The notes below the pieces were generated by a model, which was not told the DNA's origin, did not search any database, and saw nothing but the letters and a program-made list of their open reading frames with translations. DNA of 64,000 nucleotides from Acidobacteria bacterium AB60. Its GTDB lineage: Bacteria > Acidobacteriota > Terriglobia > Terriglobales > Acidobacteriaceae. Location of the stretch: contig VANK01000006.1 in NCBI GenBank assembly GCA_008682415.1, positions 124,001 through 188,000 on the forward strand, written 5' to 3'. Position 1 is the stretch's first letter; each line of letters begins with the position of its first letter. Position numbers and translations under genes: made by a program. Shown one piece after another: positions 1 through 64,000 of this stretch.

Positions 1-351
1 GCTCTACAGGCCGCCGAAAGACGCACCATCATGCTCGGCCTTCGGCTCGTGCGTGGAGCCTGTGCCTACTGCCAACCCGAAGGTCAGTCATCCGCCGCTC
101 GTCCGGCGTCGGGACTCTCCCCTCGGCTCGGTCGTGATGAACGGCGCGCGCTCAGAAATGTGGGTGAGACCCGGGAGAGGCTCATCGGCTTGGGGCCGGT
201 GAGTCACTCTCCATCGCAGGTTTGGGGCGGGTCTCAATCCTGGGCCGCAGCTCAATGGCGGGGCGACTCTCTCCGCTTCCCCGGACGGAGGAACGCCACT
301 GCGGCCCTTCGGTGCCGCGCTCTGCCGTTTGGGGCGGCGGCGCTGGCAACG
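1..351. other. Unassigned sequence at the left edge
   Basis: I see no convincing gene here. The plus-strand frame from 31 to 489 is open but runs antisense into the downstream small membrane gene and has low-complexity composition. On the minus strand a double ATG at 27-32, preceded by a GAAGG-like site, could start a further gene that leaves the window after about ten codons; that is too short to call. Confidence 0.3.
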
Positions 352-621
352 TCAATAATTCGCCTTGTCCTTCCGCATGATGAAGCGAATGTCACTCACG
401 CGAAACGTGGCCACGGGCTCGTTCTTGACCACGAGGTGCACCAGCTTGCCATCAGGGACAATGCGCTCGGCTTCGACTCGCGTGTCTGAACCGATGCGGG
501 TGCGGACCACGAACGAGTGCTGCTTGCGCGGTCCCGGCCAGCCAAACAGGAGAAGACGCGGGAGAGACATGATAAACGCGATGCAGAGAATGCCGATTAC
601 GATCAGCACCAGATCGTTCAT
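352..621 (-). CDS. Small membrane protein, 89 aa (phage)
   Basis: Not recognised as a known family. Residues 1-27 form one hydrophobic segment (MNDLVLIVIGILCIAFIMSL), followed by a short basic stretch and a soluble tail with several valine-rich beta-like strands. The topology suggests a membrane-anchored protein with a cytoplasmic or periplasmic C-domain. The ATG lies 3 bp after the stop of the next small membrane gene, so the two are probably cotranscribed and translated together. It is the last gene of the early operon seen before the unassigned left edge. Confidence 0.6.
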   Translation of the reverse strand: MNDLVLIVIGILCIAFIMSLPRLLLFGWPGPRKQHSFVVRTRIGSDTRVEAERIVPDGKLVHLVVKNEPVATFRVSDIRFIMRKDKANY

Positions 622-624
622 GAC

Positions 625-780
625 TCAACCTCCAAAGACTGCCCAGCCGATCAGCACAGCGGCCGTGACAGCCACGCACACGATCAGCCAGAAACCGGGG
701 CCCTCGTCACCGGGTCCTCCGCCGCCGCGCTTGATCTTCAGCCGTGGATTGCCCACCAACGCTACGCTGCACGTTGCCAT
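625..780 (-). CDS. Small membrane protein, 51 aa (phage)
   Basis: A short gene. The N-terminal half is basic and glycine-rich (KIKRGGGGPGDEGPG), followed by a single hydrophobic helix (FWLIVCVAVTAAVLIGWAVF) ending at the C terminus. It sits between two other operon genes, 7 bp downstream of one and 3 bp upstream of the next, which supports translation. The tail-anchored layout is clear; function is unknown. A small prophage holin-like or superinfection role is conceivable but nothing in the sequence singles it out. Confidence 0.55.
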   Translation of the reverse strand: MATCSVALVGNPRLKIKRGGGGPGDEGPGFWLIVCVAVTAAVLIGWAVFGG

Positions 781-787
781 CGCGCCC

Positions 788-1111
788 TCACGCCGTTGCC
801 GGAATCCTGATCTGTCCGTATTCGGTGACCCATGCGGTCATCGGCAGGAGGCCGTGACCGATAAGCCGCTCAAGGCGCGTCTCGTTCGTCTTCGAAAGCC
901 CGACCAGTGCTTCCAGGTCGGCTTTCTTGAGCATCGGGGGCGACGCCTTGGACAGAGACGGATCCGGGCGGCTGATCATGCGGTACTTCACCGCCGGGTC
1001 CTTGCGCTTGGAGACACGTTCGATGTCCCCCTTGCGCTCCATCTCTTCTGCTTCGCTCGCAGTGATTCTCTTGCAATGTGTTCCGTCCGGGAACTGCAAC
1101 TGGAAGAGCAT
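788..1111 (-). CDS. Hypothetical protein, 107 aa (phage)
   Basis: A charged soluble protein with no recognised domain. It begins MLFQLQFPDG, has a helical charged middle (SEAEEMERKGDIE) and a C-terminal segment with the look of a helix-turn-helix (LKKADLEALVGLSKTNETRL followed by a glycine turn and a further helix). This may be a winged-helix-like DNA-binding region, but that is inference. It starts just downstream of an intrinsic terminator hairpin at 1138-1163, so it may need its own promoter or read-through. Confidence 0.5.
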   Translation of the reverse strand: MLFQLQFPDGTHCKRITASEAEEMERKGDIERVSKRKDPAVKYRMISRPDPSLSKASPPMLKKADLEALVGLSKTNETRLERLIGHGLLPMTAWVTEYGQIRIPATA

Positions 1112-1137
1112 CTGGTCTCCAACGTTGAGGGCAAAGC

Positions 1138-1163
1138 AAAAGGGGCCGCTGTTTGGCGACCCC
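1138..1163 (-). terminator. Rho-independent terminator
   Basis: Read on the minus strand, GGGGTCGC and GCGGCCCC form an 8-bp stem around a six-base loop (CAAACA), followed directly by TTTT. It lies between the zinc-ribbon-Fis gene and the 107-aa gene, so it could end or attenuate the early transcript. Confidence 0.55.
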
Positions 1164-1390
1164 TTGAAGGCAGGAGCAGGAATTTCTGGGGACGACTCCG
1201 CGTGCTCAACTTCGGCCGCGTATCGCCGGCATTCCGTTTACCGTGGTTGGCTATCGCACTCACCACGCGGACGCGGGACTCGCCCCTACACTTCACCACC
1301 TCTGGGAACCCCCATTTCTGGGAGCCCCCATCGGCGTAGCAGTCAAGATTCAGGGAGGTCCGAGTTGATGTTTGCATTACAGCAAAGCGA

Positions 1391-1407
1391 AAGCAACAGG
1401 GTTGCTT
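1391..1407 (-). terminator. Hairpin just after the zinc-ribbon-Fis gene
   Basis: AAGCAAC and GTTGCTT pair perfectly around a three-base loop, 7 bp after the stop codon of the gene at 1414-1743. The downstream tail is only partly T-rich, so it may be a weak terminator or a 3' mRNA-protecting hairpin. Confidence 0.3.
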
Positions 1408-1413
1408 CCCGAT

Positions 1414-1743
1414 TCAGGAATTTTCGTGCCCATTTTGGTCACCGTTGTTTGCGCAACGATATCGACGCACCTTCCGGTACATCGCGTTGCGGCTGATGCC
1501 GAGAGATCTAGCCGCTGCGATGATGTTCCCTTCGAAGTGCTCGACGCGCTCCAGGATCATGTGCCGCTCGATCTCGGCGAAGGTCAGGGTCAGGTCGATT
1601 GCGGGAACTCGGACGATTCGCTCGACGATCCTCTCAACGATGACCTGCTGCGGCGGTTGGTAGGGTAGTTGGCGACCGCAGCGGCGACAGAACTGGCCGG
1701 CGGCCTGGATGTACTCACAGAAACGACACTTGATCCGGTCCAT
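1414..1743 (-). CDS. Zinc-ribbon plus Fis-type HTH regulator, 109 aa (phage)
   Basis: The N terminus has two closely spaced cysteine pairs (CRFC and CRRC, residues 6-22) that form a zinc ribbon. After a linker, residues 55-100 match the Fis-type helix-turn-helix that normally ends sigma-54 activators: a charged helix, then NIIAAARSLGISRNAMYRKV. The AAA+ and sensor parts of such activators are absent. Known family behaviour makes it a sequence-specific DNA-binding protein; that it acts as a late-gene switch is inferred from its position at the distal end of the early operon. A hairpin follows its stop codon. Confidence 0.7.
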   Translation of the reverse strand: MDRIKCRFCEYIQAAGQFCRRCGRQLPYQPPQQVIVERIVERIVRVPAIDLTLTFAEIERHMILERVEHFEGNIIAAARSLGISRNAMYRKVRRYRCANNGDQNGHENS

Positions 1744-1794
1744 GGTGCTGTATGTATCCCTCTTCGTTATCGGCCCGGGGTTACCGCACCTGGA

Positions 1795-2091
1795 TTACTC
1801 GCCCTGCGCCTCAGTGAGCCAATTGACGTTCTTGCCGTCTTCGCCGACGCGAATGATCTCGGCTCGTTCCCGCTGCTCCTTATTGATCGAGACCCGCCTT
1901 GCGGCGATCATCCAATCGGCCAACCCATACGCTCCCACCGCGACACCACGCTGCGTTTCGGTGTCGGCCAGAGCCTTGATGTCTTTTTCCATAAGCCTGT
2001 CCATGATCACCTTCATCGCTTCAAGCGCGAACTGGTCGCGCAGGAGCTCTTCTTTGTCGAACTGGTTCATCGAAATGCGCATGTCCCCCAT
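1795..2091 (-). CDS. Hypothetical protein, 98 aa (phage)
   Basis: An acidic, largely helical small protein with no family I recognise. The first eight codons contain three possible ATG starts (residues 1, 4 and 8), so the exact N terminus is uncertain; the first ATG overlaps the stop of the upstream gene by one base, which favours it. The sequence contains a predicted helix with the look of an oligomerisation segment (LEAMKVIMDRLMEKDIKAL). It is carried in the overlapping early operon between the DUF7303-like gene and the zinc-ribbon-Fis regulator. Confidence 0.5.
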   Translation of the reverse strand: MGDMRISMNQFDKEELLRDQFALEAMKVIMDRLMEKDIKALADTETQRGVAVGAYGLADWMIAARRVSINKEQRERAEIIRVGEDGKNVNWLTEAQGE

Positions 2092-2384
2092 TACTTATCC
2101 CTCCAAACCCGCACACCCTCTACTCCATTCTCTGTAACTCTTCGAGTGGCGAATGTGTAGTCTGAGCGTTCTAATTTTCTAGCTCTCCAGTTGCATGCGC
2201 ATGCGCTCAATCGTTCCTGTAGCACTTGCGCGCTAATCGAGCCGCTCCCCTCCAAGCCGACGAAAAAGCTATCCCCTGGAACCATGTCTGACCATGGATA
2301 GCGGCGGTTTTTCCTTTCTCTCTTGGTAACCATTTCGCCCGCGTATTTGGCGATAAGCGGCTTGTTGCTTTCCAGAGATATCAC
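2091..2384 (-). CDS. DUF7303-like phage protein, 97 aa
   Basis: The core has the pattern I associate with a widespread small phage family: YPWSDMVPGDSFFVG early, a helical stretch with LSACACNWRARKL, then TFATRRVTENGVEGVRVWR near the C terminus. Members of this family are found in early or replication regions and have no established function. The gene overlaps its downstream neighbour by one base and starts 14 bp after the gene at 2399. Family assignment is from memory of the pattern and is moderate only. Confidence 0.55.
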   Translation of the reverse strand: MISLESNKPLIAKYAGEMVTKRERKNRRYPWSDMVPGDSFFVGLEGSGSISAQVLQERLSACACNWRARKLERSDYTFATRRVTENGVEGVRVWRDK

Positions 2385-2398
2385 GTGAACTTTCCCCC

Positions 2399-2671
2399 TT
2401 ACCTGCGCGAAAAGCGCACCGTATCGCTGTTGAGGTTGACCCGGAGGTACCAGAGAATATCCTCGGGTATGAATCGCCTGTGCGAGTTGCAGTCTACGAA
2501 CCGGCGGATGGTTAGCCCTGCGACCGAGATTCCCTGCAGTTCGAGCAGCGCGTCCTCCAGGCTGCCGATATTCAACTTGGCCATCAGTTCGTCCCAGTCC
2601 GTCGGGTTATCCAGAACCGGAGGCGTATACGATCCACTGCTCCACTTGCGATTTGACTGTCTACGCGGCAT
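2399..2671 (-). CDS. Hypothetical protein, 90 aa (phage)
   Basis: A small basic protein with no recognised domain. It starts with a basic, disordered-looking tail (MPRRQSNRKWSSGSY) and continues with helical segments (WDELMAKLNIGSLEDALLEL). Its start overlaps the end of the helicase-loader-like gene by 11 bp, so translation is probably coupled. A role alongside the replication genes is plausible from position alone. Confidence 0.45.
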   Translation of the reverse strand: MPRRQSNRKWSSGSYTPPVLDNPTDWDELMAKLNIGSLEDALLELQGISVAGLTIRRFVDCNSHRRFIPEDILWYLRVNLNSDTVRFSRR

Positions 2672-3149
2672 GCGACTTTGTACCCCTATAGCTCGGAAAC
2701 CGCCTCAGCAGTTCCTCTTCGTCGTTCCCTGTCATCTCCATCCACCCCGGCGCCCAGTCCCAGAATTCCCGAATCTCCGCTTGGCGCCGTTCTTCGCGTC
2801 GCGCCGCGTCCCGCTGCGATCTCGCCCCTTCGCGCTCACACTCGATGACTTCGGCAATCTCATCGGGACGAGGGAAGAACTTGGCCCCCGGAGTTATGCG
2901 CCACTCGGCAAGGGCGTCCCTCACCTCGGCCATCGAGTACCGCAGAACCAGCCGCTGGTAGTCCCACAGGTACCCCTCCGCCGACGAACCCAGATCCTGG
3001 TGCGGGTAGCGCTCGGCCATCTGCTCCAAGAGAGTCTGGAGGTGCCGATCCTCGGAATCGCTCAGCTGCCGCACGGAATCCGTTCTTGCCGGAATTAACG
3101 CGCTCGTTTGCTGTGCTTGGTTTAGTTCCTCCCTGGTGATTCGCTCCAT
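2661..3149 (-). CDS. Helicase-loader-like phage replication protein, 162 aa
   Basis: I chose the ATG at 3149 (MERITREEL...); a longer frame to 3218 adds a cysteine/arginine-rich extension with no translation signal. The body has helices that resemble phage helicase-loader or loader-inhibitor proteins: LLEQMAERYPHQ, then MAEVRDALAEWRITPGAKFF and FPRPDEIAEVIE, the last being close to the 'FPPTPAEI' signature of that group. Residues 110-135 are an extremely charged helix. It would load the replicative helicase at the phage origin. It follows an initiator-like gene, the usual order of such pairs. The assignment is by pattern and gene order only. Confidence 0.45.
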   Translation of the reverse strand: MERITREELNQAQQTSALIPARTDSVRQLSDSEDRHLQTLLEQMAERYPHQDLGSSAEGYLWDYQRLVLRYSMAEVRDALAEWRITPGAKFFPRPDEIAEVIECEREGARSQRDAARREERRQAEIREFWDWAPGWMEMTGNDEEELLRRFPSYRGTKSHAA

Positions 3150-3948
3150 TCCTCGCCTCCTCCTTGCCCCACATTTCCGGCTGATCCCATAGTCCTGACA
3201 TGAAAAATTTGTGCGCACTTCGGTATCCGAAATCGCCGCGCGGCTTGCCTTTGTATTCCTCCCAGCGCCCCTTCATGTGCTCGAGCGTTTCCACGGGAGT
3301 CTTGTTCGCGCTCTGGCCGTAGGCCAGGAAACACCGATGCATGTCGCTCTGTTGCCGCATGTCGTGAATGCCGACGGAATCGCACAGGCATCGCTCAGCC
3401 TCTGGCCAATCTAGTTCGGAATCACCCCCCGCCTTAGAGGGGGTAGTAGTAGTACCTGTACCTGTACCTGTACCTGTACCTGTACCTGTACCTGTACCTG
3501 TATGCGATGTTTTGCGACTGTTTTGATCGCAAACATCTCGCTTTTGCGATTCGTTTGCGACATCACCCCACCGTTTTGCGTTTCCTCTCTTGCCGGCTTC
3601 GCTACGTATGCGGCTAACCTCCTCAGGTGACTTATGGTTTGCTTCGAACACGGCCTTAGCTTCCTGCCATTCAGAGAAGCAAACCAGGTTGCGAAGACGA
3701 CCGCCTTCGACTTCCGTGAAGTTGCGCAGGATGCGTTGGCAGTGTGTTGCCCATAACTCATCCCCGAGCCCGCTCATGTCGGCTAGGTCCAAGGGATCAG
3801 CCGATATCGTGCAGTCGTCTGATTGCCACTGGCAGGAAAGAAGGTACAGGTATCCGATCCGCGCCGAAGGGTGCATCGCCTGCACAGATGGGCTTCCTCG
3901 GAAAGCGTCTATCTTGAACGGCATCCATTGTTGCCATTTAGCGGGCAA
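2860..3948 (-). CDS. DUF1376-like replication initiator, 362 aa, with a suspicious C-terminal overlap
   Basis: The N-terminal ~100 residues (WQQWMPFKIDAFRGSP, ARIGYLYLLSCQW, LDLADMSGL) resemble DUF1376-type phage replication proteins, followed by the usual RSEAGKRGNAKRWG segment. A Thr-Gly repeat linker encoded by a hexanucleotide array separates this from a second domain (about residues 180-265, with YRSAHKFFMSGLWDQPEMWG). The last ~97 codons overlap the next gene in another frame and turn glycine/alanine/proline-rich, which looks like shadow sequence. A missed frameshift or a shorter true protein is likely. The start overlaps the GIY-YIG gene by 11 bp. Confidence 0.6.
   Translation of the reverse strand: MPAKWQQWMPFKIDAFRGSPSVQAMHPSARIGYLYLLSCQWQSDDCTISADPLDLADMSGLGDELWATHCQRILRNFTEVEGGRLRNLVCFSEWQEAKAVFEANHKSPEEVSRIRSEAGKRGNAKRWGDVANESQKRDVCDQNSRKTSHTGTGTGTGTGTGTGTGTTTTPSKAGGDSELDWPEAERCLCDSVGIHDMRQQSDMHRCFLAYGQSANKTPVETLEHMKGRWEEYKGKPRGDFGYRSAHKFFMSGLWDQPEMWGKEEARNGANHQGGTKPSTANERVNSGKNGFRAAAERFRGSAPPDSLGADGRALPAPGSGFVGGGVPVGLPAAGSAVLDGRGEGRPCRVAHNSGGQVLPSSR
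3452..3499. repeat. Eight copies of the hexamer GTACCT
   Basis: Eight perfect tandem copies (48 bp) lie inside the initiator-like gene and encode alternating Thr-Gly on the minus strand. Because the unit is six bases, gain or loss of copies changes the linker length by two residues without shifting the frame. Confidence 0.9.
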
Positions 3949-4264
3949 GGGATCCGCCTTTCCCGATCTGGTTACGCAATGGACGTAGGCGTCGAATCAT
4001 CCGCGCCTCCACAAATAGCCAATCGCCAAAACTGGTGGATTTACGGACCTTGAACGATACGGATCTGCACTGGCCCCAAGGCGTTTCAGAAGCGGCGCTG
4101 TATCGCGCGTAATTGAACTTGTGCGCAAGAATCAGGCGATCTCTTACGTTCTTCGATTGGCCTACGTAGACGAGCTTGCCATCCACGTACACTGCGTAAC
4201 AGCCCGGTGCCCTTGGCACTCGACGCAACGTTTCAAGGCTGAACTTCTTCCATTTAGAAGGCAT
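3938..4264 (-). CDS. GIY-YIG nuclease-superfamily protein, 108 aa (phage)
   Basis: Residues 20-48 carry the GIY-YIG signature in a slightly changed form: GCYAVYVDGKLVYVGQSKNV followed by RDRL, with the catalytic-type arginine, and a downstream glutamate in FVEARMIRRL. The protein is a single GIY-YIG domain without an added DNA-binding region, so it is not a typical homing endonuclease; such small forms are found in phages and may nick or repair DNA. The first motif residue is Cys-Tyr rather than Ile-Tyr, which is seen in parts of the family. It sits directly after the DUF1643 gene with no gap. Confidence 0.8.
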   Translation of the reverse strand: MPSKWKKFSLETLRRVPRAPGCYAVYVDGKLVYVGQSKNVRDRLILAHKFNYARYSAASETPWGQCRSVSFKVRKSTSFGDWLFVEARMIRRLRPLRNQIGKGGSLAR

Positions 4265-4777
4265 TTAATCCTCTCTAACCTCGAACGGGACCCGCGGCGT
4301 GGAATACGCGAGCATCAAAGGGTGGTAGGGGCAGCCTGTTTTAGATATCCCAAGGCATTCGATAGGAAGGTTGGGGTGATTGCGACGAATCCGCCGCATG
4401 TGCTCCATGGGGTCCAAGCCTCGCTTCACCATGCGCCGGACAACGTCCTCGCATCCCCACGCGACGATGAGCAGTTCGACGTCGCTTGCTACCGCGTCGA
4501 TCACGGCTGAATTACGATCCGTACACGCAAGGTCAAAGTTAGGCAGATGGCGCGAGTCGGTCATCACCAGGTCGAAGGGGTTGACGACCATAAGGCCGTC
4601 GAAACCCCAGCGAGCCGTGAACCCTATGCACTTGGTGATGGTGTTGTCGTCGCGGTCCTCACCGGCCGTAGAGGGGTTAAGCATGAACCAACCGACTCGC
4701 GGCCCATTGCCCCACCAGCGGTCGAGGCGACGGCGGTACATGCGATCTAAAGAGAACTCCGCAGAGCGATGAATCAT
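4265..4777 (-). CDS. DUF1643 protein, 170 aa (phage)
   Basis: The sequence has the hallmarks of DUF1643: WFMLNPSTAGEDRDDNTITK, then CIGFTARWGFDGLMVVNPFD, an aspartate/arginine stretch, VAWG in the middle and LGISKTGCPYHPLML near the end. The length matches the family. Biochemical function is not established; family members are common in phages and next to DNA-modification or nucleotide-metabolism genes. Here it lies between DUF1064 (6 bp upstream) and GIY-YIG (adjacent), in a run of nucleic-acid-related genes. Confidence 0.85.
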   Translation of the reverse strand: MIHRSAEFSLDRMYRRRLDRWWGNGPRVGWFMLNPSTAGEDRDDNTITKCIGFTARWGFDGLMVVNPFDLVMTDSRHLPNFDLACTDRNSAVIDAVASDVELLIVAWGCEDVVRRMVKRGLDPMEHMRRIRRNHPNLPIECLGISKTGCPYHPLMLAYSTPRVPFEVRED

Positions 4778-4783
4778 GACCGG

Positions 4784-5179
4784 TTACAGTTCCTCAATAT
4801 CTAATCCCAGCATCAACTTCATCAGCTTCTTTTTCAGGCGGTACACCTTGTCCTTGGTGAACCCCTTCACATCGATGATGTGGCGAGTCCCGGAATCGTC
4901 GGCATAAACAAAATCGGCAATGTATCGTATTGCCCGTATCTTCCCGTTGCCCTCGACGAGCGTGAAGCCGACTTGCTCCTGAATGTCGGTGATCAATCCG
5001 CGGCTCGCGAGCATTTGCAATTGCGCCGCGACGTTTGCCTCACGCTGGGATGGATATGTCTTCCCATTGAACTCCACGCGCTTGTTCCCGTACTTCGACC
5101 TGCATGGTGCCGCCTCCTTCCCCTCGATGTGCTCTGTCCAAGCCTTTCGCTCGGCGGCGGTTTCGCGACGCACTATCAC
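4784..5179 (-). CDS. DUF1064 nuclease-like protein, 131 aa (phage)
   Basis: I start this at the GTG at 5179, which overlaps the thyX stop as GTGA; the longer frame to 5416 lies entirely inside thyX and is shadow. The core matches DUF1064: SKYGNKRVEFNGKTYPSQRE, ISDIQ-like strand (LITDIQEQVGFTLV), then IADFVYADDSGTRHIIDVKG and YRLKKKLMKLMLGL. The E...D...DVKG layout is that of PD-(D/E)XK nucleases, and the family is thought to include Holliday-junction-type or recombination nucleases. It is likely used in phage DNA recombination or maturation. Confidence 0.8.
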   Translation of the reverse strand: MIVRRETAAERKAWTEHIEGKEAAPCRSKYGNKRVEFNGKTYPSQREANVAAQLQMLASRGLITDIQEQVGFTLVEGNGKIRAIRYIADFVYADDSGTRHIIDVKGFTKDKVYRLKKKLMKLMLGLDIEEL

Positions 5180-5910
5180 CGCCCCTTGGCAATGTTTGCG
5201 ACCTGGCGAGCCTCGGGCGCTATGTCTTCGAACAGGACCGGAACCAGTTTCTGGAACTCGGCAAGTAGAGGGATGGTCACTTGGCGCATCTGCGGGTGAG
5301 CTTCCTTCGTGGTGCGCATCAGGAAAAAATGCCGCCAGGAACGGATGTTCATTGACACCACGATCTTGCTGGACAGTGCATTCGGGAACACGCTGCGGGC
5401 TTCCTGCGGGCTCCAACCGTTGCTCAGCAGTTCCCGATAGGCATGCTCCGCTTCATCGATCGCCGTAAGCCAATATGGTTCGTAGGAGCAATCAGAGAAT
5501 GGCTTGTCATTCTCGTCGTAGTGCCGCCACCCGTCGCCGTTGTTTTCCGGCTCTAAGCCTTTGAGGCACCAACAGCACTCCTCGTCAGGCTTCGGGTAGA
5601 TGAACGTAGGCGGCATCTTCTTCGCATAGTTCACGAACCGCGTAGACTCCTGCGTGTAGCTGGCGATGCGATGCCGGACGATCTCGTGCGTTATTCCGCG
5701 ATCGACAAGGAATTCCACCGAAGCCGAGACGTGCTCGACTACGGACCAGTCGCCATGATTTAGCACCACAGCGCGGATAAACCTCTCGGTGTTGAGCGCT
5801 GTCTCATCTTCCGAACGATGGCTGACCCGCGCGGCGTATTCAATGCGCACCAGCGCCTGCGCTAGTGCTTCCGGCTCCATTACTTTTGCGTATGGCCTAA
5901 CGATTTTCAA
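5176..5910 (-). CDS. thyX: Flavin-dependent thymidylate synthase ThyX, 244 aa
   Basis: It makes dTMP from dUMP using methylene-tetrahydrofolate and FAD/NADPH, supplying thymidine for phage DNA. The signature RHR-x7-S is present (RHRIASYTQES at about residues 78-88), preceded by HGDWSVVEHVSASVEFLVDRG and followed by FVNYAKK. Later segments WRHFFLMRTTKEAHPQMRQV match the family's C-terminal core. Length is normal. The start overlaps DUF3310 by 4 bp (ATGA) and the stop overlaps DUF1064 by 4 bp. A phage-borne ThyX is common; whether the host has ThyA or ThyX cannot be seen here. Confidence 0.95.
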   Translation of the reverse strand: MKIVRPYAKVMEPEALAQALVRIEYAARVSHRSEDETALNTERFIRAVVLNHGDWSVVEHVSASVEFLVDRGITHEIVRHRIASYTQESTRFVNYAKKMPPTFIYPKPDEECCWCLKGLEPENNGDGWRHYDENDKPFSDCSYEPYWLTAIDEAEHAYRELLSNGWSPQEARSVFPNALSSKIVVSMNIRSWRHFFLMRTTKEAHPQMRQVTIPLLAEFQKLVPVLFEDIAPEARQVANIAKGR

Positions 5911-6137
5911 TCCAGTCTCTCCAATCGCTCGATTTCATGGTTGATGTACCAAGCAGCTTTCTTCAGGTCCTCGACTGTCGCCTGAATACCCTGTGCTTTT
6001 TTCCCGGCACGGGAGATGTACTTGACTGCGTTACCGAGGGAGAAGCCGAGCTTCCATGCGTCGATAACCTTGATCGCCTCATACGGGTTGTCCTTGCCGC
6101 CGTAATGGGCCGGGTGATTAACCTTCTCCTCAGCCAT
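5907..6137 (-). CDS. DUF3310 phage protein, 76 aa
   Basis: This is a near-canonical DUF3310 domain: VNHPAHYGGKDNPYEAIKVI, LGFSLGNAVKYISRAGKK, then VEDLKKAAWYINHEIERL. The family is found in many phage early regions, often beside nucleotide-metabolism genes, and its function is unknown; the HPxHY and KYxxR motifs suggest a nucleotide- or metal-binding fold. It overlaps ThyX by 4 bp and the helicase-methyltransferase stop by one base (TGATG), showing tight translational coupling. Confidence 0.9.
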   Translation of the reverse strand: MAEEKVNHPAHYGGKDNPYEAIKVIDAWKLGFSLGNAVKYISRAGKKAQGIQATVEDLKKAAWYINHEIERLERLD

Positions 6138-8845
6138 CAGGCCGTCGCCTCCTCTTCCAAAAGGTCGAACAGGGTTGGCACTGCGGCCTTACGTTCGGCC
6201 TCCTTCGCGTACATGACCGCATCCGCGAAGTAGACCTCGGACAGTTCGCATCCCCACCCCTTGCGCCCTAGTTCGATAGCGCGCATCGGGACCGTCCCAA
6301 TCCCAGCGAAAGGATCGAAGACGATCTCGCCGGGCATTGAGTACTGGGTTATCGCCCGATCGACGATATCGAACTGCAGAGGGCAGACGTGCATCTCGCG
6401 ATTTCCCTGGACCTGAAGGGCGTTCAGCGTCCGCATCCGAGCCACATCGGTCCACACGTCCTTGTGCCAGCTCTGCGGCTGCAGAAGCATGAAGGTAGCC
6501 GGCAGGCGGCTGCCAGCGATCTTGCAGGGGCACTGGCCGCACTTCCGGTCTCCGACGTGGATGTGTCCGCACTCCTGGCAAGTCTCGAGAGATTCGCTCA
6601 GGTGGACGTGGCGCTCGAAGTCATACACGCTCCGCATGGAGTCCTGGCGGAACAGCTTGAAGATGCGCTCATGCGGTACACCGTGGAAGTCGCTAGGCTC
6701 CAGCAGGCGGTCTCCGTTTGATCGCATGAATCCGTGGGCATCGATCTGCCAGCGGGAGCGCGTATATTGCGCCTTGTCCTTGACCACAGGAAGGTCAGCG
6801 TATCCGTTGGAGGTGTCTGTCGGGGGCTTGCGGAAGATCAGCAGGTATTCCGGCAGACCGGCGCCCATTCGCGATCCATCCTTGCACTGCTCCGTCCAGC
6901 CCAGCCGGTAGGTCTGGTTGTTCTCGCGCACCACGTCGGTGACAATGGTCTTCCGCGCAAGGAATCCGAATCCGTGCCTCTTGAACGCGGCGACACAATC
7001 GTCGGAGAACGGATAGACCGTCTGGAATCCCATGCCAGTCAGACCGGATGGGGTGATGCGGTCCTTCACGTGGATGGCGGCGACTCGGCCGGGGCGCAGG
7101 ATACGGAACAGGTTAGGGATCAGATAGTCCATTTGCGCCCAGAAGTGATCGTTCGACTCGGTATGGCCGAAGTCCCGGAAACTGGGCGAGTATTCGTACT
7201 GCGTGGAAAATGGAATAGACGTGAGCACCAGGTCGACGGAGTTCTCAGGCATCGATCCCGTCTCGGGCACGCAGTCGTTATTGACGATGAAAAAGTTCTC
7301 GCCGCGCGCTTCACGGCGCGATACCTCCATCTTCCGGACGGCCTCACTCTGCATCGCATTGGAACCGAGCCCGAACTTCCGGATGAGCTCGGTCATGTTT
7401 GCGACCAGAAGCTTGTGGTTTTCCCACTTCTCCTCAAGCGATCGCCGGATCTCCCGTTCCGCCTCGGTGTAGATGATGTCGATCCGGACCGGCCGCTTCT
7501 GGAGAAACCTGTGGATTCTGTGGATGGCCTGAATGAAGTCGAAGAACTTGTATCCGACTCCCAGGAAGATCGCGTGCGCGCACTGCTGGAGGTTTACCCC
7601 GGCGCCATACATGATCGGCTTGGAGACAAAGGCCGTCGTCTCCCTTCCCCGCCATGCGTTCATCAGGTCCTCGCGCTCATCGATATCCTGATTCCCATAG
7701 AGCGAGGAGAACGAGATGCCGCGCGAGCCGAGCAGCTTGTCGACGCCGTTCTGCTCGTCGTTCAGGTCGCACCAGACGATGAACTGCTCGTGACCGTAGA
7801 GGTCCTCGGTCGTCGCATCGATCAATTCGCCGAGAGTCTCCAGGCGGCGAGGCAGGCTGTCCCGCTTTTCACGCGCCGCAGAACTCAGGCCGATGGCTGA
7901 ATTGCGAAGCAGGCGACCTTGCCCGCTTGGATCCATGCCGGCGTTCTCGTGGTCGGATGGGACCTCGTGCCAGTGGACCCGCATCTCCGGCATTTCGTAA
8001 CCGGTGGCATCAAATCCGAGATCAGCTGGAGACTGCAGGAACACGGCCCAACTGGAGCACCAGAGCCAAAAGTCCTGCTCGCGGCTCGGCATGAGGGTGA
8101 GCTCGTCAGCGTGCTCTGAATTGCGCTTGAAGAACTTCGTCTTCGCGGCCGAGACGTCCATGATGTCGAGGAAAGCGCTGTATGACAGGAGTTCGATGAA
8201 ATCGTTCGGGCTTGGCGTCGCCGTGGCCACGAACCGGTATTTGCCGCTCCCCTCGAAGTACGCCATCATCTGGCGGAATGTCTTCGTGCCACCGAATCCG
8301 CGCAGGCAGGCGGCCTCGTCAAGTGAGCATGCCTCGAACTCGCGAGGGTCCAGCTTTCCCTCCCGGACCGATTCGTAATTCGTGATGTAGAGGTCTGGGC
8401 GCGGTTCAACGTAATGACGATCTGTGAGGTCGCAGCCGCAGGGGACTGCGCCGTGTTGCGCGCAATACTCGCCGGCACACATGGCGCATGGGTCTTCGGC
8501 ACATAGGTCTAAAGGTCGGCGGACCTCGTCATTCGACCGAATAAACGACAGCCTTATCCCAAGCATCTCGGCATCCCGCATGAACTCCAGGCGCACGCCG
8601 AGCGGGGCAACAATCAGGCCGTCGCCGCCGAGGTGCTTGATGAGGAGGCGAAGGATCTCGAGTTGGCACACCGTTTTTCCAAGGCCGAACGCGCTGAATA
8701 TGGCGGCCCTGCCTCTTCTGACCGCCCACCGGACGATGGCCCTTTGATGAAGCTTGAGAATGGGATGGATCTCGCCATCCTCGATCTCTATACCCATATC
8801 TGGCATTGTCAGAACCTTCGCCCGCAAGAAATCCTCGTATGTCAC
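6137..8845 (-). CDS. Helicase-DNA methyltransferase fusion, 902 aa (phage)
   Basis: Residues 1-480 are an SF2/SNF2-type helicase: Walker A GLGKT (54-58), DEAA at 176-179, TATPSPNDFIEL near 208 and motif VI QAIHRIHR (439-446). A cysteine-rich insert lies at about 115-138. The second half is a beta-class DNA amino-methyltransferase: TSIPF (542-546) in place of the usual DPPY/SPPY, then HVKDR, and a C-terminal SAM-binding motif FDPFAGIGTVPM. A second cysteine cluster (CQECGHIHVGDRKCGQCPC) precedes the latter. Such fusions recur in phages and probably translocate on and methylate phage DNA; the methylated base and site are unknown. Overlaps HNH by ATGA. Confidence 0.9.
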   Translation of the reverse strand: MTYEDFLRAKVLTMPDMGIEIEDGEIHPILKLHQRAIVRWAVRRGRAAIFSAFGLGKTVCQLEILRLLIKHLGGDGLIVAPLGVRLEFMRDAEMLGIRLSFIRSNDEVRRPLDLCAEDPCAMCAGEYCAQHGAVPCGCDLTDRHYVEPRPDLYITNYESVREGKLDPREFEACSLDEAACLRGFGGTKTFRQMMAYFEGSGKYRFVATATPSPNDFIELLSYSAFLDIMDVSAAKTKFFKRNSEHADELTLMPSREQDFWLWCSSWAVFLQSPADLGFDATGYEMPEMRVHWHEVPSDHENAGMDPSGQGRLLRNSAIGLSSAAREKRDSLPRRLETLGELIDATTEDLYGHEQFIVWCDLNDEQNGVDKLLGSRGISFSSLYGNQDIDEREDLMNAWRGRETTAFVSKPIMYGAGVNLQQCAHAIFLGVGYKFFDFIQAIHRIHRFLQKRPVRIDIIYTEAEREIRRSLEEKWENHKLLVANMTELIRKFGLGSNAMQSEAVRKMEVSRREARGENFFIVNNDCVPETGSMPENSVDLVLTSIPFSTQYEYSPSFRDFGHTESNDHFWAQMDYLIPNLFRILRPGRVAAIHVKDRITPSGLTGMGFQTVYPFSDDCVAAFKRHGFGFLARKTIVTDVVRENNQTYRLGWTEQCKDGSRMGAGLPEYLLIFRKPPTDTSNGYADLPVVKDKAQYTRSRWQIDAHGFMRSNGDRLLEPSDFHGVPHERIFKLFRQDSMRSVYDFERHVHLSESLETCQECGHIHVGDRKCGQCPCKIAGSRLPATFMLLQPQSWHKDVWTDVARMRTLNALQVQGNREMHVCPLQFDIVDRAITQYSMPGEIVFDPFAGIGTVPMRAIELGRKGWGCELSEVYFADAVMYAKEAERKAAVPTLFDLLEEEATA

Positions 8846-9330
8846 GCTGCGCTCCTCGATAACTGCATGAGATTGGTCAACCGATACTGATCCAGTTCCT
8901 CTTCCGACATGCTCCCCTTGTGGCAGCGAGCATGGTGCGACTGACTGGGGAACACGGCGAGATTGGAAATAGAGGGATCTTGCTTGTCCCCGTTGATGTG
9001 GTGAACTACTTCACCTGGCTTTAGAGGGCGCCCGATGGCCTGTTCCGCAACGATGCGGTGGATATGGTCTGCACCCTTCTTTGGGTAGCTATCTTCTTTC
9101 CTGTACCTGGCACGATGCGCGAAGTAGCAGTCTCTAGAGCAAAAATCCGAGTCGGTCCGGCCAATCTCTGCGGCATGCTTGTCAAAAGCCGAGTCGCACC
9201 AAGCGCAGTGGCGTTGCTGCTTTCTTCTCATTGCCTCACGCGCGCAGTTAAGGGAGCAGAACTTACCTCGTCCGCGCCCCATCTGACAGGCCAGCAATCT
9301 GAACGCGGCGCAGCAGATCAGGCACTTCAT
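8842..9330 (-). CDS. HNH endonuclease, 162 aa (phage)
   Basis: I chose the ATG at 9330 because AAAGGA lies about six bases upstream; the alternative at 9357 has none. The N-terminal half has three cysteine-pair modules (CLIC, CSLNC, CAWC and CSRDC), probably zinc fingers for DNA binding. The HNH core is at the end: GEVVHHINGDKQDPSISNLAV followed by HARCH. It overlaps the helicase-methyltransferase start by 4 bp. Free-standing HNH genes in phages can be homing endonucleases or DNA-processing enzymes; position next to the methyltransferase fusion does not decide between these. Confidence 0.88.
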   Translation of the reverse strand: MKCLICCAAFRLLACQMGRGRGKFCSLNCAREAMRRKQQRHCAWCDSAFDKHAAEIGRTDSDFCSRDCYFAHRARYRKEDSYPKKGADHIHRIVAEQAIGRPLKPGEVVHHINGDKQDPSISNLAVFPSQSHHARCHKGSMSEEELDQYRLTNLMQLSRSAA

Positions 9331-9410
9331 TTCGATCCTTTGTTTCGCTGGAGGCAAGATATTGCTCCCTTCATGCGCGGGCTTTACCGATGCGCGGCCC
9401 CGGCGTGTGC

Positions 9411-9896
9411 TTATTCCGTGACGCTGATGCTTCCGCCGTTGACGATGTAGCGCCAGCCAGCTGCAGCCCCGCCGCGGCCGCCGCCGCCAGCGGAGTAATA
9501 GGTGGTGTAGGTCAGCTTCAGAACGCCGCTGTATGGCTTGCCGGTCTCGCCGTCATTGCCTGCAAAGGTGTAGGTCAGGGAGCCACCCTGGGTGGACAGC
9601 GGTTGGAACGGCGTGTTGACGATCTGCGCCTGGCCGAGACCTTCAAAGTTGCTGAGGAAGAGGATGAAGCCTCCGCCATTGCTGGATTGGTCGATCCAGA
9701 TGGATCCGTTAGTAATCCCGTCATCGTCAGCGGCTGCGACTGGGATTCCCCAGCAATAAGTGGGGGTGGACATCCTGCCGCAGTTGAAGCCGGCCGGCCC
9801 GAGGTTGAGCACCAGCGACGGCGCAGTCTGTGCTTGGGTTACGGACGTGGCCAGCGCGAACACGAAGGCCGTGGTTAACAACTTGATGAACCGCAT
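9411..9896 (-). CDS. Secreted protein with signal peptide, 161 aa (prophage cargo)
   Basis: The ATG at 9896 is preceded by AAGGAGG at good spacing; an earlier frame start (9950) has no such site. Residues 1-22 are a clear Sec signal peptide (MRFIKLLTTAFVFALATSVT, then QAQ). The mature part is rich in Gly, Ser and Thr with beta-strand character, two cysteines near its N terminus and a glycine-rich loop (SAGGGGRGGAAAG). It has no recognised domain. A secreted protein among replication genes is unusual and suggests a cargo gene altering the host surface, or a structural/entry component. Function unknown. Confidence 0.7.
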   Translation of the reverse strand: MRFIKLLTTAFVFALATSVTQAQTAPSLVLNLGPAGFNCGRMSTPTYCWGIPVAAADDDGITNGSIWIDQSSNGGGFILFLSNFEGLGQAQIVNTPFQPLSTQGGSLTYTFAGNDGETGKPYSGVLKLTYTTYYSAGGGGRGGAAAGWRYIVNGGSISVTE

Positions 9897-9925
9897 ACTG
9901 CCTCCTTGGGGGTGGATGAAGCCGG

Positions 9926-10156
9926 TTAGTTGCGAAAGAAGTCCTGGCACATCACAACGACGGCGGCCGCGATGTGGAGCAGCTGCAGGCGATCCGCTTC
10001 GCTGCCGGCGAACTTCGCAGGGTCGATGGACTTGGCCGCGCGGATGATCAGTTCCTCGAATGGAGTGAGCGCATCCGGTTGGGTTTGGGTGCGACCCCAG
10101 ACCTGCTCTCCATTGAGGGGAGATGGGGGCTGGGGCATTGCTTCGACGTAGGTCAT
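9926..10156 (-). CDS. Hypothetical protein, 76 aa (phage)
   Basis: The true start is the ATG at 10156, which overlaps the upstream gene's stop as ATGA; the longer frame is antisense-like and arginine-rich. The protein has a proline-rich N terminus and a helical C-terminal half (LTPFEELIIRAAKSIDP and LLHIAAAVVVMCQDFF). No family recognised. It lies in the coupled early operon between the winged-helix-like gene and the secreted protein. Confidence 0.5.
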   Translation of the reverse strand: MTYVEAMPQPPSPLNGEQVWGRTQTQPDALTPFEELIIRAAKSIDPAKFAGSEADRLQLLHIAAAVVVMCQDFFRN

Positions 10157-10527
10157 TGAGACTCCGAATAGAATTTGCTGAGCCAAACCGCGTGCAAATT
10201 GCCGTTCTTTTCGGGCCGCGCGCTCCGGCTGAATCTGTCTGTGCGAGCTATCACTCCCATCTGCGCCGCGCGCTTCATCGCGGGACCAATAGCGGCAAGG
10301 TTGTGAGTGGAGGGAGCGTTCGGAAGCGCTTCGACCTCGGCGAGCACGTCGTCTGAGGTGATCTCGCGCTTCTTCTTCGCGGCGGCCAGTACGCAGGCAT
10401 CGAAGATGTGCCGCCATTTCGGATCGGCGTTCTCGTCTGCCTGCTTCATGCCGGCGGCGATACGCTCCTGGGCAGCTGGCGGTACTTTCTGGGTGAAGTC
10501 GAGGCTGTACTGAACAGAGTTGCTCAC
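10153..10527 (-). CDS. Winged-helix-like phage protein, 124 aa
   Basis: I chose a GTG at 10527 with CGGAGGG upstream; codons before it lie antisense to the divergent plus-strand gene. The first third is helical (PPAAQERIAAGMKQADENAD). The C-terminal 55 residues resemble the winged-helix module of many phage early proteins: LAAIGPAMKRAAQMGVI, then a wing and SARPEKNGNLHAVWLSKF, close to the ArgPro-Glu...Val-Trp pattern of that group. This implies DNA binding, perhaps in replication, but I cannot name a family with certainty. Confidence 0.55.
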   Translation of the reverse strand: MSNSVQYSLDFTQKVPPAAQERIAAGMKQADENADPKWRHIFDACVLAAAKKKREITSDDVLAEVEALPNAPSTHNLAAIGPAMKRAAQMGVIARTDRFSRSARPEKNGNLHAVWLSKFYSESQ

Positions 10528-10554
10528 GCGGCCCTCCGGTGTAGACTTGCCGCC

Positions 10555-10761
10555 ATGGACGACAACGAGAGGTTGGCCGGCGCGATCCTCCTCCGCGAAC
10601 GCATGGAGGCGAGGATGAAGGAGTGCGATAGGCAACTCAACGACCCCGGAATTACCCCAGAGAAGCTGGAATGGGTGATGCACGAGCGGGCGATATACCA
10701 GATGCTGCGGTACGAACTGATCGCCCGGCTCGGAGTTCCGGACACCTGGGGACCATCGTGA
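10555..10761 (+). CDS. Hypothetical protein, 68 aa, possibly leaderless (phage)
   Basis: A small, charged, all-helical protein on the plus strand inside an otherwise minus-strand operon. It starts 27 bp from the divergent gene at 10527. There is no Shine-Dalgarno; a TTGCTC...TAGACT promoter-like pair ends 7 bp before the ATG, so the mRNA could be leaderless. Residues 1-40 form a coiled-coil-like helix. It may be a small regulator made early or in the lysogenic state; that is inference from orientation. Confidence 0.45.
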   Translation: MDDNERLAGAILLRERMEARMKECDRQLNDPGITPEKLEWVMHERAIYQMLRYELIARLGVPDTWGPS

Positions 10762-10793
10762 TTTAGATTGGGTATGGTGCTCTGGAGGCGGCC

Positions 10794-11003
10794 ATGCAAA
10801 CCACGCTCAAGATCGAGATTCCCACCTCGACAATCCCGGACGTCCACACCTTCGAACTGGACTCCGCAAACCTTACCTTCATTCCGAATGTCGGGGACAA
10901 CATCTGCCTTCCCGGTATGAAGGGCCCCGTGAAAATAAAGAGCAGGGAGTTCACGTATATCGAGCCCGCAAACCTCGAGGTTTGGTTCGAAGCCGAAGAA
11001 TAA
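10794..11003 (+). CDS. Hypothetical protein, 69 aa (phage)
   Basis: It has a strong GGAGG seven bases upstream of the ATG at 10794 and a TATGGT-type -10 in the same leader. The sequence is beta-rich (TLKIEIPTSTIPDVHTFELD, then FIPNVGDNICLPG and PVKIKSREFTYIE) and looks like a small SH3- or OB-like barrel. No known family. With the gene at 10555 it forms a two-gene plus-strand pair that converges on the cytosine methyltransferase. Confidence 0.55.
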   Translation: MQTTLKIEIPTSTIPDVHTFELDSANLTFIPNVGDNICLPGMKGPVKIKSREFTYIEPANLEVWFEAEE

Positions 11004-11020
11004 GAGGAGTGACGCCAGTC

Positions 11021-12874
11021 TCACTGGAGAACCTCCAAGATCAGCGCCTTGGCGGTGTGCGGTGGCACAGCGTTCCCGATCTGTTTGACCACGGCCTCGC
11101 GATTCCCCGTAAAGACGTACTCATCAGGAAAGCCCTGGGCGCGCGCCAGTTCGCGCGGCTGTAGCATGCGGAACCGGATGTCGAGGCGGTAATGCGTGAC
11201 CGCCGCTTCCACGAGGCCGAAGCGCGGCTTGGTTGTGACCGTCGGGACGGGTTCGCCCGCCTCGCTCATGTTCTGGGTGCCGTAATAGGCGATGAGGAAC
11301 GGCTCGCAGATCCCTGTGCCTATCTTCGAAGTAGCAGTCGGCATGGGCTCATCGACAGACATGCCCGGGCGAGGCGTTTCGCCTTCACCATGGTTGACCG
11401 TGACCATGTACGGCTGAACGCTCGGTTCAGCCAGGCCGACCCCGCGGCTAGTCGTCGTCACAGTTCCAAGCGGGCGCTCTACCGAGCGCGGATCGGATAC
11501 TCCGAACTGTGGAACGATGAACGGGTCCACGATGCCAAACCGAGGGCTGCAATCCTGAGTCGGCAGCGGGGCATCGAGCGATCCATTCCGGGTCATGCCG
11601 TCAGCACGTCCAGCATGGTCTCCCCGAAAATGCGTTAGGAACGGCGTTGTAAGACTGACCGCACCGTCAGTCGCGATAGTCGGGACCGGATCGCCGAGAC
11701 CTCGCGGAACGGAACCTGATTGCTGCCCAAGAAGGAATGGCTGCACCAGCCCCGTATGGTTCTCGGCAACTACTGTAGCCATCGGGTCCGCGATGCTGCG
11801 CGGTTCCCGGCCCTTGCCTTCGGGTCCACCAGCCTGCACAAGATACGGCTCGACAATCCCGGTGTTCGCCTTCGTGACGACAGTAGGTACCGGCTCGTCG
11901 ACCGAGCGGTGGCCGCCGTTGCTCGCCTGTTGATCCCACTGAGCAAGAAACGGCTCAACTAGGCCGACATTGGCGCCCATAGTGGTGAGCGTCGGGACCG
12001 GATCGTCAACGGATTGGGCATCCTGATTGTTCCGGAACACGACCAGGAAGGGGCGCAGGTCTTCGGCAAAGCACCGCTTCAGGTCGACGTCGAGCCCGCA
12101 GAACTTCTTCAGCCCAGCCTTAATACGCAGGAGCGTCTTGTCCGCCAGCGGCCGCTTCCGGTCAAAGATGCTCTTCGAAGGGATGGACCAGTCGATGATC
12201 TCGCGCGCCGTGCGCCAGGGCTTTCTGGTCTCCGCAAACAATCCGCGGCGGCTGAGTTGCGAGCTCGGAACATGCGTAGGCTCGGGCCAGCGCACCGGCT
12301 TATTGCGACGGCAGATTATGAACAGGCGGCGGCGGGTAGTCGGGTCGCCGTAGTCGGCGCAGTTAAGAATCCTCCATTCGATGTACTTGTATCCGAGAGC
12401 ACGGAATGAGGCGATCAGCTGCTCGAATAGCTGCCCCTTTTTGCTCTTGAGTGGACGGCCATTCGCGCCGAGCGGGCCCCAGGAGATGTACTCCGGAACG
12501 TTCTCGATGACGACGTTGTCGACGTACAGCGCCTCGCAGAAGCGCAGGATGTGCCAAGCCGATGAGCGGGACTGATCGTTCATGGGCTCGCCGCCGCGCG
12601 CTACGGAGTGGTGCGTGCACTCCGGAGATGCGCACAAGACGTGGAGTCGGCCGCTAGGAACCAACTTGCGCGGGTCGACGGCGTCAATACCGGTGCACAG
12701 GTGCTTCGCGTAGGGGTGATTGACGCTGTGAGTGTCGATCGCGACATTCCAGTGGTTGATGGCGATCAGTTCGAGGTCGGCGTCCATCTCGTTGGCCGCC
12801 ATCAGTAGGCCCTGTGAGGTTCCGCCAGCCCCGCAAAATAGATCCGCTGACGTAATCTGCCTTTTCTTTTTCAC
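11021..12874 (-). CDS. Cytosine-C5 DNA methyltransferase, 617 aa (phage)
   Basis: Starts with GTG. Motif I is DLFCGAGGTSQGL; the catalytic motif IV is SPECTHHS, keeping the nucleophile Cys but not the usual Pro-Cys-Gln; motif VI is ENV; motif VIII is GDPTTRRRLFI; and the C terminus has LQPRELARAQGFP and KQIGNAVPP (motifs IX-X). Between VIII and IX lies an unusually long, repetitive region of about seven units of the form DxPxPTxxT...GLVEPFL, probably the target-recognition domain. It methylates cytosine in phage DNA, most likely against host restriction; no partner endonuclease is visible. It is in an operon with the LRV gene. Confidence 0.92.
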   Translation of the reverse strand: MKKKRQITSADLFCGAGGTSQGLLMAANEMDADLELIAINHWNVAIDTHSVNHPYAKHLCTGIDAVDPRKLVPSGRLHVLCASPECTHHSVARGGEPMNDQSRSSAWHILRFCEALYVDNVVIENVPEYISWGPLGANGRPLKSKKGQLFEQLIASFRALGYKYIEWRILNCADYGDPTTRRRLFIICRRNKPVRWPEPTHVPSSQLSRRGLFAETRKPWRTAREIIDWSIPSKSIFDRKRPLADKTLLRIKAGLKKFCGLDVDLKRCFAEDLRPFLVVFRNNQDAQSVDDPVPTLTTMGANVGLVEPFLAQWDQQASNGGHRSVDEPVPTVVTKANTGIVEPYLVQAGGPEGKGREPRSIADPMATVVAENHTGLVQPFLLGQQSGSVPRGLGDPVPTIATDGAVSLTTPFLTHFRGDHAGRADGMTRNGSLDAPLPTQDCSPRFGIVDPFIVPQFGVSDPRSVERPLGTVTTTSRGVGLAEPSVQPYMVTVNHGEGETPRPGMSVDEPMPTATSKIGTGICEPFLIAYYGTQNMSEAGEPVPTVTTKPRFGLVEAAVTHYRLDIRFRMLQPRELARAQGFPDEYVFTGNREAVVKQIGNAVPPHTAKALILEVLQ

Positions 12875-12890
12875 CGATATCCCAAGGCTT

Positions 12891-12989
12891 CTATTCGTTG
12901 TCTTCCCGTTGCAGGAGGCGCGAGACCGTCACGGCGAACAGCGTGAACGCGGTGACCGATCCCAGGACGAGTGCGTCGAAAACCGTCAT
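12891..12989 (-). CDS. 32-residue membrane peptide coupled to the LRV gene
   Basis: A very short gene. Its ATG overlaps the LRV stop as ATGA, and it ends 17 bp before the methyltransferase start, so it is held in the operon. Residues 3-26 form one hydrophobic helix (FDALVLGSVTAFTLFAVTV) followed by a charged tail ending QREDNE. Single-helix peptides of this kind can be regulators, membrane anchors for partners or toxins. The coupling implies it is made with the LRV protein; function is unknown. Confidence 0.55.
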   Translation of the reverse strand: MTVFDALVLGSVTAFTLFAVTVSRLLQREDNE

Positions 12990-14275
12990 TGCGGATCTCC
13001 GTTGATCTGTGAGAGCTTGTTTTTAGCCGCGCGCCGCACATCCGCGTCCTGGTCCGTGGCCAGTTTCTCCAGCACCGCCACCGGGCTGCTGGCATTCTGC
13101 GCGACTCCGCGCCGCACATCCGCGTCCTGGTCCGTGGCCAGTTTCTCCAGCACCGCCACCGGGCTGCTGGCATTCTGCGCGACTCCGCGCCGCACATACG
13201 CGTCCTGGTCCGTGGCCAGTTTCTCCAGCACCGCCACCGGGCTGCTGGCATTCTGCGCGACGTAGTAGCGCACATACGCGTCCTGGTCCGTGGCCAGTTT
13301 CTCCAGCACCGCCACCGGGCTGCTGGCGTTCTGCGCGACTCCGCGCCGCACATCCGCGACCTGGTCCGTGGCCAGTTTCTCCAGCACCGCCACCGGGCTG
13401 CTGGCATTCTGCGCGACTCCGCGCCGCACATCCGCGACCTGGTCCGTGGCCAGTTTCTCCAGCACCGCCACCGGGCTGCTGGCGTTCTGCGCGACTCCGC
13501 GCCGCACATCCGCGACCTGGTCCGTGGCCAGTTTCTCCAGCACCGCCACCGGGCTGCTGGCATTCTGCGCGACTCCGCGCCGCACATCCGCGACCTGGTC
13601 CGTGGCCAGTTTCTCCAGCACCGCCACCGGGCTGTTGGCGTTCTGCGCGACGTAGTACCGCACATCCGCGTACTGGTCCGTGGCCAGTTTCTCCAGCACC
13701 GCCACCGGGCTGTTGGCGTTCTGCGCGACGTAGTACCGCACATCCGCGTACTGGTCCGTGGCCAGTTTCTCCAGCACCGCCACCGGGCTGTTGGCGTTCT
13801 GCGCGACTCCGCGCCGCACATCCGCGACCTGGTCCGTGGCCAGTTTCTCCAGCACCGCCACCGGGCTGTTGGCGTTCTGCGCGACGTAGTACCGCACATC
13901 CGCGACCTGGTCCGTGGCCAGTTTCTCCAGCACCGCCACCGGGCTGTTGGCGTTCTGCGCGACGTAGTACCGCACATCCGCGTACTGGTCCGTGGCCAGT
14001 TTCTCCAGCACCGCCACCGGGCTGTTGGCGTTCTGCGCGACGTAGTACCGCACATCCGCGTACTGGTCCGTGGCCAGTTTCTCCAGCACCGCAGGAATCG
14101 TCGAGTGCTGAGCCAGCCATTGAACCCAACTCAAGTCGTGGTCGCGAAGTTCCGCATAGGTGCGCGGCTTTCTCCTTAGCCAAGATAGGCCGCTATTGCA
14201 TGCCCCCTGAAGTTCGCAGTCCTCGATGACCTTGGCGTCGATGATTTCCTGTAGGTCAACTGCAGTAGTAGACAT
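12986..14275 (-). CDS. LRV/HEAT-like repeat protein with near-identical 26-aa units, 429 aa (phage)
   Basis: The ATG at 14275 is chosen; a TTG six codons earlier overlaps the GAGGGG site. After a ~70-residue non-repeat start (with CELQGACNSGLSWL), thirteen full units plus a final partial unit of 26 residues follow, each of the form LEKLATDQ-x-A-(D/Y)-VR-xx-VAQNA-x-SPVAV. This matches the leucine-rich-repeat variant (LRV) superhelix, usually a protein- or nucleic-acid-binding scaffold. Units differ mainly at positions 9 (Tyr/Val/Asp), 11, 14-15 (Tyr-Tyr or Arg-Gly) and 21. The gene is coupled to a membrane peptide and precedes a methyltransferase. Target unknown. Confidence 0.9.
   Translation of the reverse strand: MSTTAVDLQEIIDAKVIEDCELQGACNSGLSWLRRKPRTYAELRDHDLSWVQWLAQHSTIPAVLEKLATDQYADVRYYVAQNANSPVAVLEKLATDQYADVRYYVAQNANSPVAVLEKLATDQVADVRYYVAQNANSPVAVLEKLATDQVADVRRGVAQNANSPVAVLEKLATDQYADVRYYVAQNANSPVAVLEKLATDQYADVRYYVAQNANSPVAVLEKLATDQVADVRRGVAQNASSPVAVLEKLATDQVADVRRGVAQNASSPVAVLEKLATDQVADVRRGVAQNASSPVAVLEKLATDQVADVRRGVAQNASSPVAVLEKLATDQDAYVRYYVAQNASSPVAVLEKLATDQDAYVRRGVAQNASSPVAVLEKLATDQDADVRRGVAQNASSPVAVLEKLATDQDADVRRAAKNKLSQINGDPQ
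13025..14096. repeat. 78-bp tandem repeat array, about 13.7 copies
   Basis: Copies are almost identical at DNA level, with a strict 78-bp period (for example TCCGTGGCCA recurs at 13053 and 13131). Variation is confined to a few blocks. Such an array can gain and lose units by slippage or recombination while staying in frame. Confidence 0.95.
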
Positions 14276-14303
14276 TGGATCGTTTCCCCTCAAAAGAGTT
14301 CAG

Positions 14304-14501
14304 TTACCGGGCAAGGTGGTGGAGCGCGGCCTTCACCAGCTGGACCGCGCCAAATGTGACAACCGCGAAGAAGAGAACGGAGCCGATGTAGAGGCTGGCC
14401 CCAACGATCAAGTTGCCGAGCAGGTCGCTTCGCTGGTCATCCCGAGGCACTTCCTCGTCCAGAGGAGCCGCGTAAAAGAAGTTGGCTATCTTGGAAGCCA
14501 C
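14304..14501 (-). CDS. Small membrane protein, 65 aa (phage)
   Basis: I chose the GTG at 14501, with GGAGGG a few bases upstream; the longer frame has no start signal and reads through the gene before it. The first half is soluble and acidic (LDEEVPRDDQRSD) and the second is one long hydrophobic helix (GNLIVGASLYIGSVLFFAVV onwards) with a basic end. It overlaps the upstream gene by 16 bp and lies 28 bp before the LRV gene. Function unknown. Confidence 0.55.
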   Translation of the reverse strand: MASKIANFFYAAPLDEEVPRDDQRSDLLGNLIVGASLYIGSVLFFAVVTFGAVQLVKAALHHLAR

Positions 14502-14719
14502 AGATACCCTCCGTCCGTTTTTTGAAGGTTGATCTTGGCCAGAACCGCCGGCCGCAGCTTCATGCGACCAAGTGCCATGAGCCGAAGCTGGGCATTGCTG
14601 AATATCGGAATGCCTTGCGAGCCGACTATGCTCCGGCCAAAATCCGGGTTGATGGCGAGAGCAAAACGGATCATTGAAGCGACAGCTTGAGGAGTGCAGG
14701 GGAAGGCGCGAGCTTTCAT
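14486..14719 (-). CDS. Hypothetical protein, 77 aa (phage)
   Basis: The ATG at 14719 is preceded by GGGAGG and overlaps the upstream stop as ATGA. The protein is basic and mostly helical, with SMIRFALAINPDFGRSIVG and QLRLMALGRMKLRPAVLAKI. No domain recognised. It could be a small nucleic-acid-binding protein, judging only by its charge. Confidence 0.5.
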   Translation of the reverse strand: MKARAFPCTPQAVASMIRFALAINPDFGRSIVGSQGIPIFSNAQLRLMALGRMKLRPAVLAKINLQKTDGGYLWLPR

Positions 14720-15195
14720 TGCGCCTCCCGGTACGGGCAATAACTCGCACCGCAATCGCACTCGCCAACTCTAAGGTCGGTCGAGTCCATGTCTCTCATG
14801 GTGATTGCGGCCCGGCGCATAACTTCTTTCGGATCGTCGCCGGGTCGAATGGCGCCAGCGCAGCCATAGAGGAAATTTGAGAAGTCATGCAGGTAGCGCG
14901 ACTGGAGCACTCGCCTCTCGGATTCGAGTTCGGCAATACGCTTCCGCAGCGGATCGGTGGATGCGCTGATCTGCTGATCGACAAAGAGCACATCGATGTT
15001 CTCGGCGGTCATTTCGTCATCGCCGAGACAGCCGGTATCGTCGCCTAGCGCGAGGTTGAGGGCATCTCGCGCCATGTCATCTTCGTTGAACAGATCATCG
15101 CCGAGATCATTGCGCGTAAACTGGGCTCGCACCGCGCGATCTACCAGCCTGCGAGTAATCTCTTCTGCTGTTTTGCTGTAGGTGATCTCGGCCAT
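14716..15195 (-). CDS. Hypothetical protein, 159 aa (phage)
   Basis: Starts at the ATG at 15195 (MAEITYSKT), with GGGAGG upstream and a one-base overlap (TAATG) with the preceding gene. It is acidic, with a coiled-coil segment around residues 80-105 (RKRIAELESERRVLQSRYLH) and a cysteine pair near the end (CDCGASYC) that could hold a metal. No family recognised. Part of the block of small coupled genes first transcribed from the early promoter. Confidence 0.5.
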   Translation of the reverse strand: MAEITYSKTAEEITRRLVDRAVRAQFTRNDLGDDLFNEDDMARDALNLALGDDTGCLGDDEMTAENIDVLFVDQQISASTDPLRKRIAELESERRVLQSRYLHDFSNFLYGCAGAIRPGDDPKEVMRRAAITMRDMDSTDLRVGECDCGASYCPYREAQ

Positions 15196-15548
15196 TACGC
15201 GACCTCCCACAGTTCGCAGTCATCCAGCGTCCGCTGCAAGTCCTCGATCTGCCGCTCGTGATCGCGGATGTCAGCCAGGACCTCGTTACGCTTGACGACC
15301 GCTTCGTTGACCGCCTCGACCTCGGCGCCGAGGAAATCCTCATTGATCCCGATATCGGGCCGAAACGCGAGGTAATCCTTTCCAGTGCTGGCGCGCTTGC
15401 TGAGCGCATCGAGCGCGGCCATCAGGGTCAAGCGCAGTTCCGGCTCGCGCGACTGGAGAGACTCGATCTTGACGCGCCGCTCCTGAATCTCCTCGAATAA
15501 CAGCGACCGCTCCAGCTGGGCCTTGACGGTTAAAGTGAGGGTGCTCAT
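15195..15548 (-). CDS. Coiled-coil protein, 117 aa (phage)
   Basis: Two long charged helices (LEEIQ-type FEEIQERRVKIESLQSREPE and AEVEAVNEAVVKRNEVLADI with RDHERQIEDLQRTLDD) flank a short middle loop, giving a probable antiparallel or dimeric coiled coil. It has no catalytic motif. Many temperate and lytic phages have a similar small coiled-coil gene near the start of the early operon. It overlaps its neighbours by 1-4 bp. Confidence 0.5.
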   Translation of the reverse strand: MSTLTLTVKAQLERSLLFEEIQERRVKIESLQSREPELRLTLMAALDALSKRASTGKDYLAFRPDIGINEDFLGAEVEAVNEAVVKRNEVLADIRDHERQIEDLQRTLDDCELWEVA

Positions 15549-15796
15549 GCCGCCACCTCCCAGCGCTCACGCAGGTAGCGCTTGCCAGCCGGCGTGTCGA
15601 GCCAGTTCTCGGCGACCTCAAGTCCGCACAGTGCCTCGATTGCGCAGAAGGAGCAGAGGTCCTCTTCGTGCTCGACCTCGAAGTCATGGCAGACCGCGCA
15701 GTAAACCGGGGACTCGTCTTCGTCCGACGACATGTCATAGAGCGGGATCGGCGGGTAGTCGGGATTGCAGAATTGCGGATGCTCGTGGGATACCAT
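15545..15796 (-). CDS. Zinc-ribbon-like small protein, 83 aa (phage)
   Basis: True start is the ATG at 15796, overlapping the previous stop by one base; the longer frame is shadow. It carries CAVC and CSFC pairs (residues 33-51) that would bind zinc, in an acidic protein with a helical C terminus (WLDTPAGKRYLRERWE). No function known. It is one of two adjacent zinc-ribbon genes. Confidence 0.55.
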   Translation of the reverse strand: MVSHEHPQFCNPDYPPIPLYDMSSDEDESPVYCAVCHDFEVEHEEDLCSFCAIEALCGLEVAENWLDTPAGKRYLRERWEVAA

Positions 15797-16008
15797 CACG
15801 CGCTCACCTTTCCGAACAGGCTCTCGGTGAGCAGCTGGTCGCAGAGATGAGCCATCTGGCGGGCTTCGAACGGGGTGACGGTGAGAGACTCGCGATAATC
15901 GGTGACAATGGCCTTGATCTCGCGTTCGATCCGGCACATCGAGCACAGCGGGGTGCGATCCCATTCCAGGCCGCAGTCCATGCAGAGGTAGGTGCCAAGG
16001 GTATCCAT
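15796..16008 (-). CDS. Zinc-ribbon small protein, 70 aa (phage)
   Basis: The N terminus has CMDCGLEW and CSMC pairs separated by about nine residues, a compact zinc ribbon, followed by a helical region (RIEREIKAIVTDYRESL and ARQMAHLCDQLLTESL). Zinc ribbons in small phage proteins often bind DNA or host RNA polymerase, but nothing here is specific. It directly follows the first early-operon gene. Confidence 0.55.
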   Translation of the reverse strand: MDTLGTYLCMDCGLEWDRTPLCSMCRIEREIKAIVTDYRESLTVTPFEARQMAHLCDQLLTESLFGKVSA

Positions 16009-16155
16009 TTACCGGACCCCCTTGTGCTGCGTTGTAATGGCGGGGCGGACATTGAGAAACTGGCACTCGACTTCGAACCAGAACCAGGTGAGCATCACCC
16101 AAACGGCGACGACGAGGAATCCGGTTACGGGAATCTGCGATCGGGAGATTCGCAT
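16009..16155 (-). CDS. Small membrane protein, 48 aa, first gene of the early operon
   Basis: The ATG at 16155 follows AAAGGA. The protein is a basic N terminus plus one hydrophobic helix (GFLVVAVWVMLTWFWFEVEC). It is the promoter-proximal gene of the minus-strand operon, about 120 bp downstream of the predicted start site. Longer frames to 16218 lack a translation signal. Function unknown. Confidence 0.5.
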   Translation of the reverse strand: MRISRSQIPVTGFLVVAVWVMLTWFWFEVECQFLNVRPAITTQHKGVR

Positions 16156-16251
16156 ATTGAGGTCCTTTCGGGCACACGAGGATCGGGCCCCTTTTAAGGG
16201 GTCTTCGATCGTCATCACTTGGCGGGTTCTTCTCTGCTTCGCTTTGACAAT

Positions 16252-16274
16252 CTATGCATAGTTTCTATGCATGG
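16252..16274. promoter_or_regulatory. Paired palindromic operator
   Basis: CTATGCATAG (16252-16261, perfect palindrome) and CTATGCATGG (16265-16274, near-perfect) sit 13 bp apart centre to centre. They lie just downstream of the predicted minus-strand start and immediately after a plus-strand TTGACA (16244-16249), so one bound repressor could shut both directions. The repressor is not identified. Confidence 0.55.
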
Positions 16275-16283
16275 ATGAGTACG

Positions 16284-16312
16284 ACTTTATCCCTGGATTG
16301 GAGGCATGTCAA
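16284..16312 (-). promoter_or_regulatory. Early promoter of the minus-strand operon
   Basis: On the minus strand TTGACA, a 17-bp spacer and TAAAGT form a good sigma-70-type promoter. It points into the long early operon beginning at 16155 and has the paired palindromes directly downstream of its expected start site. Confidence 0.65.
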
Positions 16313-16381
16313 TAGTACTTTTCATAATTCTTTCCATTATTCTCTATGTCTCCGGGTTGAAATCGTGCTACAAATCTATCA

Positions 16382-16654
16382 ATGGCAACTACCAAAAGAA
16401 CCACCACACAATCGAAGAATGAATCGACGCTCGGGAAGGGGGAAGAACTGCTCGGTTCCAACCTGCTCCGCCCCGATGAGGCCGCAGAACTTCTCCACAC
16501 GACACAGAATGCCCTCGCGATCTGGCGGATGAGGGGAACCGGGCCTTCGTATATCAAGTTCGGTAAAGAGATCCGCTATACGAGGAGGCAGTTGCAGGAA
16601 TGGGTGGCGAGCCGTACAGTCATCCCCGGACTCAATAAGGAACGGGTGGCGTAG
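16382..16654 (+). CDS. Excisionase-like HTH protein, 90 aa
   Basis: After a disordered Thr/Lys-rich start, residues 30-80 form the HTH_17/AlpA-type module: LLRPDEAAELLHTTQNALAI, WRMRGTGPSYIKFGKEIRY and TRRQLQEWV. This fold is used by excisionases and small MerR-like regulators. It lies 4 bp before the integrase, the position expected of a recombination directionality factor. There is no Shine-Dalgarno; an extended -10 (TGCTACAAA) ends only seven bases before the ATG, so translation may be leaderless. Confidence 0.75.
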   Translation: MATTKRTTTQSKNESTLGKGEELLGSNLLRPDEAAELLHTTQNALAIWRMRGTGPSYIKFGKEIRYTRRQLQEWVASRTVIPGLNKERVA

Positions 16655-16658
16655 GGCG

Positions 16659-17819
16659 ATGGCCGTCTTCCAGAGGGGTCCCTACTGGCATTACGAGTTC
16701 CAGATGAACGGCCAGCGCTACCGCGGACCATGCGGGAAAGGTGTCAAGAGCGAGACCCGCGCCCGCCAGGTCGAGTCCATCAAGCGCGCCGAGGCGGTTC
16801 AGCGCGGAACGCCCCCGCGTCTGCGGAAAGCCCCGCTCCTCAAGGAAGCCGCCAAGGAATTCCTCACCGAGATCGACGCGCGCACAGCCGCCGGCACAAT
16901 GGATGAGGACACGAAGCGGCACTATCACAACGGCTGGAAGCAGATCGCCGACACTGACATCATTCATATGCGGGTCGACCGGATCACCACCGGCGATGGA
17001 GCCTCGCTGAAGTTCCGCGGTGGCCCGTGGTCGCAGCGCGCCGCCCAGCAGGTCTTATCGAGGATCCTCAACTGGCTCGCGGAACGTGGGGTGATCGCAG
17101 CGGCGCCGCGCATCAAGCGCACCAGGGCTCACGGACGAGAGGCTCGCATCACGGAGCAAATGCAGGACGCGCTCCTTGCCCACATGGATCCGGACGTGCG
17201 CGACGTTTTTCTGATCATGCTCGATTGCGGCATGCGCCCGGAGGAGGTGCTCCGGATGCGCTGGGAAGACGTGCACTGGGAACGGGACCAGTACTTCAAC
17301 CCCTACGGAAAGACGGCGGAGTCTCGCAGGTTCGTGCCGATGCCGGACCGCATGCGCGACCTCCTGCTGAACCGGAAGGACAATGGGAGCGCCTGGGTGT
17401 TCCCGTCTCGCGACGTCGATCCGAAGATCCGCGCTCGCGCCAAGGATATGTTCGCCGCGGGGAAAAGCGTCCGGTACGTGTCGATGGCCCTCGACCTATC
17501 GTGGCCGGCGGCCAAGCGCATCAAAGAGGGCCGCGCAGGGAAGGCGGACGACACACACCGCGTCACCGTCGCCAAGCAGTGGGAGAGTGCGCGGGAGGCG
17601 TCCGGCGTGGATTCGAGGGTTGTCCTCTACTGTGCGCGGCATGAGTTCGCGACGACGTTCCTTGAGCACGGCGGCGACTTGGCCACGCTGAAGAAGATCC
17701 TCGGACACACGAGCATCTCGACGACGGAGAAGTACCTGCACCCGGGAATCGCGGGCGCGAAGGAACTGCTCAATCGGAGAAACAAGAGGGGACTTAGGCT
17801 GGTCGAGAAGAGGGCATGA
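16659..17819 (+). CDS. int: Tyrosine recombinase (integrase), 386 aa
   Basis: It catalyses site-specific integration and excision. After an N-terminal arm-binding region (GPYWHYEFQMNGQRYRG) and a SAM-like core-binding domain (about 65-150), the catalytic domain has MLDCGMRPEEVLRMRW (first Arg), LYCARHEFATTFL (second Arg; Tyr replaces the usual first His), LGHTSISTTEKYLH (His and the nucleophile Tyr). An extra helix-turn-helix-like segment (FAAGKSVRYVSMALDLSW) is inserted between the two arginine motifs. It is followed with a 4-bp overlap by a double-HTH gene and lies close to tRNA-Gln, the likely target. Confidence 0.95.
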   Translation: MAVFQRGPYWHYEFQMNGQRYRGPCGKGVKSETRARQVESIKRAEAVQRGTPPRLRKAPLLKEAAKEFLTEIDARTAAGTMDEDTKRHYHNGWKQIADTDIIHMRVDRITTGDGASLKFRGGPWSQRAAQQVLSRILNWLAERGVIAAAPRIKRTRAHGREARITEQMQDALLAHMDPDVRDVFLIMLDCGMRPEEVLRMRWEDVHWERDQYFNPYGKTAESRRFVPMPDRMRDLLLNRKDNGSAWVFPSRDVDPKIRARAKDMFAAGKSVRYVSMALDLSWPAAKRIKEGRAGKADDTHRVTVAKQWESAREASGVDSRVVLYCARHEFATTFLEHGGDLATLKKILGHTSISTTEKYLHPGIAGAKELLNRRNKRGLRLVEKRA

Positions 17820-18373
17820 AGATGGTCGGAAGACGCGGCGTAGATATCAATGAACGTAAACTCACAGTTCAGGAGTTCGCTCCCCTTGTTGGGCGAACCC
17901 CGAAGAGTGTGCGGAATTGGATTTCTCAGGGGAAACTCAATCATCTGAAGATACGCGGGCGCGTCTTCATTCCGGAGAGCGAAGTTCAAAATATCCTGGA
18001 CGAGAGTTACGTCCCCGCCCGGGACGCTTCAGATTTATACGGACGGAAAGCGCGCATTCAGGGGGTCCCGGGAGATTCTATTGCTCGGCGAGACGATACG
18101 CCGGTCATCGTGGATTCCTCCAAGTTGTTCCGGACTACCCCTTGGGTCGCCGAACATATCGGGGTCACTCCTCAGCTATTAGAGCAACTTGTTAGGGACG
18201 GAACCATTCCATCTCCATGCAGACTTGAGCGCCAAAACGCGCCCAGCGTGATGGTTTGGTCCGAACAGGATATCGAGCGCGCGAGGCGAGCACGATCATC
18301 CGTGAAGGACGGTAGGAGACTGCGAACCAAAATAACCCGAAATGGGTCGCCAGTTATAGGGGGCGGGAAATGA
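17816..18373 (+). CDS. Protein with two HTH modules, 185 aa
   Basis: Two DNA-binding segments of the excisionase/MerR kind can be seen: residues 15-58 (LTVQEFAPLVGRTPKSVRNW, then GRVFIPESEV) and about 108-160 (TPWVAEHIGVTPQLLEQLVR, then VWSEQDIERARR). The linker is basic and probably flexible. It overlaps the integrase as ATGA. Possible roles are a second directionality factor or the repressor acting on the paired palindromes at 16252; neither can be shown from sequence. Confidence 0.6.
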   Translation: MKMVGRRGVDINERKLTVQEFAPLVGRTPKSVRNWISQGKLNHLKIRGRVFIPESEVQNILDESYVPARDASDLYGRKARIQGVPGDSIARRDDTPVIVDSSKLFRTTPWVAEHIGVTPQLLEQLVRDGTIPSPCRLERQNAPSVMVWSEQDIERARRARSSVKDGRRLRTKITRNGSPVIGGGK

Positions 18374-18801
18374 GCATACCGTTAGTATTGCACTTCCTGT
18401 GTCCAATTTGCGGAGCGCTGCCGCACAAGCTCTGCACGGATTCGCATGGATTCACGACCGTATCACACCCGGAGCGCTGGCGTGGATTCGGCTGCACCTG
18501 TGATCGCTGCACTGAGCCGCCGAGACCATTTAAAGAAGGGTCCAAACTGTATTCATGGCAAAAACTGAGACAGGATCGCCACGCCTCCATGACCCATGAA
18601 CAAATCCGCAGCGAAATGCGCGATCTCATCCAGCGGGAGAATAAAGAAGTTTCGCTCCAAACCGGGAAACCTATTCCCGCCCTCCCTCCTCCGGCTGTCG
18701 CAACACGCATATGCTTAGGGTGCGGCAACGCCTTTGAGTCCGCAAAGAAGAGCCAGCGTTTCTGCTCAATTGGCTGCTACCGTAATAGACGCCGGGGATA
18801 G
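18370..18801 (+). CDS. Protein with two zinc-binding segments, 143 aa
   Basis: The N terminus has CPICGALPHKLC with a following HPERW, and the C terminus has CLGCGNAFESAKKSQRFCS with a nearby Cys, typical of a treble-clef zinc finger. The middle is helical and charged. It overlaps the double-HTH gene by 4 bp. Such proteins may be nucleic-acid binding; no family is recognised. Confidence 0.55.
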   Translation: MSIPLVLHFLCPICGALPHKLCTDSHGFTTVSHPERWRGFGCTCDRCTEPPRPFKEGSKLYSWQKLRQDRHASMTHEQIRSEMRDLIQRENKEVSLQTGKPIPALPPPAVATRICLGCGNAFESAKKSQRFCSIGCYRNRRRG

Positions 18802-18813
18802 GGGAAACTCAAG

Positions 18814-19125
18814 ATGAAGGACCACCTAGAAGCTGCAATCAAAGGATCGGCAGCCAAGTGGGTGACCGACTCAATTGCGCGGGTACGGAGAGTGTGCCTC
18901 TACGGGATTGATATAGCGCTCACTCAGAGCGGATCCAAGTTGAGCATGGCACCTTGCATACCTGCAGCCGCGCAACTTGCGCGATTGCTCGAACTCCACC
19001 CATCCGATAACTGCTTCCAGTTCAAACGCAAACGATGGTCGGTGGTTAATAATGGAAAGCAAAACGCCTCGCTGGAAAAAGGGACAAGCACACATCCTCG
19101 CGCAAAGGGAAAGGGGGCAAAATAG
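18814..19125 (+). CDS. Hypothetical protein, 103 aa
   Basis: A basic protein with no recognised domain. It starts 12 bp after the zinc-binding gene and ends one base before the next start, so it sits in the same plus-strand operon. Helical N terminus (LEAAIKGSAAKWVTDSIARV), then a region with cysteine and leucine repeats, and a very basic, probably disordered tail (RAKGKGAK). Confidence 0.4.
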   Translation: MKDHLEAAIKGSAAKWVTDSIARVRRVCLYGIDIALTQSGSKLSMAPCIPAAAQLARLLELHPSDNCFQFKRKRWSVVNNGKQNASLEKGTSTHPRAKGKGAK

Positions 19126-19536
19126 ATGGCTAAGAACGAAGTCCCCATCTATAGGGTGTATGCAGCGCAACCGATCTACGTGGAAGCCTTCGTCCCCGAG
19201 CAGGCATATGTGCGTTTCTCCGATCACCGCGCCGCGCTACAAGAGGCCGAAGACCGGTTCAATCGACGTAACGCGGACTTCATCCAGCTTGAATGCCGCT
19301 ATGAGGCGCAAGAGCAGAAGCACAAGTCAGCGTTGGTGGCGGCTAGGAGGGCTGCTCTGGAGGAGGCGAGCAGAGTGACATGCGAGTGGTGTCGAGACGG
19401 CCACAATGCGTTCTACGAGAACGGGGTATGGTTCCACCACGTACCCACCCGGGAACCTTCCTACGAACCTTGCCTCGCAGCAGAAATCCGCTCCATCATC
19501 GCCTCTCTGGAGCCGCCAAGTGTTCGTAGGGAGTAA
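19126..19536 (+). CDS. Hypothetical coiled-coil protein, 136 aa
   Basis: Last gene before the attachment region. A helical charged segment (AALQEAEDRFNRRNADFIQL, continuing to about residue 85) suggests a coiled coil; a following part has CEWCRDGH and FHHVPTREP, which may hold a metal. No family recognised. It directly abuts the previous gene. It is cargo or part of the lysogeny module. Confidence 0.45.
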   Translation: MAKNEVPIYRVYAAQPIYVEAFVPEQAYVRFSDHRAALQEAEDRFNRRNADFIQLECRYEAQEQKHKSALVAARRAALEEASRVTCEWCRDGHNAFYENGVWFHHVPTREPSYEPCLAAEIRSIIASLEPPSVRRE

Positions 19537-19655
19537 CCAGTAAGGTTCGGATATTTTAGGCAGCAAATTAGTCAGGCCTGAAAGTCCCCGCATTCCCCCC
19601 GCATTTGCATGTTTTCACTTTGGAAGGATTGCTTTATATGTGCCTTGTTATCAAT
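19537..19655. other. Probable attachment-site flank
   Basis: This 119-bp gap lies between the last element gene and the 3' end of tRNA-Gln. It contains two close direct copies of CCCCGCATT and an A/T-rich stretch, which could be integrase arm sites. The core attachment sequence is expected to be within the tRNA 3' half, but the second copy is outside the window and so cannot be confirmed. Confidence 0.45.
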
Positions 19656-19729
19656 TGGCTGCCCCCCAGGGATTCGAACCCCGATATGCTGATCCAGAGT
19701 CAGCTGTCCTGCCGTTGAACGAGGGGGCA
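19656..19729 (-). tRNA. tRNA-Gln (anticodon CUG)
   Basis: On the minus strand the acceptor stem TGCCCCC pairs with GGGGGCA, followed by G and an encoded CCA. The anticodon arm has stem GCTGA/TCAGC with loop CTCTGGA, giving anticodon CTG, which reads CAG (Gln). The T arm contains GGTTCGAATCC. The gene is intact, 74 nt long, and its 3' end faces the mobile element. Confidence 0.93.
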
Positions 19730-19849
19730 CCCTACCCACCCCCGCAGCCTCCGTCCGGGAGGACGCATCCGCACACGGGTGTGAGAGCCAACTCTTTCAT
19801 CATACGGGGATTGTCTCCCCTCCGTCAAAACCGCGCCCCATCCCCTCGG

Positions 19850-22579
19850 TCAATCCGCGCGCAGCGCCCGCGACGGCTCAACCGCCGCCGCCCGCCGCGC
19901 CGGAACCGCCGCCGCCACCACCGCCATCACGACAATCCCCAGCACTCCCAGCCCGTACACCGCTGGATCCGCAATCGACACTCCGTACAGCTGACTGCGC
20001 ACCGCCCGCAATGCCAGCATCGCCACCGGAAGCGCGCCACCCACCGCCCAGCCCGCCAGCACCAGCGTCTCCCGCAGAATCAATCCCATCACCGTCGTTC
20101 GTCGCGCCCCCAGGGCCATGCGAATCCCAATCTCGCGCGTGCGCTGCGTCGTCGCGTACGCCAGCACCCCATACAGCCCAATCCCCGCCAGCAGCACCGC
20201 AACCACGCCAAACGCGCCCGCCAGCAGCGCCACCGTGCGCTCCGCCATCAGGCTCTTGTCGATCTCCTCCGTCATCGTCGTTACCTTGTTCACAATCAGG
20301 CGCGCATCAATCTCCTTCAACGCCGCGCGAATCGATCCCGCCGCCAGCTTCGGTTCCATCCCGGTGCGCGTGTACACCATCAGGCTGCCTGGCTTCTCCG
20401 CCTGCACAAACAGCGTGTAGCAAATCGGCCCGCCTGCCTCGCGCATCGACGCATGCTTCACATCCTCCACCACGCCCACAATCACCGCATCCGTGTTGGG
20501 CCGGTCCGGCCTCTGCACGTGCCTCCCCAGCGCCGCCTGCGGACTCGCAAAATAATGCCGCGCAAAGCTGCGGTTCACAATCGCCACCTTCTGCGAGGTA
20601 GCCGTATCCGTGCGCGCAAACAGCCTCCCCGCAAGCAGCGGAACCCCCAGCGTCTGCAGATACCCATCGCTCACCCACGGCAGTTCGATATCAAACTCCT
20701 CGTCCGGCTTGGGCGTGTAGCCGCTCACCTCCACATCCCCGCCCCGCCCGCTGGCCGTCAAATCCTCGTCGTTCGTCGCGCCCACCGCCCGCACGCCCGG
20801 CAACTGCGCCATCCTCTCCAGAACCCGTCCCTCCACCTCCACCACCGCAGCCCCGCGATACCCCGACAACTCCGGCGACAACTCAAACGCCAGCAGATGA
20901 TCCGTCGCAAACCCCGCGTCCGCATGCCGCAGGTTGCCAATCGTGCGCGTGAACATCCCCGCCCCCACCAGCAGCAGCAGGCTGAATCCCACCTGCAACA
21001 CCACGCAGCTTCGCCGAAACTTCAACCGGTGGCCCGCGCCGCTCCCCGCCTGCTGCCGCAACGCCTCCGCCAGCCGCGGATTCCAAAACTGCGCCGCCGG
21101 AGCCAGGCTGAAAAGCACGCTGCCCGCCACCGACACCGCCAGCGTGAACACCAGCACCCGCCAATCCACGCTCGCTACAAATGCTGAAGGATCCTCAGAC
21201 CCGGCGTTCATCCAGTTCACCAGCACATGCTCCGCCTCCGGAACCAGTGCCAGGCCCGCCGCCGCTCCCAGTAGTCCCAGCAACAACCCCTCGCACAGCA
21301 GCTGGCGCAAAATCTGCGCTCCCGTCGCTCCCAGCGCATAGCGCACGCTGAACTCCCGCACCCGGCTCGCCGCCCGCACCAGCAGCAGGCTTGCTACATT
21401 CAGCAGCGCCATCAGGGTAACCAGCCCCACCATCCCCATCACAATCAGCAGCGGCGTGCGCACGTCATCCCGCAACGGCGAAAACCCCGTCGCCCCCGCC
21501 TCCAGGTTCAGGTGCGCTCGGTCTACAAAACTCGCCCACGTCTTCGCGGAGTGGTCCCGCAGTCCCTTGAACTCCTCCGCCCGAATCGCGCGATACAGCG
21601 GGTTCAGCGCCGCCGACGCCTTCTCTGCACGCACGTCCCCGCGCAACCGGCCCACCACAGAAAGCCAATAGTCGTTCCGCCCCTCCAGATAATCCCACTC
21701 CGGCAACACCACTTTCTGTTCCGTCATCGGCACGTACACCGCCGGCGTGTGCCCCCACACCATGCTCCGAAATCCCTTCGCGGCCACTCCCACCACCGTG
21801 AACGGCGTTCCGTTGATCAACAGCGTCTCGCCAACAACCGGCGCTCCTCCCAGGTGCGTCTTCCAATACTCGAAGCTCACCACCGCCACGCGGTTCGCCC
21901 CTGGCGCCGTCTCATCGCTCGCGGCCAGCAGCCGCCCGCTCTGCGGCATCACGCCCAGCACCTCAAAGTAGTTGCCGCTCACCATCTCCGCGGAAACCGC
22001 CTCGGCGCGCTCGTGCCACTGCACGCCCACCGTCGCCTCCGCCTCCGCAATCAGCCCCTCCAGAACTCCGTTGCGCGCGCGCAGATCGCGAAACATCGGA
22101 TACGAAAACGCGTGGACATGGCCATTCGTGTCCCCGCCCTCCGAGTGCATATGCCCGGGATGCGCTCCCCCCGCGCTCAACACCACCAGCTCCTGCGGAT
22201 CCCGCACCGGCAGCGTCGCCAGCAGAGCCTGGCTCAACAGGCTGAAGATCGTGCTCGTCGCTCCCGTCGCCAGCGCCAGCGTCAGCACCGCCACCAGCGT
22301 CAGCCCCGCATTGCGCCACAAGCCGCGCACCGCAAAGCCCAGGTCCCGGCCCAGCAGCTCCAGCCTCCAACTCGGCCGCTCCGCGCGACACTGCTCCCGC
22401 GCCCTCTCCCGTCCGCCAAACGCAATCGCCGCGCGTCGCCGCGCCTCCTCCGCCGTCATGCCCGCCGCCAGGTTCGCCTCCACCTGCCGCTCCAGGTGGA
22501 ACGCAAGCTCCTCGTCCACCTCCGTGCGCCGCTTGCCCTTCACAAAAAAACGCGCGCGCGTCATCCACTCGCTCAGCAT
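19850..22579 (-). CDS. ADOP-type ABC permease, 909 aa
   Basis: The ATG at 22579 follows GGGAGG; the longer frame is shadow of the PadR gene. The N terminus has the short helical region typical of the group (VDEELAFHLERQVEANLAAG), then a membrane segment, a large periplasmic MacB-like domain (about 110-330), membrane helices around 350-480, a second periplasmic domain and a last permease block with RTREIGIRMALGARR. This duplicated permease without its own ATPase is the layout called ADOP in Acidobacteria. Substrate unknown; it needs a separate ATPase. It follows a PadR gene by 11 bp. Confidence 0.9.
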   Translation of the reverse strand: MLSEWMTRARFFVKGKRRTEVDEELAFHLERQVEANLAAGMTAEEARRRAAIAFGGRERAREQCRAERPSWRLELLGRDLGFAVRGLWRNAGLTLVAVLTLALATGATSTIFSLLSQALLATLPVRDPQELVVLSAGGAHPGHMHSEGGDTNGHVHAFSYPMFRDLRARNGVLEGLIAEAEATVGVQWHERAEAVSAEMVSGNYFEVLGVMPQSGRLLAASDETAPGANRVAVVSFEYWKTHLGGAPVVGETLLINGTPFTVVGVAAKGFRSMVWGHTPAVYVPMTEQKVVLPEWDYLEGRNDYWLSVVGRLRGDVRAEKASAALNPLYRAIRAEEFKGLRDHSAKTWASFVDRAHLNLEAGATGFSPLRDDVRTPLLIVMGMVGLVTLMALLNVASLLLVRAASRVREFSVRYALGATGAQILRQLLCEGLLLGLLGAAAGLALVPEAEHVLVNWMNAGSEDPSAFVASVDWRVLVFTLAVSVAGSVLFSLAPAAQFWNPRLAEALRQQAGSGAGHRLKFRRSCVVLQVGFSLLLLVGAGMFTRTIGNLRHADAGFATDHLLAFELSPELSGYRGAAVVEVEGRVLERMAQLPGVRAVGATNDEDLTASGRGGDVEVSGYTPKPDEEFDIELPWVSDGYLQTLGVPLLAGRLFARTDTATSQKVAIVNRSFARHYFASPQAALGRHVQRPDRPNTDAVIVGVVEDVKHASMREAGGPICYTLFVQAEKPGSLMVYTRTGMEPKLAAGSIRAALKEIDARLIVNKVTTMTEEIDKSLMAERTVALLAGAFGVVAVLLAGIGLYGVLAYATTQRTREIGIRMALGARRTTVMGLILRETLVLAGWAVGGALPVAMLALRAVRSQLYGVSIADPAVYGLGVLGIVVMAVVAAAVPARRAAAVEPSRALRAD

Positions 22580-22590
22580 GGCCGCCTCCC

Positions 22591-22920
22591 TCAAATCTCC
22601 TGCAACACCAGGTTGATTGCCCCCGTCAGCCGATGCCAGTTCGCCAGCTCCGCGTTCAGCTGCTTGCGCCCCGCCGCCGTCAGCGCGTAGAACCGCGCCT
22701 TGCGGTTGTTCTCGCTCGCCCCCCACTCCGCGCGAATCCACCCCTTGTACTCCAGCCGGTGCAGCGCCGGATACAGCGACCCCTGCCCCACCTGCAGCAC
22801 ATTCTCTGAGACCTCTTGAATCCGCTGCGCAATCGCCCATCCATGCAGCGGCTCATGCGCCACCGCCCGCAAAATCAACATGTCCAGCGTCCCCTGCAGC
22901 AAGTCCGTCGGTGGCGGCAT
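22591..22920 (-). CDS. PadR-family repressor, 109 aa
   Basis: A compact winged-helix protein: LLQGTLDMLILRAVAHEPLH, then GWAIAQRIQE, VGQGSLYPALHRLEYKGWI and AEWGASENNRKARFYALTAA, which are the PadR recognition helix and wing. The ATG at 22920 has GGGGAGAGGG upstream. PadR proteins usually repress neighbouring efflux genes and release DNA on binding small molecules. It lies 11 bp before the ADOP permease, so it probably regulates itself and the permease. Confidence 0.93.
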   Translation of the reverse strand: MPPPTDLLQGTLDMLILRAVAHEPLHGWAIAQRIQEVSENVLQVGQGSLYPALHRLEYKGWIRAEWGASENNRKARFYALTAAGRKQLNAELANWHRLTGAINLVLQEI

Positions 22921-23000
22921 TCCCTCTCCCCTCAACGCTCGACAAGAGCCTATCGCGTTCCCTTGTCGAACGTCAAGGGGAGAAAATTTTCGCATCTGTC

Positions 23001-23375
23001 CGAAGTTCCCGCACGACCGCGGGTGCCCTACCCAGCGCCTGTCATTCTGAGCGGAGCGCAGCGGAGTCGAAGAACCCGCAGTTGCCGTCCGAAGTTCCCG
23101 CACGACCGCGGGTGCCCTACCCAACGCCTGTCATTCTGAGCGGAGCGCAGCGGAGTCGAAGAACCCGCAGTTGCCGTCCGAGTTCCCGCACGACCGAGGG
23201 TGCCCCAGGTCTCCAGTTGTTGGAGACCTGGGATACCTCGAACCTCACCCAGCTTCTTCATCGTTCCCGCACGACCGAGGGTGCCCCGTCCTAGGCGCGC
23301 TTTATGCGCCTAGGGCGGGACAGCACGAACCCTAACCCATCCACATCGTTCCCGCACGACCGGGGTCCCCGGCTT
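23001..23375. repeat. Tandem intergenic repeats with variable hairpins
   Basis: This lies in the 595-bp gap (22921-23515), where I see no gene. Two 89-bp units (starting 23001 and 23090) share TTCCCGCACGACCGCGGGTG and a GTCATTCTGAGCG segment. Three further copies of the leader (near 23183, 23265, 23349) are followed by different hairpins, such as AGGTCTCCA/TGGAGACCT and CCTAGGCGC/GCGCCTAGG. The family recurs at 26645 and, inverted, at 57425. Confidence 0.85.
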
Positions 23376-23515
23376 TGCCTGAAGAACCGCCTTTTTGTAC
23401 GGACTATCTGGGTAGAGGACCCGATCCTCACCTGTTTCCCGATTCAACGCACCTTAAGCAAAGATAGGAAAGACCGGTCTTCCGCTCAGAGAGCACTTGT
23501 TGGGCTTCTGCTTCC

Positions 23516-26200
23516 CTATTCCGTTCGCAACACCTGAATCGGGTCCGTGCGCATCGCACGAATTGCCGGTAGATACATGGCAATAAGTGAGACAGCGGTC
23601 AGCAGTACAGCGGAGGCTCCGAACACTGTGGCGTCAAACCGGTGAAGTGGAAATGGAGACCTGGTAAGCAATCGATTGAACAGCAGCATCGCCGGTTCCG
23701 CAATCGCAAGTCCGCACATCAAGCCAATCGCAATACTTTTGATTGCCCGCAAAAGCACCGACCTGAAAACGACGGCGCGACTCGCGCCCAGCACCATCTT
23801 GATGCCAAATTCGCGCGTTCGCTGATTCACCGCGAATGACAGAACTCCGTAGACACCGGCGACAGCCATCAGCAACGCAATCGAGGTCATGACCAGAATA
23901 ATGTGCGCCAACGAAGTCATACCGTCCGCCTGATCCTCAAGCGACTCCCAAATGGTCTGGGGCGCGATCGTTTGCGTTGGATCCAGACTTTTAACGGCGT
24001 CTCGAACGGCAGTTTCCAGGGGCTTTGCGCCTCCCAGGAAGCGCACGTAAAGGTTGCCGCCGAGAGCGGATGCACTGCGGAGTGTATAGACGCGCGGTCC
24101 ATCGAGAACACCGAACCGCTCCGAACGAGTATCGGCGACAATCCCCACGACAGTAAGGTGGTGATCGTCAGGCATGACGATCGTCTTACCCAGCGGATCA
24201 CCACCAGGCCAAAACTGGTTTGCGAACGCCTGCGAAACAACTGCCACTGGGCCTGTGCCGGTGGAACCTACCTCGCCGGGGAGAAAGACCCGGCCCCGCA
24301 GCACGCGGATACCAAACGCGGAAAAGAAGCTGCTCGATACATCATCGACAGTCGCCGGTTGCCCGGTTCCCTTCGCCTGGCGCGGAAGGCGAATCTCTTC
24401 TGGTGAAGGCTGGTTGAATGGTTGAACGCTTGCATACGCCATCGACTGAACACCGGGCGTCGCGAGTAGCTTTGCTTCGAGGGCCTGATAAAAGGCCTCG
24501 GCCTTCGCCCGATTATTCCCAGATGTATTCACGTCCACCGGTACGGCAAGTGTCTGGTGAATTTCGAATCCCGGATTCATGCTTCTGATGAGACCGGGTA
24601 TCCGGCCGAACAGGACCGCCGCGCAGACCAGTACAAAGCCCAGAGCAATCTGCGTAGCGATGAGACCGCTGGTCGTGCGCGAGCGAACGGTAACGGCGCC
24701 TTCACGTCCCTTGAGCGCCGTCAGGAGATCCAGCTTCCATGCGGCACGAATCGGCATCAGTGACGACAATATGGTTGCGGCTGCCATGAGAATCGCCAGA
24801 TATCCAAAGACGCGCCAGTCGGGATGAAGAAGCACAACAAAATTGGCCTGACCTGCCGCCATGGTGTTCATGATCAGCAGCGGCACGCGATAGGCGAGTA
24901 CCATGCTGAGAGTTCCACCAATAAAAACGGTAAGCAGGCTCTCCGTCAACAACATGCCGGCGAGCCGCGATCGGCTGACACCCATCGCGAGGCGAATCGC
25001 GATTTCGCCCCTCCGTGCAAGGGTGCGCGAAAGAAAGAGCGTGGCCACGTTGCTGCAGGCAAGCAGAAGAATGAGCGCCAGCGGCCCCAGCATCAGCACC
25101 ATCAGTCCGAGCACCAGGTTATGGACGTTGGGATTTTCGATAAACGAGCCATTGGTGATCGCCAAGGTGGTTTTCCGATTGAAAGCCGAGACCTTCCGTT
25201 CCACGTATGCCCGATCCTGTCGGTTCATAACGGCCATTAGCTCAGCCCGCGCATCATCTCTCGTGAATCCAGCACGCAACCTTCCGATCATGGAAAGCCA
25301 TGGCGTGTCAGGGCTGGCAAGTAAATCCTGCGCTCGATTGAGCTGCGGCTCTAACGTGTACGGAACAAAAACCCCGCCAAGGAGGTAATTCGCAGCGTCT
25401 GAAGGCGCAACACCGATTACAGCTACGGGTACGCCATTCAGATGGATAGTCTTACCAACGATCCGCGGATCGGCGCCAAATTGGTGCTTCCACAATGGCT
25501 CGCTCAGCACCGCTACCTGCGCCCTATTACTGCGCTTACACTCCTCCGAGGCAAAGAACCTGCCCATCAGAGGACGATCAATTCCGAGTACGTGAAAGTA
25601 ATTGCAGGTAGCAAGCAACGTGGTGATGTATTTGTTTCCCTCTTCAACAAACGCAGCGTACTGTTGCTGCGCAGCCACCTCATTGAGAGCGTGCGAGTGA
25701 CTGCGAATGGCGTCAAAGTCCTCTGTCGTGAAAGCAGAATTTTGATCCGCCCCGGTGAACCATCCGGAGTATCGGGGACAAAGCTGTACAAAACTCGCCG
25801 GGTCGACCAGCGTTGGGGCTCTGAGGAACATCGCGTTCAACATCGTAAACACACCCGTGTCGAGCCCAATGCCCAGGGCGAGCGCCAGAATCGCCATCGC
25901 TGAGAGTAACGGCGCACGCCGTGCCGAACGAATGGCATAGCGAAAGTTCTGACCTATTTGTTCCAACCAGGCCCCGGACCACGTCTCATGTGTCTGCCCG
26001 CGGAGCGAAACAAGGTTTCCAAACGTCCGGAGAGCCGCGAGGCGAGCTTGTTCCTTACTCATTCCTCTTGCTAAATTCTCCTCAATCTGCCTATCGATGT
26101 GATCGCGCAGTTCTTCATCGAGGTCCGCATCCAGTCGTTCGCGACGAATCAGCGAACGCAGCCGCAAAGGAAGCGTGTACAGCCAGTTTTCGATCCACAT
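23516..26200 (-). CDS. ADOP-type ABC permease, 894 aa
   Basis: Second member of the same family as the gene at 19850. It opens with LDADLDEELRDHIDRQIEEN, the first membrane helix at about 95-115, a large periplasmic domain, membrane helices near 375-500, a second periplasmic domain with GDPLGKTIVMP, and a final permease block with RTREFGIKMVLGASR. Sequence differs substantially from the first copy, so it is not a recent duplicate. The start is 1 bp from the PadR stop, so the two are one operon. Transport substrate is not known. Confidence 0.92.
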   Translation of the reverse strand: MWIENWLYTLPLRLRSLIRRERLDADLDEELRDHIDRQIEENLARGMSKEQARLAALRTFGNLVSLRGQTHETWSGAWLEQIGQNFRYAIRSARRAPLLSAMAILALALGIGLDTGVFTMLNAMFLRAPTLVDPASFVQLCPRYSGWFTGADQNSAFTTEDFDAIRSHSHALNEVAAQQQYAAFVEEGNKYITTLLATCNYFHVLGIDRPLMGRFFASEECKRSNRAQVAVLSEPLWKHQFGADPRIVGKTIHLNGVPVAVIGVAPSDAANYLLGGVFVPYTLEPQLNRAQDLLASPDTPWLSMIGRLRAGFTRDDARAELMAVMNRQDRAYVERKVSAFNRKTTLAITNGSFIENPNVHNLVLGLMVLMLGPLALILLLACSNVATLFLSRTLARRGEIAIRLAMGVSRSRLAGMLLTESLLTVFIGGTLSMVLAYRVPLLIMNTMAAGQANFVVLLHPDWRVFGYLAILMAAATILSSLMPIRAAWKLDLLTALKGREGAVTVRSRTTSGLIATQIALGFVLVCAAVLFGRIPGLIRSMNPGFEIHQTLAVPVDVNTSGNNRAKAEAFYQALEAKLLATPGVQSMAYASVQPFNQPSPEEIRLPRQAKGTGQPATVDDVSSSFFSAFGIRVLRGRVFLPGEVGSTGTGPVAVVSQAFANQFWPGGDPLGKTIVMPDDHHLTVVGIVADTRSERFGVLDGPRVYTLRSASALGGNLYVRFLGGAKPLETAVRDAVKSLDPTQTIAPQTIWESLEDQADGMTSLAHIILVMTSIALLMAVAGVYGVLSFAVNQRTREFGIKMVLGASRAVVFRSVLLRAIKSIAIGLMCGLAIAEPAMLLFNRLLTRSPFPLHRFDATVFGASAVLLTAVSLIAMYLPAIRAMRTDPIQVLRTE

Positions 26201-26201
26201 C

Positions 26202-26537
26202 TCAAACCTCCGTAAGCCGCAACACGCCGGAAATGGCTGTTGAGCTGCGCTCCCAGTTTGCCGCCTCTTTTTCGAGATAGCGCCGCCCGAGCCGCGTCAG
26301 AGAGTAAAACTTGGCCCTCCGGTTGTTCTCGGTCGGCCTCCATTCGGCATGAATCCAGCCCTGCTGCTCAAGCTTGTGCAGAGCCGGGTAGAGCGACCCA
26401 TCGCTCACCTGCAGTACGTCCCCTGAGATCTGCTTCAGCCGCTGGCTGAGAGCCCATCCATGTAGCGGCTCAAGAGCAAGAATCTTCAGAACCAACAAAT
26501 CTAGGGTGCCCTGGATGAGGTCAGATGGTTTGCTCAT
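26202..26537 (-). CDS. PadR-family repressor, 111 aa
   Basis: PadR winged helix: DLIQGTLDLLVLKILALEPL, HGWALSQRLKQIS, VSDGSLYPALHKLEQQGWI and TENNRRAKFYSLTRLGRRYL. It matches the PadR at 22591 in order and spacing but not closely in sequence. It directly precedes an ADOP permease and most likely controls it. Confidence 0.93.
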   Translation of the reverse strand: MSKPSDLIQGTLDLLVLKILALEPLHGWALSQRLKQISGDVLQVSDGSLYPALHKLEQQGWIHAEWRPTENNRRAKFYSLTRLGRRYLEKEAANWERSSTAISGVLRLTEV

Positions 26538-26644
26538 GCGCGCTCCTCGCGGTTACCGAGAGATCATAGTCCACCTTCCCTCGGTAAGCAAGTGGAGCTA
26601 GCAGAACAACGCAAACTGCCAGGCGGTTCGGCCCCACTCACATC

Positions 26645-26910
26645 ATTCCCGCACGACCACGGGTGCCCCATGTCTCCCGTTGTTGGAGACATGGGAAAGC
26701 ACGACCCCCACTCAGCCTCTCTCCGCTCTCCCACGACCGAGGGTGCCCCGTTCTAGGCGCGCTTTATGCGCCTAGGGCGGGACAGCACGAACCTACCCCA
26801 GCCATCTCCGCTCTCCCACGACCGAGGGTGCCCCAGGTCTCCCGTTGTTGGAGACATGGGAAAGCACGACCCCCACCCAGCCGTCTGAGTTCCCGCACGA
26901 TCAAGGTTTG
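26645..26910. repeat. Second array of the variable-hairpin repeat
   Basis: Three or four units share ACCGAGGGTGCCCC and GGGAAAGCACGACCC-like flanks. Their stems are CATGTCTCC/GGAGACATG, CTAGGCGC/GCGCCTAG and AGGTCTCC/GGAGACAT; the last has one mismatch and looks like a hybrid of two types. The final copy decays after 26890. Confidence 0.85.
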
Positions 26911-27217
26911 ACCATCGCGCGTTGACGGGCCTTCTAACCAGGGCATGCCTTTCCAGCCGTGCCAAAAGACCGCCCCCTCGCCTGTCCACTCGCACCCCCG
27001 CGCTCGAGGTACCGGGAGATCCTTAGCGTTTTAGGCCGGAGACAGAATTGACAACCCCTTTCGGGCGAAAGCGGCTGGTTTTAACCTTCCGCTTGGCCGA
27101 CGGTCCTCCTCACAGACCAGCACGCGAAACTGGACAAGTCGACTCTTTTACTACATGACGCTTTACTGCATATGTGGGTGGATTTTACCGCGAAGATATG
27201 GCGAAACGTTCCATTTA

Positions 27218-27233
27218 CGTGATACATATCACG
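27218..27233. promoter_or_regulatory. Crp/Fnr-type palindrome
   Basis: CGTGATACATATCACG has seven-base arms around two central bases and the GTGA-N6-TCAC spacing of Crp/Fnr-family sites. It is about 570 bp upstream of the CRTAC1 gene and about 250 bp before an orphan terminator. No Crp-type regulator is in the window. Confidence 0.4.
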
Positions 27234-27487
27234 AGACAAGATCCAAGCGGCCATGCTCCCCGGACGCTCTTCTCTTCCCTTCCCGGAGCCCAGCCAGCCC
27301 GAACGCGGTCCGCCCGCCCCTCTCCTCCGAAGCCTGACCCCGCAGCCCCTCAGCCCGCGCCCTCCAAAATCTTGTCAAGACCCCGTTCGGTGGAAATCGT
27401 TGCAGACTCAAGAAAACAAAACGAAAAAAGTTAAAGAAAGTTTGGAGGTTAATTATTTCAACCTGTCATACTGTCTATAGAGTCGAA

Positions 27488-27532
27488 ACCGAGCCCCTCC
27501 CGGAGTCCCTCCCCGAGGGGCTCGGTCTTTTT
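27488..27532 (+). terminator. Strong rho-independent terminator without an obvious gene
   Basis: ACCGAGCCCCTC pairs with GAGGGGCTCGGT (12 bp) and is followed by CTTTTT. It points in the plus direction, but the nearest upstream annotated genes are on the minus strand. A short RNA ending here is possible. Confidence 0.75.
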
Positions 27533-27785
27533 GTGCCTAAACCCAAGAGAGGACCGCCTCCTGTCCTGCTCCACGTACGATCCCAACCCCGCGAAGCGTA
27601 TCGGGATGGAAGAATGAGTGACCTGACTCACATTCAGCGCGAATTGAACCCGAAATCGCGCCGAAGCAACTGATTTGGCGGCGCATCGCCGTTTTTTTCG
27701 GCGTGCGCACGGCAAAAGGCGATACAGCCGGTTGCAGTGCCCGGCTGTGCAAAAATCATCGTTCCAGCGAAAGGCGGCCAGCAAA

Positions 27786-29531
27786 ATGCGGACAGGCTTC
27801 GGGAGAACGAGCAGTGCGGCGCGCCGGCCGAAACTCGGCCGCGCCGCCGCCGCCTGTCTCCTCGCCGCCCTTTGCGCCGCTGGCTCACGGGCGGAAGAGC
27901 CAAGCCCGTACCCGCAGCTCGTCGATATCACCGAGTCGACCCACATCACCTTCGAACACCTCGCCAGCCCCGAGCAGAAGTACATCGTCGAATCCATGAG
28001 CGGCGGCGTGGCCCTGATCGACTATGACCGCGACGGATGGCCCGACATCTACTTCACCAACGCCCCCAGCGTGGCCATGGTGCGCGAAGGCAAGAAGGCG
28101 CGCAGCGCCCTCTACCACAACAACCACGACGGCACCTTCTCCGACGTCAGCGAGACAGCCGGCGTGGCCTACCCCTGCGCTGCCCAGGGCGCGGCGGTGG
28201 GCGACTACAACAACGACGGTTGGCCCGACCTGCTGGTCACCTGCTTCGGCGGCGTGGTCCTCTACCGCAACAACGGCAACGGCACCTTCACCGATGTAAC
28301 CGCGGCAGCGGGGCTGGGCGGCGACCATATGTGGGCTACCGGGGCGGCCTTCGGCGACTACGACCGCGACGGCTGGGCCGACCTGTTCGTGGCCCACTAC
28401 GTCGCCTTCGACCTGGAGCACATGGCCGCCTTCGGGTCGAAGGACACGTGCAAGTACATCGGCATCGACGTGCAGTGCGGCCCGCGGGGGATGAAGGGCT
28501 CGCCCGACAGCCTCTACCACAACAATCGCAACGGAACCTTCACCGACGTCTCCCGCCGGTCGGGGGCGGGGGATGCGGAGGGGCGCTACGGGCTGACCGC
28601 CGTCTGGTCGGACCTGGACAACGACGGCAAGCTTGACCTCGTGGTGGCCAACGACGGCCAGCCCAACTATCTCTACAAGGGGGACGGGAACGGGGGGTTC
28701 GTCGAGTCGGGGTTCACCTCGGGCGTGGCGTACAACGAGAACGGGTCAGCGCAGGCGAACATGGGCATCGCGCTGGGGGACTACCTGCACCAGGGGCGGC
28801 TGTCGCTATTCATCAGCCACTTCGACAACGAGTACGCGGCCCTCTATCGCAACGAAGGACACATGAACTTCACGGATGTGTCGGTGGCCTCGGGAGTGAC
28901 GCGGGCTACGCGCGGGTGGGTCGGGTGGGGGGATGGCTTTGTGGACTTCGCGAACTCGGGCTGGCCGGATCTCTTCCTCGTCAACGGTCATGTCTACCCG
29001 CAGGTGGACAGCGTTCCCGCAGGTCCGCGGTACAAGGAGCCAAAAGTGCTGTTGCGCAACCGGCGCGACGGAACGTTCGAGGACATCAGCCGGATGGCGG
29101 GAGCGGCGATCCAGGTTCCGCAGGTGAGCCGGGGGATGGCGATCGGGGACCTGTTCAACGACGGCCGTCTCGAGGCGGTGGTGGAGAATCTTGTGGGCCG
29201 GCCGATAATTCTCCGCCCCGCGGGAGGACCGCAGAACCACTGGGTGAGCTTCCAGCTCGAGGGCGTGAAGTGCAACCGGCTGGCGCTCAACGCCAGGGCT
29301 CGGGTGGTTGCGGGCGACCTGGTGCAGCTCGACGAGGTGCGAAGCGGCGGCAGCTACCTGTCACAGAACGATCTGCGCCTGCACTTCGGGCTGGGGGATC
29401 ACGCGCGGATCGACCGCGTGGAGGTGCAGTGGCCGGACGGCGCGGTGGAGCATCTGAGCAATCTTGCCGCCGACCGGTTCTACGTGGTCCGCGAGGGCAG
29501 CGGCGTGATCGCTCCGAAAGCAGTGCCTTAG
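27786..29531 (+). CDS. CRTAC1-family FG-GAP/UnbV protein, 581 aa
   Basis: The ATG at 27786 begins a signal peptide (LGRAAAACLLAALCAAGSRA). The body has FG-GAP/VCBS propeller repeats with calcium-type motifs: DYDRDGWPDIYFTN, DYNNDGWPDLLVTC, DYDRDGWADLFVAH and DLDNDGKLDLVVAND. The C terminus is an ASPIC/UnbV domain (residues about 485-575, with RSGGSYLSQNDLRLHFGLG and RVEVQWPDGAVE). Such proteins are extracytoplasmic, abundant in Acidobacteria and Bacteroidetes, and thought to take part in adhesion or binding; precise role unknown. An upstream ATG at 27675 lacks a ribosome-binding site. Confidence 0.9.
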   Translation: MRTGFGRTSSAARRPKLGRAAAACLLAALCAAGSRAEEPSPYPQLVDITESTHITFEHLASPEQKYIVESMSGGVALIDYDRDGWPDIYFTNAPSVAMVREGKKARSALYHNNHDGTFSDVSETAGVAYPCAAQGAAVGDYNNDGWPDLLVTCFGGVVLYRNNGNGTFTDVTAAAGLGGDHMWATGAAFGDYDRDGWADLFVAHYVAFDLEHMAAFGSKDTCKYIGIDVQCGPRGMKGSPDSLYHNNRNGTFTDVSRRSGAGDAEGRYGLTAVWSDLDNDGKLDLVVANDGQPNYLYKGDGNGGFVESGFTSGVAYNENGSAQANMGIALGDYLHQGRLSLFISHFDNEYAALYRNEGHMNFTDVSVASGVTRATRGWVGWGDGFVDFANSGWPDLFLVNGHVYPQVDSVPAGPRYKEPKVLLRNRRDGTFEDISRMAGAAIQVPQVSRGMAIGDLFNDGRLEAVVENLVGRPIILRPAGGPQNHWVSFQLEGVKCNRLALNARARVVAGDLVQLDEVRSGGSYLSQNDLRLHFGLGDHARIDRVEVQWPDGAVEHLSNLAADRFYVVREGSGVIAPKAVP

Positions 29532-29583
29532 GGCCGCTGTTGGTCACAAAAGTGGGTCCGGCGGCAGGCGGGTTTGGCTGCTG

Positions 29584-29599
29584 AAGTAATCGATTACTT
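29584..29599. promoter_or_regulatory. Perfect 16-bp palindrome, operator-like
   Basis: AAGTAATCGATTACTT is a perfect palindrome with a central CG, in the style of LacI-family operators. It lies 60 bp after the CRTAC1 stop and about 530 bp upstream of the TonB receptor, next to a TTGACG. Confidence 0.45.
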
Positions 29600-29677
29600 G
29601 ACGAAAATATGCGGGTTAGCGGCGAAATCCGCAAGTAAAGGGATTTGCCAGCCTGAAACATACCTTTTGGTTTCGAA

Positions 29678-29707
29678 TTGACAACAGTTGCATTAGAGGT
29701 TGAGAAT
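29678..29707 (+). promoter_or_regulatory. Possible promoter of the TonB receptor
   Basis: TTGACA is followed after 18 bp by GAGAAT. The -35 is perfect and the -10 weak. It would give a leader of about 415 nt before the receptor start. Confidence 0.3.
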
Positions 29708-30129
29708 TCTCGCCGATTCCGGATTCCGGGTTCGCACGCCCGGAATGCGGAGCCCGCGCGGCTCCTGTCTTCGCACGCACGAGACAGCCTAGAGACCGAG
29801 CGCGGGGAGCCCCGCAAGGGTTCCCAAGCAGCCTTCCCCGGGGTGCAGCAAGAGCGCCTTCCCCGATTTCCCCGTGGCTGAACGAAGCGCAGAAATCCTT
29901 CTGCTTACGGAACTTAGTATCTGGCTGGTCGCGTTGGAAGCGAACTGGCCGCAACCCGTAATGCTGCACGGAGGGATCTGGCCGGGGGCGAACGCGAGCC
30001 TCCGGGCACATTGTTGAGCTTTTCAACGGACGAAACGCGACAGACAAGGGCCCACCGGGAATGGGACGGAGCAGAGGTCGGGCAACCGATCCGCGGGGGT
30101 CCTAGAAAGCGTTTTCTCAGGAGGCACAA

Positions 30130-33100
30130 ATGATGCAGGAGTATCAAGCCGAATCTTGCCGCTCACTCGCGAGAAATCGCAGCGGGGATATGAGAGAAGG
30201 CGGCCGGAGGCCAAGAGGGCCGGCGGCGCTTCTTACGGCGCTGGCAGTGCTGGTGATGCTGTTCTCCACCAATGCGTGGGGTCAGGACAATGCGACGATC
30301 ACCGGAACCATCGCGGACACTTCGGGCGCGCTGGTAACAAACGCGCAGGTGAGCCTCACGAACTCCGCGACCAATCAAACGCGCGAGACGACCAGCAACA
30401 CGGCGGGAGCCTATCGGCTGGCCAACGTGGGAATCGGCACCTACACGCTGACGGTGAATGCGCAGGGATTCCAAAAGTACACCAAGACCGGCATTGTGGT
30501 GAACGTAGCGCAGACGTTGGAGGAGAACGTTTCCCTCTCCGTGGGCAACCAGACGCAGACGGTGACGGTTGCGGCCGATGCGCTGCAGGTGCAGACCGAG
30601 ACCAGCGAGGTGAGCAACCTGATCAGCGGCCAGCAGGTGGAACAGCTGGCGACCAACGGACGCAACATCACGTCGCTGGCGGCTCTGGGCATGGGCGTCT
30701 CGAACAACCTGCCGCCGTTCGGGGGTGTCAACGCGCTGACCTCGGCGAACGGAATCAGCTTCAACGGAACGCGCACCACGCACAACATCTACATGATCGA
30801 TGGCGGCGAGCAGAACGATCGCGGGTGCGGGGGATGCTTCATGAATCTGCCCTCGCAGGATGCCATCGCCGAATTCCAGACGCTGGATAGCAACTACAGT
30901 CCGGACTACGGCGTGGGCTCGGGCGGCACGATCTTGATGGTGCTGAAGTCAGGGAGCCGCAACTACCACGGCGAGCTGTACGAATTCAACCGCAACACCG
31001 ACTACAACGCGAACTTCTACTTCAACAAGGCCAATGCGACGCCGAAGCCGCGCCCCAAGTTCCAGTTGAATGAGCCGGGCGGGAACATCGGCGGTCCGCT
31101 GTGGATACCGCACGTCTACAACGAGAGCAAATCGCGGACGTTCTTCTTCTGGAACGAGGAGTGGCGCCGCCTGATCCAGGGCAGCGCGCCCTCGCCGAAG
31201 AATGCGATCCTGGCCAGCAACTTCCCGACGGCGGGAGCAGACCTGAACTACACGTCGCCGGGCGCGGCGCCGATTGTTCCCTGCAACCCGGATGCGAACA
31301 AAAACTGCCAGATCGATCCGGCCAAGCAGGCGATCTACACGCAGGACGGCCTGACCCCCGGAGCGCCCTTCCCCAAGAACGCGGATGGCACCTACCGGAT
31401 TCCGGCGAACCTGATCGACCCGAACTCGGTTCTGCTGCTGAACGCCGGAACGTTTCCCAAGCCGAACTACAACAATGGCACGCAGTACATTGCGTCGATT
31501 CCGCAGCCCACGAACGTTCGCGAAGACATTGTGCGCATCGACCATGCGATCAACAGCAAGTTCCAGCTGATGGGCCACTACCTGCACGACACGCTGGCGC
31601 AGAACTACTTCCCTCCCCTGTGGGGCGACAGCACGTATCCCACGGTGGGCACAGCGATGAACAACCCGTCGTACTCGGCGGTGATCAAGCTGACGCAGAC
31701 CTACACGCCGAACCTGCTGAACGAGACGGCGTTCCTGTACAGCGGAAACAAGATCACGCTCACGCCGGTGAACGGACCCGGAGGCACGTTTACGCAACCG
31801 AGCGGCTGGTCGGCGACAAGCTTCTTCCCGGTGGCGAACAACCTGATGCATCGCCTGCCGGAGATTCAGCTGCAGAACTACCAAGGCGGGCTGACGTGGA
31901 GCCCCAGCTACTATCCCTGGAAGAACGGGTACGAGGGATTTGACTACCGCGACGACGTCTCGTGGACCCACGGCCATCACCAGTTCAAGTTCGGCTTCGG
32001 CTGGCTGCACGATTACAAGAACCAGCAGTTGCAGTACAACACGAACGGCATCGTGACCTTCAACAACAGTTCCTTCACGAAGGACCCCTATGTGAACTTC
32101 CTGCTGGGAGAGGCATCCAGCTATTCGCAGCTGGAGTTCCTGGCGGGCAAGCACTGGGTCAACAACAACTACAGTTTCTACGGAAACGACAACTGGCACG
32201 TATCGCCGCGCCTGACCCTGAATCTAGGTCTGCGCTACGACGGCTTGCCGCACGCGTACGAGCGCTACAACAAGTTCGCCAACTTTGTTCCGGCGGACTA
32301 CAACTACTCTCTCGGGAATCCCGTGTTGGGGAACGGCACCCTGGATCCGGCGACGCTGTCAACTTTCAGCCAGACAGGCAGCGAGCAGTTCTACCTGAAC
32401 GGCATTCGCGAGGCTGGAGTAAACGGGTTCCCGCGCGGAAACGTGCACGACCACTTCGATACCCTGCAACCGCGCGTGGGCTTCGCGCTGGACCTGGCTG
32501 GAAACGGCAAGACGGTGTTGCGCGGCGGCTATGGAATGTTCTTCGAACGCGTGCAGGGCAACGACGTGTACAACGCCGCTCTGAATCCGCCGTTCGCGTA
32601 CATTCCTTCCGCCAACAACGTGTACTTCTCCAACCCGAATCAAAGCGCGCTGACGGGAGCCCAGACGTTGAATCATTTCCCGTCGAACCTGACCAACATC
32701 AAGTACAACTATCCGGCTCCGGGAACGGCTGACTGGAGCTTTGGCTTGCAACGCGAGCTGGCGCATTCGGTGATCGGCGTGGTGCAGTATGTGGGCTCCG
32801 CCGGATGGGATCAGAACGACGATCGCCAGATCAACACGCTGCCGCTGGGGGACATCACGCACCGGCAGGGGGTGGCGACGGGCGGCCTGAATCCGAACGC
32901 GTACCGCATCTTCCCGGGGTTTGCCGCGATCAACCAGGAGGAGAACGAAACCAACTTCAACTACCACTCGCTGCAGGCAGGCGTGCGCATGGACAACCGG
33001 CATGGACTGACGACGCAGGTGGCGTACACCTGGTCGCACAACATCTCGGTGGTGAGCAACGACCTGAACGGTCTTTCAAACCCATTCAACGCGCGGTACG

Positions 33101-33675
33101 ATCGCGGCTCCGACACGGGCTTCGACCGGCGGCACATTCTGAACGTGAGTTACATTTATGCGCTGCCGTTCTTCAAGGCGCCCGACTCGAACACGGCGGG
33201 GCGCCTGATTCTGGGAGGGTGGTCGGTCTCCGGCATCACGACGGCGGAGAGCGGCACCCCGGTGGCGATCACCTACGGCGGGCCGGATGTGCTGGGCCTG
33301 ACCGCAGGCACCAATCGCCCCAACCTGGTGTCGAAGGTGTCGTATCCGAAGACGGTGAAGGCATGGTTCAGCACCAGTTCGTTTGGAGATCCGGTAGCCC
33401 CGTGGGTTGGAGGCCCCAACCAGGGCTTCGGAAACGCCGGGAAGGATGCGGTGATCGGACCGGGCATCTTCAACTGGAATCTCTCACTGTTCAAGAACAT
33501 CCCGCTGGGAACGGCTGAAGGACCGCATATCGAGCTGCGGTTCGAGTCATACAACACGTTCAACCACTTTGACCCGCAAGGCCTGTCGACGAACAACCAC
33601 GCGTCGAACTTCGGGCAGGTGACCGGCGAGTATGGGCCGCGCACCTTGCAGCTTGGAGGTCAGTTCAAGTTTTAA
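30130..33675 (+). CDS. Oar-like TonB-dependent receptor, 1181 aa
   Basis: An outer-membrane receptor with signal peptide (AALLTALAVLVMLFSTNAWG), an N-terminal carboxypeptidase-regulatory-like beta domain (about 55-135; ATITGTIADTSGALVTNAQV, TYTLTVNAQGFQKY), a plug region (VSNLISGQQVEQLATNGRNI) and a long 22-strand-type barrel ending in a terminal aromatic (LGGQFKF). It resembles the Oar-like receptors expanded in Acidobacteria, believed to import glycans or other large nutrients with TonB energy. AGGAGG precedes the double ATG. It is followed by a terminator at 33691, a TPR protein and sugar-related genes. Confidence 0.93.
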   Translation: MMQEYQAESCRSLARNRSGDMREGGRRPRGPAALLTALAVLVMLFSTNAWGQDNATITGTIADTSGALVTNAQVSLTNSATNQTRETTSNTAGAYRLANVGIGTYTLTVNAQGFQKYTKTGIVVNVAQTLEENVSLSVGNQTQTVTVAADALQVQTETSEVSNLISGQQVEQLATNGRNITSLAALGMGVSNNLPPFGGVNALTSANGISFNGTRTTHNIYMIDGGEQNDRGCGGCFMNLPSQDAIAEFQTLDSNYSPDYGVGSGGTILMVLKSGSRNYHGELYEFNRNTDYNANFYFNKANATPKPRPKFQLNEPGGNIGGPLWIPHVYNESKSRTFFFWNEEWRRLIQGSAPSPKNAILASNFPTAGADLNYTSPGAAPIVPCNPDANKNCQIDPAKQAIYTQDGLTPGAPFPKNADGTYRIPANLIDPNSVLLLNAGTFPKPNYNNGTQYIASIPQPTNVREDIVRIDHAINSKFQLMGHYLHDTLAQNYFPPLWGDSTYPTVGTAMNNPSYSAVIKLTQTYTPNLLNETAFLYSGNKITLTPVNGPGGTFTQPSGWSATSFFPVANNLMHRLPEIQLQNYQGGLTWSPSYYPWKNGYEGFDYRDDVSWTHGHHQFKFGFGWLHDYKNQQLQYNTNGIVTFNNSSFTKDPYVNFLLGEASSYSQLEFLAGKHWVNNNYSFYGNDNWHVSPRLTLNLGLRYDGLPHAYERYNKFANFVPADYNYSLGNPVLGNGTLDPATLSTFSQTGSEQFYLNGIREAGVNGFPRGNVHDHFDTLQPRVGFALDLAGNGKTVLRGGYGMFFERVQGNDVYNAALNPPFAYIPSANNVYFSNPNQSALTGAQTLNHFPSNLTNIKYNYPAPGTADWSFGLQRELAHSVIGVVQYVGSAGWDQNDDRQINTLPLGDITHRQGVATGGLNPNAYRIFPGFAAINQEENETNFNYHSLQAGVRMDNRHGLTTQVAYTWSHNISVVSNDLNGLSNPFNARYDRGSDTGFDRRHILNVSYIYALPFFKAPDSNTAGRLILGGWSVSGITTAESGTPVAITYGGPDVLGLTAGTNRPNLVSKVSYPKTVKAWFSTSSFGDPVAPWVGGPNQGFGNAGKDAVIGPGIFNWNLSLFKNIPLGTAEGPHIELRFESYNTFNHFDPQGLSTNNHASNFGQVTGEYGPRTLQLGGQFKF

Positions 33676-33690
33676 ACAAGCAAGAAGCCT

Positions 33691-33726
33691 GGGCGCGGCA
33701 GCGTGCGACAGCCGCGCTCTTTTTTT
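33691..33726 (+). terminator. Terminator after the TonB receptor
   Basis: GCGCGGC and GCCGCGC pair around an 11-base loop and are followed by a run of eight T. It ends the receptor transcript about 16 bp after its stop codon. Confidence 0.75.
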
Positions 33727-33785
33727 GCGTGGGGCGGGCTTGCCCGGCGCAATGGAGAAGGGCGAGAATTCTGGCGGAGAGTTCC

Positions 33786-35000
33786 TTGAGGTTTTTTCGA
33801 TATTCGCAGCGATGGTGTTCCGTGGTTTTGATGACGGCGGCGCTTGAGTGCGCGGGGCAGGCCACGGCGACGGTGAAGAGCGAAAGCGACCGTGCGTTCG
33901 CGCTGGAGCAGGAGGGCAAACTCGCGGAGTCAGAGGCGGCGTGGCGCGCAGTGCTAAAGGTGAGCCCCGCAGACGCGGAGGCATACGCGCACCTGGGACT
34001 GCTGGAGGCGCGGCAGGAGCATTACGGCGAGGCAGCGCCGCTGTATCGCAAGGCGCTGGCGATCAACCCGGCGATGCCGGGACTGCGGATGAATCTGGGG
34101 CTGGCTCTGTTCAAGAGCGGCGCGTTCAAGGAGGCGATTGCGGTCTTCACGCCGCTGCTGAAGAGCGCACCGCCGGACTCGCCGGAGACGCAACGCGTGA
34201 CCGCGCTGCTGGGGCTGGCGAGTTATGGAACCGGAGACTACGCGGAGGCGGCGCGCTATCTCAAGACAGCGGCGGCGGCGGATCCGCAGAACCTGCAGTT
34301 CCGGCTGGTGCTGGCGCACAGCTGCCTGGCGTCGCGGCAGTTTCAATGCGTGCTGGACACGTATCACGAGATTCTGACGCTGAATGCGGAGTCGGCAGAG
34401 GCGGACATGCTGGCGGGCGAGGCGCTGGACGAGATGCACAACACGGGCGGGGCGATCGAGCAGTTTCGCGCGGCGGCGAAGGCCGATCCGAAGGAGCCGA
34501 ATGTGCACTTCGGGCTGGGGTATCTGCTGTGGACGCAGAACCAGTTTGAGGAGGCCGCACGGGAGTTCGAGGCGGAGCTTGCGAACGTGCCGGATCATGC
34601 GCAGGCGCTGGCGTTTCTGGCCGATGCGAAGATGCAGACCAATCGTACGGAGGAGGCGCGTCCGCTGCTGGAGCGCGCGGTGAAGATCGATCCGCGGATC
34701 GGGCGGGCGCATCTGGATCTGGGGATCCTGGATGGCAACGAGGGGCACAACGCGGAGGCGCTGCGGGAGCTGAAGGAGGCGGCGCGGTTGATGCCGGGGG
34801 ATGCGAATCCGCACTGGCGCATGGCACGGCTGTATCAGGCGATGGGGAACAAGGCAGAGGCCAATGTGGAGTTCGCGAAGACGCGCAGCCTTCACCAGGC
34901 GGAGAACGAGACGATTATGAAGAAGCTGAAGGCGGCGCAGGAGCGAGGGCGTCCTGCGGGAGACGCGGATGTGCCGCTGGGAGGGACGTCGCCGAAGTGA
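33786..35000 (+). CDS. Secreted TPR protein, 404 aa
   Basis: I place the start at the TTG at 33786 (GGAGAG upstream), because an earlier GTG frame start at 33729 lies inside the terminator. The first residues then form a signal peptide (basic FRYSQR, then WCSVVLMTAALECAG). The rest is about nine or ten TPR units, for example AEAYAHLGLLEARQEHYGEA and ALAFLADAKMQTNRTEEARP. TPR scaffolds bind other proteins. Next to an Oar-like receptor it may act in the periplasm in nutrient uptake or sensing. Confidence 0.8.
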   Translation: MRFFRYSQRWCSVVLMTAALECAGQATATVKSESDRAFALEQEGKLAESEAAWRAVLKVSPADAEAYAHLGLLEARQEHYGEAAPLYRKALAINPAMPGLRMNLGLALFKSGAFKEAIAVFTPLLKSAPPDSPETQRVTALLGLASYGTGDYAEAARYLKTAAAADPQNLQFRLVLAHSCLASRQFQCVLDTYHEILTLNAESAEADMLAGEALDEMHNTGGAIEQFRAAAKADPKEPNVHFGLGYLLWTQNQFEEAAREFEAELANVPDHAQALAFLADAKMQTNRTEEARPLLERAVKIDPRIGRAHLDLGILDGNEGHNAEALRELKEAARLMPGDANPHWRMARLYQAMGNKAEANVEFAKTRSLHQAENETIMKKLKAAQERGRPAGDADVPLGGTSPK

Positions 35001-35066
35001 CGGGACGGGACGATTGTGTGGGAGACGTATGATTCCAGGCAGCGGGAAACGAGAGGTCACGACACC

Positions 35067-36416
35067 ATGAATCAGCAGAATCGCAGGGATTTTTTGAAGG
35101 GGAGCGGCGCGGTGCTGGCTGCGTCGTCTGTGAGTTGGAGCGCGTCGAGTTATGCGTCCATTCTGGGTTCGAACGACCGGGTGCGGGTGGGGGTGGTGGG
35201 GTGCGGGGACCGGATGAAGAGCGCGCTGATCCCGTCGTTTATGCAGCATGCGAAGGAGCTGAACTTTGAGTTTGCGGCGATCTCGGACTTGTGGAATAGC
35301 CGGCGCGACGAGGGCATTGCGTATATCGAGAAGCTGGGCGGGGCGCGGGTGGAGGCGGTCCGCAACAACGACGAATTGTATGCGCGTAAAGACGTGGATG
35401 CAGTGCTGATTGCGACGGCGGATTTTCAGCATGCGCTGCACGGCGTGGAGGCGGTGGAGGCGGGCCGCGATGCGTACGTGGAAAAGCCGACGGCACATAC
35501 GATGCAGGATGCGCGGAAGTTTCTGGCGGCGGTGAAGAAGACGGGAAAGATTGTGCAGATTGGGACACAGCGCCGCAGCACGCCGAGTTATCAGAAGGCA
35601 GCGGAGTATATCCAGTCAGGGAAGTTCGGCGAGATTGTGATGGTGGAGATGACGTGGAACGTGAACCAGCCGGGGCGCTGGCGGCGTCCGAATGTGGTTC
35701 CGCTGCTGAAGGAGGAGGATACGGACTGGAAGCGGTTCCTGCTGGATCGGCCGTATGAGGCGTTCGATGCGCGGAAGTATTTGGAGTTCCGGCTGTTCTG
35801 GCCGTACTCCTCGGGGATTCCGGATCAGTGGCTGGTTCACCAGATCGACACGGTGCACTGGTTCACGGGCTTGCCGCATCCGCGCAGCGTGGTGGCGAAC
35901 GGCGGAATTTATCTGTGGAAGGATGGGCGCAAGAACTGGGACACGATGACCGCGGTCTTCGACTATGGGCCGCTCGATGATTTGAGCAAGGGGTTCCAGG
36001 TGCAGTACACGTCGCGCTTTACGAACTCGGCGGGCGGGGTGAAGGAGCTGTACTACTCGAACGGCGGGATGATCGACATGGACAAGCAGACGGTGACGCC
36101 GACGGGAGGGTTGACGGCGCGCGCGGGGGCGGAGATGAATATGCAGGCCAATCTGCTGCCGAGCTTCTCGCTGGTGGAGCATGCGGAGGCGACGTCGACG
36201 GCGGCGGACACGGGAGCGGATCCGCAGACGTCGGCGAACATGCGCAACTGGATGGAGTGTGTGCGGTCGCGGAAGACGCCCAATGCGCCGATCGAGGCGG
36301 GGTACAGCCATTCGATCGCGCTGTGCATGACGGTGGCGGCGATCCAGACGGGCGAGAAGGTGACCTTCGACGACAAGACTCAGCAGGTGTGCGCCGGGGG
36401 CAGGACGTATGCGTAG
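35067..36416 (+). CDS. Tat-exported Gfo/Idh/MocA oxidoreductase, 449 aa
   Basis: The ATG at 35067 begins a twin-arginine signal (NRRDFLKGSGAVLAASSVSW). The Rossmann motif is VRVGVVGCGDR near residue 40, and the catalytic-region signature is VEKPTAHTMQDARKF. The family oxidises, reduces or rearranges sugars and cyclitols with NAD(P). The Tat signal means it is folded with its cofactor before export to the periplasm. The stop overlaps the DUF6807 gene by 8 bp. Together they are probably used on carbohydrate taken up by the neighbouring receptor; substrate unknown. Confidence 0.9.
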   Translation: MNQQNRRDFLKGSGAVLAASSVSWSASSYASILGSNDRVRVGVVGCGDRMKSALIPSFMQHAKELNFEFAAISDLWNSRRDEGIAYIEKLGGARVEAVRNNDELYARKDVDAVLIATADFQHALHGVEAVEAGRDAYVEKPTAHTMQDARKFLAAVKKTGKIVQIGTQRRSTPSYQKAAEYIQSGKFGEIVMVEMTWNVNQPGRWRRPNVVPLLKEEDTDWKRFLLDRPYEAFDARKYLEFRLFWPYSSGIPDQWLVHQIDTVHWFTGLPHPRSVVANGGIYLWKDGRKNWDTMTAVFDYGPLDDLSKGFQVQYTSRFTNSAGGVKELYYSNGGMIDMDKQTVTPTGGLTARAGAEMNMQANLLPSFSLVEHAEATSTAADTGADPQTSANMRNWMECVRSRKTPNAPIEAGYSHSIALCMTVAAIQTGEKVTFDDKTQQVCAGGRTYA

Positions 36417-37455
36417 GGCGGTGTGGATGGCGGGCGCGGCAATGATGCTGCTGACGGCGATCGGGCTGAAGGCGGAGCGGGGCGAAGGCGTGACGGTGGT
36501 GGCCCACGAGGCGGAGCGCAGGGTGGATGTCACCGTTGACGGGAAGCCGTTCACGTCGTTTATCTGGCCGACCACGCTGAAGAAGCCGACGCTGTTTCCA
36601 CTGATTACGGATGAGGGGACCACGGTTACGCGCGGGTATCCGCTGGAGCCGCGGCCGGGGGAACGGGTGGATCATCCGCATCATGCGGGGCTGTGGTTCA
36701 ACTACGGGAATGTGAACGGGTTTGATTTCTGGAACAACTCAGATGCGATCAAGCCCGAAGACCGGCCGAAGATGGGCGATGTGGTCTTCAACAAGATTTT
36801 GTCGGCGCAGAGCGGGCAGAATCAGGGCAAGCTCGAAGTGGCGTCCACATGGATTACGGGCGAGGGGCGGCCGATTCTCGAGCAGACGACGCGGTATGTG
36901 TTCTCGGGGCACGATCATCAGCGGACCATCGATCTGATCATCACGCTGAGGGCTCTCGATCGGGCTGTGTTTCGCGATGACAAGGAGGGGCTGCTGGGGA
37001 TGCGTGTGGCGCGCTGGCTGGAGTCGCCCAACGAAAAGGGCGGCAGCTTTACCGATGCGAGCGGAAGGGTCACCAAGGTGGAGGGCGGCGCGAACGGCGA
37101 GGCCACCGGAGTGTATCGGACCAGCGAGGGTGTTCGGGGCGACGCCGCGTGGGGAACCAGAGGCCGCTGGTGCGCGCTCACAGGCCATACAGGCGATCGC
37201 ACGGTTACGATTGCCATCTTCGACCATCCGGAGAATCCGGGGTATCCCACCTACTGGCATGCGCGAGGATATGGGCTGTTCGCAGCGAATCCGCTGGGCA
37301 AAAGCATCTTCGACCCCAAGCAGACGGCTTTCAACTACACGCTCGAGAAGGGCTCGTCGGCGACCTTCCGTTATCGCGTGGCGGTGTATTCGTCTGCCGA
37401 AGAGGCGAGCGATTTGAATCGCGAGGCGGATGCCTTTGCAAAGTCCTACAAATGA
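36409..37455 (+). CDS. DUF6807 (PmoA-named) family protein, 348 aa
   Basis: Signal-peptide-like start (AVWMAGAAMMLLTAIGLKAE), then a beta-sandwich region with conserved His in RVDHPHHAGLWFNYGNVNGF, and later HARGYGLFAANPLG and YTLEKGSSATFRYRV. Databases often call such proteins 'PmoA', though they have nothing to do with particulate methane mono-oxygenase. Function is unknown, but members sit beside Gfo/Idh/MocA genes and are thought to act on carbohydrates. The 8-bp overlap with the upstream oxidoreductase shows they are co-expressed. Confidence 0.85.
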   Translation: MRRAVWMAGAAMMLLTAIGLKAERGEGVTVVAHEAERRVDVTVDGKPFTSFIWPTTLKKPTLFPLITDEGTTVTRGYPLEPRPGERVDHPHHAGLWFNYGNVNGFDFWNNSDAIKPEDRPKMGDVVFNKILSAQSGQNQGKLEVASTWITGEGRPILEQTTRYVFSGHDHQRTIDLIITLRALDRAVFRDDKEGLLGMRVARWLESPNEKGGSFTDASGRVTKVEGGANGEATGVYRTSEGVRGDAAWGTRGRWCALTGHTGDRTVTIAIFDHPENPGYPTYWHARGYGLFAANPLGKSIFDPKQTAFNYTLEKGSSATFRYRVAVYSSAEEASDLNREADAFAKSYK

Positions 37456-37769
37456 CGGCGGAGTCATTCTCTCTCGTGAGCCGGAACGCAGAGACGCGCG
37501 CAAGATGAATCCGCTCTTACTGGTTTTGAGATAGCGAAAAGAGCGTGCACCCTGGTTCCATGCGGCGCGAATGTTGGTGTGATACATTTTGGACTCGACG
37601 GATCAGTTGAGGCCGGAGTCGCAGCGTAGAACAAGAGATCGTCGGAACAGGCGTTTGCTCGCCCTTTAATTACAGCAGAACTGGGAAACTCCCGGACCGC
37701 ACCCCTAGTCATCCTCTCGATGCCCGCACTCCTCTTCAGGATTCGCATTTCCAGATCTCAAGGATTTCC
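37456..37769. other. Intergenic leader without a gene
   Basis: A 314-bp gap with no gene. A minus-strand open frame (37464-37748) has no ribosome-binding site and no family resemblance. Probably holds the promoter of the following secreted protein; I cannot place it. Confidence 0.4.
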
Positions 37770-40517
37770 ATGAGGCTCCCCAGATTTCTTTCCCCGCTGC
37801 AATTTGTCCTGGTCATGTCGCTGTGTACAATTCCCGCCTTTGCCACGGTGACGGTAAGCAGTCCCGCCAATGGCGCGCAGGTGACATCGCCGGTTCACTA
37901 CGTGGCATCCGCCACCGCTTCGACGTGTTCCAAGGGCGTTGCGTCGATGGGCATCTATATCAACAACAAGCTCACCTACGTCACGTACACGAGCACACTG
38001 GATACGAGCCTCACGTTCAGCCCGGGCAGCTACAGCACGGTTGTCGAGGAGTGGGACAACTGCGGCGGCGCGACCTATACCCCCATCAATATTGTTGTCG
38101 GCACGGCACAGGCAGGGGTGGTGGTGACCTCGCCCGCACCCAACAGCACTGTGACCTCGCCGGTGACATACAAAGCAACGGGCAGCGCGCCAAGTTGCGC
38201 CTCAGGCGTGGCGGCCATGGGTATCTACGTCAACAACAAGCTGACGTATGACGTTTATTCCGCGACGCTCAATACCACGCTCTCGCTCGCGCCCGGCTCG
38301 TACAGCACGGTGGTGGAAGAGTGGGATAACTGCGGTGGAGCGACGTATACGACGGTCCCGATCACGGTCGTGAGTTCCGGCACCACCGGCGTTAACGTGA
38401 CCAGCCCCGCGCCCAACAGCACGGTGACCTCGCCCGTTACCTACGCGGCGACGGCGACCTCCTCCACGTGCGCCGCGGGCGTTGCCGCGATGGGCATCTA
38501 CGTCAACAACCAGCTCACCTACACCACCAACAGCGCCACCCTCAACACCCAGCTCAGCCTGGCGCCGGGCGCCGAGCACACGGTGGTGGAGGAATGGGAC
38601 AAGTGCGGCGGCGCTGCGTACACCACCATCAATCTCACGGTGTCGGCCAGCGGGTCGAGCGGAGTGAACGTCACAACCCCCGCGCCCAACAGCACCGTCA
38701 CGTCGCCCGTCACCTACGCCGCAACCGCCACAGCGCCGAGCTGCGCGGCCGGCGTCGCGTCCATGGGAATCTACGTCAATAACCAGCTCACCTACACCAC
38801 CAACGGTTCGACGTTGAATACGCAGCTCAGCCTGGCTCCGGGCGCCGAACACACGGTTGTAGAGGAGTGGGACAAGTGCGGTGGCGCAGCTTTCACCACC
38901 ATCAATCTCACTGTGTCGGGAAGCACCGGCGGAGGCGGCGGCGTTAACGTGCCGACGTGGCATGTCGATGCGCAACGCAGCGGCCTGAACTCGCATGAGA
39001 CCACGCTGACGCCGACTAATGTGGCGACGAACACCTTCGGGAAGCTCTTCTCCTACATGGTGGACGGATATGCCTACGCCGAGCCGCTGCTGATGTCGAA
39101 CATCAACATCAATGGCGCGATTCACAACGTGCTGTACGTCGCGACCGAGAACGATTCGGTGTATGCCTTCGACGCTGATTCCTACGGCACCGGCGCTCCG
39201 CTGTGGAAGACCTCGCTTCTGAAGTCCGGCGAGACGCCGCTTGCCTCGGTCATCAAGCCGGTACAGGGTGTCACGTCCACACCCGTGATCGATCCCTCCA
39301 CCAACACCATCTACGTGGTGTCGACGCAGAAGTCGGCGAGCGGATCCACCTTCCGGCTCAACGCACTCGATATCACCACGGGCGCACACAAGTTCGGAAG
39401 CCCGGTTACCATCAACGCCTCAGTCGCGGCGACCAACTCCGATGCAGTAAACGGAGTGGAGACCCTGACGACCTCGTGCATCCAGCGAGCCGCGCTGCTG
39501 CTGGCCAACAACAATATCTACATGGGCTTCGGCAGCTGCCATAGCGGCTGGCTGGTCGCCTACAACGCGTCGACGCTGGCGCAGACCGCGGTATTCAATG
39601 CGAGCCCCAACCTGAACGGCGAGGGCGCGTACGCCAGCGCCGGAGGTGTCTGGATGGGCGCGGGCGGTCCGGTCGCCGACAGCTCCGGCAACATCTACAT
39701 CACCACCGGCAACGGCCCATGGGACGGCAAGACGGCCTGGGGCGACTCGATCCTGAAGTTCTCGCCGACGCTGCAGCTCGAGGACTACTTCACTCCCGAC
39801 GACTACGCGTACCTGTTCTGCGCCGACGGCGATCTTGCTGCCGGAGGATTGATGATGATCCCCGGAACCAGCGAGCTGATCGCGGGCGGCAAGGGAGGCA
39901 TGCTGTACCTGGTCAACAGCGCCAACATGGGCCACGAACAGGCCAACGATGCTGGAGCTACGCAGACACTCTGGTTCGAGTCCGACGTAAGCGCGCCGTA
40001 CGCCACGAGCTGCACCGACTCCTCGGGCACGCACACGGCCAACATCAACTCGTACGAGATCTTCGGGACGTCTGGTTATTTCAATGGATCCGTCTATCTG
40101 GGGATCACGCCCACGGCAAATATCCCCGCCGGCATTCGTGAGTTCAAGTACTCCGGCGGAGTGCTCTCGTACGGCACGTACACGGCGCCAAGCGTGCAGC
40201 AAAACACACGCGGCACGACTCCGTTCCTCTCTTCGAACGGGACCAGCAACGGCATTCTCTGGATGATCGATCAGGGACTGCCGCTGCAGAACACCGGGAC
40301 CAGTGGAACGACCAACGCTACCCTTCGCGCCTATGACGCAACCGATCTGGCGACGGAGCTTTACAACAGCAGCACCAACTCCGCGGACGTGCCGGGCTAT
40401 GGCATCAAGTTCTCATCGCCCGTGGTGGCCAACGGCAAGGTCTACATCTCCACCGGCCACGACCTGACGACGGCGACCAATCCGCAAGGCGAGATCGACG
40501 TCTACGGCCTGCGGTAA
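37770..40517 (+). CDS. Secreted protein with four Ig-like repeats and a PQQ-like propeller, 915 aa
   Basis: Signal peptide (LQFVLVMSLCTIPAFA), then four similar ~95-residue Ig-like units, each with TSPV..Y.A, a first Cys, GVASMGIYVNN..TY and VVEEWDNCGGA/VVEEWDKCGGA with a second Cys; these probably form one disulphide per unit. A glycine linker (STGGGGGVNV) leads to a ~520-residue beta-propeller domain with WHVDAQRSGLN, PLWKTSLL and KVYISTGHDL, resembling PQQ-binding-like repeats. It is likely an extracytoplasmic binding or redox protein; no catalytic residues are recognised. Single gene, not in an obvious operon. Confidence 0.85.
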   Translation: MRLPRFLSPLQFVLVMSLCTIPAFATVTVSSPANGAQVTSPVHYVASATASTCSKGVASMGIYINNKLTYVTYTSTLDTSLTFSPGSYSTVVEEWDNCGGATYTPINIVVGTAQAGVVVTSPAPNSTVTSPVTYKATGSAPSCASGVAAMGIYVNNKLTYDVYSATLNTTLSLAPGSYSTVVEEWDNCGGATYTTVPITVVSSGTTGVNVTSPAPNSTVTSPVTYAATATSSTCAAGVAAMGIYVNNQLTYTTNSATLNTQLSLAPGAEHTVVEEWDKCGGAAYTTINLTVSASGSSGVNVTTPAPNSTVTSPVTYAATATAPSCAAGVASMGIYVNNQLTYTTNGSTLNTQLSLAPGAEHTVVEEWDKCGGAAFTTINLTVSGSTGGGGGVNVPTWHVDAQRSGLNSHETTLTPTNVATNTFGKLFSYMVDGYAYAEPLLMSNININGAIHNVLYVATENDSVYAFDADSYGTGAPLWKTSLLKSGETPLASVIKPVQGVTSTPVIDPSTNTIYVVSTQKSASGSTFRLNALDITTGAHKFGSPVTINASVAATNSDAVNGVETLTTSCIQRAALLLANNNIYMGFGSCHSGWLVAYNASTLAQTAVFNASPNLNGEGAYASAGGVWMGAGGPVADSSGNIYITTGNGPWDGKTAWGDSILKFSPTLQLEDYFTPDDYAYLFCADGDLAAGGLMMIPGTSELIAGGKGGMLYLVNSANMGHEQANDAGATQTLWFESDVSAPYATSCTDSSGTHTANINSYEIFGTSGYFNGSVYLGITPTANIPAGIREFKYSGGVLSYGTYTAPSVQQNTRGTTPFLSSNGTSNGILWMIDQGLPLQNTGTSGTTNATLRAYDATDLATELYNSSTNSADVPGYGIKFSSPVVANGKVYISTGHDLTTATNPQGEIDVYGLR

Positions 40518-40560
40518 AGGCGGCTGCGGCCGATGGCGGCGGCTGCCGCCATCGGCCGCA

Positions 40561-40640
40561 GCAGTGATCAGTGATCAGTGATCAGTGATCGGCCGCCAGT
40601 GGTCAGTGACATCAGTGATCAGTGGTCAGTGGTCAGTGAG
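40561..40640. repeat. Heptamer array TCAGTGR, site 1
   Basis: Runs of ATCAGTG and GTCAGTG in a 7-bp period, interrupted once by a short GC segment. It lies between the convergent ends of the propeller gene and the sigma-54 regulator. Confidence 0.85.
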
Positions 40641-40661
40641 GCCAAAGACCGATGCTCGGTG

Positions 40662-43010
40662 CTAGCGGAACTTGGCGGGGTCGATTCCGAGTTTTTGCAG
40701 CTTGGAGTTGAGGGTGGTGCGCTTCACCCCGAGGCGGGCGGCAGCGCCATCGTCTCCGCCGATCTGTCCGCGGGTTTCGCGGAGCACGCGCAGGATGTGC
40801 TCGACCTCAGCCTCATGCAGCGTCGGGTCCGCAGCTGCTGCGGCAACCGCTGTGACAGGCGCCGATGATTCCTCATCGGCCGGAGACATCTCCAGCTCCG
40901 CAAGCGGCGCATAGAGGACAGGCCCCCTGGTGAGGATGACGCAGCGTTCCAGGAAGTTCTCGAGTTCGCGAATGTTGCCGGGCCAGGGCCATTGCGTGAG
41001 GGCGGTCATCACCGAGTCCGGTATGGACTCGATGATCTTGCCCATGCGCCGGCTATGCACCGCCACGAAGTGCTGGGCCAGCAGAGCGATGTCTCCGGCA
41101 CGTTCGCGCAAGGGCGGGGCGAAGATGGGGAAGACCTTCAGCCGGTAGAACAGGTCGGCGCGGAACTGCTTCTCCGCGACCATGGCGGCCAGATCGCGAT
41201 TGGTGGCGGCGATCAGGCGGATATTGACGGGGATGGGCCGCGATCCGCCGAGACGCTCGATCTCCCGCTCCTGAATGGCGCGAAGCAGCTTGGGCTGCAG
41301 TTCCAGCGGCATCTCCCCAATCTCGTCGAGGAAGAGGGTGCCTTCGTGCGCCAGCTCGAGGCGGCCCATCTTGCGCGCAATCGCGCCGGTGAACGCGCCT
41401 TTCTCATGGCCGAAGAGCTCGCTCTCCAGAAGCCCCGCCGGGATTGCCGCGCAGTTGAGCTTGACGAAGGTGCTCTCGCTGCGTGGGCTGAGGCGATGGA
41501 TGGCGCGGGCCAGGAGTTCCTTGCCGGTTCCAGTCTCGCCCTGAATGAGGACCGTGGCATCTGTGGGCGCGACGGTCTCGATCTCCTTGAGGACCTGGCG
41601 CAGGCTGGGGCTGTCGCCCACGATGTCTTCGAAGCGGTTCTCCAGGTTGATCTCTTCTTCGAGATATTTCTTTTCCTGTGTGAGGCGGTCGCGCAACTCC
41701 GAGACATGACGCAGGACGGAGGCGTTGCTGACCGCCACTGCCACCTGTCCGGCGATCTGGGTCAGCATCTCGATCTCATGCGGGGAGAACGCGCCCTCGG
41801 TGCGGCGGGCCGCGGCCAGCACGCCGACCGCTTCTCCGTGATGGATAAGGGGGACCCAGCAGCCGGAGCGCATTCCCAGGCTGGTGAGATGCTGCACGGC
41901 ATCGACGGAAAAGCCGGCCGCGTCCAGGTTCTCCAGGCTCACGGCTTCGCGCGAGAAGAAGGCCTTCCCGGCGGGAGAACCCTCCAGGGGCAGGCGGGCT
42001 CTGCCGCGGTGGAGCTGATCCTGATCGCCACCGAGAAACTGCACCGCGAAGCTGGTGGCGTCTTCGTTGACGATAGCCAGCGTGGCCGCGTCGTGGGGGA
42101 TCACCTCGCGAATGCTCGCGGAGATGGCGTCAAGCAGCTTGGAGACGTCCATGTTGGCGAGGAGCGCCGAGCTGAGCTGCAGCATGACGGCTTCGTCGGC
42201 GCGCTTGCGATCGGTGAAGTCGCGGGTGATCTTGACGAATCCGGTGAGGGCGCCGGTGTCGTCGTGCATGACAGTGAGGACGACGTTGGCCCAGAAACGC
42301 GAGCCATCCTTCCGGACGCGCCATCCCTCGAGCTCGATGCGCCCGCGTTCGGCGGCGAGATGGAGGAGCTCCGCGGGGCGGCCCCTCTCCTGATCCTCAT
42401 GCGTAAAGAAGCGGGAGAAGTGGGCCCCGAGGATCTCTTCTTCGGAGTAGCCCTTGGTGCGTTCGGCGCCCGGGTTCCAGGTTTTCACGTTTCCCTGCGG
42501 GTCGAGGACGTAGATGGCATAGTCGCGGATGCCGCTCACCATGGAGCGAATGAGCTGATCGCTTTGGCGGGCGGCCTGCTCGGCCTGCCGCTGCTCGGTA
42601 ATGTCGCGGATGAAGCTGAGGGTGACGCGGCCGCCCGGGCTGTCCATGGGCTTGAGCATGATGTCGACGGGGATCTCGGCGCCATCTTTGCGCAGGGCGG
42701 AGAGGCGGAACGCGGCGCCCATCTGGCGGGTGCGGGGATGAGCCTCGTAGTTTTCCCGGTGGCGCGGATGGCCGGCGCGGAATTGGCGGGGAATCAGGAT
42801 TTCGATGGGCTTGCCCAGGAGTTCGGCGGGGGGATAGCCAAACAGCTCGGAGGCGCGGGGATTGGCGCCGCGGATGATGCCTTGCGGGTCGGTGACCAGA
42901 ATAGCGTCGGGCGAGATGTCGAACAGATTTTCCCAGGCGGGGTGGACGGCCTCAGCGAGCTTTGCTGGGGAACGCGCTGCTTCCGAATCCGGAAAATCAG
43001 ACGGGGGCAT
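40662..43010 (-). CDS. PAS-PAS-GAF sigma-54 activator, 782 aa
   Basis: Domains in order: PAS (about 25-140; [20 protein letters not shown]), a second PAS with PAC (about 145-265), GAF (about 285-430), AAA+ sigma-54 interaction domain (about 460-690; Walker [15 protein letters not shown] loop, Walker B LFLDEIGE) and a Fis-type HTH at the C terminus ([20 protein letters not shown]). It senses a signal through PAS/GAF and opens sigma-54 promoters by ATP hydrolysis. There is no receiver domain, so it is not a classical response regulator. Signal and target genes are not visible. Confidence 0.95.
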
Positions 43011-43130
43011 TCAGATCTCCAGGGATGTGTCTACGATACGCGGGGAAGGGCGGCTCGTCCAAGGGGTGCGGGGGTGATTCGTGTTGGGAACTGGGGAAGG
43101 GAGGAGTGCCGATCGGCTGCGGAAAATACA

Positions 43131-43161
43131 AAAAAAACGGCCCCCGTTTTCGGCGGGGGCC
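43131..43161 (-). terminator. Terminator after the OmpA-family gene
   Basis: On the minus strand GGCCCCCG pairs with CGGGGGCC around a 7-base loop and is followed by GTTTTTTT. It lies 100 bp after the stop of the gene at 43262. Confidence 0.85.
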
Positions 43162-43261
43162 AAGTTGCCTTGGTTCTCTCTGTTACGAGAGCTTGGTTGG
43201 CGGCCTTCGGCGGGGGAGCCGATGGCGCGGAAAGAGCCTCGGGGGAGTGGCTGCGCGGTCT

Positions 43262-44194
43262 TTAGGGCCGCTCCGCACCAGTCGAGGACGCTGCACCCTG
43301 GGGTGATGCAGTGCCCTGGGCCGCCAAAGTGTTTTCCATCAACCGAATGTGCACGCTGCTGGTCCGGAGAGGCTTGCTGTTGTCCTGATCAGCGGAAGCA
43401 GTCTGGACCTGGGCATTGCCGAGGGCCACGGAGCGCAAACGGTGGACGGGAATGTCGTGTTCTACAAGGTAGCGATTGACCACGTTGGCCAGGCGCTGTG
43501 AATTTTGGATACCAACACTGCCGCGAGCGGGCGAGTGCGCTTCGACTTCGATGATGTAGCCCTGCCGGCCATTCACGCTCGAAACAACCTGATCGAGCTG
43601 TTCCTTGGCTGCGGAGGAGAGGATGGGGGAGCCGCCCTTGAACGGCACGTCAAACTCGCTCACCGGCTTGTACTGATCCAGGCCGTTGACGGTGGTGTTG
43701 ATCTGATCGACGCGGCCCGTGGCGCCCTGCGCGACGGTGCTGGCCTGCTGGGCCTGCGTGCCGGCGGCGGTGGCGGTCTGGTTGGCGGCGTCGGCAGTCG
43801 ACTGCGCCTGACGGATGCCGGCCTGCGCACGGGAATCCACGTCCTGGATATCCTTGGCGTTCTTGGCCGTCACCTGATCGAGCTCGCTGAGACGATCATT
43901 GATGGGGTCGGTCTGCCGCTTCACCCACTTCTTGCGGGCGAAGGGCTGCATTTTTCCCCAGAACCCCTCCTTCTGGGCCTTTTGCAGTCGCTGTTGGTTC
44001 ACATCCGGGGAGGGCTGTTGCGACTGTGCCGCAGACTGCTGCGTCTGATCCGCCGGGGATTGCGGCTGCGCTGCGGGAGGGGTTTGGGAACCGGGGTCGG
44101 ACGCCTGCTGGGCGCCGACCGGAATCGCAATAGCAGATGCCAGGGCGAAGATGGCCAGTCGGCCAGAAATCAACTTGTGAGCGGAAGCTTTCAT
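43262..44194 (-). CDS. OmpA-family protein, 310 aa
   Basis: I chose the ATG at 44194 with GAGGAG upstream. A signal peptide (GRLAIFALASAIAIPVGA) is followed by a glutamine/proline-rich spacer, a basic segment (WGKMQPFARKKWVKRQTDP), a helical coiled-coil-like region (IQDVDSRAQAGIRQAQSTAD) and a C-terminal OmpA-like peptidoglycan-binding domain (ILSSAAKEQLDQVVSSVNGR, EAHSPARGSVGIQNSQRLAN and a VVNRYLVEHDIPVHRL segment). It probably links the envelope to peptidoglycan. No N-terminal beta-barrel is visible. Confidence 0.85.
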   Translation of the reverse strand: MKASAHKLISGRLAIFALASAIAIPVGAQQASDPGSQTPPAAQPQSPADQTQQSAAQSQQPSPDVNQQRLQKAQKEGFWGKMQPFARKKWVKRQTDPINDRLSELDQVTAKNAKDIQDVDSRAQAGIRQAQSTADAANQTATAAGTQAQQASTVAQGATGRVDQINTTVNGLDQYKPVSEFDVPFKGGSPILSSAAKEQLDQVVSSVNGRQGYIIEVEAHSPARGSVGIQNSQRLANVVNRYLVEHDIPVHRLRSVALGNAQVQTASADQDNSKPLRTSSVHIRLMENTLAAQGTASPQGAASSTGAERP

Positions 44195-44905
44195 GTTAGG
44201 CGTGCTCCTCATAATCTCTCTACGTTCTCCGCAGGGAGCTGCGGTTAGAGCGCTCGATCTGCTCGCCCTCTATTTAGCAATGGGCGTGCCAAACCAGGTA
44301 CAGCCTCTTGCATCGGATAAGTTGTTTAGTTTGAGTCCTCGATGATGACGGCTCTGTCATCTCACTGCAGCTCCGGAAAGTTTTGCCTGCCCGTCCCACA
44401 GTACTTTTTACGCACCACGGTAACTTCTACCGAGCCGGTTGCCTGCTCCGCGGCAATCGGTGCCGCAGGCCGGCGTCCGCAGGCTACGGCCACCAAACGC
44501 ATGCGGCAATCGCCAGCTGTCCCGGGGTCTGGGTGCCGGGACACTGCGCGATTGCCGCTCTCTCCAGGTCGATTGCTCTGTTCCTTTGTCCCATGAACCC
44601 GCACGGATCTGGTTGCGGCGGCGCAAGACACCGCTTGCAATCCGGCAGATTTTTTGCGATCTGCCGGAGCAGCCATTCACCCCGCGCCATTCGGATAGTC
44701 ACGTTACGTAAGAAGAAATTGACCGTAAACCCAATCCCAATCCCTGCTAGACTGCCATCAACCCTCTTTTTTCAGCCCTATAACCCTCCCCTGGAAATGC
44801 CTAGTTATTTTTGCGATGCGATATCCCTACGATCCAAGTACGAGCTCCAGCAGTAGTCCGGCCCGAAACGGGTGGCCCTCTTCCCCGGAAGACGAGAGAA
44901 CTGGA
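44195..44905. other. 700-bp intergenic region with an inverted repeat
   Basis: Overlapping open frames here have no consistent coding look or start signals, so I call no gene. A perfect inverted repeat, TCCGGCAGAT/ATCTGCCGGA (44641-44668, 8-base loop), is the clearest structure. The region probably holds promoters for the divergent OmpA and receiver genes. Confidence 0.45.
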
Positions 44906-45286
44906 ATGCGCATCCTCATCGTCGACGACGAAAGCGTGATTGCCGACAGCCTGGCGCTGATCTTCCGGGCCTGCGGGTTCGACGCGCGGACCGCCTACAG
45001 CGGCGAAGACGCGCTGGAGATCGGGCAGTCGTTTTCGCCGGATGTCCTGATTTCAGATGTGGTTATGCGCGGAATCACCGGCATCGAGCTGGGAATCCAG
45101 ATGCGGGGCCGGTTCCCTGCCTGCCACATCCTTCTCTTCTCGGGTCAAGCGGCCACATTGGACCTGATCCAGGCCGCAGACACCAAGGGATATCACTTCG
45201 ATATCCTCACCAAGCCCGTTCCTCCGCAGGTGCTGCTCAATTGCGTGCAGGAGTATGCCGCGCAGCTCGAGCCAAAGCACGTTTAG
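44906..45286 (+). CDS. Single-domain response regulator (receiver only), 126 aa
   Basis: The ATG at 44906 (MRILIVDDESVIADSLALIF) starts a full receiver domain: acidic pair Asp-Asp at the start, phospho-acceptor Asp in LISDVVM, Ser in LLFSG and Lys in LTKPVPP. There is no output domain. Longer frames to 44816 add a serine-rich tail without signal. No histidine kinase is beside it, so its partner is elsewhere; it may be a phosphate sink or act by protein contact. Confidence 0.9.
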   Translation: MRILIVDDESVIADSLALIFRACGFDARTAYSGEDALEIGQSFSPDVLISDVVMRGITGIELGIQMRGRFPACHILLFSGQAATLDLIQAADTKGYHFDILTKPVPPQVLLNCVQEYAAQLEPKHV

Positions 45287-45314
45287 CCTGCTGGAGGTGG
45301 CGAAGCGCCACGGT

Positions 45315-45503
45315 TCATTCCCGCCCGCCGGTCCCCTTGCGGCTTCGTCGCAGAACCCTGAGGGGCACATCTTCTTCGAGCGACCCGCCTTCTGCCAGGG
45401 GAATGAGATCGGCCACTCCGCGTTCCGAGTCAACCGCTACCACTAAAAAGACTTCGTCACGCCCCTCGATGAAGACCCGTTCTCGTACCGCGGGAAAATC
45501 CAT
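45315..45503 (-). CDS. Hypothetical small protein, 62 aa
   Basis: Begins MDFPAVRERVFIEGRDEVFL with AAAGGGG upstream; residues 5-50 look like a small beta-barrel (VFIEGRDEVFLVVAVDSERG, VADLIPLAEGG). The C-terminal dozen residues are basic. No family is recognised. It is convergent with the receiver gene and the longer frame to 45617 has no start signal. Confidence 0.45.
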   Translation of the reverse strand: MDFPAVRERVFIEGRDEVFLVVAVDSERGVADLIPLAEGGSLEEDVPLRVLRRSRKGTGGRE

Positions 45504-45641
45504 GAAAAAACGCCCCTTTGTCCTTCTCGATTTCGGGCAGTGTATCGGTTTCTCCGGGAAACTTCTACCGCTTGCCTTGCAATGAGCTACGAATTCCGAG
45601 CAATTGCACGCACGCATTAACCTGGTTACCCGGCCGTGCTC

Positions 45642-48600
45642 TTACTTCGAGGCAGTTTGATCCGTCGCGTCCCCGGCGTTCAGGGTTTTGAGGCGCATCT
45701 GAGCCAACTGGTAGGTAGAGCTGGGCAGCGCCAGCGCCTGCTTCGGCTTCTGCAGCTTGCGGTAGTCGGCGATAGCGATCTCCCGCTCGCCGTATTGCTC
45801 CGCGATGCGGCCGAAGGCATACCAGTAGTCGTCGTCGGGTTCGTCCAGATTGAGCTGGTCCATCGCGCGGATCAGAAGGTCCCGCGCTTCCTTGGTCTTG
45901 CCGGTCTCGGCGTAGAGGCAGGCGAGCGTATGCAGGACGTGAGGATTGTCCTTGGCCAGTTGTGTCGCCTTGATGCCCGTCGCAATGTCCTTATCGTTGA
46001 CGTGGCCGGTGTAGAGTGCGAGCCACGCGTCCTCATTCAACAGCTCAGCGTCCTGCCGCCCCAGATCGACCAGCTTCTGCAGCGAAGTCCGCGCCACATC
46101 GTAGTTCCCCCGCGCCGTCTCAATGCGCGCGCGGGCCTGGATGGCATCGGCATCGTTCTCGAGCAGCTTCAGTCGCTCCTCGGCAACGGCAATGGCATCG
46201 TCGTACCGCTGCAGCCCCATCAATGCCTGAATCTTGTCCAGAAACGCCAGCCGCGACTCCGGAGTCTGCTCCAGCAACGCGGTCGAAACCTCCAGCAAAC
46301 ACGTGAACTTCTGCTGCAACGAGTAGCCCAGCGAGAGCGCCAGGCGGATGTTGGTCTTGTCGCGTTCCGTGCTCGCGGTCTTCAGAGCCTCTTCCAGGAT
46401 GCCCACGCCGCGCGCGGCGGTCGGCCGTGAGCCGGCCAGGATGGACGCGGCGGCCAGTCTCATCTTGGGCCCGTCGGCGGCCTGGCCTTTGATCCAGAAG
46501 CGCGGGAAGATCGGGCCGCCCAGCGGGTCATCCCCGCCTTCAAGATGCGAGTCCTCGCGAAGCCAGTCGAGCAATACCTTGGCGCCGTGCAGATCGCCCG
46601 CCTGAATACGGTCCAGCATCTCCAGCGCGAGTGAGTTCGGTTCCTGGGTGCTGTCGAGGAGCTTGTAACTGCCGTTCTCCTTCACGACGAAGAAGGTGAG
46701 GTTGGCTCCCCCCGGCACCTGCACCTTGATGCGATACCCGGTTTCGTCGCTGCCTTCGATCTTGGGATCGAATGCCTGGGCGAGAATATCGAGCGTCACG
46801 TCGAGAAAGCTGTCCTGGCGCGCCAGCTGGCTGTTGAGCTTGCGCCCTGACTGCAGCGTGCGCTTGCGTTCGTCGTCATCTTGGGCGTCCAGCACCAGGC
46901 GCGCGTTCTTGCTGGCAATCGCGCCGAGCTTGGCGTCTGTCAGGTCCGGATCCATGGCCAGCAGGAACGACTGCTTCACCACGTCCTGCGGAGTATTGGC
47001 GAAGACCAGGTCTTCGTGATGATGCGCGTCGCGCAGCAGCGAAGCCAGCCCTACCGCCTGCGCGGCGTTATCGCCCGAGGCGCCAGCCTGCAGAAAGTCG
47101 GCGGCCAGCGGATACTGGCGCACATTCATCAGCATCTCTCCCGCGGTATGCGCCGTCTCCTTGAACGCATTCTCATCGGAGGCGCGACGGTTCACCTCGG
47201 CCATGCCCGCCTTGCTGCCCTGTTGCGCCGCGATGCACGCCGCCAGCAACGCCTTGGGCTCGGGGTTCAGCGCCTGTCCGGCCGTGCAAGCACCCGCATA
47301 ATCGCCGCTGTAGAAGCGGGCAAACGCCAGGTTATTGGAGAGCTCGAGCTCGGTCAGCTTGTCCTGCCCCAGCTTCTCGTACTCGCCCACCGCATCCTTG
47401 AGCGGGGCCTGGCGGCTATAACGGCGGCCCACTGGATCGTACTCCAGCAGAATGGCCAGATCAGCCCGGATCGCGCTGTCATCCGGATCCAGGTCGGCGG
47501 CTGCCCTATAGGCCGCGGCGGCTCCCGCCAGATCACTGCCCGGCCGCAGATTGCGGCCCACCAGGTCGTGCTTGAGAATCTGCGCCAGCACCTTTTGCGC
47601 AACCGCCGATTTGGGATCGAGCTTGACCGCTTCCCGGGCCTGCGCGCGGGCGGCCTCGCCCATGCCTGCGTCCAGCAGAACGCTGGCAAGCTGCAGGTGA
47701 TAGATCGCCTCCGCCGGATGCTGCGCAATCAGCCCGCGATAGGTGGCCAGCGCCTCGCGCACCTTGCCTTCGCGCAGCAGACGCTGGCCCTTGGGCTCAA
47801 AGGTCAGGATGATCGCGGGTCCGGAGATCAGTTCCGCAACCTTGTTGCGCAGCTCGGTCGCCTCCGCGATGGTGTACCGCCGCTTGACGGTGTCGAAGAC
47901 GAGGCGTGCGTGCACCACCCCGTCCTCTCCCGCGGTGAACTCCTGCTTCAGAACCGCCGGACCCAGGGCAAGGGTCGCGCTCTTGGGCAGTTCTTTCGCA
48001 ACAAATCCATCGGGCGGAACAATCTTGTAGTCCAGGTCGACGACGTATGGTTCCACCAGCTGCCAATCGAACGTGCGTGGCGGCTTTGGATGCTCCGCGT
48101 CTTTCTTCTTCTCCGTATCCTCTTTGCGCGTGAGTTCGTCGGGAAGACGGAAGAAGAGAGCCTCATAGCGGATCGCCGCCTCCGCATCGGTCAGGCCGGT
48201 GTAACCACGCTTGGCCTTTTCGCACGCAATCGTCAGCTCGAACTGCTGCGTCAGGTCGCCCGGATCGGTTCGCTCCACCGTGGTGAGCTTCTCCGCCACG
48301 TACTGCGACTTGACATAGTTGGTGAGATTGTCGCGCGTGTCTTTGTCGGGCCGATCCGCGTAGAACGAGCGGTACCGCGACTCGTACACCCCGGTGGGCC
48401 GCGTCTTCTCCACGACCGACGCGGGTCCGTGATCGCTGAGGGTGATGGTGCGGTATTCGAAGAGCGTGTTGTCTTTGGAACTGAACTCCGGCGTGCGCGC
48501 CAGCGCTTTGCTCTCGGGCCGCGCGATCAACGCCATGCGGCCCTGGTCGGCGATGGGAAGCTGCCCCAGCCGGGCATATTGATCGGTGGCGTCGATCCAG

Positions 48601-49826
48601 AGATCAGTGCTGGCGGGCTGGCCCTTGCCTGCGGGTGAGCCAGGCACAAAGACGATGGCATGATCGAAGAGACCCATCCCGGGCAGGTCCACCGGCACAT
48701 CCATCCGCGAGCCAGCGTTGAGAAGGGCAACGTAGGCGGGAATTCCCGCGGCCCGCAGCATCGTCACCAGCAACGTGGATTTGTCCTTGCAGTCCCCGTA
48801 CTTCTTCTGCAAGGTCTCCGCCGGTTGGTGGGGAATGATGGCGGCGCCGCCGAACTCGATGCCGGTGTAGCGCACCTCGCGGTCCACGTAGTCCAGCAGG
48901 GCGGCCTCTTTGTCCGCGATGGTGGTCTTCCCCGCGATCACCTCGTCCACCACCGACTTCACGGCCGATGTGTCCGCGCGCTCATCCACGATCTTGGAGT
49001 ATTGCGCAGCCAGATTCTGCCAGGAGACCCCGGTGGAGTAGTTGATCTGCGGGAAGCGCGTGGCCTCCGTCGGCAGAAAGCCGTCATGGGATTCGATTCC
49101 CTCCATGCGCGGCAGATCCCATACCAGCTTTACGCGGCCATCCGCCTCGGTGCGCTCTGGCTTGGTCTCAAGCAGAAGGGTGCTGGTGCGAAGCGGCAGG
49201 CTTGCCGGCGCGTCGAAGGCAAGGTGGCTGTGCTGCACCGGGATGCGCTCGCGGCCCACCGTGGTCCATCCACTGTGGCCTCCGGAGAAGAGCGGCTCCG
49301 TCTCCCGCTCGACGTACTCTTCCTCGACAACCACCCCCTGGGCGATCGCAGGAAACGGCGCATGCAGCCGCTTGCCGTCCGAGTAGATCTTGTAGTCTCC
49401 GTCGTGAGCGGGCGTTTCGTTGATATTGCTCGGATCGAGAACATGCTCGGCGTAATCCGGCGTCACCACGCGAACCCGGATCTCAGGCCGCTGCTGGTGC
49501 CAGGGCTCCCAGCCCACGGAGATGGAGTCCCAGCCCTCCGCCCCTTTTTGCGTGAGCACCTTGTACACCACATACCCGGTGTGCGTCAGGCGGCCGGCCT
49601 CGTCGAAAGAAAAGCTATCGTCGTCTTCGAGGATGGAGATGTTGGTGCCTTCCGGCGCAGAGACCGCGCTAGCCGCCTCGAACAGGTCCTTTGCCGGCAC
49701 GGAGAAGTGCGCTGTCTTCCAGAGCTCAGGGGACTGCTGGCCCAGCACGTACACCGGAGACAGGAGACAGGCTAAAAGAGAGGCATAGATAGATAAACAG
49801 CGACGGCAAGAGGCCATGTGCAGCAC
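45642..49826 (-). CDS. DUF3857-transglutaminase-TPR protein, 1394 aa
   Basis: Starts with GTG (AGGAA upstream) and a signal peptide ending VYVLGQQ. Residues about 35-250 match DUF3857; the transglutaminase core follows, with the Cys in KYGDCKDKSTLL, the His in LFDHAIVFV and the Asp in LWIDATDQYA; the DUF3858-like part continues to about 650. The rest is TPR-like helices (EAIYHLQLASVLLDAGMGEA, NLAFARFYSGDYAGACTAGQ and others). It is an envelope or periplasmic protein of unknown substrate, probably a peptidase or cross-linker. Unusually long for the family because of the TPR tail. Confidence 0.88.
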   Translation of the reverse strand: MLHMASCRRCLSIYASLLACLLSPVYVLGQQSPELWKTAHFSVPAKDLFEAASAVSAPEGTNISILEDDDSFSFDEAGRLTHTGYVVYKVLTQKGAEGWDSISVGWEPWHQQRPEIRVRVVTPDYAEHVLDPSNINETPAHDGDYKIYSDGKRLHAPFPAIAQGVVVEEEYVERETEPLFSGGHSGWTTVGRERIPVQHSHLAFDAPASLPLRTSTLLLETKPERTEADGRVKLVWDLPRMEGIESHDGFLPTEATRFPQINYSTGVSWQNLAAQYSKIVDERADTSAVKSVVDEVIAGKTTIADKEAALLDYVDREVRYTGIEFGGAAIIPHQPAETLQKKYGDCKDKSTLLVTMLRAAGIPAYVALLNAGSRMDVPVDLPGMGLFDHAIVFVPGSPAGKGQPASTDLWIDATDQYARLGQLPIADQGRMALIARPESKALARTPEFSSKDNTLFEYRTITLSDHGPASVVEKTRPTGVYESRYRSFYADRPDKDTRDNLTNYVKSQYVAEKLTTVERTDPGDLTQQFELTIACEKAKRGYTGLTDAEAAIRYEALFFRLPDELTRKEDTEKKKDAEHPKPPRTFDWQLVEPYVVDLDYKIVPPDGFVAKELPKSATLALGPAVLKQEFTAGEDGVVHARLVFDTVKRRYTIAEATELRNKVAELISGPAIILTFEPKGQRLLREGKVREALATYRGLIAQHPAEAIYHLQLASVLLDAGMGEAARAQAREAVKLDPKSAVAQKVLAQILKHDLVGRNLRPGSDLAGAAAAYRAAADLDPDDSAIRADLAILLEYDPVGRRYSRQAPLKDAVGEYEKLGQDKLTELELSNNLAFARFYSGDYAGACTAGQALNPEPKALLAACIAAQQGSKAGMAEVNRRASDENAFKETAHTAGEMLMNVRQYPLAADFLQAGASGDNAAQAVGLASLLRDAHHHEDLVFANTPQDVVKQSFLLAMDPDLTDAKLGAIASKNARLVLDAQDDDERKRTLQSGRKLNSQLARQDSFLDVTLDILAQAFDPKIEGSDETGYRIKVQVPGGANLTFFVVKENGSYKLLDSTQEPNSLALEMLDRIQAGDLHGAKVLLDWLREDSHLEGGDDPLGGPIFPRFWIKGQAADGPKMRLAAASILAGSRPTAARGVGILEEALKTASTERDKTNIRLALSLGYSLQQKFTCLLEVSTALLEQTPESRLAFLDKIQALMGLQRYDDAIAVAEERLKLLENDADAIQARARIETARGNYDVARTSLQKLVDLGRQDAELLNEDAWLALYTGHVNDKDIATGIKATQLAKDNPHVLHTLACLYAETGKTKEARDLLIRAMDQLNLDEPDDDYWYAFGRIAEQYGEREIAIADYRKLQKPKQALALPSSTYQLAQMRLKTLNAGDATDQTASK

Positions 49827-49932
49827 TGATTCCTCGAAACACTCGTAGGGGGTGACTTCAAGGTATACCCGGGTTGCGGGTTGCGCAAGAGCGCCAAAGT
49901 GTCACTCCCGGGCCGCGGAAGAGGGGCAGGGA

Positions 49933-50400
49933 TCAGGCCGATTCTGGCGCGGAACTCAGCAGCGCGCGCAGCCGGGCGACCGCCTTGGCCAGGGCCTCCC
50001 GCTCCTCCGGATCGGCCTGCAGCAGCGCTCTCTGCAGCGGACCTGTCTTCACGTGCGGCAGCTGGGTTTCAATCCAGGAGGTGACCGCCGCTGTGGGAAG
50101 CACACGGACGATCCGGCCGTCGGCACCGTCGGTGGTGCGCTGGACCATCCCTCGCGTCTCCAGCCGGTCGACGATCCCACTGACCGTGGAGTGCGCAAGC
50201 GAGACCTCCCGGCTGAGATCCCGCAGGCTTACGCCCGGATTGCCGACCACGATCCGCATTACCGCCGTCTGCGGGCCGGTGAGCTCGCCCTTGGCCACCT
50301 CCGCCTTCAGCGCCCTGCGCATGGCATGGTGGATCGCCCCCAGATCCCGTTCCATGGCGGCAGCCAGCTTCGCGGTTTGATCCACTTCGCTCTTCTCCAC
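49933..50400 (-). CDS. MarR-family regulator, 155 aa
   Basis: Winged helix with GVSLRDLSREVSLAHSTVSG, then RLETRGMVQRTTDGADGRIV, the MarR recognition helix and wing. It starts with GTG directly after the stop of the ICMT gene (TGAGTG), so the two are in one operon. MarR proteins repress nearby genes and respond to phenolic or lipophilic compounds. A palindrome at 51000, upstream of the operon, is a candidate operator. Confidence 0.92.
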   Translation of the reverse strand: MEKSEVDQTAKLAAAMERDLGAIHHAMRRALKAEVAKGELTGPQTAVMRIVVGNPGVSLRDLSREVSLAHSTVSGIVDRLETRGMVQRTTDGADGRIVRVLPTAAVTSWIETQLPHVKTGPLQRALLQADPEEREALAKAVARLRALLSSAPESA

Positions 50401-50973
50401 TCAGAACACTCCTGGGATCAGCGCTTTGACACGGCGGCGGTAAGACGGATAGGCCTCCGGAAACGTCTGCAGCATCAGGCGCTCCTCCTGGCTCATCTTG
50501 ATGGCAAGAGCCAATACGATCAACACAACTCCGAGAATACAGCGGACCTTGCCGGTGGCCAGGCCGGTGCCCACCGAGGCCATCAGAAGGCCGGAGTAGA
50601 TGGGGTGCCGCGCGAAGGCGTAGGGACCGGCGACGACCAACCTGTGGCCGGCCTTGACGGTGGCACGGCCGCTCCAGTTCCTGCCCAGCGTGACCCGGGC
50701 CCAGATCGCAACGAGACAGCCGGCGATGGTTATCACCAGGCCGGCAGCTTGTATCGGCTGATTGGCGGCAAGGAAGCGCGCCCCCAGCCAGCCATCGTCG
50801 AAGTAGCGGCTCCCCAGCAGGAAAAAGCCGAGCATCGCTACGGCCAGGTGAAAGAACCGCGCGCCGTTCGGCTGCGAGCGCACCGTTCTGCGGGCGAAGG
50901 GGAGGCCGGCGAGCCAGACCAGGCCCACGGCTGCCCAGCTGTATCCGATGGCGGATTGAATATTCGCGAACAT
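50401..50973 (-). CDS. Isoprenylcysteine methyltransferase-family membrane protein, 190 aa
   Basis: I chose the ATG at 50973, with GGAG upstream; starting at 51021 would put the palindrome inside the gene. It has four to five membrane helices and the family's C-terminal core: VVAGPYAFARHPIYSGLLMA, then EERLMLQTFPEAYPSYRRRV. ICMT-like proteins methylate small or prenyl-type substrates with SAM; in bacteria the substrate is usually unknown. It is cotranscribed with the following MarR gene. Confidence 0.85.
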   Translation of the reverse strand: MFANIQSAIGYSWAAVGLVWLAGLPFARRTVRSQPNGARFFHLAVAMLGFFLLGSRYFDDGWLGARFLAANQPIQAAGLVITIAGCLVAIWARVTLGRNWSGRATVKAGHRLVVAGPYAFARHPIYSGLLMASVGTGLATGKVRCILGVVLIVLALAIKMSQEERLMLQTFPEAYPSYRRRVKALIPGVF

Positions 50974-50999
50974 GAGTGTGCTCCAGGTTCCTTCGTTCA

Positions 51000-51023
51000 C
51001 GAAATATCGCATAAGATACATCG
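51000..51023. promoter_or_regulatory. MarR-type palindrome upstream of the ICMT-MarR operon
   Basis: CGAAATATC and GATACATCG are inverted arms with seven of nine pairs, separated by GCATAA. It lies about 27-50 bp upstream of the chosen ICMT start, a usual place for autoregulation by MarR. Confidence 0.4.
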
Positions 51024-51189
51024 TGCACGACTGATCATGCGGCGCCCTTCGCCGGTTGTCAAGAGCTAACTTCCGAGGAGAGGTGGGTCGGATGCCATGC
51101 TGCAGCCAGAGGGCGCCATTCTGCCCGGCCCGGCGGGATGATCGAGGTGCGCGAACGGGTCATCGTCTCCGCGCTACACTGGGGTGACC

Positions 51190-51777
51190 ATGGTCTTTGT
51201 CCTCGACAACTACGACTCCTTTACCTTCAACCTGGTCCAGTACCTGGGGGAGCTGGGCGCGAAGGTGGAGGTGCGCCGCAACGACGAGCTGACGGTGGAG
51301 GAGGTCGAGGCGCTGAAGCCGGAGCGGATCCTGCTGTCTCCCGGGCCGTGCACGCCCGGCGAGGCAGGCATCCTGGTGCCGCTGATCCGGCATATGGCGG
51401 GCAAGGCGCCGATCCTGGGAGTGTGCCTCGGGCACCAGGCCATCGGCGAGGCCTTTGGCGGCGACGTGGTGCGGGCCAAGCAGCTGATGCATGGCAAAAC
51501 CAGTGCGGTGGAGCACGACGGCAAGGGCGTCTTCAGCGGTCTGCCGACGCCGCTGACGTGCACGCGGTACCACTCGCTGATCGTGTCCGAAGAGACGCTG
51601 CCCAAGGACCTGGTGGTGACGGCGCGGTCCGCGGAGGCCAACGGCAAGGGCAAGGCCGCGACGGTGATCATGGGCGTGCGCCACAAGACTTTGCCCATCG
51701 AAGGGGTCCAGTTCCATCCCGAGAGCGTGCTGACCGAGGGCGGGCGGCAGATGATCCGGAATTTCCTGGAAATGTAA
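51190..51777 (+). CDS. trpG: Anthranilate synthase component II (glutamine amidotransferase), 195 aa
   Basis: Supplies ammonia from glutamine for anthranilate (or aminodeoxychorismate) synthesis. The class I amidotransferase features are all there: [33 protein letters not shown], the nucleophile in [22 protein letters not shown] and the catalytic [14 protein letters not shown]. It is a free-standing subunit of normal length. The likely partner TrpE is 6 kb away on the other strand. It could also serve as PabA, since one protein often serves both. Confidence 0.93.
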
Positions 51778-51786
51778 GAACGGACG

Positions 51787-52821
51787 ATGACCCGGAGACC
51801 GCAACAGGAACGACAGGCGGCGAGCGAAATTCTGCGTGCGGCGGGCGCGCTGCTGGCGCTGGTCCTGGGATCGGCGGCGGGAGCCCAGGAACCGCCGGCC
51901 GCGACTGCGGGGCCGATCGCCATTGTTCCGGCAGACACCACTGCAACGGTTACGGGAACGCTGCAGGTGAGCGCGGGCAAGACACTGATCACGGCCAACG
52001 GCTCGGTGACCTCGGCCGATAAGACGACCGAGGTGACGCTGCCGCGGCGCGGGATGCTGCGGATTTGCGCGGCGACGTCGGTAAAGTTCGCGTCCGATCA
52101 TAGCGTGCCGGCCGGGGAGATCCCGGGACTGATGATGGCGCTCGATCATGGAGCGATTGAGGCCGATTTCGCGACCGCCCAGAATTCGGACATCCTGATC
52201 ACCCCGGACTTCCGCATCCTGATCTCCGGACCGGGAGCCGCGCAGGTGAAGGTGCGGCTGGGGGCGCACGGCGATACGTGCGTTGACAATCCCGGGCCGA
52301 ACGCCCCGTACGTGCTGGTGAGCAGCGTGTTCGATGGGGGCGCGTATCGCGTGCAGGCGGGACAGAGGGTGATGTTCCAGCATGGGAGCCTGCAGGAGGT
52401 TGTGGACCAGGAGAAGGAACCGTGCGGCTGCCCGCCGGAGTCCAAGCCGGGGAGCAACGAGTTTCCGGTAGCGCAGAGCGCGGGGTTCGCGCCGCTACAG
52501 CCGCCGATGCCCTCGCCGGCGCCTGCACCGACGGCCCCGGCGCCTCCCCCGCAAAGCTCCCCGGCAGCCGCGCCGCCGGTAGCCGCCGCGGGCAACAGCC
52601 CGCAGGCATCGCAGGTTCCGACGGAGCCGCTGATGTATCCTCCGGCCTCCGCGGCTCCTGCCGCGCAGGCGCAGCCGGAACCGCCTCCCGCCCCTGAAGC
52701 CACTACGCCGATCGCACAGCCGTCGCCGGTGCCCACTCCGCCGCCCGGCCAGAAGCCGAACCAGCCAGGCTTCTTCCGCCGGATCGGGCGGTTCTTCAAG
52801 CGGATCTTCGGGGCGGAGTGA
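51787..52821 (+). CDS. Secreted FecR-like protein with proline-rich tail, 344 aa
   Basis: Signal peptide (AAGALLALVLGSAAGAQ) and then a beta-rich region (about 40-220) resembling a FecR-like sandwich: VTLPRRGMLRICAATSVKFA, LDHGAIEADFATAQNSDILI and TPDFRILISGPGAAQVKV. A long Pro/Ala-rich spacer leads to a strongly basic, aromatic C terminus (PGFFRRIGRFFKRIFGAE). No family is certain. The tail could bind membrane or nucleic acid. It follows trpG by 9 bp but is not functionally related. Confidence 0.65.
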   Translation: MTRRPQQERQAASEILRAAGALLALVLGSAAGAQEPPAATAGPIAIVPADTTATVTGTLQVSAGKTLITANGSVTSADKTTEVTLPRRGMLRICAATSVKFASDHSVPAGEIPGLMMALDHGAIEADFATAQNSDILITPDFRILISGPGAAQVKVRLGAHGDTCVDNPGPNAPYVLVSSVFDGGAYRVQAGQRVMFQHGSLQEVVDQEKEPCGCPPESKPGSNEFPVAQSAGFAPLQPPMPSPAPAPTAPAPPPQSSPAAAPPVAAAGNSPQASQVPTEPLMYPPASAAPAAQAQPEPPPAPEATTPIAQPSPVPTPPPGQKPNQPGFFRRIGRFFKRIFGAE

Positions 52822-52824
52822 GAG

Positions 52825-52865
52825 CCAGTGATCAGTGGTCAGTGGTCAGGGCTCAGTAGTCAGCG
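52825..52865. repeat. Heptamer array TCAGTGR, site 2
   Basis: About five or six imperfect TCAGTGG/A units between the convergent FecR-like and FNT genes. Confidence 0.8.
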
Positions 52866-52871
52866 AGGCGG

Positions 52872-53750
52872 TTAGCTGGCCTTGGCTTGCTGCTCCTGCT
52901 TGTCAGCCTCCTCGATGATCTCAGCGGTCTCCTTGCCGTAGATGGCCTGCCCGTACTCCAGGATGGTGACCAGGCCGACTCCGCCGCAGATATTGCCCGC
53001 GACGGCGGGGACGAGCCATTGCCCGTACGCCAACCAGGAGGCGTGGCCGGTGAGGACGGCGACGAGGATCTCGCAGGAGCTGGCGATGCAGTGGGCGAAG
53101 CTGCCGGCGCCGACGACGAAGGTGAGCAGCCAGATGAGGACCACGGAGCCGGTTATGGAGTGGGAGCCGGAGACCAGCCAGGCGGCGAGAGCGATCATCC
53201 AGCCGCCGATGACGCCGGACCAGAAGAGGGCGCTGGGGGGATGCGCCAGGCCCTGCACGCCGAGATGGGTGAGGGCGTCGACATAGCGTGGCTCGAGTGC
53301 GGGCGTGAGTGCGGCGAGTGCAGCAAAGGCCAGTGCCCCCAGGATGTTGAAGGGGAGGACGATGCTCCAGAGGCGGAGGGTGTTCCAGAGCTCGCGCTTC
53401 TCGGCGAGGACGAGGGCGACCGGGTAGAGCGTGTTCTCGGTGAAGAGCTGGGAGCGGCCGAGGATGACGACGATGAAGCCCAGGGGATAGAGGGCGCAGG
53501 CGAGCAGGTGCGCCGTGGGCGAGGTGCCGAGCAGGGCGACGCCGATGGCGGTTCCCAGGGCGGAGAGTCCCATGAAGGCGCCGCCCGCGAAGCCGGAGAT
53601 GGCGAGGGCGGTGTTGGTGCGCTTGAGTTCCTGGCGGGCGTTGGAGGCGACCTGCTTGTAGATGTCCTCGGCGGAGGGGCGCGCGAGGTTCTTCTGGTGG
53701 GAGTCGACGGGCTTGGGGCCGGCGGGGTTGCGGCGGAAGGGGGATCGCAT
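52872..53750 (-). CDS. Formate/nitrite transporter (FNT) family channel, 292 aa
   Basis: Six hydrophobic segments in the FNT fold, with GGAFMGLSALGTAIGVALLG, LYPLGFIVVILGRSQLFTEN, VVGAGSFAHCIASSCEILVA and VAGNICGGVGLVTILEYGQA. FNT pentamers pass formate, nitrite, hydrosulphide or similar anions. The sequence is closer to the YfdC-like branch, whose substrate is not settled. There is no formate or nitrite enzyme nearby. Both ends have charged tails (N-terminal basic, C-terminal EADKQEQQ). Confidence 0.92.
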   Translation of the reverse strand: MRSPFRRNPAGPKPVDSHQKNLARPSAEDIYKQVASNARQELKRTNTALAISGFAGGAFMGLSALGTAIGVALLGTSPTAHLLACALYPLGFIVVILGRSQLFTENTLYPVALVLAEKRELWNTLRLWSIVLPFNILGALAFAALAALTPALEPRYVDALTHLGVQGLAHPPSALFWSGVIGGWMIALAAWLVSGSHSITGSVVLIWLLTFVVGAGSFAHCIASSCEILVAVLTGHASWLAYGQWLVPAVAGNICGGVGLVTILEYGQAIYGKETAEIIEEADKQEQQAKAS

Positions 53751-54823
53751 GAGGTCTCCGTTGGGAAGATAGATGCGAGGATGCGGTGGCTGGCGAGTTC
53801 CCGAGGCGGTTAGGTCGGGAAGTTTTTCGCTTTTTCTTCACCAGTCGGGAATTATTCGAGAAACCGGTTTCGCCTTTTCGCCGCTATGCAAATCATATAA
53901 CTAATCTATTTTTCAGTAGTTTAAAAATCTACATAGGCGATGATAGGGCGAATCTACATAGGGGGAGGGGGGTACTACCCTCTCTGACCTTTGCAGCCGG
54001 GCTTGGTTGCTGCGATGGGCTGTTCCCGGGACGGGCCAGGAGCGAAGATTCATTGAAGAGAATCAGAGGGGTCCTGAAAAAGGCAACACCAAGAGCAACT
54101 GCGGATCCCTCCGCTGCGCTACGGGATGACACCTCTCTGGGGGAGCGGGCTTTTGTCATTCCGGAGGAATTTTCAGGGCGGGTCGTTCGACTGGGCTTTT
54201 GTATTCACGGTGCTTTGCGAGATCCCCGGGGTAAGGCCCGACAGCGGACGCCCTGCACGGGCTAAAGCCCTCTCCTCTACGCATTGGTTCGGCATGACTG
54301 AAGTCATGCCCTGTTACACAGCGTTGAAAAAGGCAACCACAAGAGCAACTGCGGATCCCTCCGCTGCGCTACGGGATGACACCTCTCTGGGGGAGCGGGC
54401 TTTTGTCATTCCAGAGGAATTTTCAGGGCAGGTCCTTCGGCTGCGTTGATCGACCGCTACACAGGAATGCGGGGTGGAATGATGGCAAAATCAGGCGGGA
54501 TGAACCACTCTCATGTTGTTCAGGTGCGTTTCGAGCCGCTTTATACCCATGGTTGTCTCTGATTCGAAAGTAAGGCCTAAAGACAAGCGCAGTCATGTAT
54601 GGCACCCAACAGCGTGAAAAAGGCAACAACAAGAGCAACTGCGGATCCCTCCCCCTTCGCTCTGCTCAGGGTGCGGGATGACACCTCTCTGGGGGAGCGG
54701 GCTTTTGTCATTCCGGAGGAATTTTCAGGGCAGGTCCTTTGACTGGGCTTTTGTCGTTCCGGAGAATTTTCCGGGCAGGTCCTTCGACTGCGTTGATCGC
54801 GGACGTTGCCCGTCCGGGCTGGA
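53751..54823. other. 1-kb repeat-rich intergenic region
   Basis: No gene is visible; open frames here follow the repeat sequence. It contains three direct repeat copies (listed separately) and an A/T-rich stretch at about 53880-53950 that may carry promoters for the divergent side. Confidence 0.55.
54076..54731. repeat. Three direct copies of a ~105-bp intergenic repeat
   Basis: Copies start at 54076, 54326 and 54616, each from GAAAAAGGCAAC to TTTTCAGGGC. The first two are almost identical; the third has a 12-bp longer middle. They share GGGATGACACCTCTCTGGGG and CTTTTGTCATTCC blocks. The sequences between copies differ, so they are dispersed rather than strictly tandem. Confidence 0.9.
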
Positions 54824-55237
54824 TCAGCGGGCGTGGATTGCGGCCACGTGGCTGGCGAAGCGGTCGAGAATAGCCTGCCAGCCCTGGCGCTGCTGCTCCG
54901 CGGAGTGCGTGGTTTCGGCATCGAATGTCTCGCGGACGGTGACCTCGCCGTTGCGGGGGAGGAACTCGACCCGCAGGGTGCGGCCGTCGAACTGGCTCTC
55001 GATGAGCTGGTGCTCGACGATGCGGGTGTAGGTTCCGGCGAAGTCGAAGCCCATACTGCCGTCCTTGGCCTCCATGCGGGCCGAGAAGGTTCCTCCCTCG
55101 CGGAGGTCGACGGTGGAGGCGGTGGTGTGCCAGTCGTCGGAGGGGGCATTCCACTGCTTGATGTCTTCGGGGTTGTTCCAGGCGGCCCAGACCTGCTCGA
55201 TGGGCGCGACGACGGTGGTCTCAACGGTGATCTGCAT
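54824..55237 (-). CDS. SRPBCC/AHSA1-family protein, 137 aa
   Basis: A START/Bet v1-like ligand-binding or Aha1-like fold: MQITVETTVVAPIEQVWAAW, NPEDIKQWN, EAKDGSMGFDFAGTY and WQAILDRFASHVAA. Such proteins bind small hydrophobic ligands or act with stress chaperones. It is the last gene of an operon with a DoxX-like protein and an ECF sigma factor, a combination seen in several soil bacteria. Confidence 0.9.
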   Translation of the reverse strand: MQITVETTVVAPIEQVWAAWNNPEDIKQWNAPSDDWHTTASTVDLREGGTFSARMEAKDGSMGFDFAGTYTRIVEHQLIESQFDGRTLRVEFLPRNGEVTVRETFDAETTHSAEQQRQGWQAILDRFASHVAAIHAR

Positions 55238-55295
55238 CGGTCTCTCCTGAAGTAATGCTGGTTAGGTACGTATTGTTTTGCGGGGTCGGCGGCGA

Positions 55296-55715
55296 TCAGA
55301 ACAGAAGCGCGCGGACGCGCGGGTTGCGGAGGCACAGGGAGGTCCAGACCAGGACCGCGAAGACGGCGGGAAACAGGATGCTGAATAGCGGCGCGCCGAT
55401 GCGGACCTGCGAGGCGACGGCGCCGCCGAGGTAGCCGGTGAGCAGCAGGGCGCCGAAGACGGCGGTGCGCGGAATGACGTAGAGCGCGGTGCAGATCAGC
55501 AGGGCGATGCCGATGGGAAGAATCGAGGACTCGCGGAATCCCATCTGCAGCGTGGCAGTGACGACGGGCGCGGGCTTGACGAGCTTCATGACAGCGTCAA
55601 AGAGAAAGAAGGCTCCAAGCAGGCCGCCCAGGATGCGTCCCGCCCAGAGCTGGCCTCCGGGGATGGGTTGGAGGTTAGGGATGCGGCCTGCGGCAGGTTG
55701 TGCGATGGCATTCAT
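55296..55715 (-). CDS. DoxX-like membrane protein, 139 aa
   Basis: Four membrane helices, with GRILGGLLGAFFLFDAVMKL, SILPIGIALLICTALYVIPR, TAVFGALLLTGYLGGAVASQ and PAVFAVLVWTSLCLRNPRVR, in the order of the DoxX-like family. It likely acts in redox or stress responses at the membrane; mechanism unknown. It lies between the SRPBCC gene and the sigma factor. Confidence 0.85.
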   Translation of the reverse strand: MNAIAQPAAGRIPNLQPIPGGQLWAGRILGGLLGAFFLFDAVMKLVKPAPVVTATLQMGFRESSILPIGIALLICTALYVIPRTAVFGALLLTGYLGGAVASQVRIGAPLFSILFPAVFAVLVWTSLCLRNPRVRALLF

Positions 55716-55794
55716 AGCTCATGTTCTCCTTCTGATCCAATGACCGCGGGAGGGCCGCAAAATCATCGGTCGGCGTGAAGATTTTTTCTTCGAT

Positions 55795-56754
55795 TCAGAG
55801 GGGCGGGAGTTGCGGGGGCATGCCGAAGCGGGGGAAGAGCCGGTCGACGTCAAGGAAGTTGTTGACGCCGGTGATGCGATTGTCGGCCAGTTCGAGCACG
55901 ATGAGCGCCCACGGCTTGTGGCCGCCCTCGGGACTGGGGCGGTACTGGGCGAAGGCGGGCCAGCCGCAGGCAAAGGTGGAGAGCAGGCGCGACCCGCGGC
56001 ATCCCGAGCCGAGGCCCAGCATCCACGTTTGGATCTCCCGCGGGCCCTGCAGCCAGAGCGCGTACGGAGGCATGCAGAAGGTGACCTCTTCCTTCATCAG
56101 GCCGACGAGGCTGGAGACGTCGTAGGTTTCGAAGGCGGCGACATACCGATCGAGCAGGTTTCGCTGCGAGGGGGTGAGTTCGGCCGGCTGGGCCGGGCTT
56201 TGCTTCGCGAGCGAACTGCGGGCCCGCTGCAGCGCGCTGTTGACGGAGGCGATGGAGGTGTCGAGGGTATCGGCGACCTCGGCTACCGGGCACTCCAGAA
56301 CCTCGGCCATGAGAAGAGCGGCGCGTTGTCTTGGTGGGAGCTTTTGCAGGGCGGCGACGAAGGCGAGGCGGATGCTCTGGCGGAGCGCGGCTCTCTCATG
56401 GGGACCGGCATCGGTGTCCGCGATCTCGGCATCGGGGATGGGCTCGATCCAATGAGTGGCGGGCTGCTGGGTGAGGGCTTCCAGGGGCGGCGCGCCGGAG
56501 GAAGGAGATCCTTCTTCAATGGGGCGCGCGCGACGGCCGCGGCGGTTCAGCTCATCGAGGCAGACGTTGGTGGCGATGCGGTAGAGCCAGGACTTCAGAG
56601 AGGAGCGGCCGTCGAAGCGCTCGTAGGCGCGCCAGGCGCGGATCATGGTCTCCTGCACGGCATCGTCGGCGTCGAAGGCCGAGCCCAACATGCGGTAACA
56701 GTGGCCCAGGAGCGCGGGGCGGTAGGTCTCAAATTGGAGGGTGTCGGCGCTCAC
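55795..56754 (-). CDS. ECF sigma factor with C-terminal SnoaL-like domain, 319 aa
   Basis: I chose the GTG at 56754; an earlier TTG lies at a TATACT hexamer that looks like a promoter -10. Sigma2 region: [39 protein letters not shown] and [20 protein letters not shown]. Sigma4 region: [20 protein letters not shown], then [20 protein letters not shown]. The rest (about 195-319) is a SnoaL_2-like domain that can control sigma activity, so no anti-sigma gene is needed. It probably drives its own operon. Confidence 0.92.
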
Positions 56755-56955
56755 GCGGGGAAGAGATTCCAGAGGCAAGTATAGATGGGCCGCGGGCGGG
56801 GATGGAATTTGGGGTGTCCCACCTCGGCTTCGCGAGCTGCTCTTAAGGCGGGTTGCGGCGGGGCGGGTTGCGGCGGAGCGGTTTGCTGGGAACGACGCTC
56901 TTGGAGATTGCGTAGAGCGGGTAGCGGCTTCCTATTCCAGTTGCCCGGAGATTGC

Positions 56956-57378
56956 ATGACGCAGACAGCGATTCAAGAACCGGTGAGGCAGCGCGTGCCG
57001 GCGTGGGTGAACCTTGTGGTGATTGTGAGCGCCGTTCTGATGGGAGCGGGCGCGGTGATTGCATTGGTGAACCCGGCGATGCTGGTGGATCCGCATGCGG
57101 AGATCAACGCGGCGGTGCGCACGTATGCCGGGTATCTGACGGCGCGGAATGGTGTGCTGGCGGTGGTGATGCTGGTGCTGCTGATGGTGGGCGCCAGGCG
57201 CGCGCTGGGGAACCTGGTGGCGTTGGTGGGGCTCATCCAGTTGTTCGATTTTGTGGTGGACTGTGCGGAGGCGCGGTGGCAGGTTGCGGCGGGTGTTCTG
57301 GTGCTGGGGATTCTGCTGCTGATGGCGGCGGGACGGTTGGCGGGTGCGGCGTTTTGGAGACGCGCGGCGTGGGGATGA
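56956..57378 (+). CDS. Small integral membrane protein, 140 aa
   Basis: The ATG at 56956 has CCGGAG upstream. Four hydrophobic segments (VNLVVIVSAVLMGAGAVIAL, ARNGVLAVVMLVLLMVGA, LGNLVALVGLIQLFDFVVD and VAAGVLVLGILLLMAAGRLA) resemble DUF4267-type proteins. It is divergent from the sigma factor and could belong to the same regulon. Function unknown. Confidence 0.65.
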   Translation: MTQTAIQEPVRQRVPAWVNLVVIVSAVLMGAGAVIALVNPAMLVDPHAEINAAVRTYAGYLTARNGVLAVVMLVLLMVGARRALGNLVALVGLIQLFDFVVDCAEARWQVAAGVLVLGILLLMAAGRLAGAAFWRRAAWG

Positions 57379-57409
57379 GATGTTGTTGGGTGGTTCGCGC
57401 AGGATTGTG

Positions 57410-57480
57410 CCGGGCCGGGCGGGTTCGTGCTTTCCCACCCTAAGCGCAAAGGCAAAGACGCGCTTAGGATGGGGCACCCC
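57410..57480. repeat. Inverted copy of the variable-hairpin repeat
   Basis: Read on the minus strand it has GGGGTGCCCC, a stem CCTAAGCGC/GCGCTTAGG and then GGGAAAGCACGAACCC, the same frame as the arrays at 23.2 and 26.7 kb but with yet another stem sequence. Confidence 0.8.
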
Positions 57481-57505
57481 TTTTCAGTGCTGATGCCTGG
57501 GCGGG

Positions 57506-59047
57506 CTACATTTCGCGGGCGCGTTCGATGGCGCGGATGACGGCCTGGGCTTTGTTGATGGACTCCTGGTACTCGAGGGCGGGGACGGAGTCGGCGACGA
57601 TGCCGGCGCCGGCCTGCACGCTTCCCTTCCCGTCTTTGACGGTGAGGGACCGGATGGCGATGCAGGAGTCGAGGTTGCCGGAGAAGTCGGCGTAGAGGAC
57701 GGCGCCGCCGTAGGCGCCGCGGCGTGCGGGCTCGAGTTCTTCGATGATTTCCATGGCGCGGACCTTGGGGGCGCCGGAGAGCGTGCCGGCGGGGAAGCAG
57801 GCGCGGAGGGCGTCGACCGCGGTGAGGTCCTTGCGCAGCTTGCCCTCGATGGTGCTGACGATGTGCATAACGTGGCTGTAGCGCTCGATGAACATGAGGC
57901 GGTCGACCTTGACGGAGCCGTAGTCGGAGACGCGGCCGACGTCGTTGCGGCCAAGGTCGACGAGCATGACGTGCTCGGCGCGCTCTTTCTCGTCATGGAG
58001 CATCTCGTCGGCGAGTTTCTGGTCGGCCTCTTCATTGGCGCCGCGGGGACGGGTGCCGGCGATGGGGCGGTACTCGACCTTGCCGGCGTGGACGCGGACT
58101 AACAGCTCGGGAGAGGAGCCGGCGAGTTCGAGTCGTTCTATTGTCGTACGGCCTTTTTTCTTCTTCGGGGAGTCGACCAGCGGGCCGTCGAGGGCGAAGC
58201 GGAGGAAGAACATGTAGGGCGAGGGGTTGACGTTGCGCAGAGCGCGGTAGACCTGGAAGGTGTCGACGCCGGGGTTGACGTCGAAGCGCTGGGAGAGGAC
58301 GACCTGGAAGGCGTCGCCGGCGGCGATGTACTCCTTGGTGCGCTCCACGGCGGATTGATAGGCCTTTTTCGAGGTGCGCGGGGTGACCTTGAGCTTTTTG
58401 TCGCCTTTGGGGGGCTTGAGCCTGGGCAGCGGCTGGGCGAGGCATTTTTCCAGGCGGGCGAGGCGCCTGACGGCGGAGTCGTAGGCTTTGCCGGGTTCGT
58501 CGAGGGTGACGTCGGCGGTGACGACCAGCCAGATCTGCTTGCGGACGTGATCGAAGGCGAGGACCTCGTCGAAGAAGAGCAGACACGCGTCGGGAACGCC
58601 TAGCTCGTCGGCGGCGGTGGCGGGGAGGCGCTCGATCTGGCGGACGGCGTCGTAGGCGAAGAAGCCGACGGCTCCGGCGGTGAAGGGCGGGAGGCCAGGG
58701 AGGCGCGCGGGCTTGTGTCCGCCGAGGGCGTCGCGCAAAACCGCGAAGACGTCGCCCTCCATGTGCGTGGTGCGCTTGCCTTCGGTGATGGTAAGGTCGC
58801 GGCCGCGGGCGACGATGCGCTTGTAGGGGTTGAGGCCGATGAAGGTGTAGCGCCCGACCTGCTCTCCGCCTTCGACGGATTCCAGGAGGAAGGCTTCGCG
58901 CTCGTGCCAGGCCGCACGCAGAAAGGCCGAAACGGGGGTCTCGAGGTCGGCCGTAAGGGTCCGGCAGACGGGGACCAGGGTGTGGTCTTTGGCGAGCTTG
59001 AGAAATTCCTTGCGGCTGGGCTGGACTTGCGCGGGAGCGGGCTTCAC
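57506..59047 (-). CDS. trpE: Anthranilate synthase component I, 513 aa
   Basis: Converts chorismate and ammonia to anthranilate, the first step of tryptophan synthesis. The chorismate-binding core has KAYQSAVERTKEYIAAGDAF, SSPELLVRV, IAGTRPRGANEEADQKLADE, DLGRNDVGRVSDYGSVKVDR, FPAGTLSGAPKVRAMEIIEE and YADFSGNLDSCIAIRSL. The N-terminal lobe (LLESVEGGEQVGRYTFIGLN) includes the Leu-Leu-Glu-Ser motif used for tryptophan feedback. A Lys-rich insert (SPKKKKGRT, about residue 297) is specific to this copy. It is not next to trpG. Confidence 0.93.
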   Translation of the reverse strand: MKPAPAQVQPSRKEFLKLAKDHTLVPVCRTLTADLETPVSAFLRAAWHEREAFLLESVEGGEQVGRYTFIGLNPYKRIVARGRDLTITEGKRTTHMEGDVFAVLRDALGGHKPARLPGLPPFTAGAVGFFAYDAVRQIERLPATAADELGVPDACLLFFDEVLAFDHVRKQIWLVVTADVTLDEPGKAYDSAVRRLARLEKCLAQPLPRLKPPKGDKKLKVTPRTSKKAYQSAVERTKEYIAAGDAFQVVLSQRFDVNPGVDTFQVYRALRNVNPSPYMFFLRFALDGPLVDSPKKKKGRTTIERLELAGSSPELLVRVHAGKVEYRPIAGTRPRGANEEADQKLADEMLHDEKERAEHVMLVDLGRNDVGRVSDYGSVKVDRLMFIERYSHVMHIVSTIEGKLRKDLTAVDALRACFPAGTLSGAPKVRAMEIIEELEPARRGAYGGAVLYADFSGNLDSCIAIRSLTVKDGKGSVQAGAGIVADSVPALEYQESINKAQAVIRAIERAREM

Positions 59048-59065
59048 ATGGTCAAGTGTAAAGGA

Positions 59066-59112
59066 GCAGTGGACAGTGGGCAGTGGGCAGTGGTCAGTGA
59101 TCAGTGGTCAGG
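59066..59112. repeat. Heptamer array TCAGTGR, site 3
   Basis: Six or seven units varying as CAGTGGA, CAGTGGG and TCAGTGA upstream of trpE. Further on (59125-59175) a looser GTGAANG pattern continues. Confidence 0.8.
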
Positions 59113-59243
59113 CGAACAGAGGAAGGAGTGAAGCGGTGAATGGGTGAAAGAGTGAAGAAGTGAAGAGGTGACGGGCGGCGGTTCGCAGGTCTGATGCGGC
59201 AATCGTCACGGTACCGGGGGTTCCCAGGCGGGTTCCTGGTTGC

Positions 59244-59273
59244 TTGACGTTTCTGATTGGGCAGGCCTAGACT
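59244..59273 (+). promoter_or_regulatory. Promoter of the glutamate dehydrogenase gene
   Basis: TTGACG, an 18-bp spacer and TAGACT. It would give a leader of about 180 nt before the chosen start at 59459. Confidence 0.45.
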
Positions 59274-59336
59274 CGTTGGGGTTTGGGCTCATCTGGGGTT
59301 GAAGCGGAGCCCAAGGGTACGGTTGATTGCGGGCAT

Positions 59337-59414
59337 ATGATGACAACCGAAAGAACCATTCCGCTTGAGGCGGACAAAGCCCTGCTGCGTCTAAGGGATG
59401 CAGGCAGGAGGTAA
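59337..59414 (+). CDS. Possible 25-residue leader peptide before the dehydrogenase
   Basis: A small frame ([20 protein letters not shown], then DAGRR) lies inside the predicted leader of the dehydrogenase gene. There is no clear ribosome-binding site and the composition is unremarkable, so it may be chance. Confidence 0.2.
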
Positions 59415-59458
59415 ACCCGGGCCCGGCGTCAGGAATGGGCCTGGAATTGGAGACACGT

Positions 59459-60736
59459 ATGGCGGTTTTAACCCCAACAGTAACCCTAGATCAGGAGATC
59501 AATCCCTGGGAGGCGCAAAGCGCCCGGTTCGACTATGCGGCACGCAAGTTAAATCTGGACGAAGGTCTTTGGAAGGTCCTCAGCTCCCCGTCGCGCGAAG
59601 TGATTGTGCATTTCCCCGTCACGATGGATGACGGGCGCATCGAGATGTTTACCGGGTTTCGCGTACAGCACTCGCAGGCGCGCGGTCCCGCCAAGGGCGG
59701 CATCCGCTACGCGCCGGAGGTGACGCTGGACGAGGTGCGCGCACTGGCCAGCTGGATGACGTGGAAGTGCGCGGTGGTGAATATTCCGTTTGGCGGTGCC
59801 AAGGGCGGCGTGATCTGCGACCCCAAGAAGATGAGCCAGGGCGAACTGGAGCGCATGACGCGCCGGTATACCTCGGAGATTATCGAGTTCATCGGGCCGG
59901 AGAAGGATGTGCCGGCGCCCGACATGAACACCAATGAGCAGACGATGGCGTGGATCATGGATACCTACTCCATGCACATGCGCCAGACGGTGACGAGCGT
60001 GGTGACGGGCAAGCCGCTGACGCTGGGCGGATCGCGCGGGCGGACTGAGGCGACAGGGCGCGGGGTGCTGGTGGCGTGCGATGAGAGCCTGCGGTACCTG
60101 AAGATGCCGATCGACGGCTGCCGCGTGATCATCCAGGGCTTTGGCAACGTGGGATCGAATGCAGCGCGCCTGATGATGGAGCATGGGTACAAGATCATCG
60201 GCATTGCGGAGAAGGATGGCGGGCTGTTCAATCCCAACGGCATCGACATTCATCAGCTGCTGGAATTCAAGTATCGCAATAGCACGCTGCTGGGCTTCCG
60301 CGGCGCGGAGGCGATGCCGAGCGAAGAGCTGATCGTCTCGGACTGCGAGATCCTGATTCCCGCCGCAATGGAGAACGTGATCACCAGCCGCAACGCAGAG
60401 AAGATCAAGGCGAAGATCATGGTGGAGGGAGCGAACGGCCCGACGACCGCGGTGGCCGACGATATTCTGGCCGACAAGCGGGTGTTTGTGGTGCCGGACA
60501 TCCTGGCGAATGCGGGCGGCGTGACGGCCAGCTACTTCGAGTGGGTGCAGGACCGGCAGGGCTACTTCTGGAAGGAGGCCATCGTCAACGAGCAGTTGGA
60601 GCAGATTTTGCGCGACAGCTTCGATGACGTGGTGCGCTACGCCGAGGCGCACAACGTGAACAACCGCATCGCGGCGTACATGCTGGCGATCGATCGCGTG
60701 GCATTCACGATCAAGCAGCGCGGGCTGTACGCGTAG
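59459..60736 (+). CDS. gdhA: Glutamate dehydrogenase (Glu/Leu/Phe/Val family), 425 aa
   Basis: Reversibly converts glutamate to 2-oxoglutarate and ammonia. The start at 59459 has GGAG seven bases upstream; a nearer ATG at 59435 has none. Substrate region: [20 protein letters not shown] and [19 protein letters not shown], with the catalytic Lys and Asp ([19 protein letters not shown]). Rossmann motif [14 protein letters not shown]. It is the hexameric, bacterial-size form. Coenzyme preference cannot be read with certainty. It ends with its own terminator. Confidence 0.95.
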
Positions 60737-60760
60737 CGGCTTCTGAAGGAACGCAGAAGA

Positions 60761-60792
60761 AAGCGGAAGGGTCTGGCCCCTTCCGCTTTTTG
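60761..60792 (+). terminator. Terminator after the dehydrogenase
   Basis: AAGCGGAAGGG pairs with CCCTTCCGCTT, followed by TTT. A clear rho-independent terminator 25 bp after the stop. Confidence 0.9.
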
Positions 60793-60826
60793 TTTGTCAC
60801 GAAGCAGATTTGTGGACGGAAGTGCG

Positions 60827-62203
60827 TCAGATGGGCGCGCAGTCGCAGATGAGGAGCGTCAGGTCATCCTCCTGGGAGCGCATGCGCCGCTTCACGGCAT
60901 CGATGATGCTGTCCGCGGCCTGGGCGGGCGCAAGATCGCGTGATTGGACCAGCGCCTCCTGCAGCGATTGTTCGCCGAACAGTTCGCCGGCCTGGTTGCG
61001 GGATTCGACCAGGCCATCGGTATAGAGCAGAAGACGATCGCCGGGCTCAAGCGCGACGGTGCGCTGGGAATATGCTACGTCTTCCACTGCCGCGAGGAGC
61101 AGGCCATTTTCGGCGACCTCAAGGACTTGTCCGCGACGCAGAAGCAGCATGGCAGGATGACCGGCCGCGGCATAGCGGAGTTCCCTGCTGCCGGCGTCGA
61201 GGTAGACGCAGGCCGCAGTGACGTATTGCCCTTGCGTGTTGCCGCACAGGGCGCGATTCATGCCCGTGAGGAGACGCCCTGGATGAGCCGCTTCGGCGCG
61301 CTGCGCAATGGCTGCCATCTTGACCATAGAGGCGATCAGCGCGGCGGGAACGCCGTGACCGGAGACATCGGCGATCAGGATGCAGGCGTGGCTGCGCCCG
61401 GTAACGAGGAAGTCGTAGAAGTCTCCAGCGACGGAGTTCATGGGGACGTAGCGGGCGGCGACGCGGAAGGCGGGCGACTCGGGGAACTCGCCGGGCAGAA
61501 GCGATTGCTGAATGGTGCGGGCCAATGCCAGTTCGCGCTGGATTTCGCCAAGTTCCTCATCGCGCTTGAGCGTGCGCCGGGCGGCGACGTAGCCAAGAGC
61601 GGCGAGCAGGATGGCAAACCCGTAAGGCTCGAGCTTGTAGCGGCCCCAGACGTTGTCGTAGATGGCGAGAATACCGAAGACAAACAAGCCAACGCGCAAG
61701 ATGGCGAAGTCGCGGTCGACGCGGCGGCGCATGAGCATGATAAACATCAGCAGGATGAGCAGGATCACTGCAAGGTTGTTGGCGTCGAAGAAGATCTCGC
61801 GCACGCCAATTGCGGCGGTCGCCAAAACAAGTGCACTGAAGACACAAGTCAGGCCGATGGTGATGCTGCGGCCCACCCGCCCGAGGAAGCCGGCGCTGTG
61901 AAAGAACCAGAGGGCGGGGATCGGAACGAGGAAGTTGACAATGGCCGTGAGGCGATCGAAGAAGGCGCTGGGCGGAACGGTGAGGCGCAACAGGCCGGCG
62001 TTGAGCCAAAGCCGCTGCCCGTAGAGATGGGCGAAGATGGCAAGCCAGACCAGCAACGGGTCGAAGCGCCTGCGAACGGCGCAGAACGCGATGGACATGA
62101 CACCGATGGTGGTGAAAGCCGCTCCCAGGAAGAGATAGGGCTCGTCATGGTGGAAGACGCGCAACACCTCGTTCGCGGTGAGCTGGGAATCGGCAAGGAG
62201 CAT
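60827..62203 (-). CDS. Membrane-bound SpoIIE/PP2C phosphatase, 458 aa
   Basis: I chose the ATG at 62203; a GTG-started extension to 62254 has no signal. The N-terminal half has seven or so hydrophobic helices (about residues 25-205), followed by a short coiled-coil linker (DEELGEIQRELALARTIQQS) and a PP2C-type domain with VAGDFYDFLV, ILIADVSGHGVPAALIASMV, GHPAMLL and RLLLYTDGLVESRN carrying metal-binding Asp. Such proteins dephosphorylate anti-sigma-antagonist (STAS) proteins in partner-switching systems. No STAS or anti-sigma gene is adjacent. Confidence 0.92.
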   Translation of the reverse strand: MLLADSQLTANEVLRVFHHDEPYLFLGAAFTTIGVMSIAFCAVRRRFDPLLVWLAIFAHLYGQRLWLNAGLLRLTVPPSAFFDRLTAIVNFLVPIPALWFFHSAGFLGRVGRSITIGLTCVFSALVLATAAIGVREIFFDANNLAVILLILLMFIMLMRRRVDRDFAILRVGLFVFGILAIYDNVWGRYKLEPYGFAILLAALGYVAARRTLKRDEELGEIQRELALARTIQQSLLPGEFPESPAFRVAARYVPMNSVAGDFYDFLVTGRSHACILIADVSGHGVPAALIASMVKMAAIAQRAEAAHPGRLLTGMNRALCGNTQGQYVTAACVYLDAGSRELRYAAAGHPAMLLLRRGQVLEVAENGLLLAAVEDVAYSQRTVALEPGDRLLLYTDGLVESRNQAGELFGEQSLQEALVQSRDLAPAQAADSIIDAVKRRMRSQEDDLTLLICDCAPI

Positions 62204-62307
62204 CGCTTCTGCATCGTAACAAAGCGGGGTTGGCGGGGTTAGCCCTGAGAGCACCGAGCGGAGCTGACGAGGTGGACCGAGTTGGGAAAGCTGTGCGCGC
62301 GTTGGTC

Positions 62308-62345
62308 AAAAAAAAAGCGGACGGCTTCCTCTCGGAAGCCGCCCG
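62308..62345 (-). terminator. Terminator of the second TonB receptor
   Basis: On the minus strand GGCTTCC and GGAAGCC pair around a four-base loop, with flanking GC pairs, followed by a nine-T run. It lies 28 bp after the receptor stop. Confidence 0.9.
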
Positions 62346-62372
62346 ATGATGGACGAACGTGATCTGCGAGTC

Positions 62373-64000
62373 CTAGAAGGTGATCTTCAAGGCGAGTTGC
62401 GTGTTGAAGGGCTCGCCGGCGCCGATGCCCGGGGCGCCATTGAAGTCGCCGATGGTGTCGTAGAGCTGCAGGGTGCTGATGGTGGCCTGGTTGGGGTTGT
62501 AGCCACCGCTTGCGCCGCCCAGCGGGGGAGCAAAGTTGGTGCGGTTGAACAGGTTGTAGAACTCGACGCGGAACTGCGTGTTGATACGTTCGCCGATCTT
62601 GGTGTTCTTGAAGACGGAGAAGTCCACGTCGCCGTAGCCCGGGGCTACATACGCGTTGCGGTGGGTTGTGCCCCAGGAGCCAGGAGCCGGATCGACGAAG
62701 GCGTCGGGGTTGAGCCAGTTGGCGCCGGCCTTCTGCTGCTTGAAGCCGGCGTAGGGGTTGGCGATGACCTGGTTGGCTCGCTGGTTGTTCTCGCCGGTGT
62801 TGTCGGTCTGGTCATCGGTGAGAACGGTAAAGGGCAAGCCGGAGTGGAAGGCGAGGACGCTGTTCAACTGCCATCCGCCGGTGATGGCCTTGTGGCTCTC
62901 GAGTCCGGGAACCTCGTAGGTGATTTCGCCCACCAGGTTGTTGCGGGTGTCGAAGTCACCCTGTCCGTAGTCTCCCTTGAAGTTCATGCTGTCCTGCGGC
63001 AGGGCGCCGCGGTAGGCGGTCACGTCATCGAAGGCATGCGACCAGGTGTAGGCAAACTGCGTGGAAAGGTGGTGGTAATTGGAGGCGCGCAGCGTGGCCT
63101 GCAGCGAGTTGTAGTTGGAGTTGCCGATGCTCTGGATCTCGTTGATGTTGCCGTACTGCGGGAAGGTGGCGAAGTAGGGGCGCAGCGCCTGCGCGTCCAC
63201 CGTGCCGTCGTTCGGCTGGGTCTGGTTGAGATCGATGATGGAAAGCAGGTGATGGCCCGAGCTGCCCACGTATCCGAGCTGCGCGAACACATTTGAACCA
63301 AACGACTGCTCAAGCTGCAGGTTGTAATTGATGTTGTTGGAAGGCTGGAAGTTCTTCTGGACGGAGAAGACGCCGCAGGGATTGCTGGGGCTGCAGGTTG
63401 GCGCGGTCGCCGAGCCGAAGGGATCGACGCCGGGTTGCCACTGGTAGCCGCTGGCCGAGATGGAGAAGACGGGGCTGGCGCCCGCGGGATTTCCTTCAAG
63501 GCCATTGGGAGCATTGTTGCCGGGGCGGTTGTCGAGGAAGGGATTGATGTTCGGGGTGTCGTAATAGATGCCGGCGCCGGCGCGCACCACCATGTGCGGC
63601 GTGGCCCGATAGGAGAGGCCGACACGGGGGCTGAAGTCGGTGTAGGTGGGATCGTAGACCGACGAGATTTTGTCGCCCTGGAAGACGATGCCGCCGAGCG
63701 AAGGACGAAATACGGAGAGGTCCTTCTTGTCATCGTGCAGCGGCCCTTCGTAATCCCAGCGCACTCCATAGTTCACGTTGAGCTTGGAGGTGACCTGGTA
63801 GGAGTCCTGCGCGAAAAAGTCGAAGGTGTGGACGAAGACGAGGCGTTCCGGATTGCCCAGGGTGATGGAGGAGGTGTACACATCGCCGGCGAGATAGTCT
63901 GCGAGCGCGGAGATGCGGGCGGTGACGCTGGAGTCGGTGATGCCGCTCGCCAGAGGCGATTTGCTGAGATCCCAATTGCCCTGCGCGCCGTTGAACTTGA
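62373..64000 (-). CDS. Oar-like TonB-dependent receptor, C-terminal part (cut by window edge)
   Basis: The frame stays open from 62373 to position 64000, so the 5' end lies beyond the window; a GTG at 63881 is not the true start. Barrel segments include FFAQDSYQVTSKLNVNYGVR, FSPRVGLSYRATPHMVVRAG, STQFAYTWSHAFDDVTAYRG and FRVEFYNLFNRTNF, ending LALKITF. It is the same receptor family as the gene at 30130 but only distantly related in sequence. Substrate unknown. Confidence 0.92.
   Translation of the reverse strand, partial: KFNGAQGNWDLSKSPLASGITDSSVTARISALADYLAGDVYTSSITLGNPERLVFVHTFDFFAQDSYQVTSKLNVNYGVRWDYEGPLHDDKKDLSVFRPSLGGIVFQGDKISSVYDPTYTDFSPRVGLSYRATPHMVVRAGAGIYYDTPNINPFLDNRPGNNAPNGLEGNPAGASPVFSISASGYQWQPGVDPFGSATAPTCSPSNPCGVFSVQKNFQPSNNINYNLQLEQSFGSNVFAQLGYVGSSGHHLLSIIDLNQTQPNDGTVDAQALRPYFATFPQYGNINEIQSIGNSNYNSLQATLRASNYHHLSTQFAYTWSHAFDDVTAYRGALPQDSMNFKGDYGQGDFDTRNNLVGEITYEVPGLESHKAITGGWQLNSVLAFHSGLPFTVLTDDQTDNTGENNQRANQVIANPYAGFKQQKAGANWLNPDAFVDPAPGSWGTTHRNAYVAPGYGDVDFSVFKNTKIGERINTQFRVEFYNLFNRTNFAPPLGGASGGYNPNQATISTLQLYDTIGDFNGAPGIGAGEPFNTQLALKITF

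Follow-up and report, generated by a model that had tools for sequence, protein, structure and literature searches.

RAYTs (REP-associated tyrosine transposases, named after repetitive extragenic palindromes, REPs) are HUH transposases of single-stranded DNA. Their recognition of REPs and the coevolution of stem and enzyme are largely known from gammaproteobacteria. There, RAYT genes have inverted REP flanks, and the repeats have evolved together with the enzyme through complementary mutations (PMC2817692). Compensatory change and mixed GI-GIII REP tandem arrays have been described in P. fluorescens SBW25 (PMC3116915). For acidobacteria, TIRYT genes and TIRtrons have been named; self-complementarity is seen in some TIRs of the TIRYT class and membership of repeat families in some, and GTAG and CGTC repeats are reported to have few or no head-to-tail dimers (PMC3733652). 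Class 3 TnpA-Y1 transposases are associated with atypical CnGA-foot structures, present in about 600 copies in Solibacter (PMC6006769). Otherwise, repeats are hardly described in this dominant soil phylum.

The repeats analyzed here are very probably the REP-type hairpins of a TIRYT-like REP/RAYT system of the Acidobacteriaceae, with a GTGC instead of a GT[AG]G foot. Like the gammaproteobacterial REPtrons, the system has a Y1 gene with REP flanks, usually an inverted pair, coevolution of REP and RAYT, a palindrome kept by complementary mutations, and dispersed intergenic copies; it differs in its foot, its acidobacterial host, and a much wider diversity of stems behind one foot (PMC2817692). 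With the acidobacterial TIRYTs it shares Y1 transposases with inverted-repeat flanks, but the published motif GGGGWSAS does not match GGGTGCCCC (PMC3733652). The GI-GIII arrays of SBW25 likewise combine two REP types in a regular tandem of one orientation, whereas the replicative unit of SBW25 is an inverted doublet (REPIN), which does not occur in the arrays of Acidobacteria bacterium AB60 (PMC3116915). The Solibacter structures are also acidobacterial, numerous, and flank a transposase, and some AB60 linkers end in CCGA; however, that linker end varies, and the RAYTs of this clade carry Y---NP and not Y----Q (PMC6006769). Since these RAYTs are thus class 2, a reading of the units as class 3 CnGA-foot REPs is rejected. 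No description of the hairpin family was found among the open-licence papers searched. Distinct features here are the GTGC foot, arrays that run strictly head to tail, and the wide range of stems that share a single foot.

The window, a stretch of 64,000 nucleotides of the AB60 genome, contains six complete units plus linker copies that lack a hairpin. GGGTGCCCC starts at positions 23198, 23279, 26661, 26741, and 26826 on the plus strand and at 57479 on the minus strand. The features are as follows.

23005 to 23029, plus strand: array linker GTTCCCGCACGACCGCGGGTGCCCT without hairpin, in the first of two 89-bp tandem copies
23198 to 23244, plus strand: unit 1, stem CCCAGGTCTCCA/TGGAGACCTGGG
23279 to 23331, plus strand: unit 2, stem CCCGTCCTAGGCGC/GCGCCTAGGGCGGG, with GTGC/GCAC closing below it and a 3-nt bulge
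23348 to 23366, plus strand: hairpin-less partial array linker GTTCCCGCACGACCGGGGT that closes the first array on the right
26661 to 26706, plus strand: unit 3, stem CCCATGTCTCC/GGAGACATGGG
26741 to 26793, plus strand: unit 4, stem CCCGTTCTAGGCGC/GCGCCTAGGGCGGG, with two T.G wobbles
26826 to 26871, plus strand: unit 5, chimeric stem AGGTCTCC + GGAGACAT, with one mismatch
57425 to 57479, minus strand: unit 6, a single copy with convergent genes on either side, stem CCCATCCTAAGCGC/GCGCTTAGGGTGGG

All units that the preliminary description had named at 23.2, 26.7, and 57.4 kb are present, with the four stems it had claimed. Two details need correction: the unit at 23198 ends in GGGATACCTCGAACC and not in AGCACGAACC, and the upstream ACCGn is missing from the unit at 57.4 kb. 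It had also taken one unit for a recombinant with a single mismatch, and the unit at 26826 is indeed a chimera, made of an AGG arm and a CAT arm with one G.A mismatch. Hairpin-less linker copies with GGGTGCCCT, at 23005 and 23094, extend its list.

When folded as DNA, all six units of the window far outperform their shuffled versions (z from -2.6 to -5.2). As RNA, five of the six are clearly better than shuffles, the chimera at 26826 being the weak one. By itself, the 9-mer core shows no enrichment in this stretch, with 20 matches at up to one mismatch where 29.8 are expected; what exceeds chance is the paired unit, not the bare core.

In the 89-bp tandem copies (22998-23086 and 23087-23175), the array linker is fused to a different repeat, TGTCATTCTGAGCGGAGCGCAGCGGAGTCGAAGAACC, apparently of a family of its own. 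The minus strand carries two tandem operons (19853-22920 and 23519-26537), each with a PadR regulator and a MacB/FtsX-type permease, and a REP array lies directly upstream of the PadR gene in both.

Each unit consists of the 5' foot GGGTGC and a hairpin with a CCC/GGG closure and a lineage-specific stem of about 10-18 bp. The order of reading is GGGTGCCCC, stem-loop-stem, GGG, two bases, and then usually AGCACGAA. Many copies have the 3' end ANAGCACGAA, the GCAC of which is able to pair with GTGC across a 3-nt bulge. As is usual for REPs, the units are short, palindromic, intergenic, and high in copy number, and a cognate RAYT is flanked by the same repeat. The GT[AG]G foot expected 5' of a canonical REP hairpin is not the rule: hairpins next to RAYT genes have GTGC in 49 cases and GTGG in 5. 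For this reason they are called REP-type and not canonical REPs. A sister hairpin with the foot GGGTGG, whose GTGG is a canonical REP foot, stands beside some RAYTs of the clade (L214, L221, L223, and L228).

According to the preliminary description, pairing is kept while the stem sequence changes, as in a structure under selection in DNA or RNA. A fair test of covariation uses units that were located by their anchors only, so that the arms play no part in the search. Such a set comprises 129 distinct units from other genomes, with 66 different 8-nt 5' arms. Full 8-nt pairing is found in 51% of units with their own arms, compared with 2.3% when arms of different units are combined. In the GTCTCC family of AB60, 95 units are concordant (74 ATG/CAT and 21 AGG/CCT) against four discordant ones (AGG/CAT or ATG/CCT). 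Covariation is thus strong, and the proposed mark of selection holds across both the genome and the family. Alignment A2 overstates the effect, since its units were hand-picked as paired. Outside the AB60 genome, at least 46 distinct 6-nt arms stand behind one constant foot.

A REP-type transposase had been suggested as a mobilizing enzyme, and one bracketed by these hairpins is found. The AB60 genome has five Y1-transposase genes, of which two (on contigs C13 and C4) belong to a single clade and have GTGCCCC hairpins at their flanks. Members of this clade match the NCBIfam model REP_Tyr_transpos and have invariant HVH and Y...NP motifs, the latter being the class 2 Y---NP signature with its catalytic tyrosine. 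Among solved structures, E. coli TnpA-REP (4er8, E 1.4e-16) is the best match. By HUH motif, catalytic tyrosine, and similarity to TnpA-REP, these enzymes are therefore RAYTs.

The hairpins follow the RAYT genes closely. Within the genus, they flank 23 of 25 members of the RAYT clade and none of 16 other Y1 transposases (Fisher p 1.5e-9). In other genera they lie just upstream and downstream of the RAYT gene, mostly as an inverted pair. Unit density, with all Y1 loci pooled, is 0.28 per kb near RAYTs and 0.03 farther away. Moreover, both flanks of one RAYT have an identical stem in 21 of 24 cases, compared with 9% across genes (0 of 20000 permutations). RAYT identity is correlated with stem identity (Mantel r 0.44, 0 of 5000 permutations), stem identity being 0.80 where the RAYT proteins are more than 60% identical and 0.35 below that. 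It is this link to a transposase of single-stranded DNA that favors selection at the DNA level.

The cognate stems of the two AB60 RAYTs are dispersed in the genome, CTTGC at 35 places and CTAAC at 28. Because each enzyme is accompanied by scattered copies of its own stem, the stem families are seen as RAYT-linked populations. Both RAYTs match minority families, and the stem families of the window have no cognate RAYT in the AB60 assembly. Either these two families have lost their own RAYT, or it is absent from this assembly. Their stem types do have RAYTs in sister species, as with the AGGTCTC type (L211, L214, L217, and L223).

The family is not confined to a few copies. At least 106 strict copies occur in the 6.65 Mb AB60 genome, with none for the reversed control pattern; copy numbers for AB60 come from pattern and capped searches and are lower bounds. 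A covariance-model search, as had been proposed earlier, returns a large set across genomes of the family: all 36 Terracidiphilus-type genomes that were searched have units, and none of the 24 genomes from other families of the order and class does. Counts per genome from the model are likewise lower bounds, with scores for 36-150 candidates in each. Of 160 genomes drawn evenly from the order, 103 are positive, representing 26 of 45 genera, and all listed positives fall in one family. The contig scan matches Acidobacteriaceae, including Terracidiphilus gabretensis S55, and its few actinobacterial or other matches look like chance. Among the same 160 genomes, 79 have both units and the RAYT clade, 24 only units, 21 only the RAYT, and 36 neither (p 1e-6), with detection thresholds that differ between the two. 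A natural data set spanning 26 genera of the family is thereby at hand for matching stems with enzymes gene by gene.

Most copies in AB60 are arranged in head-to-tail tandem arrays with a period of about 78-87 bp. All 30 AB60 arrays are intergenic, as are 119 of 133 sites in other genomes (rough gene finder). Within arrays, units with short stems (GTCTCC) alternate with long-stemmed ones (TAGGCGC and similar), and both kinds have one common linker, the end of which varies (CCGA, CCGC, or CCAG). Linkers are more alike within arrays than between them (similarity 0.80 compared with 0.73, 0 of 2000 permutations), which points to local growth of arrays. Several contigs terminate in or near units (C4, C5, C8, C13, C28, and C32); for annotators, the arrays at these ends are REP arrays.

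All 17 AB60 arrays of more than one unit have a single orientation. A REPIN, in which an inverted REP doublet is the replicative unit, is for that reason rejected; inverted hairpin pairs do exist at the flanks of RAYT genes. Intrinsic terminators, with a T-run after the hairpin, were also considered, and no predicted terminator overlaps any unit.

By analogy with TnpA-REP, the transposase would recognize foot and hairpin in single-stranded DNA, and would copy or move the non-autonomous units into intergenic DNA. Pairing would be maintained because the folded hairpin is the sole substrate, while the stem sequence could drift freely along with the enzyme. The stem families of the window would then be copies whose RAYT is missing from the AB60 assembly. 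Arrays may have expanded secondarily through local tandem duplication, and chimeric units may stem from recombination or template switching between units, both judging from sequence. A more speculative form of this model, and a doubtful one, is that the GTGC-CCC/GGG foot used by a single transposase family stays invariant and that the stem serves as an exchangeable specificity code, rewritten together with the enzyme. One genome would then house several mutually exclusive REP populations, interleaved within common arrays and sharing one linker.

Mobility itself is inferred from the analogy. A flank-based search for orthologous sites yielded two pairs. One is a presence/absence site (L118 compared with L164, flanks 80-82% identical). 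At the other (L068/L106, an intergenic site with flanks about 78% identical), a unit is present in both species and the stems are unrelated. For the unit at 57.4 kb, an empty-site search based on its trpE flanks aligned only trpE, with no synteny past it. Single-strand transposition might predict an orientation bias between replichores. With dnaA as the origin there is none (p 0.12 in genome G137 and 1.0 in G002), and a replication-strand bias obtained by splitting at an arbitrary contig start (p 0.009) is gone.

Could the units instead be mainly structured RNA, such as 3'-UTR hairpins that stabilize mRNA or bind a protein, with covariation reflecting RNA selection? Their RNA folds are strong, and stem positions 2-3 have a conserved T.G wobble that is limited to the unit strand. 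This strand bias was rejected as evidence for RNA, as it depends on these two fixed positions; beyond them it vanishes (17 T.G and 11 G.T in other genomes). Moreover, AB60 arrays with codirectional neighbors are sense in 7 cases and antisense in 8, no Rfam covariance model matches, and RAYT-specific stems would be left unexplained, all of which makes an RNA role highly unlikely. A purely mutational origin is just as improbable. In that case one arm would be rewritten from the other whenever the template switches at inverted repeats, giving pairing without selection. Such an origin would account for the near-perfect stems and for the chimeric and truncated units that occur (among them L040 and L047), but not for RAYTs whose two flanks carry the same stem, for the constancy of the foot, or for stem types linked to RAYTs. 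Template switching could, however, operate alongside the RAYT system.

A chromosome-organizing or gyrase-type binding role has been proposed for BIMEs. Arrays kept as such sites would fit the regular period, the uniform orientation of the 17 multi-unit arrays, and the recurrent intergenic placement, yet array content and period vary by site and most other genomes have single units rather than arrays, so that this role seems extremely unlikely here. Recombination-site or immunity arrays, that is, integron attC sites or CRISPR, share the regular tandem layout and the combination of conserved parts with a variable palindromic part. They can be set aside almost with certainty: no cassette ORFs lie between units and the period leaves no room for any, the alignment lacks the outer boxes GTTRRRY and RYYYAAC, its invariant columns reading GTGCCCC...GGGANAGCACGA, and the spacers form palindromes that recur from one array to another.

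Some units depart from the regular architecture. L047 (G000:C27:301735-301792) is a chimera in which a full ATGTCTCC hairpin is followed by the remnant of a 3' arm from a TAGGCGC-type hairpin. In units of the array L040, near 1558-1742, foot and 5' arm are missing and the linker is fused to the loop at a common CCGC, as in a slippage deletion. Finally, hybrid units with AGAGCCTGCCCTGAGC..TCGAAGGGTCTC within the hairpin recur in several species (L088, L093, L114, L142, L151, and L168), as though another common repeat had been inserted into the 5' arm.
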